Shown here: piece after piece, positions 1 to 64,000 of the stretch
Layout: each line of letters opens with the position of its first letter
Position numbering within the stretch: the stretch's first letter is position 1
Source: an uncultured Armatimonadota bacterium
Lineage (GTDB): Bacteria; Armatimonadota; Fimbriimonadia; Fimbriimonadales; Fimbriimonadaceae
Length of the DNA: 64,000 nucleotides
Direction of reading: 5' to 3'
Assembly: GCA_903927345.1 (NCBI GenBank)
Contig: CAIYMO010000053.1
Span: 124,001-188,000, forward strand
Position numbers and translations under genes: made by a program
Notes under the pieces: generated by a model
Database searches by the model: none
Told to the model about the DNA's origin: nothing
Seen by the model: the letters and a program-made list of their open reading frames with translations, nothing else

Positions 1-212
1 TCGCCCTTCCAAAACTTGTACAGCCCGCAGTTGGTCGCATCATAAGCGATCCAGAAATCCTTGGCGAGCGCTACTGTAGCGATACGGGCGCGGTTATCAA
101 GCACCGATCGAAACGCCCAAACATCCCGGGGAGGAACGTTCTTTGGCGTAACGTCAGACTGAATTCGGCCGGAGCTGAGGGCAAGAGCAATCAGCGAAGC
201 AAGCACGGGCAT
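1..212 (-). CDS. Secreted protein, N-terminal fragment
   Basis: Only the first 70 or so codons lie in the window; the gene runs off the left edge. An ATG at 212 opens a hydrophobic signal-peptide-like stretch (about residues 1-14), then a mature region containing FRSVLDNR and, later, AYDATNCGLYKFWKG. That second block resembles the N-terminal domain that precedes heme-binding or PQQ-type repeats in large secreted c-type cytochrome and sugar-dehydrogenase-like proteins. The resemblance is from memory and the diagnostic CxxCH is outside the window. Export to the periplasm is likely; function is open. Confidence 0.55.
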   Translation of the reverse strand, partial: MPVLASLIALALSSGRIQSDVTPKNVPPRDVWAFRSVLDNRARIATVALAKDFWIAYDATNCGLYKFWKG

Positions 213-283
213 GAGTCAATTTTCGCACACCCAACCCAGCGAATTCGCGGGTGCTTCGACATGTCGGCTAAAGTTGCGACAAA

Positions 284-1057
284 TTACGGCAAAGTGCCAG
301 CAAGAAGCTGATCGACGATCTCGTCTTGATCGTACTGACGCGGAACCGGCTTCAGACCCGTCACCAAGCAGTCTCGGTTATCAAAGATGAAGCAACCACC
401 TTCCCACAGCGATTCCTCTTCGGGAACCTCTTCGAGGTACTTGAGGATGCCTCCCTTCAGGTGATAAACCTCTTCAAACCCTTTCGCAAGCATAAATGCG
501 GTCGTCTTTTCGCACCGAATGCCGCCGGTACAGAACATCGCAACCTTCTTGTTCTTGGAAGGATCTAGGTTCTTTTCAACCCACTCCGGGAACTCACCGA
601 ACGAAACCAAGCGAGGGTCAACTGCACCCTTGAAGGTTCCTTCGATGTACTCATAGACGTTGCGAGTGTCGAGCACCATAACGTCCGGATCAGAAATGAG
701 ATCATTCCAATCCTTAGGCTCAACATAACGACCGACCATCTCGCCCGGATTGGCGAGCGGGTTACGCATCGTAATGATCTCCTTCTTGAACTTCACCTTG
801 AGCTTTTGGAACGGCACTTCCTCGTGCGCAGAGTCCTTGAACTCAATATCCGCAAAGCGCGAATCAGCCGTTAGGAATGACCAATAAGCGGCAATGCCCT
901 CAGGAGTACCGCTGATCGTGCTGTTGATCCCCTCGGGAGCAATCAGGACGATGCCTTTGAGGCCGTTGGCATCAGCGACCTCAAAGATTTGATCACGCAA
1001 AGCCTCGCCGTCGGTGACTTCGACAAACTTGTAGTAGGCACGAACAACGAACTGCAT
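284..1057 (-). CDS. trhO: tRNA uridine(34) hydroxylase (TrhO, rhodanese family)
   Basis: 257 aa, a full-length TrhO/YceA-type protein. TrhO hydroxylates uridine-34 in the anticodon wobble position of several tRNAs, giving ho5U, the precursor of cmo5U/mo5U. The N-terminal acylphosphatase-like domain (about 1-95) carries APEGINSTISG. The rhodanese domain (about 120-215) carries the active-site loop CTGGIRCEK with C176 as the catalytic Cys and C182 as the second conserved Cys. The ATG at 1057 has AGAGGG a few bases upstream and a TATAAT hexamer 9 nt upstream. The upstream same-strand gene ends 23 nt away. Identification is firm. Confidence 0.93.
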   Translation of the reverse strand: MQFVVRAYYKFVEVTDGEALRDQIFEVADANGLKGIVLIAPEGINSTISGTPEGIAAYWSFLTADSRFADIEFKDSAHEEVPFQKLKVKFKKEIITMRNPLANPGEMVGRYVEPKDWNDLISDPDVMVLDTRNVYEYIEGTFKGAVDPRLVSFGEFPEWVEKNLDPSKNKKVAMFCTGGIRCEKTTAFMLAKGFEEVYHLKGGILKYLEEVPEEESLWEGGCFIFDNRDCLVTGLKPVPRQYDQDEIVDQLLAGTLP

Positions 1058-1066
1058 GATCCCTCT

Positions 1067-1072
1067 ATTATA
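1067..1072 (-). promoter_or_regulatory. -10-like hexamer before trhO
   Basis: TATAAT on the minus strand ends 9 nt before the trhO ATG, between the SnoaL-like gene and trhO. Transcription starting about 7 nt downstream would leave a leader of only 2-3 nt. No good -35 is visible at 17 nt. One of several such placements in this window. Confidence 0.45.
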
Positions 1073-1080
1073 ACTTGCGA

Positions 1081-1470
1081 TTAGCTAACCGCTTCAATCC
1101 AGCCTTTCAGACTGTAGTAGCTGGTCACCCGCTTGATCTTGTCACCCTCGACTTCAAAGAACGCTGCCGCAGGAATCGCATACGTCTGCCCCTTCGCTTC
1201 GACCAAAGGACCATCAGTCTTCAGATAAGTCCCCGAGCAGGTGAATTCAGCCGCGCCCCGGTTTCCAGAAACCATGACGCAAAGATCGCTGATGTGCTCA
1301 CGGTAGCAGTCATCCATGTGCGCCTTAAACGCTCGGAACTTGTCGATCCCCACCTCAGTTGGTCCCTCGTTGATGACGTGAACCACGTCGTCGCTCAAAG
1401 TCGCGAGCATCGCGTCGGCATTGTGGGAGTTAAAAGCGTCGAAGTAAGCGCGAATAAGCTGTTCGGTCAC
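1081..1470 (-). CDS. SnoaL-like / NTF2-fold protein
   Basis: 129 aa, the normal size of a single NTF2-like domain. The opening helix (residues 1-27, YFDAFNSHNADAML) and the following DDVVHV strand are typical of the SnoaL/ketosteroid-isomerase-like group. These proteins form cone-shaped barrels binding small hydrophobic molecules, and some are enzymes. Nothing in the sequence fixes the ligand. The start is GTG at 1470, without a clear Shine-Dalgarno. It is divergent from the secreted gene at 1528 and lies 23 nt upstream of trhO, so the two may be co-transcribed. Fold assignment is good; function unknown. Confidence 0.72.
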   Translation of the reverse strand: MTEQLIRAYFDAFNSHNADAMLATLSDDVVHVINEGPTEVGIDKFRAFKAHMDDCYREHISDLCVMVSGNRGAAEFTCSGTYLKTDGPLVEAKGQTYAIPAAAFFEVEGDKIKRVTSYYSLKGWIEAVS

Positions 1471-1492
1471 TGAAGAGAGTTTACCGGCTGGG

Positions 1493-1521
1493 TTGACAAT
1501 TGGCCCCGACCAGACTAGAAT
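1493..1521 (+). promoter_or_regulatory. Sigma-70-type promoter directly at a start codon
   Basis: TTGACA (1493-1498), a 17-nt spacer and TAGAAT (1516-1521) form a near-consensus promoter. The ATG of the following gene is at 1528, six bases after the -10 box, where the transcript should begin. The mRNA would therefore be leaderless. This is the clearest case of the pattern in the window. Confidence 0.75.
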
Positions 1522-1527
1522 CCCGGT

Positions 1528-2016
1528 ATGAGCCTCACGCTCGCTGTCTTTCTAACCGTTGCCGGCTCCAAACCCAACTGGGTTCCTAACAACTTGGCGG
1601 GCTATGCCATTGGATTTGGATCGGAAGCCTCCCAAATTCGGAGGAAGGATCGAGAAACTGGCTACTGGATCGGTCGCAGCATCGATTGCGATGGCGCCCA
1701 CGTTAGTGTGATCCTTACGAGAGACACCAAGATGTTTCGCAACTTCTACCCTCTCCAGCCTGGGGATGTCCCCATTTCGAAGCTTCGCAATCTCGGAACA
1801 GATAGAGGAGTCGCGATCGGAATGACCGAGAACCAAGTGTCAACAAAGATTGGCAAGCCCCAAAAGCGCAAGTTGGACGGTCCCTACGTTCGAACTTCGT
1901 ACGAGTGGAAGAACATCAAAAACGGCGAGGGGCATATCTACAGCCAAGAACTGGTTTTCAAGAAGGGCAAACTGATCGAGATCTCAGTGGGGCGAGAGGC
2001 TGTGCCTGGTTGCTGA
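1528..2016 (+). CDS. Small secreted protein with a BamE/SmpA-like motif
   Basis: 162 aa. A short hydrophobic N-terminus (about residues 2-12) suggests export. Near residues 95-115 sits GMTENQVSTKIGKP, matching the G-M-T-x-x-Q-V...G-x-P signature found in BamE/SmpA-like lipoproteins and related small periplasmic domains; an aromatic strand (SYEWK) follows, as in that fold. There is no lipobox cysteine near the N-terminus. A strong promoter overlaps the start region, and no Shine-Dalgarno precedes the ATG. The fold is an inference from the motif; the role is unknown. It stands alone, with a long noncoding stretch after it. Confidence 0.6.
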   Translation: MSLTLAVFLTVAGSKPNWVPNNLAGYAIGFGSEASQIRRKDRETGYWIGRSIDCDGAHVSVILTRDTKMFRNFYPLQPGDVPISKLRNLGTDRGVAIGMTENQVSTKIGKPQKRKLDGPYVRTSYEWKNIKNGEGHIYSQELVFKKGKLIEISVGREAVPGC

Positions 2017-2534
2017 TCTAGATTCCAAGGGTGGCGTCATATCCCTCTTCTTTTCGTCTCAAAATGTTTTCGGCTCAAAATGTTTTCACGGTAGTAATCC
2101 AAACCACTCAGACGAAGTTCCACCCGCCTAGGGGCACGGGTCCCAAGGCAGCTTCGTTTCCAGAGCGAATGCGACGGGAACGGAGGTGTCTTGGGTGGGG
2201 TGTGGCACTGGGCCGGCGGATGGAAATTCGCATATTGACATTAACAGCGGTTGACAAAACCCCCAAATCTTCGCCTAGTAGGTGATGATTTCATCCAGAA
2301 CGGGAAACTCGATAGGCGAGTCCCAAAGTTGCCAAGCAAGTTCCCCTGCACGGTCTTACAGATCACGGGAACTACTTGCGCGTTACCTCGCAGAACGCAC
2401 CCAGCAATGAAACCAAAACTGCTCCCGAAGGTCCACACCCCGCCCCTGTACCGACTGCCCAACTTTACCCATCAACTATCTGTATTTCGACAGTGTTTGA
2501 ACCTGACTTTCCAACAAAATGCGTCGCAGTTCTC
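2017..2534. other. Noncoding interval with a direct repeat and weak inverted repeat
   Basis: About 520 bp with no supported gene. Reading frames here have poor composition and no plausible starts. It contains a 14-nt direct repeat CTCAAAATGTTTTC (2058-2071 and 2074-2087, period 16) and a six-base inverted repeat ACGAAG/CTTCGT (2112-2117 and 2152-2157) flanking a GC-rich core. A TTGACA lies near 2251 with no convincing -10. It could hold a decayed gene, a dispersed repeat or a small RNA; I cannot tell which. Confidence 0.4.
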
Positions 2535-3899
2535 TCACTTCACAGTGATCTGCCGACTCAAAACCGCTCGTCCATTACTGTCCTTCAGGTCAAGCTTCAC
2601 GAACTTCGCATCCGACGGAATTTCGAACTCACTACCCATCTCCAACCGCTTTGAAGCCCCGACACCAAAGGAAGCCGAGACGCTTGCAAACGGGTCGTAA
2701 CTTCTAATCCAAACGCGACACTTAACCCGACGCGCCACAGAACTGCCCGCCACTGTCCAGCGAACCGGGGCCCTTGAACCAACCGCACTCAAAAAATGTG
2801 GATCAGCGATCGCATTCTTGTATCCCTCCGCCACACTGGGGTTATCGAACAGAGAATAGTTATTGAGCTGACGGTCATCTTTGGCGTACTTCAAAGCGTT
2901 AAAGCTGAGCCAACTCGCCGCCTTTAAACGCGGGTAACGCAAAGGAACCGTGCGGAAAAACTCAATGATCTTCTGATTCGCAAAAGCAGGCTTATCGGCA
3001 CCATCAATCGATGCGCGGTGGGAAGCAGCCCACTCAGCAACCATGATCGGGTGCACAGGCGAATACCGGTTGTAGACGTAATCTATTGAATCCGTTGGGA
3101 ACCTCCAATCCGCCGCACGTGAACGATCCGAATCGTTGTAGATCACAGAGTAGAAATTGACCCCTACCCAGTCAACTGCCTCCGGCCCAGGATAATAATC
3201 TGCAATCGGCTGCTCCGGAATTGTGTTGGGACACCAAACCATGATCGCGTTGGGTGCAATCGTTCGAACGACATCAGCGACTAACCGAAACTTTTCACGG
3301 TACAGCGAGGGGTTCCCATGATAAGGGGTCCAATTCCCGTTCATCTCACTGGCAAACCGAACAAACACCGGAATCCCGCTGTCGCGAATGTCTTTTGCAA
3401 ACTGTTGAAGGTAACGATCATCACTTACTTCAACCAGAGAACCCGGTTCCCAGGCAATCTGAAGAGCAGCTCCTGCCTTTGCTAGCTCTTTGGCATAGGC
3501 GACCGGAAAGCCGACTCCATACTTGCGATACATAAAGAACATCGCATGTTTCTTACCAATTAGATTGTTAAAGCTCTGCGGATAGCGCGTCTCATCTTCC
3601 CTTTCGATGTTTGCGCCAAGATACATTCCCGACGCCGGCTCGCCCCGCGCTAATTTTGTCTCAGGAACTGAGCCAGCTGTGTAAAGTTCGATCTTTGACC
3701 CGTATCGACTACCCCTCTCGCGCTGCACCTTCCCAGCGTTCGGGTCACCTAGCTTGTCGTAACCATCGGCAGCCTTCAAGAATGCCTCCGAAGCAAGCTG
3801 AAACTGCTCTTTGGCGAGATGGGCTTCAGCCCTCTCCTTCCAAGCGGCAGGACCCTGGGGGGAAATCAAGAGCACAGCAAGCGCGAGCACCACAATCAA
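2535..3899 (-). CDS. Secreted GH26-like glycosidase (beta-mannanase fold)
   Basis: 454 aa. The hydrophobic N-terminus acts as a signal peptide. Residues about 20-75 are helical and TPR-like, and the region from about 90 to 380 is a (beta/alpha)8-type catalytic domain. FASEMNG places a candidate acid/base Glu at E185, and VAEWAAS places a candidate nucleophile at E289, the spacing expected for clan GH-A/GH26. The C-terminal 70 residues look like a beta-sandwich. GH26 enzymes cleave beta-mannans and related glucans. The start is TTG at 3899 with no clear Shine-Dalgarno. It lies 28 nt downstream of the PhyH-like gene. Family is likely; the substrate is not determined. Confidence 0.7.
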   Translation of the reverse strand: MIVVLALAVLLISPQGPAAWKERAEAHLAKEQFQLASEAFLKAADGYDKLGDPNAGKVQRERGSRYGSKIELYTAGSVPETKLARGEPASGMYLGANIEREDETRYPQSFNNLIGKKHAMFFMYRKYGVGFPVAYAKELAKAGAALQIAWEPGSLVEVSDDRYLQQFAKDIRDSGIPVFVRFASEMNGNWTPYHGNPSLYREKFRLVADVVRTIAPNAIMVWCPNTIPEQPIADYYPGPEAVDWVGVNFYSVIYNDSDRSRAADWRFPTDSIDYVYNRYSPVHPIMVAEWAASHRASIDGADKPAFANQKIIEFFRTVPLRYPRLKAASWLSFNALKYAKDDRQLNNYSLFDNPSVAEGYKNAIADPHFLSAVGSRAPVRWTVAGSSVARRVKCRVWIRSYDPFASVSASFGVGASKRLEMGSEFEIPSDAKFVKLDLKDSNGRAVLSRQITVK

Positions 3900-3927
3900 A
3901 GGACGTTAACGGCAGTTCGGAAGTTGC

Positions 3928-4905
3928 TTAACCCCTGTTGTACTCGTTATTCCCGCAGCCGCCTTTGCCATCCGGCCGAATATGGCAGCCGTGAATGTTC
4001 TCGTACCCCCGCCAGGCATAGGGATCCTGACCAGCGATCATAACAATGTCGCGCTGGTCGAGAGCCGAAACTCCACCCTTAACCTCCGTGTTCCAGGCCC
4101 AAGGAAGCAGAGATTCTGCGCTCATATAATGATTAACAAGTGACCTTCTAAATCCGCCCTGTGCGTAGTTTGGAAGCGAGCGATGCAACAGATACCCATT
4201 GAAGAACACAATCGAGCCCGCTTTGACCTCAACCGGAATCGCGTCATCGTTCGAATAGGGGAAGCGCTGTGCCTCTTCGCTACAATCAAACCTGCGATCG
4301 CCGTGCCACTCTTGGAAGTACATCACACCATTCTTGTGCGAACCAGGAATGACCCAAAGGCAGCCGTTTTCAACGGTTGCATCGTCCAGTGCGATCCATC
4401 CGCCAGTCAGCGAACGGTCGCGCGTTGGAATGTACACCTCGTCCTGGTGCCAAGCCTGACCCGGCTTTCCGCTCGCCTTGATGAAGAGCATCGACTGCAT
4501 GCACTTCACGTTAGGTCCGATCGTCTTGGTAAGAACATCGACAAACGCAGGATGGGCAAGATTCTCATGGATCAAGCTTGAAATCTTATGCGGAAAGTGG
4601 ATGCAAAGCACTTGCCGAAGAACATCTTCATCGGTCGAGGTTTCCGAAGTTTCAGGTGCACCTCGAACTTCCCCACGTTCCCCACGGCAAATCGAAGTCG
4701 CCTCCGCCCGAAGCGCCTCAATCTCCTGGTTAGAGAACGCATTTTCGACCACCAGGAAGCCACTCTCTGAGAAAAACTCCGCTGCCTCATCCGTCATAGG
4801 AAGATCAAAATAACCGTTGGGACGACCACCCTTCCAGGACGCCCAAGGTGCGAGCTTCCGCTCCTCCGCAAGTTGATTTAGGCTTGGTGAGATCACAACC
4901 TGCAT
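3928..4905 (-). CDS. Phytanoyl-CoA dioxygenase (PhyH) family protein
   Basis: About 325 aa, a non-heme Fe(II)/2-oxoglutarate-dependent oxygenase. Counting from ATG at 4905, the facial triad is visible as H153-x-D155 (WHQDE) and H241 (LLHRS), with R253/R254 (FRRSLVNHY) placed to bind 2-oxoglutarate. GSHKNG and IALDD are typical PhyH family segments. A TTG at 4926 would add seven residues; the ATG seems better but neither has a strong Shine-Dalgarno. The substrate is unknown, as PhyH proteins in bacteria hydroxylate many small molecules. It may be co-transcribed with the GH26-like gene. Confidence 0.85.
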   Translation of the reverse strand: MQVVISPSLNQLAEERKLAPWASWKGGRPNGYFDLPMTDEAAEFFSESGFLVVENAFSNQEIEALRAEATSICRGERGEVRGAPETSETSTDEDVLRQVLCIHFPHKISSLIHENLAHPAFVDVLTKTIGPNVKCMQSMLFIKASGKPGQAWHQDEVYIPTRDRSLTGGWIALDDATVENGCLWVIPGSHKNGVMYFQEWHGDRRFDCSEEAQRFPYSNDDAIPVEVKAGSIVFFNGYLLHRSLPNYAQGGFRRSLVNHYMSAESLLPWAWNTEVKGGVSALDQRDIVMIAGQDPYAWRGYENIHGCHIRPDGKGGCGNNEYNRG

Positions 4906-5035
4906 CTTAACCCAACATGATGGCAAACGACACTCCTAGTGGTGCGTTACTCGCTGGATAAGCAGACCCTGCTAATTCAACCGGCAAACATGGAATACAT
5001 GTCTGGGAAGTCTCTAACGCCCGACACCATGGACC

Positions 5036-5055
5036 GCACCGTAATCTTGCGGTGC
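5036..5055. repeat. Short inverted repeat upstream of citrate synthase
   Basis: GCACCG (5036-5041) and CGGTGC (5050-5055) can pair with an 8-nt loop. It lies in the 200-bp divergent spacer between the PhyH-like gene and citrate synthase. It could be part of a regulator site or an attenuating hairpin; short and unproven. Confidence 0.3.
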
Positions 5056-5130
5056 TTGATTGTCTGTTTGCAACGAACAGAGATCGATTTTGCGACGGGT
5101 AGACTTGCCAATCAGTAGGAACTACTAGGA

Positions 5131-6279
5131 ATGAGCGACGTAGCTAACAAATATCCAAACTACAGCCCCGGTCTCGAAGGCGTTATCGCTGGCATCAGCA
5201 CGATCTCTGAAATCGACAGCGATCGAAGTTCTCTTCAGTACCGCGGTTATGACGTTCACGATCTCGCCGAAAAGGGTTCTTACGAAGAGTGCGCCTACCT
5301 TCTCATCAAAGGCAAGCTGCCCACCGAGGCGGAGCTCAAAGAATTCAACGAAGTGTTGATCGCCGAACGAGAAATCCCTGACTATGTCTACGACATTCTC
5401 AAGGCGCTCCCAAAGAACGCACACCCAATGGATTTGGTACGGACGGCATACTCCGCACTCGCTCCTTCGGATCCAGACTACAAGAGCGAACCAACCGACC
5501 ACGAAGCAAACGTCCGCAAGGCAATTCGGATCGTTGCAAAGGCTTCGACCATCGTTGGCAATGGTCACCGAATTCGCAATGGACTCTCGCCGCTCAAGCC
5601 AAAAGCCGAGCACTCCATCGCTCAAAACTTCCTCTATCTGTTTAGTGGTGAAGAGCCTAAGGCAAAGACTGTTGAAGTCATGGATGCTTCTCTCTGTCTC
5701 TATGCAGAGCACGGCTTTAACGCATCGACTTTCGCTAACCGAGTCACGGTAGCAACCCTTTCCGACCTCTACAGTGGAGTCGTCACCGGAATCGGAACTC
5801 TTCGAGGTCCACTCCACGGCGGTGCAAACGAAGAAGCAATGCACATGATCCTCGAGATCGGCTCACCCGACAAAGCACAGGCTTGGATCGATGACGCCAT
5901 CGAAAACAAGAAGAAGATCATGGGCTTCGGTCACCGTGAGTACAAGAAGGGCGACAGCCGAGCCTTTTACATGAGTAAGGTTGCCAAGGAGCTAGGCGAA
6001 GAACAGGGCAACACCACCTTCACCGAGATTGCAAACATCCTCGAGAAGACCATGGCAGAGCGGAAGAACATCTTCCCCAACGTTGATTTCCCTTCGGCCT
6101 ACGCCTACTATCTGCTCGATATTCCAATCGATCTCTACACCCCGCTGTTCGTCGTGGCCCGCCTCGCAGGTTACACAGCGCACGCGATTGAGCAGTTGGA
6201 CAACAACCGCCTGATTCGACCTAAGGTCATCTACGAAGGTGCTCACAACCTCGAATACGTCTCGATCGAGAACCGGTAA
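5131..6279 (+). CDS. gltA: Citrate synthase
   Basis: 382 aa, the short form found in many Gram-positives and thermophiles rather than the longer NADH-sensitive E. coli type. It condenses acetyl-CoA and oxaloacetate at the entry of the TCA cycle. The catalytic residues are visible: H229 in PLHGGANEE, H268 in GFGHREY and D319 in NVDFPS. The C-terminal block with LDNNRLIRP is also typical. The ATG at 5131 follows TAGGA. It is monocistronic and ends at a strong bidirectional terminator. Isocitrate dehydrogenase and SdhC lie far away in the same window. Confidence 0.96.
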   Translation: MSDVANKYPNYSPGLEGVIAGISTISEIDSDRSSLQYRGYDVHDLAEKGSYEECAYLLIKGKLPTEAELKEFNEVLIAEREIPDYVYDILKALPKNAHPMDLVRTAYSALAPSDPDYKSEPTDHEANVRKAIRIVAKASTIVGNGHRIRNGLSPLKPKAEHSIAQNFLYLFSGEEPKAKTVEVMDASLCLYAEHGFNASTFANRVTVATLSDLYSGVVTGIGTLRGPLHGGANEEAMHMILEIGSPDKAQAWIDDAIENKKKIMGFGHREYKKGDSRAFYMSKVAKELGEEQGNTTFTEIANILEKTMAERKNIFPNVDFPSAYAYYLLDIPIDLYTPLFVVARLAGYTAHAIEQLDNNRLIRPKVIYEGAHNLEYVSIENR

Positions 6280-6297
6280 TCGACAGACTCAATAAAC

Positions 6298-6334
6298 AAA
6301 AAAGCCCCTCTCAAATGAGAGGGGCTTTTCTTTT
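6298..6334. terminator. Bidirectional rho-independent terminator
   Basis: AAAGCCCCTCTCA (6301-6313) pairs with TGAGAGGGGCTTT (6316-6328) over a 2-nt centre, so the loop opens to about six bases. T-rich tracts follow on both strands. It separates the convergent citrate synthase and minus-strand secreted gene. Confidence 0.92.
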
Positions 6335-6340
6335 GGCGGA

Positions 6341-8071
6341 TTACTTGATGTTCCAGATGGCTTTGATCTCATCCAGGTTCAACTTGAAGTCGTTCCATGG
6401 GTTGTAGCCAACCACGTTGTTGTTAGCCCCGGTATTCAAGCCCACCATATCTCGACACTCTCGGTTCAACGAGCTCCAGATATAGATTCGTCCAAGGTTC
6501 TTGCTCAGATTCTTCTGAACCACATCGCGCTGATACAGCTCGTTTCGGATTGCGGCGAGCAGTTGCTTTCGAGTAGGAGGCATCTGAGTTGGCAACAGAG
6601 GGGTGAATTTACCATTCTGAACCCGGTAGTTCTTCGCCAGCTCTCGCACCTGGTCCAGGGTCTTGTCGGCGAACGTGATGTTCTTACCATTCGCATCCAG
6701 CATGTTGGCGTCAAATGGGTTTGCGCCCAAATCTCCGTTCACAAAGTAGCACTCCGTGATGTCAACAACTTTGGAGGCGGCTGGCATCGGCAAGTTTGCA
6801 ACCATATCGACTCCTCGCTCAAGTTCTTCGACCCATCGCTTAGCGTACTGCTCAGGAGTTTCCCATGCTCCCCACTTTGGATCCTGAGGGCCGTAGAACA
6901 ACAGGTCCTTTCCGTTCTCCGCCACTTCGCTGAAGTCATTCTTGAAGAAGCGCCATCGGAGGATTGGCGACCGGAAGTGTAAGGATCGGCGTCCGCACTG
7001 CTGAGACCAGTTGTAACCAACCATTTCCTGGCTGTAGCTCGCCAACTCGTTGACTCCCGGCGAGAAGCCGCCACTCTGAGCGAAGTTCTTCAGCTTGCCG
7101 CTCACATAGTTCGGAATGAACTGATTCGCATTTTCGTTCAAGAAGGAGAATGCAGGCATCGACAATGGATTGCTCCCGAACGAAGCAGGAATTCCTAGCG
7201 CAGTCCGTACCGCAGGGCTGACTCCGTAGTTGATTCCAACCATGATCCCCTCATTAACGCGGCCCAGACCTTGCCAAGAGCCAACCTTGGCGAATTGGGA
7301 ACCACCAGGGTGACCCGTTCCAGGCTCATTTCCAAGCTGGAAACCGATCTTCTGAACAAAGTTGAAGTTCTTTGCATTCGCAGCCCCATACTTTGCGACA
7401 GCCTGGGTCGCAGCGGCATCGTTGACGATATTGACGTATCGCTGGAAGCTCTGCTTGAGATAAGGAAGCATCGCAGGCTCAGGACGCCACCAATCTCGAT
7501 CCTTAGGAGCCATCATTTTGATCGGCGTCGGCAACTTCTTCCCGAAAGGATCTACCGAGACACTGGACCAAGAGTCTGCAGTCCCAGAGTGAGCATAGAT
7601 ACCTGGAGTCACAACAAACAACAAGTTCAGAGCATTTTTGGGATCAGCGTTCCGATACATGAGCCGTCCGATGACGCCGTCAACAATCCGATCCTTCTGA
7701 ACCATGTCGGCATCATAAGGGTTCCAGAAGTGCTGGTTCACTGCGCCATCAAAGCGCACCCAAGTATTTGCTGGAAGCAAGTCAGTTGCCTCGAACATCT
7801 CGGACCAAGTGGCACACAAAGGATCATCAAATCGATACTTCTTTGTCGATGGAACAACTAACGCACCCTGCATGATCCCAGGCTGATCGTTGTAACGAAG
7901 ATTCGCCTTTCCTTCCTGGAATTTAGGGATAGAAATCTGCGTCATCGGCGCGTTATTCCTCGGGGCCTGAGCGTGAACGTTAAGGCCGAATCGGGTTGCG
8001 AACCATGCAGGAGTCTGGGCATTGGCTCCGGCACAAACCGAGACGAGGGCGATCAATGAAACTCGTTTCAT
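6341..8071 (-). CDS. Large secreted protein, possible glycosidase-like barrel
   Basis: About 576 aa from the ATG at 8071, chosen because it opens a clean signal peptide (MKRVSLIALVSVCAGANAQ). I do not recognise a named family. QLGNEPGTGHPGG near the middle resembles the Asn-Glu-Pro segment around the acid/base Glu of clan GH-A glycosidases, and alternating hydrophobic strands and helices (FVVTPG, VDITECYF) would suit a TIM barrel. A Glu in DITECYF could be the partner residue. This is inference from motifs only. It is rich in Asn and aromatic residues, as expected for a secreted carbohydrate-active protein. It is monocistronic and shares the terminator with citrate synthase. Confidence 0.6.
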   Translation of the reverse strand: MKRVSLIALVSVCAGANAQTPAWFATRFGLNVHAQAPRNNAPMTQISIPKFQEGKANLRYNDQPGIMQGALVVPSTKKYRFDDPLCATWSEMFEATDLLPANTWVRFDGAVNQHFWNPYDADMVQKDRIVDGVIGRLMYRNADPKNALNLLFVVTPGIYAHSGTADSWSSVSVDPFGKKLPTPIKMMAPKDRDWWRPEPAMLPYLKQSFQRYVNIVNDAAATQAVAKYGAANAKNFNFVQKIGFQLGNEPGTGHPGGSQFAKVGSWQGLGRVNEGIMVGINYGVSPAVRTALGIPASFGSNPLSMPAFSFLNENANQFIPNYVSGKLKNFAQSGGFSPGVNELASYSQEMVGYNWSQQCGRRSLHFRSPILRWRFFKNDFSEVAENGKDLLFYGPQDPKWGAWETPEQYAKRWVEELERGVDMVANLPMPAASKVVDITECYFVNGDLGANPFDANMLDANGKNITFADKTLDQVRELAKNYRVQNGKFTPLLPTQMPPTRKQLLAAIRNELYQRDVVQKNLSKNLGRIYIWSSLNRECRDMVGLNTGANNNVVGYNPWNDFKLNLDEIKAIWNIK

Positions 8072-8151
8072 ACGAGCTGTTTGCCCCGAACCGGCGTGCA
8101 ATCGGCACCAAACATTGCCAGGTTCTGTGCCCTAAACGGGTCATTCCAAGC

Positions 8152-8179
8152 AAAAAAGACGGGCAATATCCCGTCTTTT
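8152..8179 (-). terminator. Rho-independent terminator
   Basis: AAAAGACGGG (8154-8163) and CCCGTCTTTT (8170-8179) form a 10-bp stem with a 6-nt loop. Read on the minus strand the stem is followed by a run of six T. It ends the alkyltransferase-like gene at 8194. Confidence 0.9.
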
Positions 8180-8193
8180 GGCACATTTTCTGC

Positions 8194-8583
8194 CTACGCC
8201 GGAAGCCCTTCTTCGCGACGATGCTCATCAAGAATCGTCGGATCAAACGAAAGCTTCTTGCGCGTCGGCGACTTCGAGTCGATGATCCGCCAAACTGGAA
8301 CTTGATCCCCCGCTTCAAAAGATGCCTCAGCAACAATTCTCAGGAAGATTCCAGAACACAGCGGACATGTCGTGTCAGCATCGTTCTCAGAAGCCAAATC
8401 AGCACGCATCTGCAGTGTTGTCCGGCTCTCGCCCCGCGGGATTCTGCTCACGTACTCTTTAACCATCGTGGGAGTAGGAATCAGCAGTTTAGCTCCGACT
8501 GGAAATCCCTGGAACGACTTCCCAAGCGACTTAACCTCGGCCACCATGCCTGGATTCATCTTCTCGGCCCAAGACTTCTTCAT
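8194..8583 (-). CDS. Alkyltransferase-like protein (MGMT DNA-binding fold, no active Cys)
   Basis: 129 aa from the ATG at 8583; a GTG one codon earlier is possible. The region LLIPTPTMVKEYVSRIPRG onward, with TTCPLCSGIFLRIVAEA and then VPVWRIID, follows the winged-helix fold of O6-methylguanine-DNA methyltransferase. The usual PCHR active-site motif is replaced by PVWR, so no alkyl-acceptor cysteine is present there. This pattern matches a family of stand-alone MGMT-fold proteins that may bind DNA without transferring alkyl groups, as Atl1 does. A DNA repair or signalling role is inference. It is monocistronic with its own terminator. Confidence 0.7.
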   Translation of the reverse strand: MKKSWAEKMNPGMVAEVKSLGKSFQGFPVGAKLLIPTPTMVKEYVSRIPRGESRTTLQMRADLASENDADTTCPLCSGIFLRIVAEASFEAGDQVPVWRIIDSKSPTRKKLSFDPTILDEHRREEGLPA

Positions 8584-8740
8584 CACATCTGAATCTTGAC
8601 ACAGGAAAGAGTTTCTCTACTTTGGGGTAGCTCCCAAAGTCCTAGCACTTCGGCGTCTAACTATGTCAACTTTCATTCACCCAGACAGCTCAAACAATCT
8701 GTTTGACTTGGATTGCGGAATTGAGCCCCCCCGCATGACG

Positions 8741-8746
8741 TAGAAT
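8741..8746 (+). promoter_or_regulatory. -10-like hexamer 7 nt before sufT
   Basis: TAGAAT is followed by exactly 7 nt and then the ATG at 8754, the same -10 hexamer and nearly the same spacing as at 1516-1528. No Shine-Dalgarno lies between. This suggests a leaderless Fe-S operon transcript. Confidence 0.5.
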
Positions 8747-8753
8747 ATTCAAT

Positions 8754-9128
8754 ATGCCCAAGCCAGTTCCAGTTCGGGAGGAACCGAGTGAGGGAAATCC
8801 CGCCAAGATGAACACGATTCAAAAGAGCCTTTTCGAGGCCGAAATTATCGAACAGATTCGGACAGTGTTCGACCCCGAAATCCCCATCAATGTCTACGAT
8901 CTGGGTCTCATTTACGACATTCAAATCGATGACGAGAAGAATGCCCACGTCCTCATGACGCTCACCTCGCCATCCTGTCCGGTTGCGGGTTCGCTTCCCG
9001 GTGAAGTAGAAACCGCTGTGCGAAACACTGCAGGGATCGGAAAGGTCTCCTTGGAGCTCACCTGGGATCCCCCGTTCACCATCGAAATGATGAGCGAAGA
9101 AGCCAAACTGATTTTAGGACTCGACTAA
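8754..9128 (+). CDS. sufT: Fe-S assembly protein SufT (MIP18/DUF59 family)
   Basis: 124 aa. The DUF59 domain (about 25-120) carries the family hallmarks DPEIPINVYDLGLIY and TSPSCPVAGSLPGEVE, with the conserved Cys in the second, and ends in LTWDPPFTIEMMSEEAK. SufT-type proteins help assemble or deliver Fe-S clusters to client proteins. It is the first gene of a tight three-gene operon: its TAA overlaps the ATG of the Rrf2 gene by one base, and an A-type carrier follows. The first 20 residues are extra and low in complexity; M19 is an alternative start. Confidence 0.9.
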   Translation: MPKPVPVREEPSEGNPAKMNTIQKSLFEAEIIEQIRTVFDPEIPINVYDLGLIYDIQIDDEKNAHVLMTLTSPSCPVAGSLPGEVETAVRNTAGIGKVSLELTWDPPFTIEMMSEEAKLILGLD

Positions 9129-9616
9129 TGAAGTTTTCTGCGCAAGAAGAGTACGGTCTCCGTTGCCTTATCCAGATCGCCAAGGCAGGTCGTCCGCTCA
9201 CCATCCCGGAAATTTCCGATCTCGAAGGCATCAGCTCCACCCATGCTGCAAAGACCCTGATGATCCTTCGCAAAGAAGGGTTTGTTGTTGCTAGTCGAGG
9301 ACAGTCTGGCGGATACTCGTTGGCACGAAATGCGGCCGAAATCGCGGTCGGAGACGTGCTTTCAGCAATTGGCGGGAAGCTGTACGACGCGGAGTTCTGT
9401 CGCAAGCATTCTGGAGCCCTGGATATCTGTACTCACGCCGTGGACTGCTCAGTACGCTCACTTTGGCAAATCATCCAGGGCGCAGTCGACAATGTCCTCG
9501 ACAAAGTCACCCTTCAGGATATGGTCGCGACCGAGGCAAAATCTAACGTCACGTTGCACATGGATGGCCGTCCCACGGTTATGTCCCGCCCTCCAGCGGA
9601 GTCTGTAGAAGTATGA
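9128..9616 (+). CDS. Rrf2 family (IscR-like) transcriptional regulator
   Basis: 162 aa. A winged helix-turn-helix fills the first 80 residues, opening with the typical FSAQEEYGLRCL and including the Rrf2 wing SRGQSGGYSLAR. Three cysteines, C91, C101 and C107, sit where IscR ligates a [2Fe-2S] cluster, but with C-x9-C-x5-C spacing rather than C-x5-C-x5-C. It probably senses Fe-S status and controls this operon, which sits at the heart of Fe-S assembly genes. It overlaps sufT by 1 nt and the next gene by 4 nt (ATGA). Target sites were not identified. Confidence 0.9.
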   Translation: MKFSAQEEYGLRCLIQIAKAGRPLTIPEISDLEGISSTHAAKTLMILRKEGFVVASRGQSGGYSLARNAAEIAVGDVLSAIGGKLYDAEFCRKHSGALDICTHAVDCSVRSLWQIIQGAVDNVLDKVTLQDMVATEAKSNVTLHMDGRPTVMSRPPAESVEV

Positions 9617-9954
9617 GTTTCCCGATCCAAATCTCCGATGCTGCCATCGCTCAAGTCAAGCGGATCATCGCTAAGGATGGCCGACCTGAAGTCTTCCTGC
9701 GCCTCGGCGTAAAAGGTGGGGGATGCAGCGGGTTTGAATATCGGATGGAACTTGATACGGTACGTCGTCCCATCGATATCGTTCTTGACGTGGATGGCGT
9801 ATCCATTGTCTGCGACTCTAAAAGTGCGAAGTTCCTTGAGGGGGCGACCTTTGACTACACCGGCAATCTAATCGGTGGTGGTTTTAAGTTCGAAAACCCC
9901 AATGCCGCCCGTTCTTGCGGATGCGGCACGAGTTTTACTCCAAAGTCCGCCTAG
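9613..9954 (+). CDS. A-type iron-sulfur carrier (ErpA/IscA/SufA family)
   Basis: 113 aa, the standard size. The three invariant cluster-binding cysteines are C38 (GGGCSGF) and C102 and C104 (SCGCGTSF). A-type carriers receive a cluster from a scaffold and insert it into apo-proteins. It overlaps the Rrf2 gene by ATGA, showing translational coupling. Its TAG stop at 9952-9954 shares the palindrome CTAG with the stop of the convergent serine hydrolase. Which member of the A-type family it represents cannot be decided by eye. Confidence 0.93.
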   Translation: MSFPIQISDAAIAQVKRIIAKDGRPEVFLRLGVKGGGCSGFEYRMELDTVRRPIDIVLDVDGVSIVCDSKSAKFLEGATFDYTGNLIGGGFKFENPNAARSCGCGTSFTPKSA

Positions 9955-11258
9955 CGGATGAACATTCCGACGATCAACCCATTTTGGACGGCGATACTCA
10001 ACGTCATCTTGGTGTCCCCAAGCGAGACGCGATAAGCCCGTCGAACATCTGTCGTTCCTTCCGACTTCAGCACCACAAACTCCTTCAACTCTCCCATCTC
10101 CGCAAACTTCTTCGACGTTGATATCAGCATCGTGGAAGGCACTTGCTTCAAGAACTCCGGGCTAAAGTCGGCCTCATTGACCTTTCCTTTCAGAAGATTT
10201 GAAAACATTTCCCGGTGCTTCGCCGTCAAATCGGGCATCGTGTCCTCGACGACTGGCGCAGGCGGCTTCGGATTATAGTGCTCCATAATAGCGTTGCTAA
10301 GAGGCCCACGAGCCTCATGCTCGTGGTTGGCGAGAACGATCACTGTGGTTCCGTTAACAGCCCGCTCAATCACGGTCGAGAATCCTGGAATGCCACCAGT
10401 GTGGGCGTAGCTAAAAATCATCCCGTTTTCATAGTTTGGGTGCCATCCAAACCCGTACGGCTCCTTTAGCTTAACCGTCGTGGGGTCCGGGTTGAACATT
10501 AACTGCTTCTCAGCTTCTGTGAAGAGTTTGTTACCGCGAAGTGCAATATCCCAGCGCGTCATGTCTCCCAAAGTTGTCACCAACGCGCCTGCTGAATATG
10601 GCCAGTCCATATTCATCTGAAAACTAGGCATTCCATTCTCGCCAAAGCTCTCAACAACCTTAAACCGCTTCTCAGATCCGGTTGACTTCATACCCGCCGG
10701 CCGAAGCAGATACGAATCAAGAGCGTCGTAATAACCTTTCTTCGTCGTCCTCTCGATCAGACAGCCAAGAAGCGCATAAGCTGTGTTGTTGTAGTTGTAC
10801 GTCGAGCCTGGTGCGAAATCCATCTTGTCATCTTTGACAAACTGCCAGATCCCGTCTGGCGACACCGGCTTTTGCATGACGAAAGCAAACTTCTTAGAAT
10901 CGGTGTAGCTAGGAATTCCGCTCGTGTGAGTAAGCAACTGACGCAGCGTGACGGAGTGCCACGCCACCGGAGTGTCTGGCATCAGCTTCCCCAACGTGTC
11001 CTCATACGCAAACTTCTTCTCCCTGACTAAGCGAACAATAACCCCAGCAGTGAACTGCTTTGTGATTGAAGCAAGACGGTAATGACCATCGTTGTTTGGT
11101 GTCGCCCCCTTACCATAAGTTTTGAGGTGAACCACCTTCCCATCCTTAACCACGGCAACTCCAACTCCCAGAAGCCCTTTTTCAAGGTGCTTCTGAACGA
11201 TTACATCGACAGCGTTGGATTGAAAGAGGGCCAACGAAAGCACAACGGATGTAAGCAT
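9951..11258 (-). CDS. Serine beta-lactamase-like hydrolase (class C/PBP fold), secreted
   Basis: 435 aa. A short hydrophobic N-terminus suggests export. The catalytic set is visible: S64-I-T-K67 (SxxK), Y156-N157-N158 (YxN) and H286-T-G-G (the KTG-equivalent box). The C-terminal 110 residues form a separate beta-rich domain often seen in esterase or D-aminopeptidase relatives. Such proteins may be peptidases, esterases or beta-lactamases; the HTG form argues against assuming antibiotic resistance. It converges on the A-type carrier and overlaps it by four bases. Confidence 0.85.
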   Translation of the reverse strand: MLTSVVLSLALFQSNAVDVIVQKHLEKGLLGVGVAVVKDGKVVHLKTYGKGATPNNDGHYRLASITKQFTAGVIVRLVREKKFAYEDTLGKLMPDTPVAWHSVTLRQLLTHTSGIPSYTDSKKFAFVMQKPVSPDGIWQFVKDDKMDFAPGSTYNYNNTAYALLGCLIERTTKKGYYDALDSYLLRPAGMKSTGSEKRFKVVESFGENGMPSFQMNMDWPYSAGALVTTLGDMTRWDIALRGNKLFTEAEKQLMFNPDPTTVKLKEPYGFGWHPNYENGMIFSYAHTGGIPGFSTVIERAVNGTTVIVLANHEHEARGPLSNAIMEHYNPKPPAPVVEDTMPDLTAKHREMFSNLLKGKVNEADFSPEFLKQVPSTMLISTSKKFAEMGELKEFVVLKSEGTTDVRRAYRVSLGDTKMTLSIAVQNGLIVGMFIR

Positions 11259-11320
11259 TGCGATTCATTACGAATAAGAAGCGAGAATGAGTTGCGCGAA
11301 ATTTGCCATAATAGTTACTT

Positions 11321-11336
11321 AGACCCGTTTGGGTCT
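11321..11336 (+). promoter_or_regulatory. Short hairpin just upstream of tRNA-Ser
   Basis: AGACCC and GGGTCT pair across a GTTT loop, 11 nt before the mature tRNA. It may lie in the tRNA precursor leader. A CATAAT hexamer (11307-11312) just upstream could be the -10 box. Confidence 0.4.
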
Positions 11337-11347
11337 TGACCAAGTGC

Positions 11348-11435
11348 AGAGCGGTGTCCGAGTGGTCGAAGGAGCACGATTGGAAATCGTGTAGGCGGAA
11401 ACGTCTCGAGGGTTCGAATCCCTCTCGCTCTGCCA
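11348..11435 (+). tRNA. tRNA-Ser(GGA)
   Basis: An 88-nt class II tRNA. The acceptor arm AGAGCGG pairs with TCGCTCT (one G-T pair), followed by discriminator G and an encoded CCA. The D-loop contains GTGGTCGAAGG. The anticodon stem CACGA/TCGTG encloses TTGGAAA, so the anticodon is GGA, reading UCC and UCU. A long variable arm with GGCGGAAACGTC is typical of serine tRNAs, and the T-arm is GAGGG-TTCGAAT-CCCTC. Confidence 0.97.
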
Positions 11436-11443
11436 GTTTTCTC

Positions 11444-12001
11444 ATGGCGGTGAATCCTTCCCTTCAGCCAATGCTTGATGCGCTCGAGTCGCGCCTCAAA
11501 ACCGGCAAGCTGAAACTTGAGATCAAATCGGAAACCGAGCTTGAACTTGTGCCTCAAGTTCCCGACTCCTTCCCCCTGACTGTGACTCTTCACGCGGAGG
11601 ACGACGTTGAAGTAGGCTTCGCACCCTGGAGTGAGCATCTTGGCTCAGTCGGCAAAGCAACCAACTTACTCACTTGGCTTCTGACTCCCTACTACCGAGT
11701 GGTGACCGCCTACTCAAAGGGACAAGCCATCGAGTCCTACACCGAGGCATATCGCAATGAAGGCTGGGAGTTCAGGGTCGAGGTCTACTTTATGGATCCA
11801 GAACAGGACCTGCCCGATCCCGACGAGATCCGGATTCGTCAACAGGCGGTGTTCCTTGATTCGAATTACCTGACCCACTACCCGCAGGCCCAGCTTGATC
11901 GAGCAGGATATCCCGTTGGAACACTTCTGGGCGAAACCATTTACGAGTCACGAAACGGCGAATGGCACCCGACGAACGTGCCAGACCTTCCGCAGGATTA
12001 A
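11444..12001 (+). CDS. Conserved hypothetical protein
   Basis: 185 aa from the ATG at 11444; the frame is open upstream but that part overlaps the tRNA, so the ATG is preferred. I do not recognise the family. It is acidic and soluble, with no signal peptide or membrane segment. The first 70 residues resemble a small alpha/beta domain (LDALESRLKTG, then LELVPQVPDSFPLTVTLHAEDDVEVGF), and the second half has aromatic residues around YYRVVTAYSKGQAIESY. It begins only 8 nt after the tRNA, so it may be expressed on the same precursor transcript. Confidence 0.65.
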   Translation: MAVNPSLQPMLDALESRLKTGKLKLEIKSETELELVPQVPDSFPLTVTLHAEDDVEVGFAPWSEHLGSVGKATNLLTWLLTPYYRVVTAYSKGQAIESYTEAYRNEGWEFRVEVYFMDPEQDLPDPDEIRIRQQAVFLDSNYLTHYPQAQLDRAGYPVGTLLGETIYESRNGEWHPTNVPDLPQD

Positions 12002-12011
12002 CCAGCCCGAC

Positions 12012-13070
12012 TCAGCTTTCCCAGGCCAGGGGAATGTGGAGCTTCTGATAGGTCTCAATCGCGAAACGATCCGTCATCCCCGCAACGTAATCCACCGCAC
12101 CCTGGAGCCCCTCGTATCCCTCGGGGAGAGTGTTCGGCTCAACAAAGTGGACAAAGAGGTCTTGAACAAGGCGTTCGGCTTTGGTGACGTCAGGATATAA
12201 CACCGGATAACGAAGATAGACGTTATCGAACATCCATTCCTTAAGACCGTTCATCGCCCGAAGATAGTGATCAGAAATCTTCACGAACGGTTTATCAACG
12301 CTCTGCTCGATAACATCTCGAACAAGAATGCCTATTCTCTCGGAATAGCGCGTCCCCAGCACGTCAAACTCGGCGGGAACAGCATTGATGATCCCCGAAC
12401 GCACAGCGTCATCAATATCGTGATTCAGATAAGCGATTCGATCGCTCAATCGCACCACGGCAGCTTCAAGCGTCGAAACTTGCTCCCCGTCGGCATCACT
12501 GAGGTCCTTTCTTCCTTTGCTGTGACCATCGATTCCCTGGCGAACTTCTGCGCTGAGATTCAAGTTCTCGAGCACATCGACGATCCGCAGAGACTGCTCG
12601 TAGTGCCGGAAGCGACGAGGCGCGCCTAATCCAGCGTCAATAGGCAGTGAGTCTTGGTCAGCCTCACTTCCCCGCTGCTTCCAATACTCGGAAATTGCTT
12701 CGTCCAGCGCTCGTTCTCCGGCATGACCAAACGGCGTATGACCAACGTCGTGTCCGAGTGCAATCGCCTCAATGAGATCCTCGTTCAACCTCAGCGCACG
12801 TCCGATGGTGCGGGCGATCTGTGCCACTTCCAACGTGTGTGTCATACGCGTCCGGTAATGGTCGCCCGTCGGATCAATGAAGACCTGAGTCTTGTGCTTT
12901 AAACGACGAAAGGCCTTGCTGTGGAGAATTCGGTCGCGATCTCGCTGGAAACAAGTTCGTACCAGATCAGAGTCCTCCGACACTTGTCGCCCCTGCGACT
13001 CGACTGCTTTGCAGGCAAGAGGGGATAGCGATGACACTTCTCGCTCTTCAATTTGTTCTCGGATCGTCAT
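12012..13070 (-). CDS. dgt: Deoxyguanosinetriphosphate triphosphohydrolase-like protein
   Basis: 352 aa from the ATG at 13070; a GTG two codons earlier is possible. The HD-domain metal ligands are visible: H78 (RMTHTLEV), H107-D108 (LGHDVG) and a further H111 in HTPFGHAGE. The N-terminal RDRDRILHSKAFRRLKHKTQVF is characteristic of the dGTPase-like (type 2, short) group. These enzymes cleave dNTPs to nucleoside and triphosphate and help control nucleotide pools. A TTATCT hexamer sits 7 nt before the ATG. It ends 10 nt from the convergent hypothetical gene. Confidence 0.92.
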   Translation of the reverse strand: MTIREQIEEREVSSLSPLACKAVESQGRQVSEDSDLVRTCFQRDRDRILHSKAFRRLKHKTQVFIDPTGDHYRTRMTHTLEVAQIARTIGRALRLNEDLIEAIALGHDVGHTPFGHAGERALDEAISEYWKQRGSEADQDSLPIDAGLGAPRRFRHYEQSLRIVDVLENLNLSAEVRQGIDGHSKGRKDLSDADGEQVSTLEAAVVRLSDRIAYLNHDIDDAVRSGIINAVPAEFDVLGTRYSERIGILVRDVIEQSVDKPFVKISDHYLRAMNGLKEWMFDNVYLRYPVLYPDVTKAERLVQDLFVHFVEPNTLPEGYEGLQGAVDYVAGMTDRFAIETYQKLHIPLAWES

Positions 13071-13077
13071 CAGCACC

Positions 13078-13083
13078 AGATAA
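13078..13083 (-). promoter_or_regulatory. -10-like hexamer 7 nt before dgt
   Basis: TTATCT on the minus strand, then 7 nt, then the ATG at 13070. There is no Shine-Dalgarno in the gap. This supports the ATG over the GTG start two codons earlier. Confidence 0.4.
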
Positions 13084-13112
13084 GGACGACTAGAATCGCT
13101 GATTTGAAGCGA

Positions 13113-15383
13113 TTACGATGAAGTCGACGAAGCAAACAGCCGCGAAATCGCCGAACCTTGGTTCTTCAACGAGCTCATTCGGGATTCCATCGCAATGAAC
13201 TTCGCCTTAAGATCATCTTGCTTTTGAGATGCCCGACGGTTGATCGCATCCATATCCTTTTGGAGCTGATCAGCTTGCTTCTTAAAGCTCTCTTGTCCCG
13301 CGACGGCCAGACCGCTTATTGAGTCAGTAAACGTCTTAAGGGACTCGTTGACCGATCCAGAAAGACCTCGAACATAGCTCATTGAGCCAACAACACCTGT
13401 TGTCGTTCCGGTGTATTGAATTTGAAGACCGTTTGCCACCGAGTTCCCAGTTGCACCGGTTAAAAACTGACCGCTTCCCGTGGCGGCTTGTCCAGCAATA
13501 GTTCCGGCGACATCAACTCCGTCAATCAGGGAACCAGCTGCAAATCCAACTCCAGAGTTAGTTCCCAGAGGTGACTGGTTACTCACAAGCGTAAATCGAC
13601 CGTTCGTGCCGTACTTCTTGCTCTCAACCTGAAGCTTTCCTCCATTGTCACTGGCAGTGACGAGGTCCTTGAGTCGAGAATCGCTGTTGATCTTGTTGAC
13701 AATATCCGCCATTGTCGCGCCAACATCGATGTTCAACGTGTAGTTGGAGTTCGACATAAGGGCACCGCCAAATGTGAGTATTTCTGAGACTGTGTTCGGA
13801 CCAGTCTTCGTAGTCGCCGCAACATAGTTCGACTTCGTCGCCACAGTGGTGATGCTAATGTCGTACGGCGTCACACCTGAGGCAAGTGCGCTGGAACCGG
13901 CTGAAACAAAGGTCAACGCGTTGTTCGCGCTCGTTCCTGAGTTCTGGAAAATCTTCCGAACCCCCTCAGGATCCTTGGCTAGAGCTGTCTTGAACACTGA
14001 GGTGTCGAAGTCAATCGTTCCCTTCGAGTTCAATCGCAATCCGATAGACGCTGCGTTCTTGTAGTCGCCGGTCGCGCCAGAGATGTTGTTAAACAGAGAC
14101 GTTGTAAATGTTGAAAGAAACTGACGAACGGTCGAGTCTCCAAAGAGCGGCCCCGTGGCGAAGGTTTTGTCATCGAACGAGCTGTATTGGTCGATAAACC
14201 CAGCGGTCTCATTAAACGAAGTGATGAAGGCCTGAACACGATTCGCAATCGTATCGGTATCGCTCGAAAGCGAGATCGTGGATTTTTCCGGCGTTGTTGC
14301 GTTTGCTTTGATCAGCGTTAACGTGGTTCCCGGGATAACACCTTTGATGCTGTTCGTTGATGATGTCAAGTTCACGCCATCGAGCGTATAAGTCGCGTCT
14401 TGGGCCTGAATCAGCTCGTTCGCGGCTCCCTTTTGCAGAATTCCAAGGGCAGAAAGCGTGTTACCGGAGTCCGTAAACGTCGGAGTTGACGAGGCATTCT
14501 TGATTTCGAGCCGATACTTTGTCGCTCCACCCTCGGTGATCGACACGACTGAAGCTGTAGCGCCAGTTGAAGCTGCGTTGATCTTATCGGCCACACCCTG
14601 GAGCGAGTCTGTCTGCAAGTTCAGGGTCACCGATACTCCGTTGATCTGAACAGTTTGATCCGAAAGACCAGTCACGCCCATTAACGAACCAAGAGCGGTG
14701 GTCGATGCGGTCAGTTTCGTTCCCGCGGCACCGTTTGTAATCAATTCACGAACACTGCTCGTGCCGTTGAGCAATCCAAGCGAGTTCAAGACAGAACCGC
14801 TGACGTCAGAAATCTGTGGCTTTCCAGTTAGTCCGGTAGTTCCGGAACTAATCGTCAGATAAGCGTTGTTGGTTCCACCGTCGATTACCGACGCGGTAAC
14901 CCCGACCGCCAAGGCGTTCACCTTCTGGGCGATCGTCGTAATGGTGTCCGTAGCCTCAACCGTCACCGCCTTCCCGTTAATGTTGAAGGAGCCGGTGTAG
15001 CCGAGCGGATTAGCGGCGCTGCTCTGCGGACCTGAGGAAATCTTTTGAGACTGGGCCAGCTTGGATACAGTCAGATTAAACGAGCCAGCCAAGGTTGCCC
15101 CTGGATCCACGGTGATACTTGCAACCGCATTATCACTCGATGACGCGGTAATTGCAGAAAATGTGCCGAGCGTCGTGAGCTGGTTACCAGCCGTCGCGAT
15201 GCCCGAGATCTTCGACGCGAACTGGCTGTACAACTCAGCTTTGTTTCGCAAAGCGGTTTGCTGCGCAGTCATGCGCTGGATCGGAGCCTTTTCGATGTTT
15301 ACAAGCTGCGTGATGATGCTGTCTGTATCCAGACCACTACTCAAACCACTAAATGAAATTCCATTCGTGCTTGTTACTGCCAT
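13113..15383 (-). CDS. fliD: Flagellar filament cap protein FliD
   Basis: 756 aa, longer than E. coli FliD (about 470), mainly through extra central domains. The FliD N-terminal signature GISFSGLSSGLDTDSIITQLV is followed by a coiled region, and the C-terminal 60 residues form the matching D0 coil (QKDMDAINRRASQKQDDLK). The middle is rich in Ser, Thr, Gly and Ala, as expected for a surface protein. FliD caps the growing filament and promotes flagellin folding. It is preceded by a strong Shine-Dalgarno and is the last gene of a cheW-cheA-HDOD-fliD run; no other flagellar structural genes are in the window. Confidence 0.95.
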   Translation of the reverse strand: MAVTSTNGISFSGLSSGLDTDSIITQLVNIEKAPIQRMTAQQTALRNKAELYSQFASKISGIATAGNQLTTLGTFSAITASSSDNAVASITVDPGATLAGSFNLTVSKLAQSQKISSGPQSSAANPLGYTGSFNINGKAVTVEATDTITTIAQKVNALAVGVTASVIDGGTNNAYLTISSGTTGLTGKPQISDVSGSVLNSLGLLNGTSSVRELITNGAAGTKLTASTTALGSLMGVTGLSDQTVQINGVSVTLNLQTDSLQGVADKINAASTGATASVVSITEGGATKYRLEIKNASSTPTFTDSGNTLSALGILQKGAANELIQAQDATYTLDGVNLTSSTNSIKGVIPGTTLTLIKANATTPEKSTISLSSDTDTIANRVQAFITSFNETAGFIDQYSSFDDKTFATGPLFGDSTVRQFLSTFTTSLFNNISGATGDYKNAASIGLRLNSKGTIDFDTSVFKTALAKDPEGVRKIFQNSGTSANNALTFVSAGSSALASGVTPYDISITTVATKSNYVAATTKTGPNTVSEILTFGGALMSNSNYTLNIDVGATMADIVNKINSDSRLKDLVTASDNGGKLQVESKKYGTNGRFTLVSNQSPLGTNSGVGFAAGSLIDGVDVAGTIAGQAATGSGQFLTGATGNSVANGLQIQYTGTTTGVVGSMSYVRGLSGSVNESLKTFTDSISGLAVAGQESFKKQADQLQKDMDAINRRASQKQDDLKAKFIAMESRMSSLKNQGSAISRLFASSTSS

Positions 15384-15391
15384 CGAAATTC

Positions 15392-15399
15392 TCCTCCTT
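15392..15399 (-). promoter_or_regulatory. Strong Shine-Dalgarno of fliD
   Basis: AAGGAGGA on the minus strand, 8 nt before the fliD ATG. It overlaps the TAA stop of the HDOD gene, suggesting the two are read from one mRNA. It is the strongest ribosome binding site in the window and contrasts with the many starts that have none. Confidence 0.85.
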
Positions 15400-16279
15400 A
15401 AGCCGCGACCATTCCGTAAAGTTGGCTCGCCTCAGCGACCTTCTTCCGTACTTGCTCTTGAATCTGCTCTAGAACTTCATCAGAGAGGCCCAAAGCCTCA
15501 TAGATCACCGGATCGATGCCACCAACTGGTGCCTTATCGTCTCCGTAGTAAAGGTGCTTGTGCATCCAGTCAGCAAGGTGCAACGTTGCGAGCGCTCGAT
15601 CCACCGTAGGCTCGAACGGTCCCTCGTGCCAGCGGATGCTGTGTACGATCTGCTCAGGAAGTCCCCACTTTTCTGCGATCATCGCACCGATGCCCGCATG
15701 GTTATCGCCCAAAAAGTGAGCTTCGATTTCTTCGTAGCTGACGCCCTGCTTGAGAGCCTTCTGAACCATCTTGTCGTAAACCGACTTAAAGTTGCAGAAA
15801 ATGAACATCCGTCCAATGTCGTGCAAAATTCCGATTGTCGAAAGTGTTTCGAGTGATTTCTTATCGACTCCAAGTTTGTGTCCGATGGTCTGGCAAGCCG
15901 CAGCAGTTGCAAAGCTATGCTCCCAGAATCGTCGTGCGCCTTCTGGGTCAACAGGATTCTTGCTGCTGAATGCAGCAATCGATCCAACCGAAAGCGTAAT
16001 CGTCCGAACTTGCTGGATGCCTAGGATCATGACCGCTTGGCCGACACTCGTCACCTGGCGAGACAGGCCATAGTATGCCGAGTTGACAATCCGGAGAACC
16101 TTAGACGCAAGCGCCTGGTCACCTGAGATGATCTCATCGATGCGATGCAAATCAGGCTCAGTCTTGTTCGTTTCGTCCAAGACCTTCGCCACCGCAGTCG
16201 GTAGCGGCGGAAGCTCTTTGAGCGATTGCTCTAAGCGCTTACGTATAACCAATGCTTCTGCATCAACAACCATTTTCAA
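15398..16279 (-). CDS. HDOD domain signalling protein
   Basis: 293 aa. The HDOD domain spans about 20-230: LPPLPTAVAKVLDE, then SGDQALASKVLRIVNSAYYG, SVGQAVMILGIQQVRTI and GILHDIGRMF, all family hallmarks. HDOD proteins resemble HD phosphohydrolases but mostly lack activity and act as adaptors in motility and c-di-GMP signalling. The start overlaps the 3' end of cheA by about 17 nt (or 11 nt from the second ATG), and fliD follows after 14 nt. This placement between cheA and fliD suggests a link between chemotaxis signalling and flagellar assembly; the link is inference. Confidence 0.92.
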   Translation of the reverse strand: MKMVVDAEALVIRKRLEQSLKELPPLPTAVAKVLDETNKTEPDLHRIDEIISGDQALASKVLRIVNSAYYGLSRQVTSVGQAVMILGIQQVRTITLSVGSIAAFSSKNPVDPEGARRFWEHSFATAAACQTIGHKLGVDKKSLETLSTIGILHDIGRMFIFCNFKSVYDKMVQKALKQGVSYEEIEAHFLGDNHAGIGAMIAEKWGLPEQIVHSIRWHEGPFEPTVDRALATLHLADWMHKHLYYGDDKAPVGGIDPVIYEALGLSDEVLEQIQEQVRKKVAEASQLYGMVAA

Positions 16280-18341
16280 ACCCTCGCGTCACTTCCAAGA
16301 TTGAGTTGATATCAACGATCAAGGCGACTCGCCCATTGCCGAGAATCGTTGCACCCGAAATTCCGGGCAATTCTCCGCAATATTTACTGATCGATTTGAT
16401 CACAACCTCTTGTTCCCCTAGCAGTCGATCAACAACCAAGCCAACTTTTTGCTCGGCAGAACCTACCACTACGACGTAGTTATCGGCAGATTCTTCTGTA
16501 AAACTCCCGGGAACTTTAAAAAGATTTCTAAGTTTTAGGATCGGAACCGTCTGACCCCGCAGAATAATCACCGGCTGGCGACCAACTTGCATGATCGGCT
16601 GAGCATCAATTGAGAGTGTCTCGATAATCGAACCGATTGGCATAACGTAGTCAACGTCCGAAACACGCGAGAGCAATCCGCCCATGATCGCAACCGTCAG
16701 TGGCAGTTTAAGAATGAATCGCGTGCCAGCCCCAACCGTGCTCTCTAGGTCAATCAAGCCCCCCATGGCCATGATGTTCGAGCGGACAATGTCCATACCG
16801 ACACCCCGTCCACTCACGTCGGTAACTTCCTTAGCCGTGCTAAATCCGCTATGGAAGATCAACATCTGAGCATCTCTGTCAGAAAGTCGGGAAGCCGCGT
16901 CCGCCGTCATCAAGCCCTTCTCAACGGCCTTTGCGCGCAGTTTAGCTGCGTCGATGCCTCGACCGTCATCGATGATCTCGACCCAAATGGCGTTGTCCTT
17001 ATGCTTCGCCGTCAGTCGAACAGTTCCGACTTCCGGCTTACCTGCCGCGACGCGCTCTTCGGACGTCGGCTCAAGACCGTGGTCCACCGAGTTTCGGATC
17101 ATGTGGATCAATGGATCGCTAATGCCTTCGATGACGCTTCGGTCAACTTCGGTCTCGCCACCTTCGATGACCATTTCCACTTTCTTCCCGAGCTTTCGAG
17201 AAAGATCTCGAACCATGCGCGGGAATCGTTGGAAGACGGTATCGATCGGCAGCATGCGAGCGCGCATGATCTGCTCTTGTAATTCGCTGGTAACTCGACC
17301 AATGTGTCCGACTGTCTCCGCAAGAGATTCAACTTCTTCACCAGAAGCGGCCTTGGCGGCGATGTTCGCACCGATCTGACTCAAACGAGTTCGATCAATA
17401 ACAAGCTCTCCAACGAGGTTCATCAGGTTGTCCAGCAACGAAACGTCAACGCGAATCGTTTGGCTGGCTTCTCGCTTCGGTTCTGGCCCGCGTCGGTCAC
17501 CTTGCCGACGATCGTCACCCCGTTCAGTCATCTGAATCGAATCTGACCCAACCTCTACCTCCGCGCTCGCCGCCTGGGTAGGTTTTAGAGTAGCGACTGC
17601 GGCAGTGTATGGAACAACGTCAATTGCTTTAACCTCGCCAATCGATGATAAGCTCTTCGTCACATCGGTTGGATTTGCATGGAGCGAAACGAGGAATCGA
17701 GCTTCAAAATCAAACTCCTCGGCTTCTATCTTTTCTTGAATGGGGTTCGCCCAGAGAATCTCTCCAAAACTATTCATGGCCGTGATCGCCATGAACATGC
17801 GCACGTACTTCATGCCGCAAGTCGGATCAAGCTCAACTCGAACCTCATAAATCCCTTCCATTGTTGGAAGAGCTTGGAGAGATTCGAGAACTTCCAATGG
17901 CCAACTTGGAGATTCTTTACTCACCGACGGCTTGACCTCGGGCCCAGCCTCGGCACCTTCAGCGAATGCATTCAATTGCTCAACAAGTTGAGGATACGTT
18001 TCGATATCGTTCCCCGTTGTCGCAAGGATTTCCTTGCCCGAAAGCATTGTATCGACCGTTTGAATAAGGCAATCTGATATTTCTGGTGTAACAGTCAGAG
18101 ATCGGTCTCTGACTTTGAACAGTACATTCTCAAACTCGTGAGTTAGGTCTGCGTAGTTGGCAAATCCCATCGCACGACTTGAGCCCTTAATGGTGTGGGC
18201 AGCTCGGAAGATGGCCCCAATTCGCTCGTCGGTAGGGTCAGCAGCAAGTCTTCCAATCTCTGCTTCCAAAATCGAAAGCTGCTCCTCGGTCTCTTGCAAA
18301 AAGAGGTCGAGGTATTCATTCATGTCAAGGCTTACGCTCAT
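16263..18341 (-). CDS. cheA: Chemotaxis histidine kinase CheA
   Basis: 692 aa with the usual order: Hpt domain with phosphorylated H49 (RAAHTIKGSSRAMG), a linker and P2-like region (about 150-270), dimerisation domain (about 300-360, LVIDRTRLSQIG), HATPase with N box (HMIRNSVDHGLE), G1 (DDGRGID) and G2 (GRGVGMDIV), and a C-terminal CheW-like domain. CheA autophosphorylates in response to chemoreceptors and passes phosphate to CheY. Its start overlaps the cheW stop by 4 nt and its end overlaps the HDOD gene. No CheY, CheB or receptor gene is present here. Confidence 0.97.
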   Translation of the reverse strand: MSVSLDMNEYLDLFLQETEEQLSILEAEIGRLAADPTDERIGAIFRAAHTIKGSSRAMGFANYADLTHEFENVLFKVRDRSLTVTPEISDCLIQTVDTMLSGKEILATTGNDIETYPQLVEQLNAFAEGAEAGPEVKPSVSKESPSWPLEVLESLQALPTMEGIYEVRVELDPTCGMKYVRMFMAITAMNSFGEILWANPIQEKIEAEEFDFEARFLVSLHANPTDVTKSLSSIGEVKAIDVVPYTAAVATLKPTQAASAEVEVGSDSIQMTERGDDRRQGDRRGPEPKREASQTIRVDVSLLDNLMNLVGELVIDRTRLSQIGANIAAKAASGEEVESLAETVGHIGRVTSELQEQIMRARMLPIDTVFQRFPRMVRDLSRKLGKKVEMVIEGGETEVDRSVIEGISDPLIHMIRNSVDHGLEPTSEERVAAGKPEVGTVRLTAKHKDNAIWVEIIDDGRGIDAAKLRAKAVEKGLMTADAASRLSDRDAQMLIFHSGFSTAKEVTDVSGRGVGMDIVRSNIMAMGGLIDLESTVGAGTRFILKLPLTVAIMGGLLSRVSDVDYVMPIGSIIETLSIDAQPIMQVGRQPVIILRGQTVPILKLRNLFKVPGSFTEESADNYVVVVGSAEQKVGLVVDRLLGEQEVVIKSISKYCGELPGISGATILGNGRVALIVDINSILEVTRGFENGC

Positions 18342-18802
18342 TCGCTTACTCCTACCAAGCTGTTCATGTCGACAATTGAAATCAATGTGTTGTCAAGATT
18401 TATGAGTCCCGAGACCATGCTCCTCATCGCAGAATTGGTTTCAGAGACGCTCGGTTGAACATCGTTCTCCGTGATCGTGATAACTTCAGCTACATCGTCG
18501 ACTAAGAAGCCGACCGAACCATGCTCATTCTCCGTCACGATGATGAAACCGTGCTCCGCCGGCTTCGTCGAAACGATACCAAGCCGAATCCGAAGGTCCG
18601 AAATCGGTAGAGTCCGTCCGCGAAGATTCGCAAGACCGAGCAAATGCTGGGTTTGGGTTGGCAGCGGAGTCACTTCACGCCAGCGAATAATTCCAGTTAC
18701 GGAATCTACACTGAACGCAAAATGCTCCTCACCAAGCTGAAACCTTACGAGTTTCTGCTCAGGTAGCATCACCTCGTCCTGAAGAACTGCGACTTCTGAC
18801 AT
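18338..18802 (-). CDS. cheW: Chemotaxis adaptor CheW
   Basis: 154 aa, a single CheW domain: KLVRFQLGEEHFAFSVDSVTGI at the N-terminus, LLGLANLRGRTLPISDLRIRL in the middle and LVDDVAEVI in the last third. CheW couples receptors to CheA. First gene of the cheW-cheA-HDOD-fliD operon and overlapping cheA by ATGA. It is divergent from the HAD phosphatase, with 51 nt between the two starts. I saw no convincing sigma-28 promoter in that spacer. Confidence 0.95.
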   Translation of the reverse strand: MSEVAVLQDEVMLPEQKLVRFQLGEEHFAFSVDSVTGIIRWREVTPLPTQTQHLLGLANLRGRTLPISDLRIRLGIVSTKPAEHGFIIVTENEHGSVGFLVDDVAEVITITENDVQPSVSETNSAMRSMVSGLINLDNTLISIVDMNSLVGVSE

Positions 18803-18853
18803 AGTTGTTAGTAAAATCGTTGGTCAGCCACCCCGCCATCTTTACTAGGAAAC

Positions 18854-19654
18854 ATGTCTATTCGATTGATCGCCATCGACCTTGACGGAACACTGCTGCG
18901 CGCAGACCACACCCCACACCCAAATGTCATCCAGGAACTTAACAACGCGGAAGCTGATGGAATAAGAGTAGTAATCGCTTCAGGCAGATCAATTCAAAGC
19001 ATTAGGAAGGTTCTCTCCGGAATATGGAACATCGACGCGGCAGTCGCCACGAACGGAGCCGATGTTTGGGCATCCGCAAATCAGCCCATCCACCGAGACG
19101 AACTTAACGATGCGGTGAAACGGATGGTAGTCGAGTTTGCGGTCGCAAAAAATCTTCACCTCAGTTGCTATTCAACTGACGGAACCTACGCCCTGCACGA
19201 ATCTGAATATCTAACCGAGTATCGGGAACTCGTTCAAGGACTCCCTGTCGAAATTCGCACTCCCTCGCAAATTCTGGAGATGCCAATCTTTAAACTCGTC
19301 TTCATCCTGGATGCCACCATCCTTCCCGGCCTGCGTGCCGAGATCGAGCCAGAACTGGTCTCTCTTGGAGCAGACTTGACGGAATCTGCCCCTCGATACC
19401 TCGAAATCCTGCCCCAAAACGTTCACAAAGGCTCTGGGCTAACCCATCTCTGTGAGCATCTTGGAATCGCGCAAAATGAAGTCGCCGCGATCGGGGATTA
19501 CCGTAACGATATTGAGATGCTTAAATTTGCTGGTGTATCCGGTGCAGTGGCAAACGCACTACCTGAGATTAAAAGTCTCGCAGACTATACTGTATCTAGC
19601 AATGAAGAAGGCGGAGTCGGTGAGTTCATCGCCCAGTTTGTGCTACAACGATAG
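18854..19654 (+). CDS. HAD superfamily Cof-type phosphatase
   Basis: 266 aa, IIB (Cof) subfamily. Motif I is DLDGTLL (D9 and D11 as nucleophile and acid), motif II is ASGRS, a Lys lies in KGSGLTHLCEHLG, and motif IV is GDYRNDIEMLK. Such enzymes dephosphorylate sugar phosphates or flavin and pyridoxal precursors; the cap domain (about 85-190) decides the substrate, which I cannot infer. AGGA lies before the ATG, and a weak TTTACT hexamer lies 7 nt upstream. The next gene starts 5 nt after its stop, so they may form an operon. Confidence 0.92.
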   Translation: MSIRLIAIDLDGTLLRADHTPHPNVIQELNNAEADGIRVVIASGRSIQSIRKVLSGIWNIDAAVATNGADVWASANQPIHRDELNDAVKRMVVEFAVAKNLHLSCYSTDGTYALHESEYLTEYRELVQGLPVEIRTPSQILEMPIFKLVFILDATILPGLRAEIEPELVSLGADLTESAPRYLEILPQNVHKGSGLTHLCEHLGIAQNEVAAIGDYRNDIEMLKFAGVSGAVANALPEIKSLADYTVSSNEEGGVGEFIAQFVLQR

Positions 19655-19659
19655 GTAGA

Positions 19660-20643
19660 TTGGTGGTTAATGTGAATTATCTTCGACTGCTCTTAGTCCT
19701 ATCTTGCACCCTTCTCGCCTCGCTGGGATTTGGTCAGACAACATTTAATGTCACGACTCCCACAAATGGTGACTGGCTCAACGGAAACAAGACTCTTTCC
19801 TTTAACGGAAAAGGTGCCTCCGTCGAAGTCACCATTGCCGCGACAGTAACAAGCCCGTCGGGATCATCTTCTGTAAGCACCCGCGTCAACCCAACCGTTG
19901 CCGGCGAGTTTAACGGATCGCTCAATTTGACATTCGCAGCCAACGCACCTCAGGGCGACTACACGATTCAGGTCACCGCCACCGAGCCAGGAAAGACCTA
20001 CGCTCCAGTGAACCTTGCTGTTAAGGTCGACACCAAACTGCCAAAGCTTCTCGATTACCGCCCTGCCCAAAACTCCTTCGTCAAGGGCACTGTGCCCATT
20101 CGTTTCAAGCTTCTTGAAGACAACATGAAGGACTGGCGGATCACCGTTGGCGGAAGCGATATTCCGAACAACACTGGTACTGCCACCGACTTCTCCCTCG
20201 ATTGGAATTCAGGCACTCTGGACACCGATGGCCCCCAGAACATTGCCATGACTGCCAAGGACCGCGCAGACAACGCTCTGAACTTCTCAATCCCCGTTAC
20301 GGTCGACCGTCGCGCACCCATTGCAACGATCCAATTCCCGAATGCCTCGACTCCAATCCGATCACGAGCTGATGTCACAGTGATTGTCGACGTGCTCGAC
20401 CAATTCGCAAACGCGGTCGCAATCACCGGCGTCGACGTCATCATCCAGAAGACCGACGGAACATTCGTTACTCGTGTTGCCCGACAATCCTTCACCGAGA
20501 TCGGCAACAACACCTGGCGCTTCACCGGCAAGCTCCGATGGCGCAGCGGCTTCCCTTCCTCCTACAAAGTCATCGCAACCGCGCTGGATAAAGCAGGAAA
20601 CGTCGCGGTGCGACAAGAAGTGTTGGTGCGAGTTAACGGTTAA
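19660..20643 (+). CDS. Secreted protein with Ig-like beta-sandwich domains
   Basis: 327 aa from TTG at 19660; GTG at 19663 or 19672 would also leave the signal peptide (YLRLLLVLSCTLLASLGFGQ) intact. The mature part looks like three tandem Ig-like/bacterial sandwich domains: about 25-125, 125-215 and 215-327. The boundaries are marked by repeated VKVDTKLPKLLDYRPA, VTVDRRAPIATIQFP and ALDKAGNVAVRQEV, forms typical of Big-type repeats. It is likely a cell-surface or periplasmic structural or binding protein. It is followed after 23 nt by an outer-membrane barrel and then by a caspase-fold protein, which suggests a shared envelope role. No catalytic residues stand out. Confidence 0.7.
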   Translation: MVVNVNYLRLLLVLSCTLLASLGFGQTTFNVTTPTNGDWLNGNKTLSFNGKGASVEVTIAATVTSPSGSSSVSTRVNPTVAGEFNGSLNLTFAANAPQGDYTIQVTATEPGKTYAPVNLAVKVDTKLPKLLDYRPAQNSFVKGTVPIRFKLLEDNMKDWRITVGGSDIPNNTGTATDFSLDWNSGTLDTDGPQNIAMTAKDRADNALNFSIPVTVDRRAPIATIQFPNASTPIRSRADVTVIVDVLDQFANAVAITGVDVIIQKTDGTFVTRVARQSFTEIGNNTWRFTGKLRWRSGFPSSYKVIATALDKAGNVAVRQEVLVRVNG

Positions 20644-20666
20644 TTCCGTCCTTACCTCTATTGATC

Positions 20667-21779
20667 ATGAACAAACTTATAATTAGCGGCCTGCTGACAG
20701 GGTCCTTAGCGGCAATTTCTGGGGCCCAGATCCCCGATTTGTTAAACTCCCTAGACGCGGGCGGCCGCTCCCTAGGAGCAGGCGGCGCCTTCGGCGTCAC
20801 CGGTGCCGATACGTTTAGCATCCTCAATAATCCCGCCGGACTGGGATACGTTTCTAGTCGCACCTATGGCTTGGCGTACCGCAACATGCCAACCACCTTT
20901 ACAAGCTTGAGCGGCAACCTCAGTTCCCCATTCACTTCTACCAACGACGATGGGTCCAAGAACCAGTTAAGCCACCTGGGATACGCGATTCCTCTCAAAG
21001 GCGGTCGAACTCTCGGAATCAGCTATCAAGTCGGTGGTTACATCAGCGATTTCCGCGGCGGAGTTGGAATGACTTCCGGAACGCTCACCAACGTCACCTA
21101 CTCCGAGCAGCTCAATGTCAAAACAGATTTCTACACGGTTGCAATCGGCAAGGGCAAAGAAGATGGATCCAGCTCAATCGGCTATGGACTAACTTTTGCA
21201 AACGTCAACTTCCTCAACCGACAGCTAGGATTCATTCCAGGTGGCGCAACCCTAATCGACACCGATAACAAAGCCACCGCATACGGAGTTGGGATTGTTG
21301 CGGGAATCCAGAAGAACAGCGGAGCCGGCTCCTACGGCATCAGCCTGCGAACCCCAATCAAGCTCACCGGAAGCGACGTTGTCAAATCAGCATATGACAC
21401 CGTCCCCGGTCAGCTCTCGCTGGGTCTAGCTCGGCGCACCGACAGCTTCCGAGGTAGCAATAACTACCTTCTCCAGGGCGCACAGGTTACTCACTACTTC
21501 GGAGGATTCGGAAATGGACTCACAACCCGTTCAAACCAAACTGCGTTTGGTCTTGGCGCAGAGTTGGGCATCAGCCGAGAAACCTTTACCCTTCCAATCC
21601 GAGTCGGATACAGCTTCTCACCCGCTGGTGGCGACGCGTTTGCCCGCCGAGATGGTCTCACTTTTGGTGTCGGATACCGACCAAACAGCCAACCGTGGGC
21701 GATTGATCTCAACTATGCCTTTCCAAAAACTGGAGGAAAGGATATAGCTTTCATGTTCAGTTACCGATTTGATAAGTAG
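20667..21779 (+). CDS. PorV/UPF0164-like outer-membrane beta-barrel protein
   Basis: 370 aa from the ATG at 20667; an in-frame TTG two codons earlier is less likely. After a signal peptide (about 1-20) comes AGGRSLGAGGAFGVTGADTFSILNNPAGLG, the opening seen in PorV, UPF0164 and related FadL-like barrels. The rest alternates short amphipathic strands with Gly-rich turns and ends in MFSYRFDK, with aromatic residues near the C-terminus as barrels have. PorV-type proteins act as outer-membrane shuttles or channels; here the role is open. The next gene begins 4 nt after its stop. It is part of the envelope cluster at 19.7-23.1 kb. Confidence 0.75.
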   Translation: MNKLIISGLLTGSLAAISGAQIPDLLNSLDAGGRSLGAGGAFGVTGADTFSILNNPAGLGYVSSRTYGLAYRNMPTTFTSLSGNLSSPFTSTNDDGSKNQLSHLGYAIPLKGGRTLGISYQVGGYISDFRGGVGMTSGTLTNVTYSEQLNVKTDFYTVAIGKGKEDGSSSIGYGLTFANVNFLNRQLGFIPGGATLIDTDNKATAYGVGIVAGIQKNSGAGSYGISLRTPIKLTGSDVVKSAYDTVPGQLSLGLARRTDSFRGSNNYLLQGAQVTHYFGGFGNGLTTRSNQTAFGLGAELGISRETFTLPIRVGYSFSPAGGDAFARRDGLTFGVGYRPNSQPWAIDLNYAFPKTGGKDIAFMFSYRFDK

Positions 21780-21783
21780 GATT

Positions 21784-23106
21784 ATGCGGATGCGACTTTT
21801 ATTGACGGGCATTTTTGGGCTAGCTTTGCTCACCACAGCGATGGGGCAGGCTTGGACGACGGCGTATGACGCTGGTCTAAAAGCGGCTAAATCAGGTGAC
21901 TGGAGTTCCGCTCGAAAGGAATTCCAAAAGGCGCGAGCAAACCGCCCTGATGACGTTTCTGGGCCAACCAATTTGCCAGGACCTGTCACCGAAGCCCGAA
22001 AGTGGCGCGGCGGCGCTCCATACTCTCCGAACTTCCTTTCGGCCTATGCATCGTTCAAGCTCGGTCAAACGGCAAAGGGGGATGCTTCTTCAACATTCTT
22101 CAAGACCGCCCAAGACGAGTTCGAAGGACTCCTCAAAAAGAACCAGGTCAGTAAAGAGTCCTTGTACTTCCTCGCAGCGATTTACTCACGAGCAAATCAG
22201 ACCGACAAGCTTCAAGACCTCGCAAAGAGGTCTCAAAAGGCGAACTGGAAAGTAGATGGCGAACTCCTAGCTCCTGAAGAGGTCGCAGCAATGGCCCAAA
22301 GCATGACCCCCACCGGTAACAACCAGGGAGTCGTTGCGGTTGTCGACGCTTCAAACATGAGCGGCGTGACGCCAACCATGCCAATCAAAGCAGGTCCAGT
22401 CCCCGTCAATCCTAAGAAGTTTGCTCTCATCATCGCCAACGGCGATAACAAGCTTGCAGGCTTCCAAGTAAGCCACGCGGCAAACGACGCTAAGTTGCTT
22501 CGTGATGCGATCACATCGAATGCGGGATACGACACGGCAAACGTCGAAGTCGTCCTGAACGCCAGCGCTGCTCAAATCAAGGCCGCCGCAAGCGCGCTCG
22601 CCGCAAAGATGCCGACTGAGTCCACGTTGCTATTCTTCTTCACCGGAGCCGGCGCGAACATTGATAACCGAGACTGGCTCGCCGGAACTGACACCCAACT
22701 CGCGACAGATACGTCAGCTATGATCGCCAAGACGGAGATCTATCGCCCATTCGTCGAGAAAGGGATTTCAATCTTCGCCTTCTACCAAGTGTCGCGATCC
22801 GCAATCGGAGGACGATTCTTTGGTAGCGAAGAGCCCAAAGCAGGTCGAGTCTCCCAAATGCAGTCGACGACCCCCGGTGAGACGATCTACTCCATCTTCA
22901 AAGACGGAAGCAATGTCGGAATCTTTGCCTCTGCAATGAGCGACGTCTTCTCTGAGCTTCACTCCAACGCAATTCCAATCACGGAGTTCGGTTGGCAGGT
23001 CTTCTACAAGATCCGACGAGGTCAAACCGGTTCATCTGGTGGTGGCTCACGACAGACGCCAACACTTCCTGTGTTGCAGCTTCTCGCTTCTGACTCGCGG
23101 TTCTAA
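21784..23106 (+). CDS. Secreted TPR protein with inactivated caspase-like (C14) domain
   Basis: 440 aa from the ATG at 21784; an upstream TTG is possible. A signal peptide (about 1-21) is followed by TPR-like helices (about 25-165), a Thr/Val-rich linker, and from residue 213 a caspase-fold domain. That domain opens KFALIIANGDNK, then HAANDAKLLRDAI as in bacterial metacaspase-like proteins. The catalytic His motif (normally F-S-G-H-G) reads FFFTGAGAN with Ala at 289, and the Cys motif (normally D-A-C-x-S) reads YQVSRSA, with Ser337 or Val336 where Cys should be. Peptidase activity is therefore unlikely, and a binding or scaffold role is inferred. It follows the PorV-like barrel by 4 nt. Confidence 0.7.
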   Translation: MRMRLLLTGIFGLALLTTAMGQAWTTAYDAGLKAAKSGDWSSARKEFQKARANRPDDVSGPTNLPGPVTEARKWRGGAPYSPNFLSAYASFKLGQTAKGDASSTFFKTAQDEFEGLLKKNQVSKESLYFLAAIYSRANQTDKLQDLAKRSQKANWKVDGELLAPEEVAAMAQSMTPTGNNQGVVAVVDASNMSGVTPTMPIKAGPVPVNPKKFALIIANGDNKLAGFQVSHAANDAKLLRDAITSNAGYDTANVEVVLNASAAQIKAAASALAAKMPTESTLLFFFTGAGANIDNRDWLAGTDTQLATDTSAMIAKTEIYRPFVEKGISIFAFYQVSRSAIGGRFFGSEEPKAGRVSQMQSTTPGETIYSIFKDGSNVGIFASAMSDVFSELHSNAIPITEFGWQVFYKIRRGQTGSSGGGSRQTPTLPVLQLLASDSRF

Positions 23107-23118
23107 ATCCGCGAGTCA
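23091..23118 (+). terminator. Hairpin at the end of the envelope cluster
   Basis: TGACTCGCGG (23091-23100) pairs with CCGCGAGTCA (23109-23118) across an 8-nt loop holding the stop codon; TTAAAA follows. It lies between convergent genes. The weak T-run makes termination likely but not certain. Confidence 0.6.
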
Positions 23119-23131
23119 TTAAAAGGCTCTC

Positions 23132-23992
23132 TTAGGCCAGGTCGAATCCCATCTCTTTGAGGATTCTTTCGACCTGGTCTTCGTCAAACCGGTCCATCTG
23201 CCGCGCGCGTTCGACCTCAAGCTCAGCCTCGGCATCCTGCCCAGTGGCTCGAAGCAACTCCTCCAAAAGCCCGTGATAGACGTGCTTCTCCGGCTCCAAA
23301 TCGCTCGCTAGCCGAACCGCCTTAATGGACTCGACCTTCATGTCCGAAAGCCAAAAGACTACTGCACATCGCAGGTAAAGGAAGTCATCGCCAGGCGACA
23401 GCTCAACCGCCGCACGGAGCGACTGCAAAGCCTCTGGATACTGCTTCAGCTGAGTCAGTAGGTCACCGACCCAGTAGTGCAGGTAAGAGTCATCGGGCTT
23501 GGCAACCACAGCGTTCACCGCGTACTCCATCGCTCGCATCGGGAAGCCTGAAGTCCGAAGTGCCTCCGAGATTTTCAAGTTGAAGTACGGATTAGCCGGC
23601 TCTGCTTCAAGGGCCTTCTCCAGTTCCATGATCGCCTCGCTCGTCCGACCATGTCGTTTCAAAAGGTCAGCAAGGCCAACGTGCGGTTCCGTAACATCAG
23701 ATTTGATCGCAAGTGCCTTGACGTACTGGCGATAGGCCGCAGAAAACTGGTCGGTCGCCTCAAGCGCACCCGCAAGGTCGATCCGGCTCTTAACATCGCT
23801 CGGATCACTCTGCTCAACCGCCTTCTGAAAGTGTGCGATTGCTTCGGCATACTTCCCAGCGTCCAAGCTCATACGACCAAGTTGTTCGCTTTCCTCGGCG
23901 TTATTGCCAAACTTGCTCGGACCTTGTGAGTCGCTGTGATCGAGTGTGATTGCACCGAATAGATCGGCGATTGCGTTGACGTTTGCGTCCAT
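23132..23992 (-). CDS. TPR repeat protein
   Basis: 286 aa, soluble, no signal peptide. Five or six tetratricopeptide repeats cover about 35-260, with clear helix pairs such as GKYAEAIAHFQKAVEQSDP, GRTSEAIMELEKALEAEPAN and KQYPEALQSLRAAVELSPGD. TPR arrays bind other proteins; the partner is unknown. It begins 3 nt after the large secreted protein at 23996 and is likely co-transcribed with it. The C-terminus contains RFDEDQVERILKEMGFDLA, an acidic helical tail. Confidence 0.85.
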   Translation of the reverse strand: MDANVNAIADLFGAITLDHSDSQGPSKFGNNAEESEQLGRMSLDAGKYAEAIAHFQKAVEQSDPSDVKSRIDLAGALEATDQFSAAYRQYVKALAIKSDVTEPHVGLADLLKRHGRTSEAIMELEKALEAEPANPYFNLKISEALRTSGFPMRAMEYAVNAVVAKPDDSYLHYWVGDLLTQLKQYPEALQSLRAAVELSPGDDFLYLRCAVVFWLSDMKVESIKAVRLASDLEPEKHVYHGLLEELLRATGQDAEAELEVERARQMDRFDEDQVERILKEMGFDLA

Positions 23993-23995
23993 AAC

Positions 23996-25834
23996 TTATT
24001 TGCTTCGACTAATGTCGATGACTCCAGCAGTCGCATCTGAACCCGCCACCCGGGCGAACAATGTCGCCGGATAACTTGAACCAGAGAGAGGAATCGTTGT
24101 GATTCGAAATTTCTTAACGGCCCCCGGCGCGAGTTTATAAATCGCGATCCGAGCCTGCTTCTTCGGCAGCAACTTCGGTGTCATGAGATAAACATCATCG
24201 ATGAAGAACAATCCCCCTGAGTAGCCCGCGCTCGTCTCAAAGGCAATTTCGACATTGACCGTTTCCTCTGTCGGGTTTGAAAGGGTTGTTTCCAGATTAA
24301 CCGTCACACCAAAGTTGCCGTCAAGTCGCCCTGCATTGTCCTGCCGCTCAATCGACTTTTGACCGAGTCGGAAGACACCCATGCGTCCACCCACTTTGTA
24401 CTCCCACGCCTCAGACCGAATCGGATCAGGATAAATGTGGTCAGACAGCGTGTACGATGACTTGTCCCACTCATTGAGGGGTTGTGCCCCCACTTCACGC
24501 CAAGGAGTAGAACTCGACAACGCCGGCTTCCACTTGGCAATCACCTCATACGGAGGAAACGCGTCGGCGCGAACAATGATCCGCTCTGGTCCTTCGATGA
24601 GCCGGATTGCCGCCAACCCACTGATAACCGCCTGAGGAGCAAGTCTTCGGAAGGAGATCGGGCACGTCGAATGCGGAGGGAGAACAACGATTTCGGCGCT
24701 CGCAGTGCGAATCGCTCGCATAAACAGATCCCCAGCGCGCATCCCAGCGCCAACTGGGTCAAAATCCGGCGCCGAGTCGCCAGGAGTAATTGCGATCTTC
24801 GCTGGCTTATCCGAATCGTTGACAATCTGGGATCGAAGGATCAGCGGAGCGGCGGAATCATTGATATGGTGATACAGGAACCGGGCCGAGCTCCCAAGTG
24901 CCAATGAAGCCCCAAAGAGATTCCCTGGCTTCTCAACGCGCTCTGGATCATTGCAATACCAAAGCACGTCCTCGTCCTGAGGAACCAGCGTGATATTCGA
25001 AACCTTGACCGACACCGTTCCGGTTCGAGCGACCGTGTCGGGAGCCGTGATATTGACTTTTACAGGCACGGTAACCGTGAGCCCAGCACCCAAGGCAGGA
25101 ACGTTATCTGCTGTCCACTCCAGCTTTGCAAGCGGAGAAAACTTTGTTTGCTGCTTCAAGGCCGCTTCGATCGCGCCCCGAACAGTTCCAGAAATCGCCG
25201 GTCGCCCGGTAACTTCGGCTTCATAAGAATCGGGAAGCTTTGCCGCCGTCATCCGGCAAACGAAGTTCACTTGCCGAACGGATGAACCGTTATTGATGGT
25301 GACAAATCCAGAGCCAGGTCGCAGCGCAGTCGCAGAGTAGCTCGAACCAGATTTACTGATCGACAGGAATCGGTCGTCCGATGAGGTCACACGCACGCTC
25401 ATTGGAATAGTTAAGGTCGTACTGTCCCCAACAGCCAGCCGAATCTCACTCTGAGCGGGACCTGCAGATCGTTTGGCCTCGATCAAAGACCGCTGCAATT
25501 CGCCAGCCCATCGGTAAGCAAGCGTCCGGCGACTGATTCCTCTTGCCGAAGCTTCAGCACGAGTAACCGTCAGAACAGTTTGCGGCCCAACTTTGACAAC
25601 AAAATCCGAGCCCATGGGCCGAACAACAACCTTCCCAGAAGACCGAGAAAGCTTTGATGCCGCCTTTGAGGCAAGAAGCTCGGGAGATACTCCATTCGAA
25701 GCAGCTCTAAACGTTAAAACCTGCTCGCCATTGATGTAAATCGAGCTTCCAGAGGCTGAGACAGTCCGAGCCAAGCCAGTCACAACTAGCCCGACGCACA
25801 ACAAAACTCCCGCAATCTTAGAAAACAATCTCAC
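23996..25834 (-). CDS. Large secreted protein with pilus-N-like domain
   Basis: 612 aa, starting at GTG 25834. The signal peptide is about residues 1-27. The N-terminal region (30-130) has an SPELLASKAASKL...TLTVTRAEASARG pattern with a following RWAGELQRSL helix. Residues about 135-200 (RLAVGDSTTLTI, then FLSISKSGSSYSATALRPGSGFVTI) resemble the N-terminal beta-domain of pilus secretin-associated proteins. The rest is a series of beta-sandwich-like segments, one containing GLFFIDDVYL. I do not recognise the full architecture. It is probably periplasmic or surface-exposed and is paired with the TPR gene that follows. It is divergent from the NatAB exporter, with 75 nt between them. Confidence 0.6.
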   Translation of the reverse strand: MRLFSKIAGVLLCVGLVVTGLARTVSASGSSIYINGEQVLTFRAASNGVSPELLASKAASKLSRSSGKVVVRPMGSDFVVKVGPQTVLTVTRAEASARGISRRTLAYRWAGELQRSLIEAKRSAGPAQSEIRLAVGDSTTLTIPMSVRVTSSDDRFLSISKSGSSYSATALRPGSGFVTINNGSSVRQVNFVCRMTAAKLPDSYEAEVTGRPAISGTVRGAIEAALKQQTKFSPLAKLEWTADNVPALGAGLTVTVPVKVNITAPDTVARTGTVSVKVSNITLVPQDEDVLWYCNDPERVEKPGNLFGASLALGSSARFLYHHINDSAAPLILRSQIVNDSDKPAKIAITPGDSAPDFDPVGAGMRAGDLFMRAIRTASAEIVVLPPHSTCPISFRRLAPQAVISGLAAIRLIEGPERIIVRADAFPPYEVIAKWKPALSSSTPWREVGAQPLNEWDKSSYTLSDHIYPDPIRSEAWEYKVGGRMGVFRLGQKSIERQDNAGRLDGNFGVTVNLETTLSNPTEETVNVEIAFETSAGYSGGLFFIDDVYLMTPKLLPKKQARIAIYKLAPGAVKKFRITTIPLSGSSYPATLFARVAGSDATAGVIDISRSK

Positions 25835-25862
25835 AATCCCGAAACGACCCTCAGGTTACCTG

Positions 25863-25891
25863 TTGACAGAAATTGTGCCAAGTCGTTTAAC
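25863..25891 (+). promoter_or_regulatory. Promoter of the ABC exporter operon
   Basis: TTGACA (25863-25868), 17-nt spacer, TTTAAC (25886-25891). The ATG is at 25910, so the leader would be about 12 nt. Confidence 0.65.
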
Positions 25892-25909
25892 CTGGCGAAT
25901 CTCAAACAT

Positions 25910-26683
25910 ATGAATCAACGTATTAACCCACGCATGGTTCGAACTGATTCCCTTTCCAAGCTGTTTGTCGACCCCAAAAGAGGTGACGTGAAGGCAGTTC
26001 AAAACGCAACATTTGAAGCTCAACCGGGCCAGATCGTTGGTCTACTCGGCAAAAACGGTGCCGGGAAATCCACCCTCCTCCGGATGCTCTCAACCGTACT
26101 CACGCCCAGCAGTGGTAAAGCTTGGGTCAGCGATTTCGACATCGTCGCCAACCCCACCGAGGTCCGCCGAAGCATCGGCTTTATGTCCACGTCTACCGCG
26201 CTCTACGGTCGCATGTCCCCCCGAGAAATCCTCGGCTACTTCGGCGAGCTCCACGGCCTGCAAGGTGCGTCCCTTAAGGCCAAAGTTGATGAACTCATCT
26301 CTCGGCTCGACATCGGCTCCTACGCTGACGGACTCTGCGACAAGCTAAGTACCGGGCAGAAGCAACGAGTCAACATCGCCCGAACGCTCATCCACGATCC
26401 CCAAGTTCTCTTCTTTGATGAACCAACAAGCGGTCTCGACGTTGTGATGAGCCAGGACGTGATGCGGTTCGTCGAAGAAGAACGCGAACGCGGAAAAACA
26501 ATCATCTACTGCACGCACATCATGAGCGAAGTAGAACGGCTCTGCGATCACATCGTCTGTATTCACGACGGCGAGCTCAAGGGGCAAGGCTCCATCGAAG
26601 CCCTCAAAGCCCAGACCGGTGAGTCAAGCTTGGAGAAGGCATTCTTAAAAGTTGTCGGCTACAACCAGGAGGTGTTGGCATGA
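25910..26683 (+). CDS. natA: ABC exporter ATP-binding subunit (NatA type)
   Basis: 257 aa. Walker A GKNGAGKST at 47-55, ABC signature LSTGQKQRVNIAR and Walker B VLFFDEPTSG are all in order. The closest functional group by sequence style is NatA, the ATPase of the NatAB sodium exporter, although related ATPases serve other ABC-2 exporters. It overlaps the permease gene by four bases (ATGA). The substrate is not known from sequence; the gene symbol reflects family only. M9 is a possible alternative start. Confidence 0.85.
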   Translation: MNQRINPRMVRTDSLSKLFVDPKRGDVKAVQNATFEAQPGQIVGLLGKNGAGKSTLLRMLSTVLTPSSGKAWVSDFDIVANPTEVRRSIGFMSTSTALYGRMSPREILGYFGELHGLQGASLKAKVDELISRLDIGSYADGLCDKLSTGQKQRVNIARTLIHDPQVLFFDEPTSGLDVVMSQDVMRFVEEERERGKTIIYCTHIMSEVERLCDHIVCIHDGELKGQGSIEALKAQTGESSLEKAFLKVVGYNQEVLA

Positions 26684-27879
26684 ACCCAGTCGTAACCGTT
26701 TTCCGGAAGGAAATGCGAGAGATGCTCCGCGATAAGCGTGTTCGCTCCGCGATGTTCATTGGTCCGATTTTCTCGGTCGCCTTGATGTTCATCCTTTTCG
26801 GATTGATCTTCTCGAGCTTTAGCAAAGCAACCAAGACAACCGTTCACGCCATCGTCCGCAAGCACGATGCCGCTACAGATGCTTTCATAAAGGGTCTCGA
26901 GAAGGGCGGAATGACCGTCAAAGAGCTCCCATCTGTCGATGCAGCAACCGAGCAGATCAAGAAGGGCGAAGTCAGACTCGCTCTCGACTTCGGCGACGGT
27001 ATGGAGACTTCGCTGGGTTCAAACCAACCGTTCAAACTCCCTGCGTACTTCGACCCTAGCGAGCAGAAGGCACAAATCGCCCTGAGCGTCATCGAGAAAT
27101 CGATGAGCGCAATGAACGAAGTCATCGTCGGCAAAATCTTCGAGGAAAAGCAGATCGACAAGGCCATGCTCAAACCCCTAAGCGTCGAACGAAAAGAGGT
27201 CAAGGTTGGCGATACAAACACCAACGAGTTCCTGGTTCAACTCCTTCCCTATCTCATCGTGATCTGGGCGTTCTACGGAGCTATGAGCTCCGCGAGCGAT
27301 ATGGTTGCCGGTGAAAAGGAGCGACAAACGTTGGAGACGCTTCTGATTAGCCCAGTAGCCCGGCGCCAAGTCGCACTCGGAAAGCTCTTCGCACTCGCCA
27401 CAGCCTCGTTCCTCGCCACCGCGAGTAGCATTGCCACGATCTTCGTGTTTTACAGTCTAAAACTTGACTTCCTAAAACCGCTATTTGAAAAGGGTCTCGG
27501 GCTCAACTTCACAGGTGTCCTGGTGATCTTGGTGGCTCTTGTTCCAACCACGATGTTCTTCGCGAGCGCACTGATCGCAATCAGTAGCTACGCAAGAAAC
27601 ACTCGCGAGGCTCAAACCTACCTGGCTCAAGGCAGCATCCTGGTCATGCTTCCCGCCATGTTCAGCCAAATCATCGGGTTCACCGATTTCGCCCAGAGCA
27701 GAACGGTCTACGCGATCCCCATCCTCAACGCCGCAAACGTGATCCGCAACGCGCTCATCGGAAAGTACGACGCCGTTGGAATCGCGATGACCGTCGGAAT
27801 CGGAGCCGTGCTCGCTCTCATCGCCATGGCGTGGAGTGTGCGGCTCTTCAATCGAGAAACGATTCTGAATCGAATCTAA
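26680..27879 (+). CDS. natB: ABC-2 exporter permease (NatB type)
   Basis: 399 aa. One N-terminal membrane helix (about 25-45) is followed by a large outside domain (about 50-180), then five more helices from about 185 to 390. This is the NatB/ABC2_membrane_3 layout. SASDMVAGEKERQTLETLLISPV is the conserved EKE-type coupling segment that meets the ATPase. It is translated together with natA through a 4-nt overlap. It exports an unidentified substrate; Na+ is the best guess by family. Confidence 0.85.
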   Translation: MNPVVTVFRKEMREMLRDKRVRSAMFIGPIFSVALMFILFGLIFSSFSKATKTTVHAIVRKHDAATDAFIKGLEKGGMTVKELPSVDAATEQIKKGEVRLALDFGDGMETSLGSNQPFKLPAYFDPSEQKAQIALSVIEKSMSAMNEVIVGKIFEEKQIDKAMLKPLSVERKEVKVGDTNTNEFLVQLLPYLIVIWAFYGAMSSASDMVAGEKERQTLETLLISPVARRQVALGKLFALATASFLATASSIATIFVFYSLKLDFLKPLFEKGLGLNFTGVLVILVALVPTTMFFASALIAISSYARNTREAQTYLAQGSILVMLPAMFSQIIGFTDFAQSRTVYAIPILNAANVIRNALIGKYDAVGIAMTVGIGAVLALIAMAWSVRLFNRETILNRI

Positions 27880-27885
27880 AACAAA

Positions 27886-27920
27886 TACGTGCTGCAGAAG
27901 TACACCTTCTGCAGCACGTA
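27886..27920 (-). terminator. Terminator of glgP
   Basis: A perfect 15-bp stem, 27886-27900 with 27906-27920, around a 5-nt loop. On the minus strand it is followed by TTTGTTTT. It lies between convergent natB and glgP and can serve both, with the better T tract on the glgP side. Confidence 0.88.
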
Positions 27921-27926
27921 GATCGC

Positions 27927-30488
27927 TTACTTCCAGTGAACAAGGTTCAGCTCAGCCGGAACCGAAACATTGGGGTGGAATGGAATAACCCGAACGGTGT
28001 ACCCCTGGTGACCAGGCTGGTCGCATTTAAGCTGACCGGCGTAAACGAAGTCTTCGCCATCCTTCTCTCCGAACGAGAGGTCAATCACAGAGGTGTTGGT
28101 GAGTTCACGATTTGATCCCACCTTTCCACTCACTGCTTGCACGCGAACCTCAGCCGGCGACAGCGCACCAAGTCGTACCCTTGCCGTTACCGAGAACTCA
28201 TCTCCAATCGGGTTAGACAGCCCGACCGAGTCGTTGACCGAAACGACCGAAACCTGCCCCCAGTTCGACTGAACTTTATCGCGCCAAGCGAGTGCATCCT
28301 TAGCCAAAGCGGAGCCGTTTGCGCTCACTTTACCGAACGCCTCCGAAGCCGGAACGTACGCCTGTCGCGTGTAGTCCTGGACCATTCGGTGCGTCGAGAA
28401 TTGCGGCGCATGGTGCATGATCGACTCTCGAACCATCTGGAGCCAACCAACTGGAATTCCCTTTTCGACTCGGTGGTAGAACGTCGGTGCCATCTGGTTC
28501 TCAATCACATCATACAGAGATCGCGAATCAAGCCAATCCTGGTGTCCCGAGTCCCCGCCTTCCGAGCGGTTTCCAATAACAAACCCGAGGCCGGGCTGAT
28601 AACCCTCGTCCCACCATCCGTCAAGGATCGAACAGTTAAGACCGCCGTTGGGAACTACCTTCATACCACTCGTTCCCGAAGCTTCATAGGGCCGTCGTGG
28701 GTTGTTAAGCCACACATCAACACCCTGAACGAGTGATCGAGCAACGCCCATGTCGTAGTCCTCCAAGAAGACCATTCTTGAGCGAGCGCCGCCATGGTTG
28801 ATAAAGTTGAACAATTCCTGAATCAGCTTCTTTCCGGCGTCATCCCGTGGGTGAGACTTACCCGAGATGACAATCTGAACCGGGCGCTCAGCATGGTAAA
28901 GAATCGACTTCAAGCGATCCGGATCAGTGAGCATCAGGGATCCGCGCTTATAGGTCGCAAACCGTCGTGCAAAACCGATTGTCAGAACCCGAGGATCCAG
29001 GATCGTGCTGACGTAGTCATAATCTGGTCGACTGCTCATGTTCCGAGCCGCAAGGCTCTTCGCCAGGCGTTTTCGCACCGTACGAATCAGCGCCCCCCGC
29101 TGATCCTCCATCACCGACCACAGCTCTTCGTCAGGAATGTTTGCGACCCCTGCCCAGTTCGCTGGATCCGAAGGATTACGTCGCCAATCGCTTCCGCAGA
29201 ACTCATCAAACAACCGAGCCATCCCGCGCCCGACCCAGGTCATCGTGTGGATACCGTTGGTGACGTGACCGATCGGCACCTCATTTTCGGGATAGTCCGG
29301 CCAGCGGTTGGCAAACATGCCCCGTGACACTTCTCCGTGAAGCCGAGCAACACCATTGACGTGGTTTGCCGTCTCCATAGCAAGCAAAGCCATGTTAAAG
29401 TTCTCCGCCTGATTCAGCGGATCAAACCGACCGAGCTTGATGAAGTCGGAGAACGGAATTCCTGCCGCCTCGACCGCATTGTTCATGTATCTTCGCAACA
29501 GAGGCTCTGGGAACAGGTCGAATCCTGCCGGAACCGGAGTGTGGGTCGTAAAGACGTTGCCATGAACGGTCGCGGCTCGCGCGGTTCGGAAGTCACAACC
29601 TTGAGCAGAAATGTACTGCCGAATCCGCTCAACCGACATGAATGCGGCGTGACCCTCGTTCATGTGGCAAACCGTAGGCTTGATGCCCAACGCAGTCAGC
29701 GCCTTCATGCCACCGATACCCAGAATCATCTCCTGCCGAATGCGCATCTCTTCATCGCCCGAATACAGCGAGTCGGTAATGTTCTGATCGTTCTCAGCGT
29801 TCTCCAGAATGTTCGAGTCAAGCAGGTACAGAGGGATGCGACCGACGTCCGCCTTCCACACTTGGCATGTGACCACGCGATCTGGGAAGTCAACCGGAAT
29901 CCGAATCGGGTCGTTGTTCTCGTCTCGCATCAGCGAGAGCGGCATCTGATAGAAGTCGTATTCAGGATAGACCTCTTCTTGCCAACCGTCCTTATTGAGG
30001 CGCTGTCGGAAGTAACCCCGGTTATACAGCAGTCCAACCGCAACCAACGGCAGTCCAAGGTCCGAAGCTGACTTCAAGTGGTCACCGGCAAGAATTCCCA
30101 GACCGCCCGAATAGATCGGAAGCCCCTCGGTCAAACCAAACTCAAAGCAGAAGTAAGCAAAGGTGCCTTTCTCCTCGGGATACGTCGATTCAAACCAGGT
30201 CTTGGCGGCAAGGTAGTTATCAAGCTTCTTCTCGCAGCCCTGAACACGATTCAAGAACAGCGGATCTTCAACTAAGGTCGCCCAGCGCGAAGCAGGAACA
30301 CGGTTGAGGAACAAAATCGCGTTATGCTCGCACTCTGCCCAAAGATCTTTATCAATGGACCTGAGCAAGTCGCGGATCTCGTGGTCCCACGTCCAGAGCA
30401 GGTTCGTGGCAAGTCGTTTTAGCGGCAAAAGGGGTTGAGGTAGCGCCGTTACGACCTCGAAAGCACGAGTGAACTTGGGATTCTTCAT
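27927..30488 (-). CDS. glgP: Alpha-glucan (glycogen/maltodextrin) phosphorylase
   Basis: 853 aa, the GlgP form with an N-terminal DUF3417-like region (about 10-110) ahead of the GT35 catalytic domain. It releases glucose-1-phosphate from alpha-1,4-glucans using pyridoxal phosphate. EASGTSGMKVVPNGGLNCSI matches the PLP region; FCFEFGLTEGLPIYSGGLGILAGDH is the conserved N-terminal substrate segment, and HMNEGHAAF and FTTHTPVPAG are also conserved. The ATG at 30488 has CAGGA a few bases upstream. The last 90 residues form an extra beta-domain. It is monocistronic with its own terminator. Confidence 0.95.
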   Translation of the reverse strand: MKNPKFTRAFEVVTALPQPLLPLKRLATNLLWTWDHEIRDLLRSIDKDLWAECEHNAILFLNRVPASRWATLVEDPLFLNRVQGCEKKLDNYLAAKTWFESTYPEEKGTFAYFCFEFGLTEGLPIYSGGLGILAGDHLKSASDLGLPLVAVGLLYNRGYFRQRLNKDGWQEEVYPEYDFYQMPLSLMRDENNDPIRIPVDFPDRVVTCQVWKADVGRIPLYLLDSNILENAENDQNITDSLYSGDEEMRIRQEMILGIGGMKALTALGIKPTVCHMNEGHAAFMSVERIRQYISAQGCDFRTARAATVHGNVFTTHTPVPAGFDLFPEPLLRRYMNNAVEAAGIPFSDFIKLGRFDPLNQAENFNMALLAMETANHVNGVARLHGEVSRGMFANRWPDYPENEVPIGHVTNGIHTMTWVGRGMARLFDEFCGSDWRRNPSDPANWAGVANIPDEELWSVMEDQRGALIRTVRKRLAKSLAARNMSSRPDYDYVSTILDPRVLTIGFARRFATYKRGSLMLTDPDRLKSILYHAERPVQIVISGKSHPRDDAGKKLIQELFNFINHGGARSRMVFLEDYDMGVARSLVQGVDVWLNNPRRPYEASGTSGMKVVPNGGLNCSILDGWWDEGYQPGLGFVIGNRSEGGDSGHQDWLDSRSLYDVIENQMAPTFYHRVEKGIPVGWLQMVRESIMHHAPQFSTHRMVQDYTRQAYVPASEAFGKVSANGSALAKDALAWRDKVQSNWGQVSVVSVNDSVGLSNPIGDEFSVTARVRLGALSPAEVRVQAVSGKVGSNRELTNTSVIDLSFGEKDGEDFVYAGQLKCDQPGHQGYTVRVIPFHPNVSVPAELNLVHWK

Positions 30489-30569
30489 ATCCTGGTAAAT
30501 ATTCTAGGGTATTCGCCCCCGTTAAAACAGGTTTTGAATCGTAGTTAAGGTAGAACCAATACGCAATTC

Positions 30570-31274
30570 ATGCTGGAAACAAAGAATCTCAACGTGTTCT
30601 ACGGAGCAATCAACGCACTGAACGATGTGTCCATCACAGTTCAGCCAGGCGAGATTGTCGCCATCATTGGATCGAACGGTGCCGGAAAGAGCACCTTGCT
30701 TCGAACCATTTCTGGCCTCATCCGACCCCGTTCAGGATCAGTTTCCTACAACGGCAAGGAGCTCACCACGCTCCAACCCCACGAAATTGTCAAACTCGGG
30801 CTCTCCCATGCTCCCGAAGGTCGACGCATCTTCACCAACATGACCGTTGAGGAAAACCTTCAACTGGGTGCCTACCTCCGAAAGGATAAAGCCGGAGTCG
30901 CTGCCGACATGGAAATGGTCCTAGGACGCTTCCCAAGGCTCAAAGAACGATTTAAACAGAACAGTGGCACCATGTCGGGTGGAGAGCAGCAGATGCTCGC
31001 TATTGGCAGGGCGCTTATGTCTCGGCCCGAGATATTGCTTCTTGACGAGCCATCTCTTGGTCTCGCTCCATTCCTCATCACCGAAATCTTCAACATCGTT
31101 AAAGACCTCAACGCAGACGGTAAGACCGTCCTCATAGTTGAGCAAAACGCAAACCGCGCACTGGAAATTGCCCACCGCGCCTACGTTCTCGAAACCGGCG
31201 AGCTCGTTCTCCAAGGTTCGGGCCAAGAGCTGTTGCACGATCCGAAGGTCAAGGAAGCCTATCTGGGAGGCTAG
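30570..31274 (+). CDS. livF: Branched-chain amino acid ABC transporter ATPase LivF
   Basis: 234 aa, the normal LivF length. Walker A GSNGAGKST at 34-42, signature MSGGEQQM and Walker B ILLLDEPSLGL are clear; the SHAPEGRRIFTNMTVEENL segment is diagnostic for LivF. It energises uptake of branched-chain amino acids or similar substrates with LivG, LivH, LivM and a binding protein, none of which is next to it. The stop overlaps the rimI GTG by one base, so it is the first gene of a livF-rimI-tsaD operon with mixed functions. Confidence 0.93.
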   Translation: MLETKNLNVFYGAINALNDVSITVQPGEIVAIIGSNGAGKSTLLRTISGLIRPRSGSVSYNGKELTTLQPHEIVKLGLSHAPEGRRIFTNMTVEENLQLGAYLRKDKAGVAADMEMVLGRFPRLKERFKQNSGTMSGGEQQMLAIGRALMSRPEILLLDEPSLGLAPFLITEIFNIVKDLNADGKTVLIVEQNANRALEIAHRAYVLETGELVLQGSGQELLHDPKVKEAYLGG

Positions 31275-31744
31275 TGAGCGCGCTCGCCACCCTTCGCTTT
31301 GTTCCCCTCTCCGAAGGTCTCATTGATGAGATCTTAGTCATCGAAAACGCCACCCACAGCGCCCCGTGGAGTCGACGCTCGTTCCAGAACGAGCTCGAGC
31401 ACAAGTACGGCGTCTTCCTCGTAGCCTTAGTCGAAGGCAAAGTCATTGGCTATGGAGGCACTTGGGTCCTTGTTGATGAAGCCCATGTCACGAACGTGGT
31501 TGTCTCGCCCGATTTCCGAGGGCAAGGCATCGGTCGCAAGCTCATGAATGAGATGCTTGTGAAAGCTCGCGAAAAGGGTGCCGTCTGCGCAACTCTCGAG
31601 CTCCGCAAATCCAACGAAGTCGCCCTCAAACTTTATGAATCTATGGGCTTCGTTCAGGCCACAGTCCGAAAAGCCTACTATCCAGACAACCAAGAAGACG
31701 CACTCGTGATGATGCTCGACGATTTGATCGGTTGGACCCCGTGA
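31274..31744 (+). CDS. rimI: Ribosomal protein N-acetyltransferase RimI
   Basis: 156 aa GNAT-fold enzyme starting with GTG. The acetyl-CoA loop is VVSPDFRGQGIGRKLM, and the substrate face has HSAPWSRRSFQNEL, matching RimI, which acetylates the N-terminus of ribosomal protein S18. EALVMML near the end is also typical. RimI genes usually sit with the TsaB-TsaD tRNA modification genes, as here with tsaD just downstream. It overlaps livF by one base and tsaD by four. Confidence 0.93.
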   Translation: MSALATLRFVPLSEGLIDEILVIENATHSAPWSRRSFQNELEHKYGVFLVALVEGKVIGYGGTWVLVDEAHVTNVVVSPDFRGQGIGRKLMNEMLVKAREKGAVCATLELRKSNEVALKLYESMGFVQATVRKAYYPDNQEDALVMMLDDLIGWTP

Positions 31745-32739
31745 GCCTAGTTCTCGCCATCGAATCTTCCTGCGATGAAACATCGGCGGCAGTCGTCAGC
31801 GGCCGGCAAGTCCTCAGCAACATCGTCGCCACCCAAATCGAAATGCACCAGAAATGGGGTGGAGTCGTACCCGAAGCCGCCGCACGGGCTCATGTCGAAG
31901 CAATTCTGCCGGTCATTCAGGAAGCTCTCAGCACTGCCCAAGTCAACTTAGACCAACTTGACGCAATTGCCGTGACAAACCGTCCCGGCCTCGTTGGAGC
32001 TCTCAGCGTCGGGGTCACCGCAGCCCAAGCCCTCGCCTTCGCCCACAACAAACCCCTCATCGGCGTCGACCATCTCGAAGGGCACCTCCTCGCAATCCTC
32101 TCTCTGCCAGACGAACTCAGGTTCCCCTGCATCTCATTGCTCGTATCCGGCGGTCACAGTGAACTGGTCCTCATTCGCGAAATTGGCTCCTACGAACTCC
32201 TCGGTCAGACCCGTGACGATGCAGCAGGCGAAGCCTATGACAAAGGTGCCCGGCTCCTCGGTCTCGGCTACCCCGGCGGGAAGCAGATCTCCGAACAAGC
32301 CGTTGCCGGAAATCCGCGCCGCTACGATCTCCCCCGGGGTCTCGCAAAGGAGCGCTACGACATGAGCTTTAGCGGCTTAAAGACTGCAGTTCTACGTCTG
32401 GTCGAAGCTGAGGGTCCCAAGATCAGTGTTCCAGATGCCGCTGCTTCGCTCCAGGCCGCCATCAACGACGCGCTCATCAAGCGCCTTCGAAATGCTGTAG
32501 AGGATCACGATCCCGCGAGTATCGCCCTCTGCGGCGGTGTCGCCGCGAATCCCGATCTCCGAGCTCGCGTGCAAAAGCTCGCCGAGCAGAATGGCTTCCC
32601 CGCCTACATCCCCCACTTCGCCCTGTGTACAGACAACGCTGCCATGATTGGCCTCGCCGCCGTTGCGCGGCTCCACGGCGGGACCACAAGTGCTGACCGA
32701 AACCTCCAGGTTCACCCCAACAGCTCGTTATTCAGCTAA
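31741..32739 (+). CDS. tsaD: tRNA N6-threonylcarbamoyladenosine synthase TsaD
   Basis: 332 aa from GTG at 31741, chosen because it overlaps the rimI TGA by four bases; TTG at 31732 is in frame too. TsaD transfers threonylcarbamoyl to A37 of ANN-decoding tRNAs. Family marks: AIESSCDETSAAVV, the metal-ligand pair in RAHVEAI and DHLEGH, LLVSGGHSEL, and CGGVAANPDLR near the C-terminus. tsaB and tsaE are not in this window. It is followed after 13 nt by a P-loop kinase gene. Confidence 0.97.
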   Translation: MSLVLAIESSCDETSAAVVSGRQVLSNIVATQIEMHQKWGGVVPEAAARAHVEAILPVIQEALSTAQVNLDQLDAIAVTNRPGLVGALSVGVTAAQALAFAHNKPLIGVDHLEGHLLAILSLPDELRFPCISLLVSGGHSELVLIREIGSYELLGQTRDDAAGEAYDKGARLLGLGYPGGKQISEQAVAGNPRRYDLPRGLAKERYDMSFSGLKTAVLRLVEAEGPKISVPDAAASLQAAINDALIKRLRNAVEDHDPASIALCGGVAANPDLRARVQKLAEQNGFPAYIPHFALCTDNAAMIGLAAVARLHGGTTSADRNLQVHPNSSLFS

Positions 32740-32752
32740 GTAAACTCCTGGA

Positions 32753-33301
32753 GTGACTCCGCGAAGAATCCTAATCTCTGGGGTCACCGGGTCTGGAAAA
32801 TCCACCTTGGCGAAGGCAGTTTCCACGACAACAGGCTTCCCGCTGATCGAGGTCGACGAGATTGCGTGGCTCCCTGGTTGGTCCGAACCGCCGGTCAAAG
32901 ACCAAGAGACCCGGATTGATCAGCTCACTTCTCAACCTGCCTGGGTCATAGATTCCGACTACCGGCGCTTCCGCCACATCATCGACGCCCGCACCGATCT
33001 TATCGTCTGCCTTGACTACCCAAGGTGGCTGTCACTTTGGCGCCTGAGCACCCGGTGTGTCAAGAGAGGGATTCTAGGCGAGCCCTGTTGCAACGGAAAC
33101 CGAGAAAGTATTGCCAGGCTCCTCACCCGCGAATCAATCATTCTCTGGCACTTCAAATCGTTCGGCAGCAAGCGGAAAAGAATACGAGAATGGCAATCCA
33201 ACTCAAAGGCTCCAGTTCTGTTCTTTCGCTGGCCAAATCAGACTGCCGCCTGGCTCCAATCTCTTAGCCTCGAGGGTGAGCCGCCAGGTAACGACTCTTG
33301 A
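32753..33301 (+). CDS. P-loop kinase-like protein (topology-modulation/FlaR-type)
   Basis: 182 aa from GTG at 32753. Walker A GVTGSGKST is at 10-18; FPLIEVDEIAWLPGW is a typical base- or substrate-contact segment, and VCLDYPRWLSLWR is like the LID region of adenylate-kinase-type proteins. Proteins of this layout are often called DNA topology modulation proteins, but their substrate is not established. The Cys-rich turn GEPCCNGNRES is unusual. Its last 38 nt overlap the convergent XerD-like gene. A TAAACT hexamer sits 6 nt before the start. Confidence 0.78.
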   Translation: MTPRRILISGVTGSGKSTLAKAVSTTTGFPLIEVDEIAWLPGWSEPPVKDQETRIDQLTSQPAWVIDSDYRRFRHIIDARTDLIVCLDYPRWLSLWRLSTRCVKRGILGEPCCNGNRESIARLLTRESIILWHFKSFGSKRKRIREWQSNSKAPVLFFRWPNQTAAWLQSLSLEGEPPGNDS

Positions 33302-34157
33302 TCTCCTCATCCGCCAGCTCGGTGTAAACCTGCGTGGTGGCAACCGACTCGTGACCCAAAAGCTCTTGCACTGCGCGGAGGTCTGCTCCTCCCTTCAGCA
33401 ATGAAACCGCATAAGAGTGCCGCATCGTATGCGGACCAACATGGCCGACGACTCCCCCCGCCCCAGCCGCAGCTGCGATCACGCCGTAAACGGCTTGCCT
33501 CGACAGAGCAGTACCCCGAGTCGAAACAAACACCAATCCGCTTGGCTTCCTTAAGAGCGCGTTTCGATGCTCACGAAGCCATACTGCGAGCTTATCTTGG
33601 GTTGTCGAAGGAATTGGGATCACCCTCATCTTGCCTCGCTTTCCGGTTACCCGAAGAACGCTGGTTTCCAGGTCAACATCGGAGGTTCTGAGGGCAACCA
33701 CCTCTGACACACGCAGCCCGCAGCCAAACAGAATTTCTAACAGGCACGAGTTTCGGGGTGCCAGTCGAGAGTCAGTTTCCACTCCGCTCAGCACGTCATT
33801 CACCTGCGCAAGTGGCAGAGCTTTCGGCAAGCGCTTCGGCGCTCTAAATCCACCCGTCGAGGGTAAGTCCACCTGAATCGCCACGCCGTTGCGCTTCAGG
33901 AACTTTAACAAGGACCGCAACGCCGACGCCTTCCGTTGGGCTGTTCTGGCTGACTTCTGGGAGCCGAGGAAACGATCCCAGCGGAGCATGATTTCATCCG
34001 TCAACTCCTCCCAAGAAGCTAATCCCTCAAAGCAAACAACCGCCGCTCCAATATCTCGCGTATATGCTTCCAGCGTGTGCGGAGACGCTCCTTTTTCCAC
34101 CTTTAAATGGTCGATAAACCACTCAACTGACTCATTCAGGGGGTTTTGCGCTTCCAA
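33264..34157 (-). CDS. Tyrosine recombinase, XerD-like
   Basis: 297 aa if it starts at the TTG at 34157; the frame is open further upstream but inside the glycosyltransferase gene. The SAM-like N-terminal domain (about 8-90) precedes the catalytic domain. The active residues are R149 (GLRVSEV), K173 (GKRGKMR), H243 and R246 (HTMRHS), H269 (LLGHESVATTQ) and Y278 (VYTEL). The length and motifs suit a chromosome dimer resolvase of the XerC/D group; no attachment sites or cargo suggest a mobile element. The last 38 nt overlap the convergent P-loop gene. Confidence 0.88.
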   Translation of the reverse strand: MEAQNPLNESVEWFIDHLKVEKGASPHTLEAYTRDIGAAVVCFEGLASWEELTDEIMLRWDRFLGSQKSARTAQRKASALRSLLKFLKRNGVAIQVDLPSTGGFRAPKRLPKALPLAQVNDVLSGVETDSRLAPRNSCLLEILFGCGLRVSEVVALRTSDVDLETSVLRVTGKRGKMRVIPIPSTTQDKLAVWLREHRNALLRKPSGLVFVSTRGTALSRQAVYGVIAAAAGAGGVVGHVGPHTMRHSYAVSLLKGGADLRAVQELLGHESVATTQVYTELADEEIKSRYLAAHPRG

Positions 34158-35827
34158 ATGGTTACCCTCGGATGGATGTACTCCATGTCTTCGACCATGA
34201 GCCGATGCCCAATTCCATCGTCCCAACCCCCCGGAACGATCTCATAGGTCTTACCAAGTTCGTCGACAAACTCAAGGTAACGAGACGCGAACAGCTTCTC
34301 AACGTCGCTTCCCTGTTTGCTGTCGGCAATCCGCTGAACCGCCGCGTATTCAAATGAAGAAAACGTGATGTACTCAGGCTTGAGTTCAGTGATCAACCGC
34401 TGATCCCAGTCGTAACGCTCCGCCGGATTCTCGGGCATATACCGCACAACTTTCGGAGACGTCCAACCAGACCAAAGCTCCAGCAGCCGCTTCGGACCAA
34501 ACATCCGGGTCATCGGCATTTCCGGATGAACGGTCGCCGACCAGAACCAAGGATCACTTACAAGTCCAACTTCCGACTTGTCCTTTAGATATCGCCCCGC
34601 GAGATCTCGAGGGTCAGCCGCAAGCATCTGGACTGTCATTGTTCCCGAAGAAACAAACCCCGATTTGTCCAATCCACCACATACGGCAAGCCCCAATACG
34701 ATGCCGACCTTTCGACCAATCTCCGATTTGGCTCGCATGAGATCAACCACGTATCCAACCCCAAGCGCGAGTGCCGGAATCGTCGGCAGGATGTACCGCA
34801 TGAACTTGATCTGACCTCCTGACACGGCCGCATAAAGAAGAACAAAGTAGACGGCAATAACAACCACCTGCGCCGACTTCAGCAACGAACCGCGAACCAA
34901 CGCGTAAAGTCCTGCCAAAAGACCAATCAAGCTAAAGCCCTGCCACAAATTGCCGAGGTGGAACAGGAACGCCGGCGCGGTCTGGGCAAACACAATTCCA
35001 TGCCCTTCCTTGCTGTGATTAAGCTCAAAAGTGAAGTCACGGACGAAAGCCTCCCGGTCGAGCAGTGCTCCTGGAGTTGTGACCAAGAACGCACCCACGC
35101 AAGCAAGAATCGCTAAACCTAAGTTCGACCAGCCCAGTTTCTGAGCTCCTTCCCCCTCCACACCCGCCTTCGCGCGCAACAGAATGGCGGGAATCAGAGC
35201 CATCACTGCAACAAATCCGACGTACTTCGTGCCCGCACTCAGTCCGGCAAAGACTCCCGCCCAAAGCGCCGCCCGGCGAAGAGGTTCCGACGCATCGAGC
35301 GCCCGAATACACCAATACAAGCTCGCGACGACAAACATCGTCGCCATCGCATCAACAGTTTGGAATCGTGAGTGCACCACCAGCGCCGGTGCGACAAGGC
35401 ATGCAACAGCGGCAAACGTTGCACCCACCGATGTCAAAAACCGACGACCAATCGCAAACACTAAACCGCATGTGATCGCCCCGAAAAGGCAGTTAAACAC
35501 CCGGGCGACGAGGTGAACAGCCGCCATTCCCCCCGGAGTAAGCTGGCCCTGAGCGTCAAAACCGTTTGCATACACTCCAACCACGTCAGAGAGGAATCGA
35601 AGAAAGGTGAAGTAGAGGGTGCCGTAGTTATAAATCCCCGGCGTGAACTTCAACTGCCCCGGAATGATTTGCCGAGCAAAGATCAGGTTCACTTGCTCAT
35701 CAGGGTGAAGCGAAATCGCCCGAATATCATTCGGCAATCCCCAACCAACCCCAATCAGCCGGTAGGCAAATGCCAACACAACGATCAGCAAAATCGGATC
35801 CTTCCAGTTGATCTTCAGCTTATTCAC
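34136..35827 (-). CDS. GT-C membrane glycosyltransferase (PMT_2/GT39-like)
   Basis: 563 aa starting with GTG. About ten membrane helices fill 10-400, and a soluble outside domain forms the last 150 residues. The acidic catalytic pair D43-E44 lies in SLHPDEQ in the first loop, as in GT-C enzymes that take a lipid-linked sugar donor. The substrate may be lipid A, a protein or a polymer; not determined. Its first bases overlap the preceding decayed HD-GYP gene by 8 nt, and the XerD-like gene overlaps its end. A lipid carrier route is inferred from the family. Confidence 0.85.
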   Translation of the reverse strand: MNKLKINWKDPILLIVVLAFAYRLIGVGWGLPNDIRAISLHPDEQVNLIFARQIIPGQLKFTPGIYNYGTLYFTFLRFLSDVVGVYANGFDAQGQLTPGGMAAVHLVARVFNCLFGAITCGLVFAIGRRFLTSVGATFAAVACLVAPALVVHSRFQTVDAMATMFVVASLYWCIRALDASEPLRRAALWAGVFAGLSAGTKYVGFVAVMALIPAILLRAKAGVEGEGAQKLGWSNLGLAILACVGAFLVTTPGALLDREAFVRDFTFELNHSKEGHGIVFAQTAPAFLFHLGNLWQGFSLIGLLAGLYALVRGSLLKSAQVVVIAVYFVLLYAAVSGGQIKFMRYILPTIPALALGVGYVVDLMRAKSEIGRKVGIVLGLAVCGGLDKSGFVSSGTMTVQMLAADPRDLAGRYLKDKSEVGLVSDPWFWSATVHPEMPMTRMFGPKRLLELWSGWTSPKVVRYMPENPAERYDWDQRLITELKPEYITFSSFEYAAVQRIADSKQGSDVEKLFASRYLEFVDELGKTYEIVPGGWDDGIGHRLMVEDMEYIHPRVTIWKRKTP

Positions 35828-36419
35828 TCTTAGAAACTACCTCTCTGATAGCAGTTACGACTGCCGGATCGTAGTGGAATCCCGACTGACGATCAAGAGC
35901 CACCAATGCACGATCAGTCCCAACGTGCCGAATCAATTGAAGATAGTCGGAACATGCCGAAATCACCCGACTTTCGACGGGCGCACTCGGATCCGACTCG
36001 TACCGCGAATGGTGATGACGAACAATCGGCGCATATTCAGCCAGCAAACGATTTGCCCGGAGCATCACCGCTCCACTTGCAGCGTGACGCTCAAAAGTAG
36101 CCTGCTCTTCTGGGCTCCATTCAAGGTCTTTCCGTAGCAACTGACTCGGAACTCCACAAAGTCCCAGGTCGCAAACGTTCGAAGCAATCCTAACCCGTTC
36201 CTTCTGCCGAGAAGTCAACGCGAGCTGCTCGGCAACACCCGCAACAAGCTTTTCAAGGCTGTCGACCGTGCCCGCCAAGAACGGAGATCGATGCTCCACC
36301 GCAACTCCGATTCCCCGCGCAAGCTTCCTCTGACGCGCAACCCGAAGAACCGGTAAGTGCCAAAAGGCAAACCCAACGATTAAGATACAGAAGGAAATCG
36401 TGACGACCCAGGTGATCAC
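35820..36419 (-). CDS. Membrane-anchored degenerate HD-GYP protein
   Basis: 199 aa with one N-terminal membrane helix (about 3-25). It aligns with the intact HD-GYP neighbour: HDIGKLAV becomes CDLGLCGV (H to C83, K to L; D84 kept), RHHHERMDGRGYP becomes RHHHSRYESDPSAP (RHHH at 134-137 kept, GYP lost), and the first His of the domain is missing. Some metal ligands remain (H112 and the RHHH group), but c-di-GMP hydrolysis is unlikely. It may act as a partner or regulator of the intact enzyme. It overlaps that gene by 4 nt (ATGA) and the next one by 8 nt. Confidence 0.75.
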   Translation of the reverse strand: MITWVVTISFCILIVGFAFWHLPVLRVARQRKLARGIGVAVEHRSPFLAGTVDSLEKLVAGVAEQLALTSRQKERVRIASNVCDLGLCGVPSQLLRKDLEWSPEEQATFERHAASGAVMLRANRLLAEYAPIVRHHHSRYESDPSAPVESRVISACSDYLQLIRHVGTDRALVALDRQSGFHYDPAVVTAIREVVSKSE

Positions 36420-37621
36420 AGCGCCCCTCCTTTGCCGTGCTTCAAAACCGCCTCAAACGCCTTAACGACGCGTCCATCAAACTGCGAACCCGAGCACCGG
36501 CGCAACTCTTCAAGCGCCTTTTCCGAGGTAACTGGATCACGGTAAAGCCTTCGGTGGCCATCCGCGCTCGTACCCGTCATCGCATCATAAGCATCTAAAA
36601 CGGCAATCAAACGACTCTCCAGCGGAATTTCGCTCTTCGGAAGATTGTCAGGATAGCCACGTCCATCCATGCGCTCATGATGATGTCGTATCCACTTAGC
36701 CAGTGGTTTATGCTCAAGCACCTCGGCGATGATCATCTCACCAATCCCTGGGTGGGTCTTGATCACTGCGAACTCCTCATCGGTCAACTTCGAAGGCTTC
36801 TCAAGAATCCGCTCATCCACCGCAAGCTTTCCGATGTCATGTAAAAGCGCAGCATGCACGACCTCATCCAACCGCCATTCCGGAATCCCCAGCCGTCGCC
36901 CCGTTTCCCGCGCAAGATATCCCACTCGTCGAGAATGACCACCGGTATACGGATGCGCGTAACCAAGCAGACTGCTCAGCCCAACAAGCCCCGCCGAAAA
37001 CTCCTCACCCGCCAGCAGATACGCCCGCATCACGCCGAGCCATACCGAGGCAAGCAATACGAACTGGATGCAACCTTCCCCAAAAGTCTGAGCCGCGCTC
37101 ATCAACCAAGCAGAAATCAGGCTGACTACGCTTCCCGCCAACCAAGCCGGCAACCCGCTCATCGCTCCAACATCGAGCGGTAGCCCAGAAAGACGTGAGA
37201 TCAACATCGACGCCCCCATCCGTACAACTAGGTACGGCACAACGCTCATCCAGCCAAGGTAGGGCACGAGCAGAAAAGCCATTGCCATCCCAAAGCACTC
37301 ACCAAAAAAGAGGGCAAGAAGGCGCCTTAACCCATGGCGAGTCGCAAGCGGCATCAACAGAAGCGACCCTAGCAGCATCACCGGCAAAAGAGTAGGAGTG
37401 GTAAGCGTCGCCGTAATCGCTAAAGGAACGTGGATGACGAAGTTACGCGAACTCAATCTTCCTTGAGCAAACACGGTGATTCCGAACAGCGCTGAAAGAA
37501 TCGCGCCATGGGCACCGCTCAGTTCGCTGCCAACAAGCGCCATCAAACCAATAACGCCGATGCTGAGTACGAGCTCAAGTGCGCTATCGTCGTGGGCCCG
37601 AGACTGAATCTGTTGACGCAT
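36416..37621 (-). CDS. Membrane HD-GYP domain phosphodiesterase
   Basis: 401 aa. Seven or so membrane helices (about 15-210) lead to an HD-GYP domain (about 220-395). The key residues are all present: the opening TGGHSRRV, H261-D262 (HDIGK), H290 (KTHPG) and HHHERMDGRGYP at 313-324. HD-GYP domains cleave cyclic di-GMP (sometimes cGAMP), usually lowering signal levels and promoting motility. The membrane part resembles a sensor of unknown input. A 16-bp perfect palindrome lies immediately before its start codon. A decayed copy of the domain follows in the same operon. Confidence 0.92.
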   Translation of the reverse strand: MRQQIQSRAHDDSALELVLSIGVIGLMALVGSELSGAHGAILSALFGITVFAQGRLSSRNFVIHVPLAITATLTTPTLLPVMLLGSLLLMPLATRHGLRRLLALFFGECFGMAMAFLLVPYLGWMSVVPYLVVRMGASMLISRLSGLPLDVGAMSGLPAWLAGSVVSLISAWLMSAAQTFGEGCIQFVLLASVWLGVMRAYLLAGEEFSAGLVGLSSLLGYAHPYTGGHSRRVGYLARETGRRLGIPEWRLDEVVHAALLHDIGKLAVDERILEKPSKLTDEEFAVIKTHPGIGEMIIAEVLEHKPLAKWIRHHHERMDGRGYPDNLPKSEIPLESRLIAVLDAYDAMTGTSADGHRRLYRDPVTSEKALEELRRCSGSQFDGRVVKAFEAVLKHGKGGAL

Positions 37622-37637
37622 GAATCCTGTAGGATTC
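37622..37637. promoter_or_regulatory. 16-bp perfect palindrome at the HD-GYP start
   Basis: GAATCCTGTAGGATTC, arms GAATCCT and AGGATTC, immediately before the ATG at 37621. It includes the AGGA that would act as Shine-Dalgarno, so a protein bound to DNA or an RNA hairpin here could block expression. A TAGAAT hexamer overlaps its far side. Confidence 0.6.
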
Positions 37638-37657
37638 TAGACGATTCTCAACGGTCT

Positions 37658-38722
37658 TTAGCCGCCGCCTTTCTTTCCGCCCTTGGTGGGAGGCTTTTGG
37701 GCAGGCTTGGTTGCCGGTGGCGTCGCGCCAGGTAGTTTCCAGCTTTCGAGCTTCACCAGAGTGCGACCTCGGAACCGGTCCTCTAGCAACGGCTGAGAAA
37801 CTCCTTTGACCTCAATTGCAAAACTCCCCGAACTTTCGGCGGCAGCCTTAACCAAGTGCATTGTCTTCAGATCAAGGTCGTACTTAACCTTAGCCTCAAA
37901 CTTAAGAGGAACCGTCTTAAGCATCGAACCGGCCTTCGACGAACCCGTTAGCTGACGAGCGAACTCGGCCATGTCGGTATCCAACTTCACGACAGCTTCG
38001 ATCCGGTGAATGTCCTTCCCTTCCGTACTCTTGGTCACACCCTTATAAGTGTAGGTGTAGTCCAATCGTTGGACGCCCATCTTCTCACCCTGCCCCTTAA
38101 GCTTCTGTGGGGTAGCAGACACAGTTCGCTGCCAGGTGTCACCAACTTTGACTTCCTCAAACGGCATTCGAGGAGAAATATCAAGCGAAGTGTCAAATCC
38201 GCCAATGAAGAACGCAAGTCGCTGAACTTCGCCAACAAACGAGAACAAGAGACCGACTGCGGTTCCGTCGGCGGCAGACCCTTGAACTCCACGCGCCCGG
38301 AGCCACTTAAGTCCATCATCCTTCTTCGGTGCGTCTGGCTTCTTCGGAGTCAGATCCTTGAGCGAAAGGACCTCGTTGACCGGACTGATGTCCATCTGGA
38401 TCTTCCAATCCAGCTTTTCGGTGGTGGTTTTCGCGGCCGATTCACCGGTATCGCCCATTGTAATTGCCATCGAGGGTCGGAGGTACATGACTTCGGCGAT
38501 TCCATCAGCCTTAACCTTCTGGACGTCGAGGGTGTGCCGGTACGAATACGACTCGTCGTGAGGAATAAAAGTCTGGAGCTCACCGCTCCGCTGCTCATCA
38601 GTGATCTCGGCTTTGGTTAAGTAAACAAGCTTCTCTCCGGCAACAAACTTACGACCGAGTTCGATCGCCGTATCTTGCCTGCCGGAAGAAGCCAAAAGAA
38701 GCGCAATAATGCTGAGAGCCAT
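37658..38722 (-). CDS. Secreted protein of unknown function
   Basis: 354 aa. A short hydrophobic leader (about 1-15) is followed by a beta-rich domain with repeated antiparallel-strand patterns (YSYRHTLDVQKVKADGIAEV, TYTYKGVTKSTEGKDIHRIEAVVKL, FEAKVKYDLDLKTMHLVKAAAES), somewhat like LolA or lipocalin-type beta-sheet proteins. The C-terminus is Pro/Lys-rich and ends GGKKGGG. I do not recognise the family. It starts 10 nt after the acyl-CoA dehydrogenase stop and is likely co-transcribed. Confidence 0.6.
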   Translation of the reverse strand: MALSIIALLLASSGRQDTAIELGRKFVAGEKLVYLTKAEITDEQRSGELQTFIPHDESYSYRHTLDVQKVKADGIAEVMYLRPSMAITMGDTGESAAKTTTEKLDWKIQMDISPVNEVLSLKDLTPKKPDAPKKDDGLKWLRARGVQGSAADGTAVGLLFSFVGEVQRLAFFIGGFDTSLDISPRMPFEEVKVGDTWQRTVSATPQKLKGQGEKMGVQRLDYTYTYKGVTKSTEGKDIHRIEAVVKLDTDMAEFARQLTGSSKAGSMLKTVPLKFEAKVKYDLDLKTMHLVKAAAESSGSFAIEVKGVSQPLLEDRFRGRTLVKLESWKLPGATPPATKPAQKPPTKGGKKGGG

Positions 38723-38732
38723 GCTTACATTA

Positions 38733-39848
38733 TTACTTCAACACTTGCTTTGCGATGACAAGTCGTTGAATTTCTGAGCATCCTTCACCAATTTCGGTCA
38801 GCTTCGCATCACGCCAAAGCTTCTCGACCAGAAACTCTCGAGTCATTCCGCGTCCACCATGCACTTGAATTGCCCGGTTGGTCACTCGGTTTGCGGTCTC
38901 CGAAGCGTAGAGCTTCGCGAATGAGCTCTCAAGCACCACGTGGAATCCTCGATCCATATAGGTAGCGCCCTTGTGAAGTAGCAACCGAGCAGCTTCGACT
39001 TCCATTGCTGAATCCGCAATCATGTTCTGGACAGACTGCATGTCGCACAGCCGGCGATTAAACTGCTCCCGCCCCTTCGAGTACTCAAGCATCAGCTCGT
39101 ATGCCTTCTCAGCAATACCAACCGCCATTCCGGCGATGCCGAGGCGACCCCGATACAATAGACCAATTGCCTGCTCAAACGTACAAGGCGTGTGCCAGCC
39201 AATTGCATCATTGAGTGCGAACTGAACTGTATTTGAGGCAGAAACGCCAACGGTGTGAATGCGCTTCTCAAGCTTAAATCCGGGCTGATTGGTTTCCATG
39301 AGAAACGCCGAAAGCTCCGTCTCGCTTGTGCGGGCAATAAGGACGATCAGGTCAGCCTTACCGCCGTTCGTGATGAACATTTTGCGACCGTTGATCTTGT
39401 ATTTGCCCGCCTCATCAGTCGGCTCGGCTTTGGTGCGAACACGTCGAGCGTCAGAACCAGCATCAGGCTCGGTAAGACCCCAGGCCAGCTTGATCTCTCC
39501 CTTAAGAATTCCTGGCAGGTACTTCTCGCACTGCTCCGGAGTTGCAAAGTGATCGAAGTGAGCAACGCAGAGAGCGTTTACGGCTGCAACGTTCATCGAC
39601 AGCGCAGGATCACCCTTTGCCAGCTCTCGGCAGGCCTCAACATATGCCATCGTTGAGCAACCGATGCCCCCCTTCTCCTTAGGTAAGGTCATGCCGAGGA
39701 GACCGATCGCCCCCATCTTGGTCCAAATATCGTCTGGAAAAGCCGTAGCCTCTTCCCAGGCTCGTGTGTTCGGCAGAACTTCTTCCGCAACGAACTTCTT
39801 GACGGTTTCAATAAATGCCAATTCTTCGGATTCTAGGTTCAAAAACAT
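38733..39848 (-). CDS. Acyl-CoA dehydrogenase
   Basis: 371 aa FAD enzyme, the normal length. It oxidises acyl-CoA to enoyl-CoA in fatty or branched acid breakdown. Seen: AWGLTEPDAGSD (FAD and substrate contact), ITNGGKADLIVLIA, VHGGRGMTREFLVEKLWRDAK, and the catalytic Glu in IGEGCSEIQRLVIAKQ near the C-terminus. The chain-length preference cannot be read from sequence. GAGGA lies upstream of the ATG. It faces the ArsR-B12 regulator across a 164-nt divergent spacer, so the regulator may control it; that is inference. Confidence 0.94.
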   Translation of the reverse strand: MFLNLESEELAFIETVKKFVAEEVLPNTRAWEEATAFPDDIWTKMGAIGLLGMTLPKEKGGIGCSTMAYVEACRELAKGDPALSMNVAAVNALCVAHFDHFATPEQCEKYLPGILKGEIKLAWGLTEPDAGSDARRVRTKAEPTDEAGKYKINGRKMFITNGGKADLIVLIARTSETELSAFLMETNQPGFKLEKRIHTVGVSASNTVQFALNDAIGWHTPCTFEQAIGLLYRGRLGIAGMAVGIAEKAYELMLEYSKGREQFNRRLCDMQSVQNMIADSAMEVEAARLLLHKGATYMDRGFHVVLESSFAKLYASETANRVTNRAIQVHGGRGMTREFLVEKLWRDAKLTEIGEGCSEIQRLVIAKQVLK

Positions 39849-39952
39849 CGTTCTGTAAGTCCTCTTTGATCTACGTTGCGAGCCACCGCGTCGTGAGCAA
39901 GCACCTTATTGTGACGTATGCGCCAGACACCCTGCCAGAAGATTGCAATCGT

Positions 39953-39979
39953 TTGACTTGATTCTTGCGAATATATCAT
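39953..39979 (+). promoter_or_regulatory. Possible promoter of the B12-binding regulator
   Basis: TTGACT (39953-39958), 15-nt spacer, TATCAT (39974-39979). Spacing is short, and a TATAGT hexamer (39992-39997) is an alternative -10. The inverted repeat just downstream would let a repressor block it. Confidence 0.35.
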
Positions 39980-39993
39980 CTCGCACTGATGTA

Positions 39994-40009
39994 TAGTCAT
40001 ATACGACTA
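39994..40009. promoter_or_regulatory. Inverted repeat before the ArsR-B12 regulator
   Basis: TAGTC-ATATAC-GACTA, a 5-bp inverted repeat with an AT-rich 6-nt centre, ending 3 nt before the ATG at 40013. The size and position suit an ArsR-type homodimer site and imply autoregulation. The site is inferred; no other copy was found near the acyl-CoA dehydrogenase start. Confidence 0.55.
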
Positions 40010-40012
40010 CGG

Positions 40013-40933
40013 ATGAATATATTTGAAGAAATCTCGGAGCAGTCCCGGCGGGCAATTCTCCTGCAGCTGATGGACGGCTCGCGAAGTGTTAATGAAATCG
40101 TGGAAGCCACTGGGCTACGCCAACCCAACGTGAGCAACCACCTAGCTCGACTCAGGTCGAAAGGCATTGTCAGTTCAAGCCGAGTCGGACGCCACATCTA
40201 CTACTCGATCTCCAAAGCCGAAGTTGAAGACGCCCTCAATGCGATCATCAGATCCTCAGAGGACGAGCCTTCTGTTGTCGACCTTTCTGAGCTGGTGATT
40301 CCCTATGCCCGAGCAGCATGCCGCGGCGACGAACGAGAATGTAGTCGCATCATCGACCAAGCGGTTCGCACCCACCGGTGCATGATCGCTCTCTACGCAG
40401 ATCTCTTGGGTGCGGCGATGTCGACGATTGGCTCATGGTATCTCGCAGGAGCAATTGATGAAGCTCAAGAGCACATGACGAGCGCGATCACCGAGCGCCA
40501 AATGGGGCGAATCATGAGCTATCTCGGCACCCCAACGCCAAGCGAAAACGTGGCGGTCATCGGATCAGCACCCCAAAACCACCACACCATAGGGATGAGG
40601 ATGCTGGCAGACTACTTAACCACCCAGAAATGGAACGTGCGGTTCTTGGGAGCTGACGTTCCGGTACCCAGCTTCCGAAGAGAGGTTGCCGATTCACGAC
40701 CAGACCTAGTGCTCATCTCTTGTTCACACAACGAAGGCGTTGAATGGACAGGCCGCCTCATTCGAGAGATTGCATCTCTTCGTGGCAATGCACAGACGCC
40801 AACAATCGTGGTCGGCGGCGGAATCGTGAACCAAGAAGCTGATCGCTTCCTTGCCGATGGGGCCGACTTCCTCGCCACTTCGCTCGAACAGTTCGCAACT
40901 TACCTCCTCCCCCAAGTTACGGCACCCAACTAG
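40013..40933 (+). CDS. ArsR-type HTH fused to a CarH-like B12-binding domain
   Basis: 306 aa from the ATG at 40013; the frame is open upstream but the ATG gives a clean ArsR start. A winged helix (about 1-75) includes ATGLRQPNVSNHLARLRSKGIV and SRVGRHIYYSI. A four-helix B12-cap domain (about 95-170) has W142 and E153-H154, matching the W...EH light-sensing motif of CarH with one extra residue between. The Rossmann B12 domain (about 178-300) has N189-x-H191-x-x-G194, the DxHxxG box with Asp replaced by Asn; H191 is the expected lower cobalt ligand. CarH normally uses a MerR-type HTH. A cobalamin-dependent, perhaps light-responsive, repressor is inferred. Confidence 0.8.
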   Translation: MNIFEEISEQSRRAILLQLMDGSRSVNEIVEATGLRQPNVSNHLARLRSKGIVSSSRVGRHIYYSISKAEVEDALNAIIRSSEDEPSVVDLSELVIPYARAACRGDERECSRIIDQAVRTHRCMIALYADLLGAAMSTIGSWYLAGAIDEAQEHMTSAITERQMGRIMSYLGTPTPSENVAVIGSAPQNHHTIGMRMLADYLTTQKWNVRFLGADVPVPSFRREVADSRPDLVLISCSHNEGVEWTGRLIREIASLRGNAQTPTIVVGGGIVNQEADRFLADGADFLATSLEQFATYLLPQVTAPN

Positions 40934-41241
40934 CGAATATTGGGGTGCAGGAGCTCCCAAACAAGCCGAGTAATCAGCCATAGCGCCGCGACACACGCTG
41001 GGCGCTGCTTGGGTTGCTTCACCATGATCCCAAACCAGCAACCTGCCGCAACGCTTAGCCCAAAGCTAATAAGCAAGTCCGCGCTCTCCCAGTCGTACCC
41101 GTGCATACGCCTGAACGCAATTGCAAGCACCCACCGAACTGCGTAGCTGCTTATCCAAAGCGTGTACCCCACCTCCCCCTGCCACCCATCAGAAGGCTCT
41201 GGCCCAAAACTGCTTTTCAACTCGCGCTCAATCCAAGACAC
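40930..41241 (-). CDS. Small membrane protein, unknown
   Basis: 103 aa starting with GTG at 41241. Two or three hydrophobic helices (TLWISSYAVRWVLAIAF, LLISFGLSVAAGCWFGIMV, CVAALWLITRLVWELL) and a Trp-rich N-terminus. I do not recognise it. Its TAG stop shares the palindrome CTAG with the regulator gene, the second such pair in the window. It is divergent from DinB, with the starts 34 nt apart. Confidence 0.55.
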   Translation of the reverse strand: MSWIERELKSSFGPEPSDGWQGEVGYTLWISSYAVRWVLAIAFRRMHGYDWESADLLISFGLSVAAGCWFGIMVKQPKQRPACVAALWLITRLVWELLHPNIR

Positions 41242-41275
41242 ATTTGCCGAAACGAATTCCGATAAACTCCGTTCA

Positions 41276-41719
41276 ATGCGCGACCACCTTCTGGAACTGT
41301 TTGATTACGACCTCTGGGCAAACTCCCTCTGGATCGAGTACCTCGAAGGACGTCCGTCGTCCACCGCAGAGCTTGAGCAAATGGCGCACCTTCTCGGATC
41401 CCAATGGATGTGGGTGACCCGCGTCGGAGGAACCTCGCCAACTGATTTCAAACTCCCCGAGCCCACCCTCGACACCCTCAAAACTCTAAACTGGCAGTGG
41501 ACCGAGGTCATCAAAACCCAGAGCGTCTCAACCTCAATCAGTTACCGAAGAACAACCGGTGAAGAGCAAACTCTGACGATCCAACAAATCGCCTCCCACG
41601 TGATCAATCACGGCAGCTACCACCGAGGAGTTCTCCGGGGAATCGCACTCGGCGAAAATCGTTGGGATTTCCCCGATACAGATCTCGCGGTCTATTTCAA
41701 TAACAAAGAAATCCGGTAA
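41276..41719 (+). CDS. DinB family metal-binding protein
   Basis: 147 aa from the ATG at 41276. DinB four-helix bundle: FDYDLWANSLWIEYL in helix 1, MAHLLGSQWMW giving the first His ligand, and VINHGSYHRGVLRGI giving the paired His ligands. DinB/YfiT-like proteins bind a metal and often use bacillithiol or mycothiol as thiol cofactor; the activity here is unknown. A TAAACT hexamer is exactly 7 nt before the ATG. The frame is open upstream but the ATG matches the family start. Confidence 0.88.
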   Translation: MRDHLLELFDYDLWANSLWIEYLEGRPSSTAELEQMAHLLGSQWMWVTRVGGTSPTDFKLPEPTLDTLKTLNWQWTEVIKTQSVSTSISYRRTTGEEQTLTIQQIASHVINHGSYHRGVLRGIALGENRWDFPDTDLAVYFNNKEIR

Positions 41720-41811
41720 CTGCAACCCTAGGCATTTGTCCTCAGTAAGTGATATTGTGGATGCAAGGATGACATTGGTCAGCGCCGATCAGCAGGCCCT
41801 TGCACTTAACT

Positions 41812-43779
41812 ATGCAATTAGCACAAATTGACGCAAACGGAATCAACTACGCCTGGTTTTGGCTCCTGATTCCTCTTCTCTGCATCGTTTTCTTCAAGCC
41901 AATCTTGAGACTCTTCTTGGGAATGGTCATCGTTCCTGAAGACAAGATCGGTCTTGTTACCAAAAAGTTCGTCTTGATCGGCGCGCACAAGGAACTACCC
42001 GATGGACGAATCCTTGCGACGCTCGGCGAAGCCGGTATCCAAGCCGACACCCTCGCTCCCGGACTCTACTGGGGCATGTGGCCGTGGCAGTACTCGGTCA
42101 CCATGGATCCGTTCACCATCGTCCCCGAAGGCAAGATCGGGATCGTCGTCGCGAACGACGGTCATCCGCTCCCTACCGGTCACCTGCTCGGTCGAAAGGT
42201 CGAGAGCGATAACTTCCAAAACGCCAAGGCATTCTTGGAAAACGGCGGCCAAAAAGGTCGTCAGACTCGCATCCTGACCTCCGGTACCTACCGTATCAAC
42301 AAACTCGCCTTCGCGATCAGCATCGCCGACACCACCATGATCAACGAGAACATGGTCGGTATCGTCACCAGTCTTGACGGTCAACCAATCCGACAAGGCC
42401 AGATTGCTGGTGAACTGATCTACAACCACAACAACTTCCAGGACGTTGATACGTTCCTCGATAACGGCGGTAACCGAGGTCTACAACCTCAGGTCATCCT
42501 CGCCGGAAACTACTTCATCAACCCTTGGGCCTTCCAGATCGAGGAAATCCCAATGACCGACGTCCCCATCGGCCACGTGGGCGTCGTCATCAGCTACATC
42601 GGTGAAGACGGAACCGACGTCACTGGCGAAACCTTCCGACACGGAAACATCGTCAACAAAGGCTTCCGAGGCGTCTGGTTCGAGCCACTCGGTCCAGGTA
42701 AGTACCCGATCAACAAGTACACGATGAAGGTCGAGCTTGTTCCGACCACCAACCTAGTCCTTAATTGGGCTACGGCGCGGTCAGAGTCACACAACCTCGA
42801 CAAGAACCTCTCAACGATCACGGTTCGTTCCAAGGACGGCTTCCCGTTCAACTTGGACGTCTCCCAGATCATCCACATCCCCGCCACCGAGGCTCCCAAG
42901 GTCATCGCACGGTTTGGGTCGATGAACAACCTCGTCAGCCAGGTTCTCGAACCGACGATCGGAAACTACTTCCGAAACTCGGCGCAGGACAGCGACGTCA
43001 TCAGCTTCCTCTCGACTCGTAAGGAACGACAGGCAGCAGCGAAGGACCATATCCGAGTCGTTCTTGAGGAGTACAACGTCAATGCGGTTGATACCCTCAT
43101 CGGTGACATCGTTCCGCCCGAGGCGCTCATGAAGACCCTGACCGACCGAAAGATCGCTCAGGAGGAGGAGAAGACCTACGAAACCCAACGTATGGCGCAA
43201 GAAAAGCGACAGGGTATGGAAAAGGAGACCGCGATTGCAGACATGCAACGCGAGATCGTAAAGGCATCGCAAAGCGTCGAAATCGCCCAGCGAACCGCCG
43301 ATGCGACGGTCAAAAAGGCCGAAGGTGACGCTGCATCGCTCAAGCTCGCGGTGAACGCCGAAGCCGAAGCAACCAAGATGCGAGCCAACGCAGAAGCCGA
43401 AGCCACCAGGGCACGAGGTATCGCTCAAGCCGACTACACCAAGGTCAACGCATCTGCCGAAGCCGAAAAGATCAGCAAAACTGGTCTTGCCGAAGCTGAG
43501 AAGATCGAAGCTATTGGTCGATCAACTGCTGAGTCCTACCAGCTCCAGGTGACCGCGATGGGCGGCGAAAACTTCGCCAAACTCAAGATCACCGAAGAGA
43601 TCGCTAAGGGCCACATCAAGATCATCCCTGACTTGATCATCAACGGCGGCGGCGACGGCTCAGACGGTTCGCTGAACGGCCTCATGGGCCTCCAACTCCT
43701 CTCCATGCTTCAGGATCGGAACGTGAAAACCACGGTCACCGAAAAGACTCCTAAAGAGTCGCCGAAGACTGAGAAGTAA
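41812..43779 (+). CDS. SPFH/band 7 (flotillin-like) membrane protein with N-terminal repeats
   Basis: 655 aa from the ATG at 41812 (an in-frame TTG lies four codons earlier). One membrane helix at about 12-39 is followed by four related beta-repeats, beginning near residues 41, 104, 177 and 251. They share V-P-x-x-x-I/V-G-x-V, a later NNFQ...FL-NGG in two copies, and a closing Y-x-I-N. The band 7 domain (about 310-460) and an Ala/Glu-rich coiled coil (about 470-590, [20 protein letters not shown]) come next. SPFH proteins form membrane scaffolds and microdomains. A strong terminator follows. The repeats are not usual for flotillins. No NfeD-type partner gene is adjacent. Confidence 0.85.
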
Positions 43780-43786
43780 CCCCCAG

Positions 43787-43822
43787 AGCCCCCAGAATTC
43801 CGAATGGAACCTGGGGGCTTTT
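43787..43822 (+). terminator. Rho-independent terminator of the SPFH gene
   Basis: AGCCCCCAG (43787-43795) pairs with CTGGGGGCT (43811-43819), with an inner TTCC/GGAA pair and a GAAT loop; TTTT follows. It overlaps the region just before the -10-like hexamer of the next gene. Confidence 0.88.
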
Positions 43823-43827
43823 CGGTG

Positions 43828-43833
43828 TATGCT
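43828..43833 (+). promoter_or_regulatory. -10-like hexamer 7 nt before the Tat-exported gene
   Basis: TATGCT then 7 nt then ATG at 43841. It follows directly on the previous terminator, so a new promoter is needed here, and a leaderless start is the simplest reading. Confidence 0.5.
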
Positions 43834-43840
43834 ACGCCCC

Positions 43841-44713
43841 ATGAATCGACGCGATTTTCTCGCCGGAACCCTAGCATTCGGCGCAGCCTCACTCCTTCCG
43901 GCTGCCGAACCAAAAGCTAAACCCTGGTTCAAAATCTCTCTCGCCGAATGGTCACTCCACCGCACCATCTTTGGCGGAGAAATGACCAACCTCGACTTCC
44001 CTAAAGTCGCCCGCGAGAAGTACGGCATCGACGCTATCGAATACGTCAACCAGTTCTTCAAGGACAAAGCCAAGGACGCCAAGTACCTTGCCGAACTCAA
44101 GCAAATCTGTAAAGACCAAGGCGTCAAGAGCGTGCTGATCATGTGCGACGGTGAAGGAGCCACCGGCGACCCCGCCGCCGCAAAGCGCACTCAAGCCGTC
44201 GAGAACCACTATAAGTGGGTCGACGCCGCCAAGTACCTCGGTTGCCACAGCATTCGCGTCAATGCCCAATCACGCGGAACTCGCGAAGAGCAAGCCAAGC
44301 TATGCGCCGACGGCCTTGCCCGACTCGGCGAGTACGGCGCAAAAGTCGGAATCGGAGTCATCGTCGAAAACCACGGCGGAATAAGCAGCCACGGCGACTG
44401 GCTCGCCGACGTCATGCGCCGGGTCAACATGAAGAACGTCGGGACTCTGCCCGACTTCGGCAACTTCTACGAATACGATCGGTACCAGGGTGTTCAGGAC
44501 CTCATGCCGTTCGCAAAAGGGGTGAGCGCTAAGTCAAACGACTTCGGCCCCGACGGAAACGAGCTCAACATGGACTACTTCCGCCTGCTCGACATCGTCA
44601 AGCAAGCGGGCTATCGGGGGCGAGTGGGAATTGAATACGAAGGTGGCCGCCTTAGCGAGCACCACGGAATCCTCAAAACCAAGGCGATCCTCGAAGAAGT
44701 TCTTCGAGGTTAA
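43841..44713 (+). CDS. Tat-exported sugar phosphate isomerase/epimerase-like protein
   Basis: 290 aa from the ATG at 43841. The start [15 protein letters not shown] is a twin-arginine signal. The AP-endonuclease-2-type TIM barrel (about 35-285) has [30 protein letters not shown] with a Glu metal ligand, TLPDFGNF with an Asp and RVGIEYEG with a second Glu. Such proteins isomerise sugars or inositols; exported members are common in polysaccharide degraders. The TAA stop shares TTAA with the stop of the convergent thioredoxin gene. The substrate is unknown. Confidence 0.88.
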
Positions 44714-45171
44714 AGAGCCCACTTCTTCAGGAAGTCAATCACCTTCACCGGGTCGTGCGCCGGCCCGGTCTCAAGTAGACCTGTATCCTGCGAGTGCAAA
44801 AGCTTGCCCTTCGCGTCCAGAACGAACAAGTGTGGGTAACCCTGAATCGTTGGGAACTTGGAAAGTAGCGCCTCGTTCTTATTCTCCGGGCTAAAGTTGA
44901 CCTTGACGATCACGTACTTATCCTTAAGGAGCTTTCCAATCTCAGCGTTCTCCTTGAAAAGCTTATCAAGCTTGTGACACCACCCGCACCAGTTGCCTCC
45001 CACGTCAATAAGAACGCGCTTCTTCTCCTTGGTCGCCAGCTTCAGACCCGCTGTTAGATCGGCTTGGGCATCACGTGAAGGGTCAAATATCTTCTCGACG
45101 GGCTTTGCCGCATTCTGAGCAAATGCGGAAACAAACGCAACGGAAAGAACGAGGCTGGTCGCAAGCTTCAT
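44710..45171 (-). CDS. Secreted thioredoxin-like protein
   Basis: 153 aa from the ATG at 45171, which opens a clean signal peptide ([18 protein letters not shown]). The thioredoxin domain (about 45-150) has the active-site motif WCGWCHKLD (CxxC) and a cis-Pro in [11 protein letters not shown]. It resembles the periplasmic DUF255/Thioredoxin_7 group that reduces or isomerises disulfides. It follows the small RHH-like gene by 28 nt, and a TATATT hexamer 6 nt upstream of its start could give it its own leaderless transcript. It converges on the Tat-exported gene with a 4-nt shared stop. Confidence 0.9.
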
Positions 45172-45199
45172 ACGCAAAATATAACACGAAACCGACGAG

Positions 45200-45391
45200 T
45201 TACATTCCCCATTTACGGTGGGGCGGTTCGATATTCGGCTTCGGAGCATCAAAGGTCACCGGACGAGCCTTTGCAAGCACCCGCTCCCTAAGAATCATTT
45301 GCTCGATAAACTCTTCCACCGAGCACTCCTGCTCGGCAGCCCGCGCCGCTAAGAAGTCGTAATCGTCCTGACTGACGTTGATGGAGTTCAT
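45200..45391 (-). CDS. Small ribbon-helix-helix-like protein
   Basis: 63 aa. MNSINVSQDDYDFLAARAAEQE, then SVEEFIEQMILRE, fits the strand-helix-helix pattern of short RHH DNA-binding or antitoxin-type proteins (INVS strand, two helices), with a Pro-rich tail. It overlaps the end of GH16 by exactly ATGA, so it is translated together with that gene, and the thioredoxin gene follows. No toxin gene lies beside it. DNA binding is inferred from pattern only. Confidence 0.62.
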   Translation of the reverse strand: MNSINVSQDDYDFLAARAAEQECSVEEFIEQMILRERVLAKARPVTFDAPKPNIEPPHRKWGM

Positions 45392-46719
45392 TTGGCAAGA
45401 TTGAGGAGCAACAGATTGCCGACCGAGTTCGTCTTGGCGCCGTTCGAGTCCATAACAAGCTTCAAGACGGACTTCCCTTTTGGCAGCGTAAACGAGCCCG
45501 CGTCCACAGTTCGCCAGTTCGTCCAGCCGCCCGTATTCGGTACTGTCACCGACTGTCCAACCTGCTTTCCGTCGATCTCAAAGTGGAAGGTCCCGCCGTC
45601 TCCTTCACTGGCAACGCGAACGGTCCCCTTATACGCTCCAGCTGCCGCGACCTCAATCTCATACTTCATCCACTCGCCGGCACCCGTCCAACCCACCGAA
45701 TATCGGAAGGCACCGTCACCCGACGCCCCAATGTCCACCTGCTCGGTCTTTCGGTAAGAGCCGCCGTTGTTTCCAGGGTCGCTATCCCTGTATGCAATCC
45801 CCGGCCCACCCGCCATAAAGTTCGCAAAAGGAAGGTCTCCCGGCACCTTAATCGGATCAAGCTTGAGCGGCAGATTAGCCCGTGCGATTCTCTCCAAACG
45901 TCGCTTCTCTATCGCTGCGGCGTCAACAACCAGATTCTCGTCCTTATAAGCCCGGATATAGTCGACCAGCATCCGCTGAGGGAACGTTGTCGTTGCGTCC
46001 GGATATCCCGGCCAATGCCCTCCCACCGCGAGATTAAGAATCATGAACTGAGGTTTGTTGTAAACCCACTCACTCTCACCAATGTCCTCGGGAGTGATCT
46101 TTCCATAAGACTTCCCATCGACGTAAAAACGAATCTCTTCGGGTTCCCACTTAACGGCATACGTGTGGAATCCGGCGCTCAAATCTTCGCCACCCTGCAT
46201 CTTGCGCTGAACTCCTTCCCCGCCCGAGTAACCCGGTCCGTGAAGCGTCCCGTAAGAGGTCTTGACATCGTGCCCGAGGAACTCCATGATGTCAATCTCA
46301 CCGCACTTCGGCCATCCCGCCGTTCCGATGTTGTCACCCAGCATCCAAAAAGCCGGCCAGATTCCCTTCCCCTTCGGAAGCCAAAGCCGCGCCTCAAACT
46401 TGCCGTACAACTGTGAAAACTTCCCTTGCGTCTTTAGGCGAGCCGAAGAGTAGTCCTTTCGGATGCCATCGGCGCCCGTAGTGGGCTCCTTTCGGGCCTC
46501 GATCACCAGGTAACCCGAGCCATTCAGAAACGCATTCTTCGCCCCGTCGGTGTAGCTCTCCATCTCGTTGTTCCCAAAGCCATGACCACCTAAATCTCGC
46601 GCCCAAACCGCGGGATCAGGCGCAACTCCTTTCGCGCCATCAAACTCCTGTGAAAAGGTCAACTTCCACTTCGGAGCAGCGATAGCAAGGGCGACAAGAC
46701 TCGGAACCAACATTGCCAT
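45388..46719 (-). CDS. Secreted GH16 beta-glucanase with C-terminal CBM6
   Basis: 443 aa with a short signal peptide (about 1-15). The GH16 domain (about 18-260) has the catalytic motif E141-I-D143-I-M-E146 (CGEIDIMEFLGH), preceded by FWMLGDN and followed by YAVKWEPEEIRFYVDG. The C-terminal 140 residues look like a CBM6 beta-sandwich (NNGGSYRKTEQVDI, then GEWMKYEIEVAAAGAY). It likely cleaves beta-1,3 or mixed-linkage glucans outside the cell. ATG at 46713 is an alternative start with TACAGT 8 nt upstream. The small RHH-like gene overlaps its stop. Confidence 0.93.
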   Translation of the reverse strand: MAMLVPSLVALAIAAPKWKLTFSQEFDGAKGVAPDPAVWARDLGGHGFGNNEMESYTDGAKNAFLNGSGYLVIEARKEPTTGADGIRKDYSSARLKTQGKFSQLYGKFEARLWLPKGKGIWPAFWMLGDNIGTAGWPKCGEIDIMEFLGHDVKTSYGTLHGPGYSGGEGVQRKMQGGEDLSAGFHTYAVKWEPEEIRFYVDGKSYGKITPEDIGESEWVYNKPQFMILNLAVGGHWPGYPDATTTFPQRMLVDYIRAYKDENLVVDAAAIEKRRLERIARANLPLKLDPIKVPGDLPFANFMAGGPGIAYRDSDPGNNGGSYRKTEQVDIGASGDGAFRYSVGWTGAGEWMKYEIEVAAAGAYKGTVRVASEGDGGTFHFEIDGKQVGQSVTVPNTGGWTNWRTVDAGSFTLPKGKSVLKLVMDSNGAKTNSVGNLLLLNLAK

Positions 46720-46777
46720 CTACTGTACAACAATCCGCGCACCAAACCGCATATCCGCGACGTCTCTAACTATCCCG

Positions 46778-48547
46778 ATGCGTGTCTCCGAGATCCTTTT
46801 GCGCCCCTATCAGGCAAAAGCTCTCGGACAAGTTTTGGCATGCAAAGACCAAGGGCTGAAGCGGGTCTTGGTTGTCATGCCGACCGGCACCGGAAAGACC
46901 ACTCTCTTCAGCGCCTTGATCGGCCAACTTTGCAAAAAGAAAGGCGACGAGGGACTCGTCCTTGCCCACCGACGCGAGCTCCTCGAGCAGGCCGCAAATC
47001 GTATCGCCCTCCAAAACCCGAAGCTTCGGGTCGGTATTGAAGCGAAGAACCAAAAAGAGCGACCACAAATTATGGTTGGCTCCGTTCAAGCCTTAGGGCG
47101 CGAAGGCTCCCTACGCCTCGACGGCTTTCGACCCAAGAGCCTCATCATTGACGAAGCTCACCATGCCGCCGCCGACACCTACCAAAACGTCATGCGCTCG
47201 GTCGGAGCCTACGACGGCGAGTGCTTTACCATCGGCGTCACCGCCACCCCGCACCGCATGGACAACCGTCCCCTCCACGGTGAAGAAGAAGCAATTTTCG
47301 AACAGGTCGCGTTCACCTACACCCTAAAGGAAGCCATCGGAGATGGCTGGCTCGCCGACCTCCGAGGCTACCGAGTCGCGACCGGCGTAGATCTCAGCAA
47401 AGTGCGCATCGTCCACGGCGACTACAGCGCCAAGGCCCTCCAAGACGCGGTCAACACTGAGTCGCGCAACCGCACCGCCTTCGAGCACTGGACCCAAGTC
47501 GCCCAGGATCGCAAAACCATCATCTTCTGCACCGGTGTGGAACACGCCCAGTCTGTTGCGGAGATGTTCAAGAACGAAGGATTCGCCGCCGAGTACGTCC
47601 ACGGCGGAATGAAGCCCGACGAGCGAGCCGCGATCATGCGCCGGTTCAGCACGGGCAAAACTCAAATCCTCAGCAACGTTGAGATCGCCACCGAAGGCTT
47701 TGATGTCCCCGACGTCGGCTGCGTTCTCCTGCTTCGACCGACCAAAAGCTGGGCTCTCTTCTGCCAAATGATTGGTCGGGGCCTCCGCGTCTTGCCAAAC
47801 ACAATCGAAGGACTACCCGACGCCACCGCACGTCGCGATCGAATCCGCGCTTCCGCAAAGGCTGACTGCCTCGTTATCGACGTCATCGATAATGGCAAAC
47901 GCGTCGTGATGCCCAAGGAAGGCGAAGAGGAAAAGAATCCTTCGCTCACCGGTCTTGTCGGCCTCCCCGAAGAGTTCGACCTTGAAGGGCGAACTCTTAT
48001 CGACGCCATGGAGAGCTTTGATAAGCTTGATCCCCGAGCCCAAGCCCTCCTTTTCCGCCGAAATGTCAGCTTCGATGACCTCGACAACACACTCATCGCT
48101 GTTGACCTACTCGCTGAACTAACTCCACCCTTCGAGGTCATGGACAGCAGCCGCAACGCCTGGATGAAAGTAGGCGATGGCCGATATCTACTCGCCTGTG
48201 GAAGCAGCAAGCACGAGGAGCACCGCATGGCCGCCATCGAGGAAGACGCCCTTGGCTTCTGGCACTTGATCCTCTCGTCGGCGTCGATGGAGCCAACCGA
48301 ATGGCCGCTCGGTCGCGATCTCGGCGATGCCTTCCGCCACGCCGACATTCGCATCCGCCAAATCTGGCCCTTCACCGGAGGTCTTACCCTTGCAACAACC
48401 CAATGGCGCAACCGCCCGATCACCAGTGATCAACAAACTGAGCTCCGCCAGCTCGGCGTCGAGGAGACAGTTCTCGCAATGCTCGAAACATCCGGCCAAG
48501 CGTGGACACTGATCGAACTCAAAAAGCGCGAACTTTCGCGAGTCTAA
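46778..48547 (+). CDS. DEAD/DEAH-type superfamily II helicase
   Basis: 589 aa. Motif I at about 34-42 (MPTGTGKTT), Ia (AHRRELL), II at 125-128 (DEAHH), III (TATPHR), and in the second RecA domain IV-VI (IIFCTGVEHAQS, ILSNVEIATEGFD, QMIGRGLRV). This is the SSL2/ResIII-like group. The C-terminal 180 residues are a separate acidic and helical domain of unknown role. It is an ATP-driven nucleic acid translocase; no nuclease or methylase partner is nearby, so restriction is not supported. The TPR-AAA gene starts 20 nt after it. Confidence 0.85.
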   Translation: MRVSEILLRPYQAKALGQVLACKDQGLKRVLVVMPTGTGKTTLFSALIGQLCKKKGDEGLVLAHRRELLEQAANRIALQNPKLRVGIEAKNQKERPQIMVGSVQALGREGSLRLDGFRPKSLIIDEAHHAAADTYQNVMRSVGAYDGECFTIGVTATPHRMDNRPLHGEEEAIFEQVAFTYTLKEAIGDGWLADLRGYRVATGVDLSKVRIVHGDYSAKALQDAVNTESRNRTAFEHWTQVAQDRKTIIFCTGVEHAQSVAEMFKNEGFAAEYVHGGMKPDERAAIMRRFSTGKTQILSNVEIATEGFDVPDVGCVLLLRPTKSWALFCQMIGRGLRVLPNTIEGLPDATARRDRIRASAKADCLVIDVIDNGKRVVMPKEGEEEKNPSLTGLVGLPEEFDLEGRTLIDAMESFDKLDPRAQALLFRRNVSFDDLDNTLIAVDLLAELTPPFEVMDSSRNAWMKVGDGRYLLACGSSKHEEHRMAAIEEDALGFWHLILSSASMEPTEWPLGRDLGDAFRHADIRIRQIWPFTGGLTLATTQWRNRPITSDQQTELRQLGVEETVLAMLETSGQAWTLIELKKRELSRV

Positions 48548-48567
48548 CCAGTATCCTAGTTCACAAC

Positions 48568-49827
48568 ATGGCAGATGACATCGTCATCAATTCCCTCCTC
48601 GCGGCAATCGAAGCTCAGCCGGAAAGTCTAGAGCTTAGATTGCATGTCGCCGAGCTCCTCGTTCGCGCCGAACGGAATCAGGAGGCGATTCCCCATCTCG
48701 AGGCGGTCCTCGCCAAAGAGCCAACCAACATCACCGCACTTCGGCTCGCCGTCCCCGTCTTCCGAGAGAGTGGCGACCTCGCCCGATCCGTAGCTTTCGA
48801 GCAGATTCTCAACGCGTTGCAAATGCAATCCGCACAGCGCCTGATCGAATCCACTCCACCTCCTCCCGAGGAGCCAGAGCGGCTCCGAATGTCCTATGAC
48901 GGCGAGCAGCCTGGCGACTCCGACGACTCTGCAACGTCAAAAGAGTTCGACTTCGCCATGGAGCGACCTGAGATTGATCTCCGGGACGTGAAGGGTCTCG
49001 CCGAAGTCAAAGAGCGCATCAACCTCTCATTCCTCGGGCCCCTCCGTAACCCAGAGCTCCGCAAGCTCTATGGTAAGTCCCTCAAAGGGGGCCTCCTCAT
49101 GTATGGACCTCCTGGATGTGGCAAAACCTTCATCGCACGCGCTATCGCTGGTGAACTCGGAGCAAGGTTCCTCACAGTCAGCTTTGCCGATGTCGTTGAC
49201 ATGTGGATCGGCAGCAGCGAGAAGAACCTCCACGCCCTGTTCGAGTCCGCCCGCCGCAACAACCCCTGCGTCATCTTCATCGATGAAATTGACGCACTAG
49301 GACGCAAACGTAATTTAATGCGCCACTCCGCTGGCTCAACGCTGATCAATCAGCTTCTCAGCGAGCTCGACGGCGCTCAGTACAACAATGAAGGCGTCTA
49401 CATCATCGGAGCAACCAACCATCCATGGGATGTCGACGTTGCCCTGCGCCGCCCCGGTCGACTCGACCGAACAATTCTCGTCCTCCCGCCCGACGCCCCT
49501 GCCCGGGCAGAGATTATCGCCGCAAACCTCGAAGAGCGCCCGACCCAAAACATCGACGCCAATTGGATTGCCAAAGAAACCGACGGATTCAGCGGTGCCG
49601 ACATGGCCCACATCGTCGAAACCGCCTCCGAGTTCGCATTAGCCGACTCAATTCGAACCAACAAAGTTCGCCCCATCGATATGAGCGACATGAAGCGCGC
49701 GCTGAAGCAAGTCCGCCCGACCACCGGCACCTGGTTCGAAACAGCAAAGAACCACGCGATCTTTAGCAACGAGGGGGGTTACTATGACGACCTACTGGAT
49801 TACCTCAAGAAGAAGAGGATGATTTGA
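48568..49827 (+). CDS. AAA+ ATPase with N-terminal TPR region
   Basis: 419 aa from the ATG at 48568. TPR-like helices (about 1-95), an acidic linker (about 95-130), then an AAA module: Walker A GPPGCGKT at 180-187, Walker B IFIDEIDALG, sensor 1 IIGATN and arginine finger RRPGRLDR. The spacing and MWIGSSEKNLHALFE segment recall the classical-AAA/meiotic-clade type (Vps4/katanin/FtsH relatives), with a C-terminal YYDDLLDYLKKKRMI helix. It remodels proteins or complexes; the client is unknown. Its TGA overlaps the next start (TTGA). Confidence 0.88.
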   Translation: MADDIVINSLLAAIEAQPESLELRLHVAELLVRAERNQEAIPHLEAVLAKEPTNITALRLAVPVFRESGDLARSVAFEQILNALQMQSAQRLIESTPPPPEEPERLRMSYDGEQPGDSDDSATSKEFDFAMERPEIDLRDVKGLAEVKERINLSFLGPLRNPELRKLYGKSLKGGLLMYGPPGCGKTFIARAIAGELGARFLTVSFADVVDMWIGSSEKNLHALFESARRNNPCVIFIDEIDALGRKRNLMRHSAGSTLINQLLSELDGAQYNNEGVYIIGATNHPWDVDVALRRPGRLDRTILVLPPDAPARAEIIAANLEERPTQNIDANWIAKETDGFSGADMAHIVETASEFALADSIRTNKVRPIDMSDMKRALKQVRPTTGTWFETAKNHAIFSNEGGYYDDLLDYLKKKRMI

Positions 49828-50996
49828 GCGCCTCATACTCCGACCGAGCTTGGCAGCTCTACCAACTGGATCGATACTCCGACGCACTGATTGAGTCGGA
49901 AAAAGCCCTTAGGGAAGACCCCGAAGACCCCGATCTCTACGTCCTGCGCTGTCACTGTTTCGAGCACTTAGGCAAAAAAAAGGAGGCACGCAAGTCCATC
50001 GAAAAGGCGATCTCTTGCGACCCCGAATACGCCCGCTCACGCGCCACTTCTGCCTGGCTAAACCTTCACAACGGCCGAGTTAAGGAAGCCCTCACCGAAG
50101 CCCTCATCGCAGTTCAACTTGAACCCGAGGATCCTCATCCGCACTACTATGCCGCCCTCGCCTTCTCCTCCCTCGGCAAACACAAAGAAGCAAAGGAAGC
50201 GATCGACTACGCGATCTACCTCGAACCTCTCAGTTCCACCTACTTCGCATCCAAGGCGGAAATCTACAACCTCGGCCGAGATAAGCGCACCGCGCTCCAA
50301 GCGGCAGAAGAAGCCCTTCGGCTGGATCCCGAAAATGCTGACGCCTTCGCAACTCGTGCTCGTCTCTTGCGAACAACAAAGCACCACGACGAAGCCGTCG
50401 GCGCCGCTCGAGAATCGCTTCGCCTAGACCCCAGCGATTCTTCCAACCGCGAAAGCTTCATTGAAACGAAGCGAACCCGATTCTTCCTCTACCGCTGGCT
50501 TCTCGCCTTCAACGAATGGGTTGCGGGAATGCCCCCGCACTACCGGTGGGTGCCAACCATCACGATCCTGCTCCTACCGCGCGTCGCCCGCCACTTCGCC
50601 AAAGGAACTCCATACGGACTCGCAGTCATGCTTCTCGCCCTCGTCTGCCTGGTCTTCATCGGCATGTGGTACTTCGGAGAGTTTCTGCTGGATGCGTTCT
50701 TGGCCCTCGATCCCGTCGATAAATTCGCCTTCAGCCGCCAAGAACGTCGCGGAATCCTCGCCGTCGCCAGCACCCTCATCGCCGGAGTGGTGATCCTGAT
50801 CACCTCAATCTGGTTCCCCAAAATCAGCGTCGCCGGGGGGCTAGAACTGATGATGGGCTTCTTCATCGGCGCCCTGCTCTACAAAGTCGAAAGTCTCTCG
50901 TGGAAAGGCAATCTCATGTTCGGCTGGGCGATGTTCGTCCACGCTCTCTGCCTGGTCCTAACGATCGCCTTCGCTCTCGAAGTCCCAGCGGCCTGA
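49824..50996 (+). CDS. TPR protein with C-terminal membrane domain
   Basis: 390 aa starting with TTG, 4-nt overlap with the AAA gene. Six TPRs (about 3-205, for example SDALIESEKALREDPEDPDLYV) are followed by a charged linker and four or five membrane helices from about 225 to 385 (GLAVMLLALVCLVFIGMWYFGEF, GILAVASTLIAGVVILI). The TPR part should face the cytoplasm. Pairing with the AAA gene suggests a membrane-anchored client-recruiting unit; that is inference. A near-perfect 17-bp hairpin follows. Confidence 0.82.
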   Translation: MSASYSDRAWQLYQLDRYSDALIESEKALREDPEDPDLYVLRCHCFEHLGKKKEARKSIEKAISCDPEYARSRATSAWLNLHNGRVKEALTEALIAVQLEPEDPHPHYYAALAFSSLGKHKEAKEAIDYAIYLEPLSSTYFASKAEIYNLGRDKRTALQAAEEALRLDPENADAFATRARLLRTTKHHDEAVGAARESLRLDPSDSSNRESFIETKRTRFFLYRWLLAFNEWVAGMPPHYRWVPTITILLLPRVARHFAKGTPYGLAVMLLALVCLVFIGMWYFGEFLLDAFLALDPVDKFAFSRQERRGILAVASTLIAGVVILITSIWFPKISVAGGLELMMGFFIGALLYKVESLSWKGNLMFGWAMFVHALCLVLTIAFALEVPAA

Positions 50997-51002
50997 AACA
51001 AA

Positions 51003-51037
51003 AATCGGCTCCCTCAAGATTCTTGAAGGAGCCGATT
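51003..51037 (-). terminator. Terminator between convergent TPR-membrane and icd genes
   Basis: AATCGGCTCCCTCAAGA pairs with TCTTGAAGGAGCCGATT with one mismatch. Read toward icd on the minus strand a TTTTTG-TTT tract follows, so it is best for icd. Confidence 0.88.
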
Positions 51038-51053
51038 GACGTGTAAATGAGGC

Positions 51054-52343
51054 TTAGCCCATGTGAGCGATGATCGCATCGCCAAACTCAGAGCACTTAA
51101 CCTTGGTAGCGCCTTCCATCAGTCGGTGGAAGTCGTAGGTGACCGTCTTGGCACCAATCGCACCATTGACACCCTTGAGGATCAAGTCAGCGACTTCGGT
51201 CCAGCCCATGTAGCGGAACATCATCTCGCCCGAGAGGATGACCGACGAAGGGTTGACCACGTCTTGGTCTGCGTACTTCGGAGCCGTTCCGTGAGTAGCC
51301 TCAAAGATCGCGTGACCGGTGATGTAGTTGATGTTTGCACCGGGAGCAATTCCGATACCGCCAACCTGCGCCGCAAGAGCGTCGCTCAGGTAGTCACCGT
51401 TCAGGTTCAGGGTCGCAATAACATCGAAGTCCTCTGGGCGGGTCAGAACCTGCTGCAGGGCGATGTCAGCAATCGCATCCTTGATGATGATTCCTGCGCC
51501 GCGCTTCCCTTCAGGAATCTTGCACCATGGACCACCATCGATCTCTTCCGCTCCATAAAGTTCCTTCGCCAACTGGTAGCCCCAGTCTCGGAATCCACCC
51601 TCGGTGAACTTCATGATGTTGCCCTTGTGAACCAACGTCACCGACTTCTGGTTGTTGTTGATCGCGTACTCGATTGCCGCGTAGATCAGTCGCTCAGAAC
51701 CCTGCTTCGAAACTGGCTTGATTCCAACACCGACGCAAACGTCGGTGGAAGGACCACCGTGCACTGCTGCCGACCACTCTTCAGTCTTGGCAGAAGTGCC
51801 GAATCGAACCTTACCGAACATCTTCGGGAACTTCTCTTCAAGGAAGCCAAGAACCGAAGCCGCATCATCAGATCCGCCTGGGAACTCGATTCCCGCGTAA
51901 ATGTCCTCGGTGTTTTCTCGGAAGATCGTCATGTTGACCGCCTCAGGCTTCTTCACCGGGGAAGGAACGCCGGTGAAGTACTGCACCGGGCGAAGGCAAA
52001 CGTAAAGGTCAAGAATCTGTCGGAGTGCAACGTTGAGCGAGGTGATACCGCCGCCAACCGGGGTCGTCAGTGGTCCCTTGATGCCAATCAGCTTGTCGCG
52101 GAACGCGGTCAGGGTGTCCTCGGGCAACCAAGATCCCGTGGTATCAAAAGCCTTCTGACCGGCCAAAACTTCTTCCCAAGCTACTTTCTTGGTTCCACCG
52201 TAAGCCTTTTCGACAGCAGCGTCGAACACACGAACAGAAGCTCGCCAAATGTCGCGCCCGGTACCGTCGCCTTCAATGAACGGGATAATCGGGTCGTTGG
52301 GCACGTTTAGCCCTTGCGGAGTCATCGTAATCGGAGTCGCCAT
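51054..52343 (-). CDS. icd: Isocitrate dehydrogenase (NADP-dependent, E. coli type)
   Basis: 429 aa. It oxidises isocitrate to 2-oxoglutarate. The phosphorylation/substrate loop reads [10 protein letters not shown] (E. coli has [10 protein letters not shown]), with Ser kept. [41 protein letters not shown] and [13 protein letters not shown] are conserved in the family. The loop is preceded by [10 protein letters not shown]. It is monocistronic. The upstream spacer has TAATCT 9 nt from the ATG. Confidence 0.96.
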
Positions 52344-52378
52344 TACCCCGCTAGATTACCCGCCAAGCCTGCCCGCGA

Positions 52379-55300
52379 CTAAGGACGGGCAAAAAGCAGC
52401 TTGTGGAAGAGCTTCTGACGGTTGATCATCATGTTCTCCAACGTAAACGCAACATAGGTGCAATATGATGTTCCTGTCCTCGAAACGGTTGCCACGGGGT
52501 TCATCTGCTTCGTCTTCGTATCTGGGTGCGGAATGCACTCAAAGAGCAGAAGCGGTCTTGTCCCCGTTGCCGGATTAAGTGGGGAGAAGATCGTCTCGGT
52601 CGCACTTCCCTTGCCCACCATATACAGGTCTTTTGTATCGACATCGATCATGTCTCCCTCAATGAAGCGTGAGATCAAGCCAGAGCCACCCCTTAGACCA
52701 AACACTTTAGACATGAGCGAGTTATCACACGACTGCCAACGCTCCAGATTGGACTTCGCCGTCGAGTCATACGAAAGTGCATTGATAAAGCCCGGCGCAA
52801 AGAGATATAGATTCTTCTTGCCCGACATAACCCACGCCCGAACCGTCGTGCGATCGTTACCCGTCAGCTCGTCGTTGTATCCGCCACCGACATACCAGAT
52901 GACCGTGTCGTACTGACTCAGCTTGTCAAACGAGGGTCCGTCTTTGTAGGTCTGAACAACCTCAACATCGAACTTCAGGCCCTCAGCCGCAAGCAGCTCT
53001 CGATACATCTTGTCCGCCGCTGTTGCGTCGCGCTCGACTCCGTCAAGAGCATTGCTTTCATCTCGATTGTCGTCGACCAGCAGAATCCTTCCAAGGTCAG
53101 TCGCATCTTGACGGCTCGGTTCGGTGGCCGGAGGGTTGGTTGTCAAAGGTGGCTTTACTCCCGTGCCAGGCCGAATTGGCGGCTCCTTGATAACAATTGG
53201 AACCTTGGGGTCCTTAGCCGGTTCACTGCTCTGATCCAACTGTTGGAGGTGCAGAGGATCCGAATACATCGCCGTCAAAACCGTTCGATTCAGGAAGAAC
53301 TCCTTCGACTTGTTCCCCTCAATCCAAACGTTTGGCTGACCCGAGTACATCACCCCAAGCCCCATCGTAGCCCCCCGGGTGAATCCAGTCACCTCGAGAC
53401 TGTCCAACTTCCAGTCCGCCGCAAATGCTCGTCCAACCTCGTTCAAAATCGAAGTCTTCTTCGCTGGCGAAAGATCAAGTTTGCCCTGATACTCATTTTG
53501 GATCGTATCCCGCGCCGCGCTAAACTCGCTGTCGCTCTCCATCATCATCAGTCCGTACGTGATCGCACCGTAACGATCTGGAACCGTGACATCAAGTGAT
53601 AGATCGCTGATCGTCTTCTCATTTCCTGTTCGTGTTTCGCGGAACACTGGTGAACGTGCACCCACCGGCGTGCCCGGGAATCCCGTGACGACGTTACACA
53701 AGAAGACTTCATCGCCGGGAGTGCTTCCTACCTGGTCCAAAGTGCTCTCTTTCAGACACTTAAACCTCTTCGGGGTGATGCGGAAAGTTGACTGACCATT
53801 TGCCGAAGAGAGTTTCTGAATGTGAACAAACACGTCGTATTTGCCCTCATCTCCCCCATTGATATAGATCTTTTGCTCGTAGCCCGTATTCGTCACAGCA
53901 GCCAACTGCTGCGCAGACCAAACGAGTCGTCCCTCGCCGATGTAGTCAGGCTTTGCACCGGTAATCATCTGGAAAAAGTCGGCGATTGCTACTCCAATTG
54001 ACTTGAAGCTATCCACGATGCTCTGCCCGACAGCAGCCATCACCTGACCAATATCACCGGCATTGTTAACCAACTTTATCGCCGCCGGAGGAGTTGCAAA
54101 CGGTCCAACCGTGTAGGTCGTGGTCATTCCACCCTCAAAGTCGTTATAAGCGAAGATCGCGTCCGCAAATCCCTTGTTCGCAACATTGCCGTAGTCCAAC
54201 AGATATTGCTTTCCATCCACTTCGGCGTAGATGTCCGCATCCGTACCCGAAAGCACTTCGGATGAGGTTTTGATCTTCAGCCTCAAGAAGTATTCGCTTG
54301 CTGGAACCTTAGTTGCGTCTCCGCCCAACTTTGCCTGAGTCGCCGCAGCATCCTCGGGATAGTTACCAGCGGACAAGAACTTGAACCCAAGGTTATTGAA
54401 GTCCTCATACTGCTCGTGGTGCTGGTTGGTCGGAGGGGCGTGCTTCACCTGATACCAAAAGTCATCATCGCTCGAAAACTTCTCCGACATGACCTGATCC
54501 AGTCGACGAAGCCACTGGGTGCTACTTGTCAAAGCGCAGGAATAGGCCGAGATAAATGCTTTGACAGGAGTCGTATCGATGATTCCTCTCTCGCGACATG
54601 CAATTGCCGCCAGATAACTAGCGTCAATCGCCATCCCCGGAGGAGCAACAAACAAAGTGTTCGGAGGCATCCCGATGTAAAGCTGACTGGGACGAGCTGT
54701 CAACGCCTCAAGGGCGATACCGGCCTCCGTCTGGGCCGCGCCGCTGTTACCAAATGCAGCACTGTCGATGACTCCCGGCAAGATCGCTTCTGAACGATTC
54801 TTGTACTTACGCCAAGTCACAAATGTCGCACTCTCACGGACCGGAGAGATGTCTGACGAGAGCAAATCCATCAACGGAGCGATCGCCTGCATCGCACTCA
54901 CCGACGGCGACATGATCCCATGGGAGTGAACGGAAGTCTGCTCAGGATGCTCGTAAGCCCCTGTGTAAATCTGTGTGTTCACCAGCGACGAAGGATTGCT
55001 CGTAAACTGCTCGAACCAAGTTGTCGTCCGCCGAGCAGGTAGGTCGATCCAGTTTGAGTGACTATAAAAGTCCTGATTTGCATGGAGCGAAATCCCCAGG
55101 ATCTGTCGCGCAGCAGCGATCGCCCGGGTCTTCTCACCCTGCTTGTAAAGGCTCTTTGCCCAGAGCAGTCCAGTTAGAGTTCCCGTCGTATACCGAAAAA
55201 CCGTTTGTCGTACTTGCGGAGTGGAGTTCGTATCGTCGTAGTGCAGCTTGATGAGGTCGTCGTGAAGCGCAACCGCCGTCGTGTACCCAGCGGTTCCCCG

Positions 55301-55585
55301 GGTAGCCCAGAACAGCGGATTGTAAGCATAGGAATCTACAAAACTGGCGTGCCAACCAATTTCGGCCGCCGCAGAATCGATCTCGTCCTCTTTCCTCTTT
55401 TCGACAGGCCCCATGATCCGGAAGAATCCGGCCTGCTCGGCCGCCTTGCGGCTCAGCGCATTGTGGTGCCAGTCAAACCAAAAGCTCGAGAGTAAAACTT
55501 CGCCACCGAACGGGAGACATTGGGAGGCCAAAAGTGAGCTGCTAACCAGTGCCAAACACTTGAGCCGATATCGGCGGACTTGCAT
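52379..55585 (-). CDS. Giant secreted Het-C/zinc-phospholipase-like protein with GATase-like end
   Basis: 1068 aa. A signal peptide (about 1-25) leads to a helical domain with FDWHHNALS (H40/H41), DDLIKLH and SLHANQDFYSHSNW (H168, D172, H176), the metal-ligand pattern of Het-C and zinc-dependent phospholipase C-like proteins. The middle (about 430-800) looks like beta-domains. The C-terminal 240 residues begin RILLVDDNRDESNALDG and contain VIWYVGGGYN, resembling a glutamine-amidotransferase-like (flavodoxin-type) fold. Enzyme activity is not proved; the architecture is unusual. An inverted repeat and TAAACT lie just upstream of the start. Confidence 0.65.
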   Translation of the reverse strand: MQVRRYRLKCLALVSSSLLASQCLPFGGEVLLSSFWFDWHHNALSRKAAEQAGFFRIMGPVEKRKEDEIDSAAAEIGWHASFVDSYAYNPLFWATRGTAGYTTAVALHDDLIKLHYDDTNSTPQVRQTVFRYTTGTLTGLLWAKSLYKQGEKTRAIAAARQILGISLHANQDFYSHSNWIDLPARRTTTWFEQFTSNPSSLVNTQIYTGAYEHPEQTSVHSHGIMSPSVSAMQAIAPLMDLLSSDISPVRESATFVTWRKYKNRSEAILPGVIDSAAFGNSGAAQTEAGIALEALTARPSQLYIGMPPNTLFVAPPGMAIDASYLAAIACRERGIIDTTPVKAFISAYSCALTSSTQWLRRLDQVMSEKFSSDDDFWYQVKHAPPTNQHHEQYEDFNNLGFKFLSAGNYPEDAAATQAKLGGDATKVPASEYFLRLKIKTSSEVLSGTDADIYAEVDGKQYLLDYGNVANKGFADAIFAYNDFEGGMTTTYTVGPFATPPAAIKLVNNAGDIGQVMAAVGQSIVDSFKSIGVAIADFFQMITGAKPDYIGEGRLVWSAQQLAAVTNTGYEQKIYINGGDEGKYDVFVHIQKLSSANGQSTFRITPKRFKCLKESTLDQVGSTPGDEVFLCNVVTGFPGTPVGARSPVFRETRTGNEKTISDLSLDVTVPDRYGAITYGLMMMESDSEFSAARDTIQNEYQGKLDLSPAKKTSILNEVGRAFAADWKLDSLEVTGFTRGATMGLGVMYSGQPNVWIEGNKSKEFFLNRTVLTAMYSDPLHLQQLDQSSEPAKDPKVPIVIKEPPIRPGTGVKPPLTTNPPATEPSRQDATDLGRILLVDDNRDESNALDGVERDATAADKMYRELLAAEGLKFDVEVVQTYKDGPSFDKLSQYDTVIWYVGGGYNDELTGNDRTTVRAWVMSGKKNLYLFAPGFINALSYDSTAKSNLERWQSCDNSLMSKVFGLRGGSGLISRFIEGDMIDVDTKDLYMVGKGSATETIFSPLNPATGTRPLLLFECIPHPDTKTKQMNPVATVSRTGTSYCTYVAFTLENMMINRQKLFHKLLFARP

Positions 55586-55591
55586 GCAGGC

Positions 55592-55597
55592 AGTTTA
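55592..55597 (-). promoter_or_regulatory. -10-like hexamer 6 nt before the Het-C-like gene
   Basis: TAAACT on the minus strand, then 6 nt, then the ATG at 55585. It lies immediately downstream of the inverted repeat at 55610-55624. Confidence 0.45.
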
Positions 55598-55609
55598 TCA
55601 ATCCTACAT

Positions 55610-55624
55610 GGACAATCGTTGTCC
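55610..55624. promoter_or_regulatory. Perfect inverted repeat upstream of the Het-C-like gene
   Basis: GGACAA-TCG-TTGTCC, perfect 6-bp arms, 25-39 nt before the ATG and covering the expected -35 area of the -10-like hexamer. It could be an operator for a dimeric repressor. Confidence 0.45.
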
Positions 55625-55638
55625 AACAGCAAAATTAC

Positions 55639-56055
55639 CTACTCGGTGTCAGGCGTTTCCGCCTTGACGAGCTCTTTCATTGGCTTCACGGCGTACTTCA
55701 GCGCAAACATCCAAAATGCTGGCCACCAAATCACGTCGTTCGTGAGGATCGTATAACCGAACCGCCAAGGAAGCTGCCCCTGAAGAGCCGCCATAAGAAA
55801 ACCAATCGGCCCGAATGTTTTTCCGATCAAGCCAATCCAAACGTAGCCGGCATAACGTTTTGGGTCCCGAGCAATCATCCAATAGCCCAGTGCATAGACC
55901 AGCACCATCATTCCTACCGACTGCCAAATCGAGACATAATTCGGCTCCGGCAACCCAACGAGCCGGAAGAACGACATCGGAAACAGAACGACCCAACAGC
56001 CCCAAACGAAGTTGTAAACCGCCGCCGCGTAAAACCAGTTCCGATAAGCCCGCAT
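55639..56055 (-). CDS. Small four-helix membrane protein
   Basis: 138 aa with four hydrophobic helices (about 8-28, 45-62, 72-92, 103-120), Trp-rich, short loops and a charged tail (KELVKAETPDTE). The N-terminus is RAYRNWFYAAAVYNFVWG. I do not recognise the family; DoxX-like or alkylmercury-lyase-type membrane proteins have similar length, but no motif supports either. The LolA-like gene upstream ends 17 nt away on the same strand. Confidence 0.6.
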   Translation of the reverse strand: MRAYRNWFYAAAVYNFVWGCWVVLFPMSFFRLVGLPEPNYVSIWQSVGMMVLVYALGYWMIARDPKRYAGYVWIGLIGKTFGPIGFLMAALQGQLPWRFGYTILTNDVIWWPAFWMFALKYAVKPMKELVKAETPDTE

Positions 56056-56072
56056 ACCAGGCTCTACGTTAC

Positions 56073-56783
56073 CTACAGACTGAAAAGCGCGTCCGAGACG
56101 CCGTCGTTGATCTTCACGTTGGAGTAATGAAATTCCGCCGCGAGCTTGTTTTCGGCATTAAACGTCTGCTGAATAGTCGGAAAAGCCACGCCAGCTTCCT
56201 TAACCGGCTTGCTGTAAACGAAGGTCGCCTTCAACTGACCAACCTGCCCGTACCATTCTCTTCGAACGATGTACTTCTCATCTCGATCCATCCAAATCCG
56301 CATTCGTGAGGTGTTATCGAACTTAGCGGGCCAGGTTAGGTCAAATACAGGGTTTCCGGTCTCACGATCAAATCGCACAAATTTAGCTTGGAAAAACTTG
56401 GTGGCCACCGTCGAAGTTAACATTCCGAAATCGAGGAACGTCTGCTTTCGCCCTGGCTCGTTGGTCACATCAACTTTCTGATTGATCTTGAGCTTAGGAA
56501 TCCGGGTGATCTGGGTATTACCGTTGACCAAATACACAAACGTCGTATCGTCCGCTTGCATATCAAGGCGCAACTTGAACGGCTCTTTCGCGGCAACCGT
56601 GAAGCTCTGGAACGAAAGGTTCCGACGGTAGTCATTGTCAATCTTCACCGCCTCGCTGATCTTAGCCTTCACAACTTTTCCGGTGAACGCCAAATCCCGA
56701 AGCCCCGACTGGCAATACGCCTCAATATCTTTCGACTGAAATCCACCGACCAGAACCGGAGCAAGTACCGCTGCAAAAACCAT
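56073..56783 (-). CDS. LolA/outer-membrane lipoprotein-sorting-like protein
   Basis: About 236 aa from the ATG at 56783; a longer frame overlaps the divergent gene and is rejected. The signal peptide is about 1-16. The mature part has the half-barrel pattern of LolA/LolB-type proteins: FKLRLDMQADDTTFVYLVNG, PVFDLTWPAKFDNTSRMRIWMDRDE and RREWYGQVGQLKATFVYS. Such proteins bind lipids or lipoproteins in the periplasm. A CATAAT hexamer sits exactly 7 nt before this ATG, which supports the start choice. The exact role is unknown. Confidence 0.72.
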   Translation of the reverse strand: MVFAAVLAPVLVGGFQSKDIEAYCQSGLRDLAFTGKVVKAKISEAVKIDNDYRRNLSFQSFTVAAKEPFKLRLDMQADDTTFVYLVNGNTQITRIPKLKINQKVDVTNEPGRKQTFLDFGMLTSTVATKFFQAKFVRFDRETGNPVFDLTWPAKFDNTSRMRIWMDRDEKYIVRREWYGQVGQLKATFVYSKPVKEAGVAFPTIQQTFNAENKLAAEFHYSNVKINDGVSDALFSL

Positions 56784-56790
56784 ATCAGTA

Positions 56791-56796
56791 ATTATG
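56791..56796 (-). promoter_or_regulatory. -10-like hexamer 7 nt before the LolA-like gene
   Basis: CATAAT on the minus strand, then 7 nt (TACTGAT), then the ATG at 56783. There is no Shine-Dalgarno between them. Confidence 0.5.
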
Positions 56797-56841
56797 AACG
56801 TCCGAATCCACCGAACGATTCGTATACAATCTTTGTAAGCG

Positions 56842-57867
56842 ATGCAATCGAGCGGGCCGATCAAGGATTTTGCAAAGTACGCCCAGGTCTCGCGGCAGCA
56901 ATTCCTGCGTCCCTTATCCCCCTCCGAGCTCTCCGATGCCGCAATTTTCGTTTACCGAAGGCACTTCCGAGCAATCGCGAGCCTGACACTTCTTCCGTCA
57001 CTCTTCGTGTCGGGTGTGGTTCTGGTTTTCTTCCAACTGCTGTATCCCTATCTGTTTCCGAAAAGTGAAAGCGCTTCAAATATCGGTTTCCAGGTCCTTC
57101 AAACCACCCTCCTCCTCTTTGGCGGAATAGGCCTGAGCACAGTAGTTGCCCTAATCGGACTCTCGCGCATCTGCGCCTACTCCCACGTCCTCGCCGAGGC
57201 CGCGATCCGAGACGAGGACCCAAACCAAAGCGAGATCGAATCCCGGGCCAAGCCACTCTTCGGAACCGCCTTCCGGCTTCTGATCAGATCCAGCATCTTC
57301 AGTCTTGGTGTCGCATTCGTCAGCCTTCTTCCTCTGCTCATCAGCGGTGTGTTTGGTGCGTTGACCGCAAGCACCAACATGTTCCCCGCTGTCGCGGTCG
57401 TCATCTCGCTGGTGATCCTGCCCATCGGAATGATCCTCGCGCTCACCAGGTTCTCGGTCGCACTTGGAACAGTCAGCGTGGGCCTCGCTGAGTCGAAGGA
57501 ACCCAGAGCCGCCATCGAACGCTCCAAATACCTCTTTGGTGCCAAAAGCCGTCCCCAACCGAAAGCGAATCCCGCCGCCGGAGGCATTCTCGCCGGCCTC
57601 GGTCTCTACCTAATTCTTCGACTCGGCTATAGCTCCGCAATGAGTGATCTCACGCTCAGCGACATGATCCTGTCACGGATGCCAACCACCCTCCTTCGGA
57701 TCATCGCTGACACCGTTCTAAGCCTAATCCCCGAATTCCTCTTCATCTTCCTGGTGCTTCCCTTCACCACCATCGCGGGCTCGCTGTACTACTTCCAGCG
57801 CCGCATCGTGGTCGAAGGAATGGACATCTCAACGCTTTATGAAAAACTTCCTGCGAACCGCCGTTAG
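56842..57867 (+). CDS. Polytopic membrane protein of the DUF4129/DUF4350 module
   Basis: 341 aa with about five or six hydrophobic stretches (around 45-72, 88-110, 155-180, 184-208, 245-262, 285-315) and an N-terminal PLSPSELSDAAIFVYRRHFR, as in membrane proteins resembling the glycerophosphodiester phosphodiesterase membrane domain (DUF7847-like). It overlaps the DUF4129 gene by 29 nt and so starts a four-gene run (to 60263). Similar operons often carry a MoxR ATPase and DUF58 protein, absent here. Function unknown. Confidence 0.72.
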   Translation: MQSSGPIKDFAKYAQVSRQQFLRPLSPSELSDAAIFVYRRHFRAIASLTLLPSLFVSGVVLVFFQLLYPYLFPKSESASNIGFQVLQTTLLLFGGIGLSTVVALIGLSRICAYSHVLAEAAIRDEDPNQSEIESRAKPLFGTAFRLLIRSSIFSLGVAFVSLLPLLISGVFGALTASTNMFPAVAVVISLVILPIGMILALTRFSVALGTVSVGLAESKEPRAAIERSKYLFGAKSRPQPKANPAAGGILAGLGLYLILRLGYSSAMSDLTLSDMILSRMPTTLLRIIADTVLSLIPEFLFIFLVLPFTTIAGSLYYFQRRIVVEGMDISTLYEKLPANRR

Positions 57868-58792
57868 CCTGTGCGCGCTGTTCGCAGTGCTCATCAGCCA
57901 AGCCCAGGAGACCGAATCGGTCGAAGAATCGTCATGGAAGCCCATCCAGAAAATCGTCAAAGAGAAGCAACCTGGCTGGCGCGAATCACTGTCTGAAACG
58001 ATAGAAGGCGTTGACGAGTTTGCCGACGACTACAAATCGTTCACAAACGCCAAAACCCCAGCAGAAAAGCAAAAGGCGGCCCTAGACAACATCACGGCGC
58101 GCATAGACCGATACGTCGACACTGAGAACATCGCCCCCAAGCCAAAATCCACCGCAAACGTCAACAAAATCCTCGCCCGAACCGAATTCAAAATCGCTAA
58201 AGACGCTCCCGGGAAGTCCTGGGTCGAGCAGATTCTTGACCGGCTTAATCAGCTGAACAAAAAGCGAAACAACCCCAACAGCCCAAAGCTCGACTTTCCA
58301 AACCTCCCATGGCTCGGCCCGCTCCTGCAAGGGATCATGTATCTGATCCTCGCTACCGCGATCGGCGTCCTGATCTGGCTCCTCACGAAGCTCCGCTTCA
58401 TCGGTCAAGAGCGCAAGTCCAAAGTCGGCAAACGCGGCGGAATCCTCGAGGAAGGCGAAGAACTCCTCTCCGAAGACGAGTACCTCCTCAACGCCGACGA
58501 CCTCATTGCTAAAGGGCTCTTCCGCGAAGCCTGTCGCGCCCTCTACCTCGCCATGCTCGTCCGCCTCGATTCGTCCCGAGTCGCCCGTCTCGAACCAACA
58601 CAAACAAACTGGGAGCACCTGCGCCGCGTCGAAGCGAACCGAACTAAGCCCGAAGGACTCGACTTCCGCACTCCTACAAAACTCTTTGACCACGCCTGGT
58701 ACGGCTACACCGCCCGCTCCGCCGCCGACGTCGAACCCTTCCGCACGGCCTACTCCGAAATCAAAGCGCTCACCGAGGTCAAACCATCATGA
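57839..58792 (+). CDS. DUF4129 domain protein
   Basis: 317 aa. A signal peptide (about 1-21), a charged coiled-coil-like stretch (about 25-140), a membrane helix (about 165-185) and a cytoplasmic DUF4129 domain (about 205-315): LNADDLIAKGLFREACRALYLAMLVRLDSS, then LEPTQTNWEHLRRVE. DUF4129 proteins belong to MoxR-associated gene clusters of unclear envelope function. It overlaps the preceding gene by 29 nt and the DUF4350 gene by 4 nt. Confidence 0.85.
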   Translation: MKNFLRTAVSLCALFAVLISQAQETESVEESSWKPIQKIVKEKQPGWRESLSETIEGVDEFADDYKSFTNAKTPAEKQKAALDNITARIDRYVDTENIAPKPKSTANVNKILARTEFKIAKDAPGKSWVEQILDRLNQLNKKRNNPNSPKLDFPNLPWLGPLLQGIMYLILATAIGVLIWLLTKLRFIGQERKSKVGKRGGILEEGEELLSEDEYLLNADDLIAKGLFREACRALYLAMLVRLDSSRVARLEPTQTNWEHLRRVEANRTKPEGLDFRTPTKLFDHAWYGYTARSAADVEPFRTAYSEIKALTEVKPS

Positions 58793-59889
58793 GAGGCAAG
58801 ATCGCGATTTGGCTCTTTGTGATCCTGCTCCTCAGCGTGGCAGTTGTCCAAAGCGGCAAGTACAGCTTCGATATGGACCGCGGTTTAGAAAAGACCGGGT
58901 CCAACGGCACCGCTGCCTTCGCCGAGCTCGTCAAACTCACCTACCCAGGCACGAAAATCGCCGACCAGCTTCCCAAAGACGGCAGCCTCACAATCATCCC
59001 CTACACCACCCAGTTCGAAAGTGACCTCCGAAGACTCCTCCGCAGCGAGGCAAGGCCCGGCAAGTACATCCTCTTCAAGGTCACCGACTACCCCGGAGAC
59101 GGCAAACCAAAACCTGTCGATGCCACAAACACAGCCACCGGCAAGAGCCTCGGCCTGCTCACCGGAGTCTCAACCGAATGGGATGGGTCACTCTCTGAAA
59201 TCTTCTCGACCGACGAAGAATCAGTCCCCTTCGAGGAATGGACCCCATCGCTTCTCCCCGACACAGAAGCAATCGAGGCGATCACCACCGGTCCCAACGC
59301 GACCACCATCGCAACCATCCAAAGTAGCAAAGGCATAACGCTCTACTGCTTCGAACAGGCCAGTGCCCTCACAAACGCCCATATCTCCGAAGCAAACAAC
59401 GCCGACATCTTCATGGGCTTCATCGAGGCGGCCAACAGCGAAAAGCGTCCGCTCACGATCATCAAATCGTTCCTAAACGGCTCCACTCAACAAGGGCTCG
59501 TTGAGCGTCTCGGACCAGTCGTCCACTCAATCTGGAACCAGTTCCTCGTCCTCCTCGCCGTCGTCTTCCTCACCCTTAACATCCGATTCGGCAAAGCAAG
59601 AGAGCCGCGCGCCGAGCAACGCTCCGCCCGAGAACTCGTCGACGGAGTCGGAAATTTCGCCCGCCGAAAGCAGCTCGGCCGATGGGCACTCCAATGCGTC
59701 TATAGCCAAACAATGCTGGAGCTAGAACGAAGACACCGCACAAGCCGACAACAGCTCCTCAACCGCCCGGAGGACTTCCTCTCCGAAGACCAAGCCCGGG
59801 CCCTTGTTGAAGCCCAGCGCGCCCTCAGCATCGACCTTTCCGCAAAAGACGCCCTGACCATATCCCGACGCCTCCGGCGACTGGTATAA
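58789..59889 (+). CDS. DUF4350 domain protein
   Basis: 366 aa. The N-terminal membrane helix (about 5-22) precedes a GATase-like DUF4350 domain (about 35-240): GLEKTGSNGTAAFAELVKLTYPGTKIA and ITLYCFEQASALTNAHISEANNADIF. A second helix (about 245-265) is followed by a helical cytoplasmic tail with RRHRTSRQQLLNRPEDFL. Its stop overlaps the -10-like hexamer of the next gene. It is the usual companion of DUF4129. Confidence 0.85.
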   Translation: MRGKIAIWLFVILLLSVAVVQSGKYSFDMDRGLEKTGSNGTAAFAELVKLTYPGTKIADQLPKDGSLTIIPYTTQFESDLRRLLRSEARPGKYILFKVTDYPGDGKPKPVDATNTATGKSLGLLTGVSTEWDGSLSEIFSTDEESVPFEEWTPSLLPDTEAIEAITTGPNATTIATIQSSKGITLYCFEQASALTNAHISEANNADIFMGFIEAANSEKRPLTIIKSFLNGSTQQGLVERLGPVVHSIWNQFLVLLAVVFLTLNIRFGKAREPRAEQRSARELVDGVGNFARRKQLGRWALQCVYSQTMLELERRHRTSRQQLLNRPEDFLSEDQARALVEAQRALSIDLSAKDALTISRRLRRLV

Positions 59890-59890
59890 C
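59885..59890 (+). promoter_or_regulatory. -10-like hexamer 7 nt before the small secreted gene
   Basis: TATAAC spans the DUF4350 stop codon; then 7 nt (GAAGTTT) and the ATG at 59898. It may let the small gene be transcribed separately from the module. Confidence 0.45.
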
Positions 59891-59897
59891 GAAGTTT

Positions 59898-60263
59898 ATG
59901 AAAGCCGTACTTTCCGTAGGTTTCGCTGTGCTCTGCGCAATCGGACTCAGCCAGACTCCTCCAGCTCAGGTGACCAAGGAAAAGCTCGCAAAGCTAAAGA
60001 CCACCTACGAAAGCGCAAAGGCAGCCTCGACCAAGAAGCCAAAGGACGCAAAGCTCAAAAAGGCTTACGAAGAAGCCGCCCTCGGTTACGGTCTCGGTTG
60101 CATGTACGGCGACCTCCCTCCTCGCGAGAAGTATGTCAGCGCCCTCCGCTACCTTCGCGAAACCGTCAAGATTAATCCGAAGAACAAGGTCGCAAAAGAG
60201 CAGATCTCGATGATCGAATCGATCTACAAGCAAATGGGTCGCCCGATCCCAAAGACTGACTAA
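59898..60263 (+). CDS. Small secreted helical protein
   Basis: 121 aa with a signal peptide (about 1-19). The mature part has a Lys/Ala-rich helix (KLKTTYESAKAASTKKPKDAKLKKAYEEAAL) and a TPR-like pair (YVSALRYLRETVKINPKNKVAKEQISMIESIYKQMGR). It is very basic. I do not recognise it. It follows DUF4350 by 8 nt and precedes the GT-C gene by 4 nt, so it may be part of either unit. Confidence 0.65.
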   Translation: MKAVLSVGFAVLCAIGLSQTPPAQVTKEKLAKLKTTYESAKAASTKKPKDAKLKKAYEEAALGYGLGCMYGDLPPREKYVSALRYLRETVKINPKNKVAKEQISMIESIYKQMGRPIPKTD

Positions 60264-60267
60264 TCCA

Positions 60268-62085
60268 GTGGCGCAACTCGACGCTGAGAAGCAAATAACC
60301 CTTTTTCGTGCCTACACAAAGTGGATGGCACTGCTTGTCGGCGTCCTCATTTTGTTGCCCACCCTCATCGGCCTCGCGCTGAAGCCGATCGGGCTCTATC
60401 TCGGCATTCAATACAACTTCGACGACCACATGGTCTACGCCGGATGGATGCGTCAGGCCATGGAGGGTCGAATCCTCTTCGAGAACCGATTCACCACCGA
60501 TCAGCAACCCGGTCTATCGCTCCACGTCTACTTCCTTGCCCTCGGTTGGCTGGCCAAAGTCATCGGCATTCCCATGGCGATGCACACTGCCCGAGTCGGA
60601 TTTACCTTTCTCTCGGTGATCCTCCTGGGCCGCCTCCTTGAGGCAATCACATCGGATAACTTCCAGCGCAAAATCGCTCTAGCCCTTGCCATCTTCGGCG
60701 GCGGACTCGGTTTCACGGTCTGGCACAACTTCGGGGTCGCAATCGTCAAACCCGTCGGCGGACCACTTCCCGGCTGGATGCTCTCCCGCCTCCCCACCGA
60801 CGTCTGGCAACCCGAAGGCTACTTCTTCTATTCCGGGCTTACAAACAGCCTCTTCATGGTCAGTTTGTGCCTCATCCTCGGAACGTTCCTCAACGTCCTC
60901 CAGGCCCGCGAGAGCAAAGCAGCAATCTGGCGCGGTGCGCTCTGCTTTGGCGCGTTGATGAACATCCACAGCTACGACGTCTTGCTCGTCTCGCTGGTGA
61001 TGCTCGGAGTTCCGTTTGCGCTCTTCAAAAGTGAGCTCCTGACAAAGCAATGGGTAGGAAGATCACTTCTCATCGCACTAGGCGCCGTCCCTGCCGCGCT
61101 CTGGTTCATCTACGTCCTCAAAAACGATCCGGTCTTCCAAGCTCGCGCCGCCACGTTGACTTACTCACCGAACTTCCGCCAGCTCTTCTTCGGCTTCATT
61201 CCTCTGATCCTCCTCGGGGTCTTCGCCATGCCTCGGAAGACGAAGCAAGCCCAGCTAGGTCTCCTTGGATTCGGTTTGTTACTCGTCGGCCTCTTTGCGT
61301 ACGCGGCAAACCCGGAATTCCTGAAAGACGGCTACTTCCTGACCCCCGCGACATTCGGAATCTGCTTTGTCGCAATCCTAGCCGTCATTTTCCTTCTCAA
61401 ACAGGATAAGCCCGCCTTTTCCGTCGTCCTCTGCTGGGCGTTGGTCGGGATCATCGCCCCCTACTTCCCCGCTCTCTTCCAGCGAAAGCTAACCATGATG
61501 CTCGGCGTCCCATGGGGAATTCTTGCCGGAATCGGCATCGCCAACCTCATCGCCCAGCGCGAGCGAGGTCAACGAAATCTCCTGACGTCCCTGGTCATCA
61601 TCCTCTGCTCCGCAACCGGAATCCAGTGGGTTCAACGAGAGATCTCGCTCGCCCGCAACAACGTCAGCAACACAACCGTCCACGCCGTCACCCAGCCCCC
61701 AGAAGTCGAAAAGATGGTCGAAATCTTGGCGCCTCTCGGCCGTTCAGCCGTCATTGCCTCCCTCCCCGGGTCTCCATCCCCGGCGCAGGATGAGCTGGGC
61801 CACAACATACCCGACCTCTTCAATACGCCCGTCATTCCTGATCTCAACCCGGTCATGGTCGGTTTGGCAGGCACACGCGCCTACGCAGGCCACTGGAGCG
61901 AGACGCCCAACTACGCCGAAAAGCGCTCGCAGCTTGTCGACGCGCTCAGAGCAAATGACTCCGTGCCTCGCCTAAAAGCGCTCGACATCACTCACGTCAT
62001 CCACTTCAAACCCCTAAACTCAATCCCCGCTCCCCAAGGCGAGACCCTGGTGGACGGTGAAACCTTCCAGCTCATCAAGATCTAA
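60268..62085 (+). CDS. GT-C type membrane glycosyltransferase-like protein
   Basis: 605 aa starting with GTG. About ten membrane helices and an acidic first loop with D52-D53-H54 (YNFDDHMVYAGW), where GT-C enzymes have their catalytic acid. The last 110 residues form an outside domain. Likely a lipid-linked sugar transferase; the acceptor is unknown. It is separate from the GT39-like gene at 34136. It ends in a 176-nt spacer before convergent sdhC. Confidence 0.75.
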   Translation: MAQLDAEKQITLFRAYTKWMALLVGVLILLPTLIGLALKPIGLYLGIQYNFDDHMVYAGWMRQAMEGRILFENRFTTDQQPGLSLHVYFLALGWLAKVIGIPMAMHTARVGFTFLSVILLGRLLEAITSDNFQRKIALALAIFGGGLGFTVWHNFGVAIVKPVGGPLPGWMLSRLPTDVWQPEGYFFYSGLTNSLFMVSLCLILGTFLNVLQARESKAAIWRGALCFGALMNIHSYDVLLVSLVMLGVPFALFKSELLTKQWVGRSLLIALGAVPAALWFIYVLKNDPVFQARAATLTYSPNFRQLFFGFIPLILLGVFAMPRKTKQAQLGLLGFGLLLVGLFAYAANPEFLKDGYFLTPATFGICFVAILAVIFLLKQDKPAFSVVLCWALVGIIAPYFPALFQRKLTMMLGVPWGILAGIGIANLIAQRERGQRNLLTSLVIILCSATGIQWVQREISLARNNVSNTTVHAVTQPPEVEKMVEILAPLGRSAVIASLPGSPSPAQDELGHNIPDLFNTPVIPDLNPVMVGLAGTRAYAGHWSETPNYAEKRSQLVDALRANDSVPRLKALDITHVIHFKPLNSIPAPQGETLVDGETFQLIKI

Positions 62086-62204
62086 CGAGTCAGAGCTAAA
62101 AGCGGTAAAGGCAATACTTGTAGCTGCCGGTGTAGCGCATCCGCTTGACGGGTCGGCTTAGCGGGTCAAGTAGAGAAGCCAAAGAGCAAAATCCCTAAAT
62201 GAAA

Positions 62205-62239
62205 TCGCCGCCCCCAAGGCGAACCTTGGGTGGCGGCGA
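62205..62239 (-). terminator. Terminator of sdhC
   Basis: TCGCCGCCCCCAAGG pairs with CCTTGGGTGGCGGCGA with one bulge and a tight CGAA loop. On the minus strand it is followed by TTTCATTT. It can also serve the convergent GT-C gene. Confidence 0.82.
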
Positions 62240-62261
62240 AACAAAGTTGCTTGCTGAAGAG

Positions 62262-62975
62262 CTAGCGAGTTGCGACCGAGAGCGGTTGAACGAGAGCAGC
62301 AGTTGCCGCCTCAGTCTTCGCCGCGCCGGGCTTGTTGATGATGAAGCCAGCAATGACTCCCCAACCGAGAAGCGTAAGCGCAACAAAGATGAGCGCAGAA
62401 GCCTTCTGAATTCGGGTCTGAGCTTCTTCGCTAACCGTGATGCCCCAGCGAATGCAGAAGTTCCAGATGCCGTATCCCAGGTGATAGGACGAAGCAATGA
62501 TGCCAGTCGCATAAACAAGCACCCAGAGCGGATTGCTAAAGAACTCGTGCCATGCCGCGAACTTCAATCGCTCAACATCTCCAGTGGCGTACTTGTAACC
62601 GGTCGTCGAAAGCGAGTGGTAAATCAAGAACGCAAAAATCACCAGACCGGAGGCCCGCTGGAGGAAGAACATGCGGTTGTGCGACCACTTGTACTTCGTC
62701 GTGAAGAAGTTGTTTTCAGCGCGAGAGACGATGAAAACGCCATACACCGCGTGGAAAATCAACGGCAACCAAATTGCCAAAACTTCCATCGCGAGAAGAA
62801 CGTGCTTCGGAATCCCTTCGAAAAAGTCGATGACTCCGTTGAATTTTGCCTCACCGCCAATCGAGAAACTATTCAGTGCCAAGTGCTGCACCATGTAGTA
62901 GCCGACCGGAATCACACCTGTGATTGAGTGGATGCGGTGCAGAACGTAATTTTCCTTGGTAAGCGACAGTGCCAT
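62262..62975 (-). CDS. sdhC: Succinate dehydrogenase cytochrome b558 subunit
   Basis: 237 aa, B. subtilis/bacteroidete-type SdhC with five membrane helices. Candidate heme ligands are visible: H13/H16 region (LHRIHSITG), HAVYGVF, IYHSLSTTG and SYHLGYGIWNF. It anchors the SdhA and SdhB subunits and passes electrons to menaquinone. Unusually sdhA and sdhB do not follow; the gene stands alone, divergent from enolase. They may lie elsewhere in the genome. Confidence 0.93.
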   Translation of the reverse strand: MALSLTKENYVLHRIHSITGVIPVGYYMVQHLALNSFSIGGEAKFNGVIDFFEGIPKHVLLAMEVLAIWLPLIFHAVYGVFIVSRAENNFFTTKYKWSHNRMFFLQRASGLVIFAFLIYHSLSTTGYKYATGDVERLKFAAWHEFFSNPLWVLVYATGIIASSYHLGYGIWNFCIRWGITVSEEAQTRIQKASALIFVALTLLGWGVIAGFIINKPGAAKTEAATAALVQPLSVATR

Positions 62976-63016
62976 CTTTATGAATTAAGGTTACCCCCGC
63001 AACTACATACGAGCGG

Positions 63017-63022
63017 TAATCT
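63017..63022 (+). promoter_or_regulatory. -10-like hexamer 8 nt before enolase
   Basis: TAATCT, then 8 nt (AGAAAAGT), then the ATG at 63031. The same TAATCTAG string precedes icd on the other strand at 52348-52357, 9 nt from that ATG. Confidence 0.45.
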
Positions 63023-63030
63023 AGAAAAGT

Positions 63031-64000
63031 ATGCCGTACATTACCGACGTTCTTGGCCGCGAAGTGATTGATAGCCGGGGTAACCCCACCGTTGAGGTGC
63101 AAGTCACCCTCGAATCGGGCGCGATGGGTCGCGCAATGGTCCCAAGCGGAGCCAGCACCGGAATGTTCGAGGCCGTTGAGCTTCGAGACGGCGACAAGAA
63201 CCGTTACATGGGCAAAGGCGTCCTCAACGCTGTCAGCAACGTCAACGACATCATCGCTCCAGCGTTGCTCGATCACGACGCAACCGATCAAGAAGGCATT
63301 GACCAACTTCTTCGAGACCTCGACGGAACCCACAATAAGGGCAAACTTGGCGCAAACGCCATCCTCGGTGTTTCGCTCGCTGTCTCCGCAGCCGCTGCCG
63401 ACCACTCAAATCTTCAACTCTTCCGATACGTCGGTGGCACCACCGCCAAAACTCTCCCCGTTCCGATGCTCAACATCCTGAACGGCGGAGCCCATGCCGA
63501 CTCCAACGTCGACTTCCAAGAGTTCATGGTTCTTCCAGTAGGAGCGCCAACCTTCCGAGAAGCCGTTCGATGGGGCTGCGAAATCTTCCACTCCCTCAAA
63601 AAGGTTCTCAAGTCTAAGGGACTCGCAACCGGCTACGGCGACGAAGGCGGATTCGCTCCAAACCTCGCCAACCAGGACGAAGCCTTCGACCTCATCCTCG
63701 TTGCCATCAAGGAAGCCGGATACGAAGCCGGAAAGGACGTCTTCCTCGGAATCGACGCTGCCGCCACCGAATTCTTCGACGGAACGACCTACAACTACTC
63801 AGACGGTCGCAAACTCACCGGTCCTGAGCAGTGCGCTTATCTCGTTGACCTTTGCAACCGCTACCCGCTGATCTCCATCGAAGACGGTTGCAGCGAAGAA
63901 GACTGGGCAACCTGGAAGGCCGTCACCGACGCCCTCGGCGACCGAATCCAGCTCGTCGGCGACGACCTTTTCGTCACAAACGTCGAGCGATTGTCACGCG
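63031..64000 (+). CDS. eno: Enolase (5' part)
   Basis: The first 323 residues of about 430; the gene runs off the right edge. It starts [21 protein letters not shown], with [14 protein letters not shown], the catalytic-loop [35 protein letters not shown] and the metal region [12 protein letters not shown] and [15 protein letters not shown] in place of the usual EDGLAE/D is a mild variant. Enolase makes phosphoenolpyruvate in glycolysis. It is divergent from sdhC with 55 nt between starts and has no Shine-Dalgarno. Confidence 0.96.

Follow-up and report, generated by a model that had tools for sequence, protein, structure and literature searches.

An Ig-barrel-caspase operon of Fimbriimonadales in which the predicted caspase fold is conserved without its catalytic dyad

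The locus

The window, a stretch of 64,000 nucleotides from an uncultured Armatimonadota bacterium, contains a trio of closely spaced genes on the forward strand. These had originally been predicted to encode an Ig-like secreted protein, an outer-membrane barrel of PorV type and a secreted TPR protein with a caspase-like domain, at distances of 4-23 nt, and the open reading frames were located exactly as claimed, with gaps of 23 nt between the Ig and barrel genes and 4 nt between the barrel and caspase genes. The first gene (19663..20643, starting at GTG 19663 or TTG 19660) encodes an exported Ig-like protein of about 326 residues and of Big_13 type. It is followed by the gene for a 370-residue, predicted 14-strand outer-membrane barrel of PorV/FadL type (20667..21779, ATG 20667), which has an N-terminal NPA motif (N55-P56-A57), and by the gene for an exported helical-repeat protein of 440 residues with a C-terminal pseudocaspase domain (21784..23106, ATG 21784). 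By eye, all three N-termini carry Sec-like signal peptides without a lipobox, and a simple heuristic gives the same result in nearly all homologs. The Ig-like protein matches PF19077 (Big_13) above the Pfam cut-off, with an E-value of 8e-7, which together with its Sec-like N-terminus bears out the first part of the prediction.

A HAD-family hydrolase gene (18854..19654, forward strand) lies directly upstream and is a conserved neighbour. On the other strand, positions 23132-25834 hold a TPR gene (23132-23992) and a gene for a 612-residue protein without a Pfam family above cut-off (23996-25834). These two were considered as conserved partners and rejected, since only the two closest relatives have them beside the trio. 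A scan of the locus for promoters and terminators gave no more than is expected by chance.

Results and discussion

We begin with the third protein, which matches PF00656 over residues 216-396 at 33.3 bits, against a cut-off of 21.4. In the AlphaFold2 model, calculated from an alignment of family members only, the individual domains are well predicted but their relative placement is not (pLDDT 86.4, pTM 0.58). The C-terminal domain (residues 210-440, 22411..23103) is predicted to adopt a caspase (C14) fold, and it superposes on the MALT1 paracaspase with a Z-score of 23.3 and 2.9 Å over 210 residues; Foldseek concurs on a MALT1-like fold (E 1.3e-9). A single-sequence search of the PDB with this protein found nothing, whereas the family profile succeeded and found MALT1 and metacaspases (E 1.6e-6). 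The structural check proposed in the original prediction thus came out in favour of the caspase fold. The N-terminal half forms paired helices in the model, although its sequence matches TPR models weakly (best E 0.016).

This helical N-domain carries a WRxGxPYSPNF motif. Its most conserved stretch, residues 71-88 (ARKWRGGAPYSPNFLSAY, 21994..22047, forward strand), has a Y-x-P-x-[LF]-x3-Y core that is also found in the long forms with an active dyad that are described below. At the other end of the protein, the terminal Phe is almost invariant (77 of 79 homologs; SRF in the window, 23092-23103, and mostly ARF elsewhere), and resembles the end of a beta-signal, though the caspase protein is no barrel.

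The catalytic residues themselves are gone. In the profile alignment to MALT1, Ala289 and Ser337 occupy precisely the places of the catalytic His and Cys: the former His motif reads GAG instead of GHG (residues 288-290, 22645..22653), and the former Cys motif, QVSRS (residues 335-339, 22786..22800), aligns with DMCRK of MALT1. What had been proposed for one protein, a fold retained with its catalytic residues lost, holds for its relatives as well. Among the 78 alignable homologs, none has His at the first position, where V, A, Q, P, S, T, N or others are found, and none has Cys at the second, which is occupied by N, S, D, H, P and others, including A, R and G. Gly288 and Arg338, on the other hand, are present in all 78, and Phe346, Gly347 and Gly354 vary hardly or not at all. 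A search for an intact dyad hidden elsewhere in the protein revealed no His or Cys column conserved across the family.

The loss is specific to this caspase family, because the other four C14-domain proteins of the same genome retain GHG and D-A/S-C. It is also accompanied by strong constraint. Synonymous sites are near saturation, and only dN was therefore compared; when the window is set against its two nearest relatives, the dN of the caspase domain is 0.077 and 0.092, as low as that of CheA (0.094 and 0.102). The low dN combined with the absence of the dyad shows that the fold is maintained by strong selection without catalysis. Judged by its residues, the protein is a caspase fold and not a peptidase, and it corresponds to a bacterial pseudo-orthocaspase, that is, a p20 fold in which the dyad is replaced.

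A single-sequence search found the caspase protein in 83 of 291 Armatimonadota genomes, nearly all from one order, Fimbriimonadales (about 80 genomes); the named relatives that carry it are Fimbriimonas and Fimbriimonadaceae MAGs. In the sample of 80 loci used for gene order, the arrangement Ig-barrel-caspase on one strand was found in 70, with median gaps of 36 and 8.5 nt; the comparison of gene order in related genomes, which the original prediction had proposed as a check, thus came out positive. Seven of the other ten loci are cut by a nearby contig end, while three (L076, L102 and L136) truly have neither the Ig nor the barrel gene. At L112, a close relative of L102, the 2.2 kb upstream are present and the HAD gene directly adjoins the caspase gene. 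An apparent barrel-caspase fusion at L070 and L144, with a frame of 842-858 residues, was discarded as a MAG assembly artefact, as it involves a run of N (L144:5972-5990).

It is important to realize that this order is conserved in part because the whole region is syntenic. In many loci the wider neighbourhood is the same, with a divergent HDOD-CheA-CheW group, the HAD gene upstream and a convergent CoaX-GlmM-GrpE group downstream, and the order by itself is therefore no proof of a module. The pattern of clean losses is stronger evidence. In four genomes (G014, G015, G017 and G098) the HAD gene directly adjoins CoaX-GlmM-GrpE, and the module has been cleanly lost several times. Among the 113 genomes of the order, 76 have both barrel and caspase, 5 have the caspase only, one has the barrel only (at a contig end) and 31 have neither (Fisher 2e-21, a value not corrected for phylogeny). 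The HAD hydrolase is retained where the trio is lost and thus probably lies outside the module. Losses in several near-complete genomes mean that the module is not essential. Furthermore, a few genomes (G008, G100 and G123/G124) keep the caspase protein without the Ig protein and the barrel, which shows that it is not strictly dependent on them and counts against a tight obligate complex.

Some further observations concern the genomic context. In 43 of the 80 loci (e.g. L064:8554-9411) the caspase gene is followed on its own strand by a conserved fourth gene, for a protein of about 285-300 residues with a GxGPK (HhH-like) motif; it is not beside the trio in the window, and it is still present in G149, where the trio is gone. 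In the genus of the window, five species with large genomes (4.9-6.5 Mb; G001, G012, G014, G015 and G017) have neither the trio nor flagellin. A flagellar role was considered and rejected: the trio is present in G002, G003 and G010, which have no flagellin (as is a lone caspase gene in G123), and it is missing from family f3, G098, G132 and G148, all of them flagellated. The trio and flagella thus each occur without the other, and neither requires the other. A role in phage defence was likewise discarded, as PADLOC gave only a weak generic caspase match of 19.6 bits.

Outside Fimbriimonadales the operon exists in another form. With the barrel and Ig family profiles, distant members were found in family f12 of the phylum. 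In two of its genomes (G050 and G054), the gene for a multi-Ig protein of 1241 or 1168 residues is followed by the barrel gene and then by that for a protein of 1377 or 1519 residues with a C-terminal PF00656 domain; in a third (G053) the long-form trio lies in pieces on three contigs. In all three genomes, GHG and DACR are intact. The N-domains of the short and long caspase proteins are related (hhalign E 5e-6), and multi-Ig homologs outside Fimbriimonadales range from 1168 to 1303 residues. One genome within Fimbriimonadales, G177, combines the short-form trio with another barrel, after which comes a TPR-like protein of the long form (L185:2097-6774, C151); the contig ends before a caspase domain is reached.

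Caspases in general carry the His-Cys dyad, and the short form is for this reason most simply seen as a derived pseudo-enzyme. Homologs with an intact dyad at the canonical positions, in the same operon order, support derivation from an active form. The original prediction had regarded homologs with an intact dyad elsewhere in the protein as evidence against it; none of that kind was found, and the intact dyads that do occur, in the other family, point to the origin of the short form. The order-wide short form is thus probably a derived pseudo-enzyme, and the direction of change would be from an active long form to a dead short one. Since the long form is seen in one family only, the operon may have been transferred horizontally. 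The other PorV-like barrels of the phylum (L186-L236) have no adjoining caspase gene by the family profile, a weak negative because long-form caspases escape this profile as well.

The Ig protein and the barrel appear to be the tightest pair of the trio, and a pair in yet another family (G211; L184 = C509 and L181 = C662) suggests the same. There, a multi-Ig protein of about 1300 residues is followed by a PorV-like barrel with no recognised adjoining caspase gene; one of the two copies has a sulfatase next.

The barrel is central to any functional interpretation. It matches NF033709 (PorV_fam) with an E-value of 1.4e-10 and 41.3 bits, which does not reach the curated cut-off (90 bits). The same model is matched at E <= 0.001 by 34 of 35 homologs, and NF052325 (PorV2) by 8. 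There is no Pfam match, and a single-sequence PDB search gave chance matches only. The AlphaFold2 model, again from family members only, has 14 strands (pLDDT 85.9, pTM 0.84), with strands 1-6 of 19-24 residues and strands 7-14 of 8-13. The closest solved structure is FadL (Z 33.2, 2.8 Å over 321 residues); BamG gives Z 28.6, BamG-type barrels as a group Z 28-29 at about 3 Å over 320 residues, and PorV Z 26.6. In the NPA hatch motif, N55-P56 is invariant in the family and A57 nearly so. With its predicted 14 strands, N-terminal hatch and NPA motif, the protein can be placed in the FadL superfamily, and by sequence it is related to PorV/PorQ yet under the family cut-off. The original assignment to the PorV type is accordingly kept as a relationship, but the similarity to FadL and BamG is at least as great.

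The interpretation that we favour, with somewhat less than even confidence, is one of envelope assembly. All three proteins would be exported by Sec, and the FadL/PorV-type barrel would sit in the outer membrane and hold the Ig protein at the cell surface, as is the case for the surface partners of PorV, PorP/SprF and BamG in Bacteroidota. The pseudocaspase protein would be a non-proteolytic scaffold, its helical N-domain and pseudocaspase domain serving to bind one of the two partners, barrel or Ig protein, or some other ligand in the envelope. The short-form operon would descend from one with an intact-dyad caspase, which survives in another family of the phylum. The topology, including the surface location of the Ig protein, the formation of a complex and the scaffold function are what we infer from these elements. 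The genome yielded no translocon that could take the Ig protein through the outer membrane; SprA (PF14349) has no match there, and none in the control genomes either.

The similarity of the barrel to the FadL fold fits a transporter equally well. In an uptake module of FadL type, the barrel would import a hydrophobic or other small molecule, with the Ig and pseudocaspase proteins as ligand-binding partners in the periplasm or at the surface. FadL being the closest solved structure and the conserved NPA hatch speak for this. We nevertheless consider it unlikely, because the sequence models favour PorV/PorQ over FadL/TodX, the barrel being without a Pfam match, and because FadL transporters are not usually encoded in an operon with an Ig protein and a caspase fold.

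Another option is an accessory of outer-membrane assembly akin to BAM, where the barrel would be a pillar for an extracellular partner that inserts or displays surface proteins. The structural matches to BamG-type barrels agree with this, as BamG is itself a barrel of the FadL family onto which a surface protein docks (PMC12611786). The module is, however, missing from several near-complete members of the genus and so not essential, and we regard this option as quite unlikely.

A divergent, stripped type IX attachment complex, with the caspase fold in the place of PorU, is very doubtful. A PorV-family barrel does stand beside a clan CD fold, and PorU and PorV are known to form a complex (PMC5562754), but the sequence matches of the third protein are to C14 only. 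C25 is not among the structural matches listed, though a resemblance to it may lie beyond them. In addition, no NCBIfam model of the T9SS C-terminal sorting signal matched the Ig protein, the barrel scores under the curated cut-off, and SprA gave no match, in a search that is also silent in the control genomes. Membership of the trio in type IX secretion is thus not supported, in line with the original prediction, which had set the trio apart from that system by sequence. Finally, an unusual residual activity by Ser or Asn with Arg at the former Cys site is scarcely credible: Arg338 is invariant and N, S, D or H are common at position 337, but this position also accommodates P, A, R and G, and the residues at the His position (V, A, Q, P, S and so on) offer no general base.

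Going beyond the envelope-assembly reading, we tentatively suggest that the trio could represent an undescribed Armatimonadota system for outer-membrane display or assembly, built from an Ig-repeat protein, a FadL/PorV barrel and a caspase fold. Its long form would be catalytic, a processing enzyme or sortase, and its non-catalytic short form would have spread through Fimbriimonadales, giving an analogue of PorU-PorV with C14 for C25.

Comparison with known systems

In the open-licence literature we found no description of an Ig-barrel-caspase operon, nor of a pseudo-orthocaspase in an operon with an outer-membrane barrel. Also new here is the occurrence of the Ig-barrel-caspase operon with an intact dyad in three genomes of a distant Armatimonadota family. 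The same operon, with an active-dyad long form in one family and a constrained dead-dyad short form across an order, offers a natural series for the conversion of a protease into a non-enzymatic part, here apparently a part of an undescribed cell-envelope module. A FadL/PorV barrel next to a caspase-like fold is familiar from type IX secretion, and the results also suggest that such a pairing may have evolved independently in bacteria other than Bacteroidota, an idea that can be tested with three small genes.

Four known systems are instructive in this respect. In the PorU-PorV-PorQ-PorZ complex, PorV tethers the PorU sortase and cargo at the surface, so that surface proteins are delivered and anchored (PMC5562754), as we propose for the trio. 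Both have a FadL-superfamily barrel related to NF033709 with a clan CD protease fold alongside. PorU, however, is a C25 sortase, whereas the domain of the trio is C14 without the dyad, no C-terminal sorting signal was matched in the trio and its barrel scores below the family cut-off.

The PorP/SprF barrels work with adjacently encoded adhesins, and in some cases PorE belongs to the operon as well (PMC12618676). The type B adhesin-PorP/SprF-PorE operon of Flavobacterium shares with the trio the logic of three genes, a putative adhesin, its cognate barrel and a third envelope protein (PMC12618676). It differs in that the barrel belongs to another family, PorE takes the place of the pseudocaspase and the system depends on T9SS.

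BamG is a FadL-family barrel of 14 strands, whose extended strands 3-7 dock an extracellular protein (PMC12611786); in the model of the trio barrel it is strands 1-6 that are long. While BamG binds BamA and is essential (PMC12611786), several genomes do without the trio barrel, which is encoded in an operon of its own.

The pseudo-orthocaspases, lastly, are mainly cyanobacterial and alphaproteobacterial, typically have Tyr-Ser in place of the dyad and have been linked by their authors to photosynthesis (PMC6426788). They share with the caspase protein the p20 fold and the replaced His-Cys dyad. In the trio, by contrast, V/A and N/S/D/H mostly stand in for the dyad residues, the Arg that follows is invariant, and the protein is exported and encoded together with a barrel.
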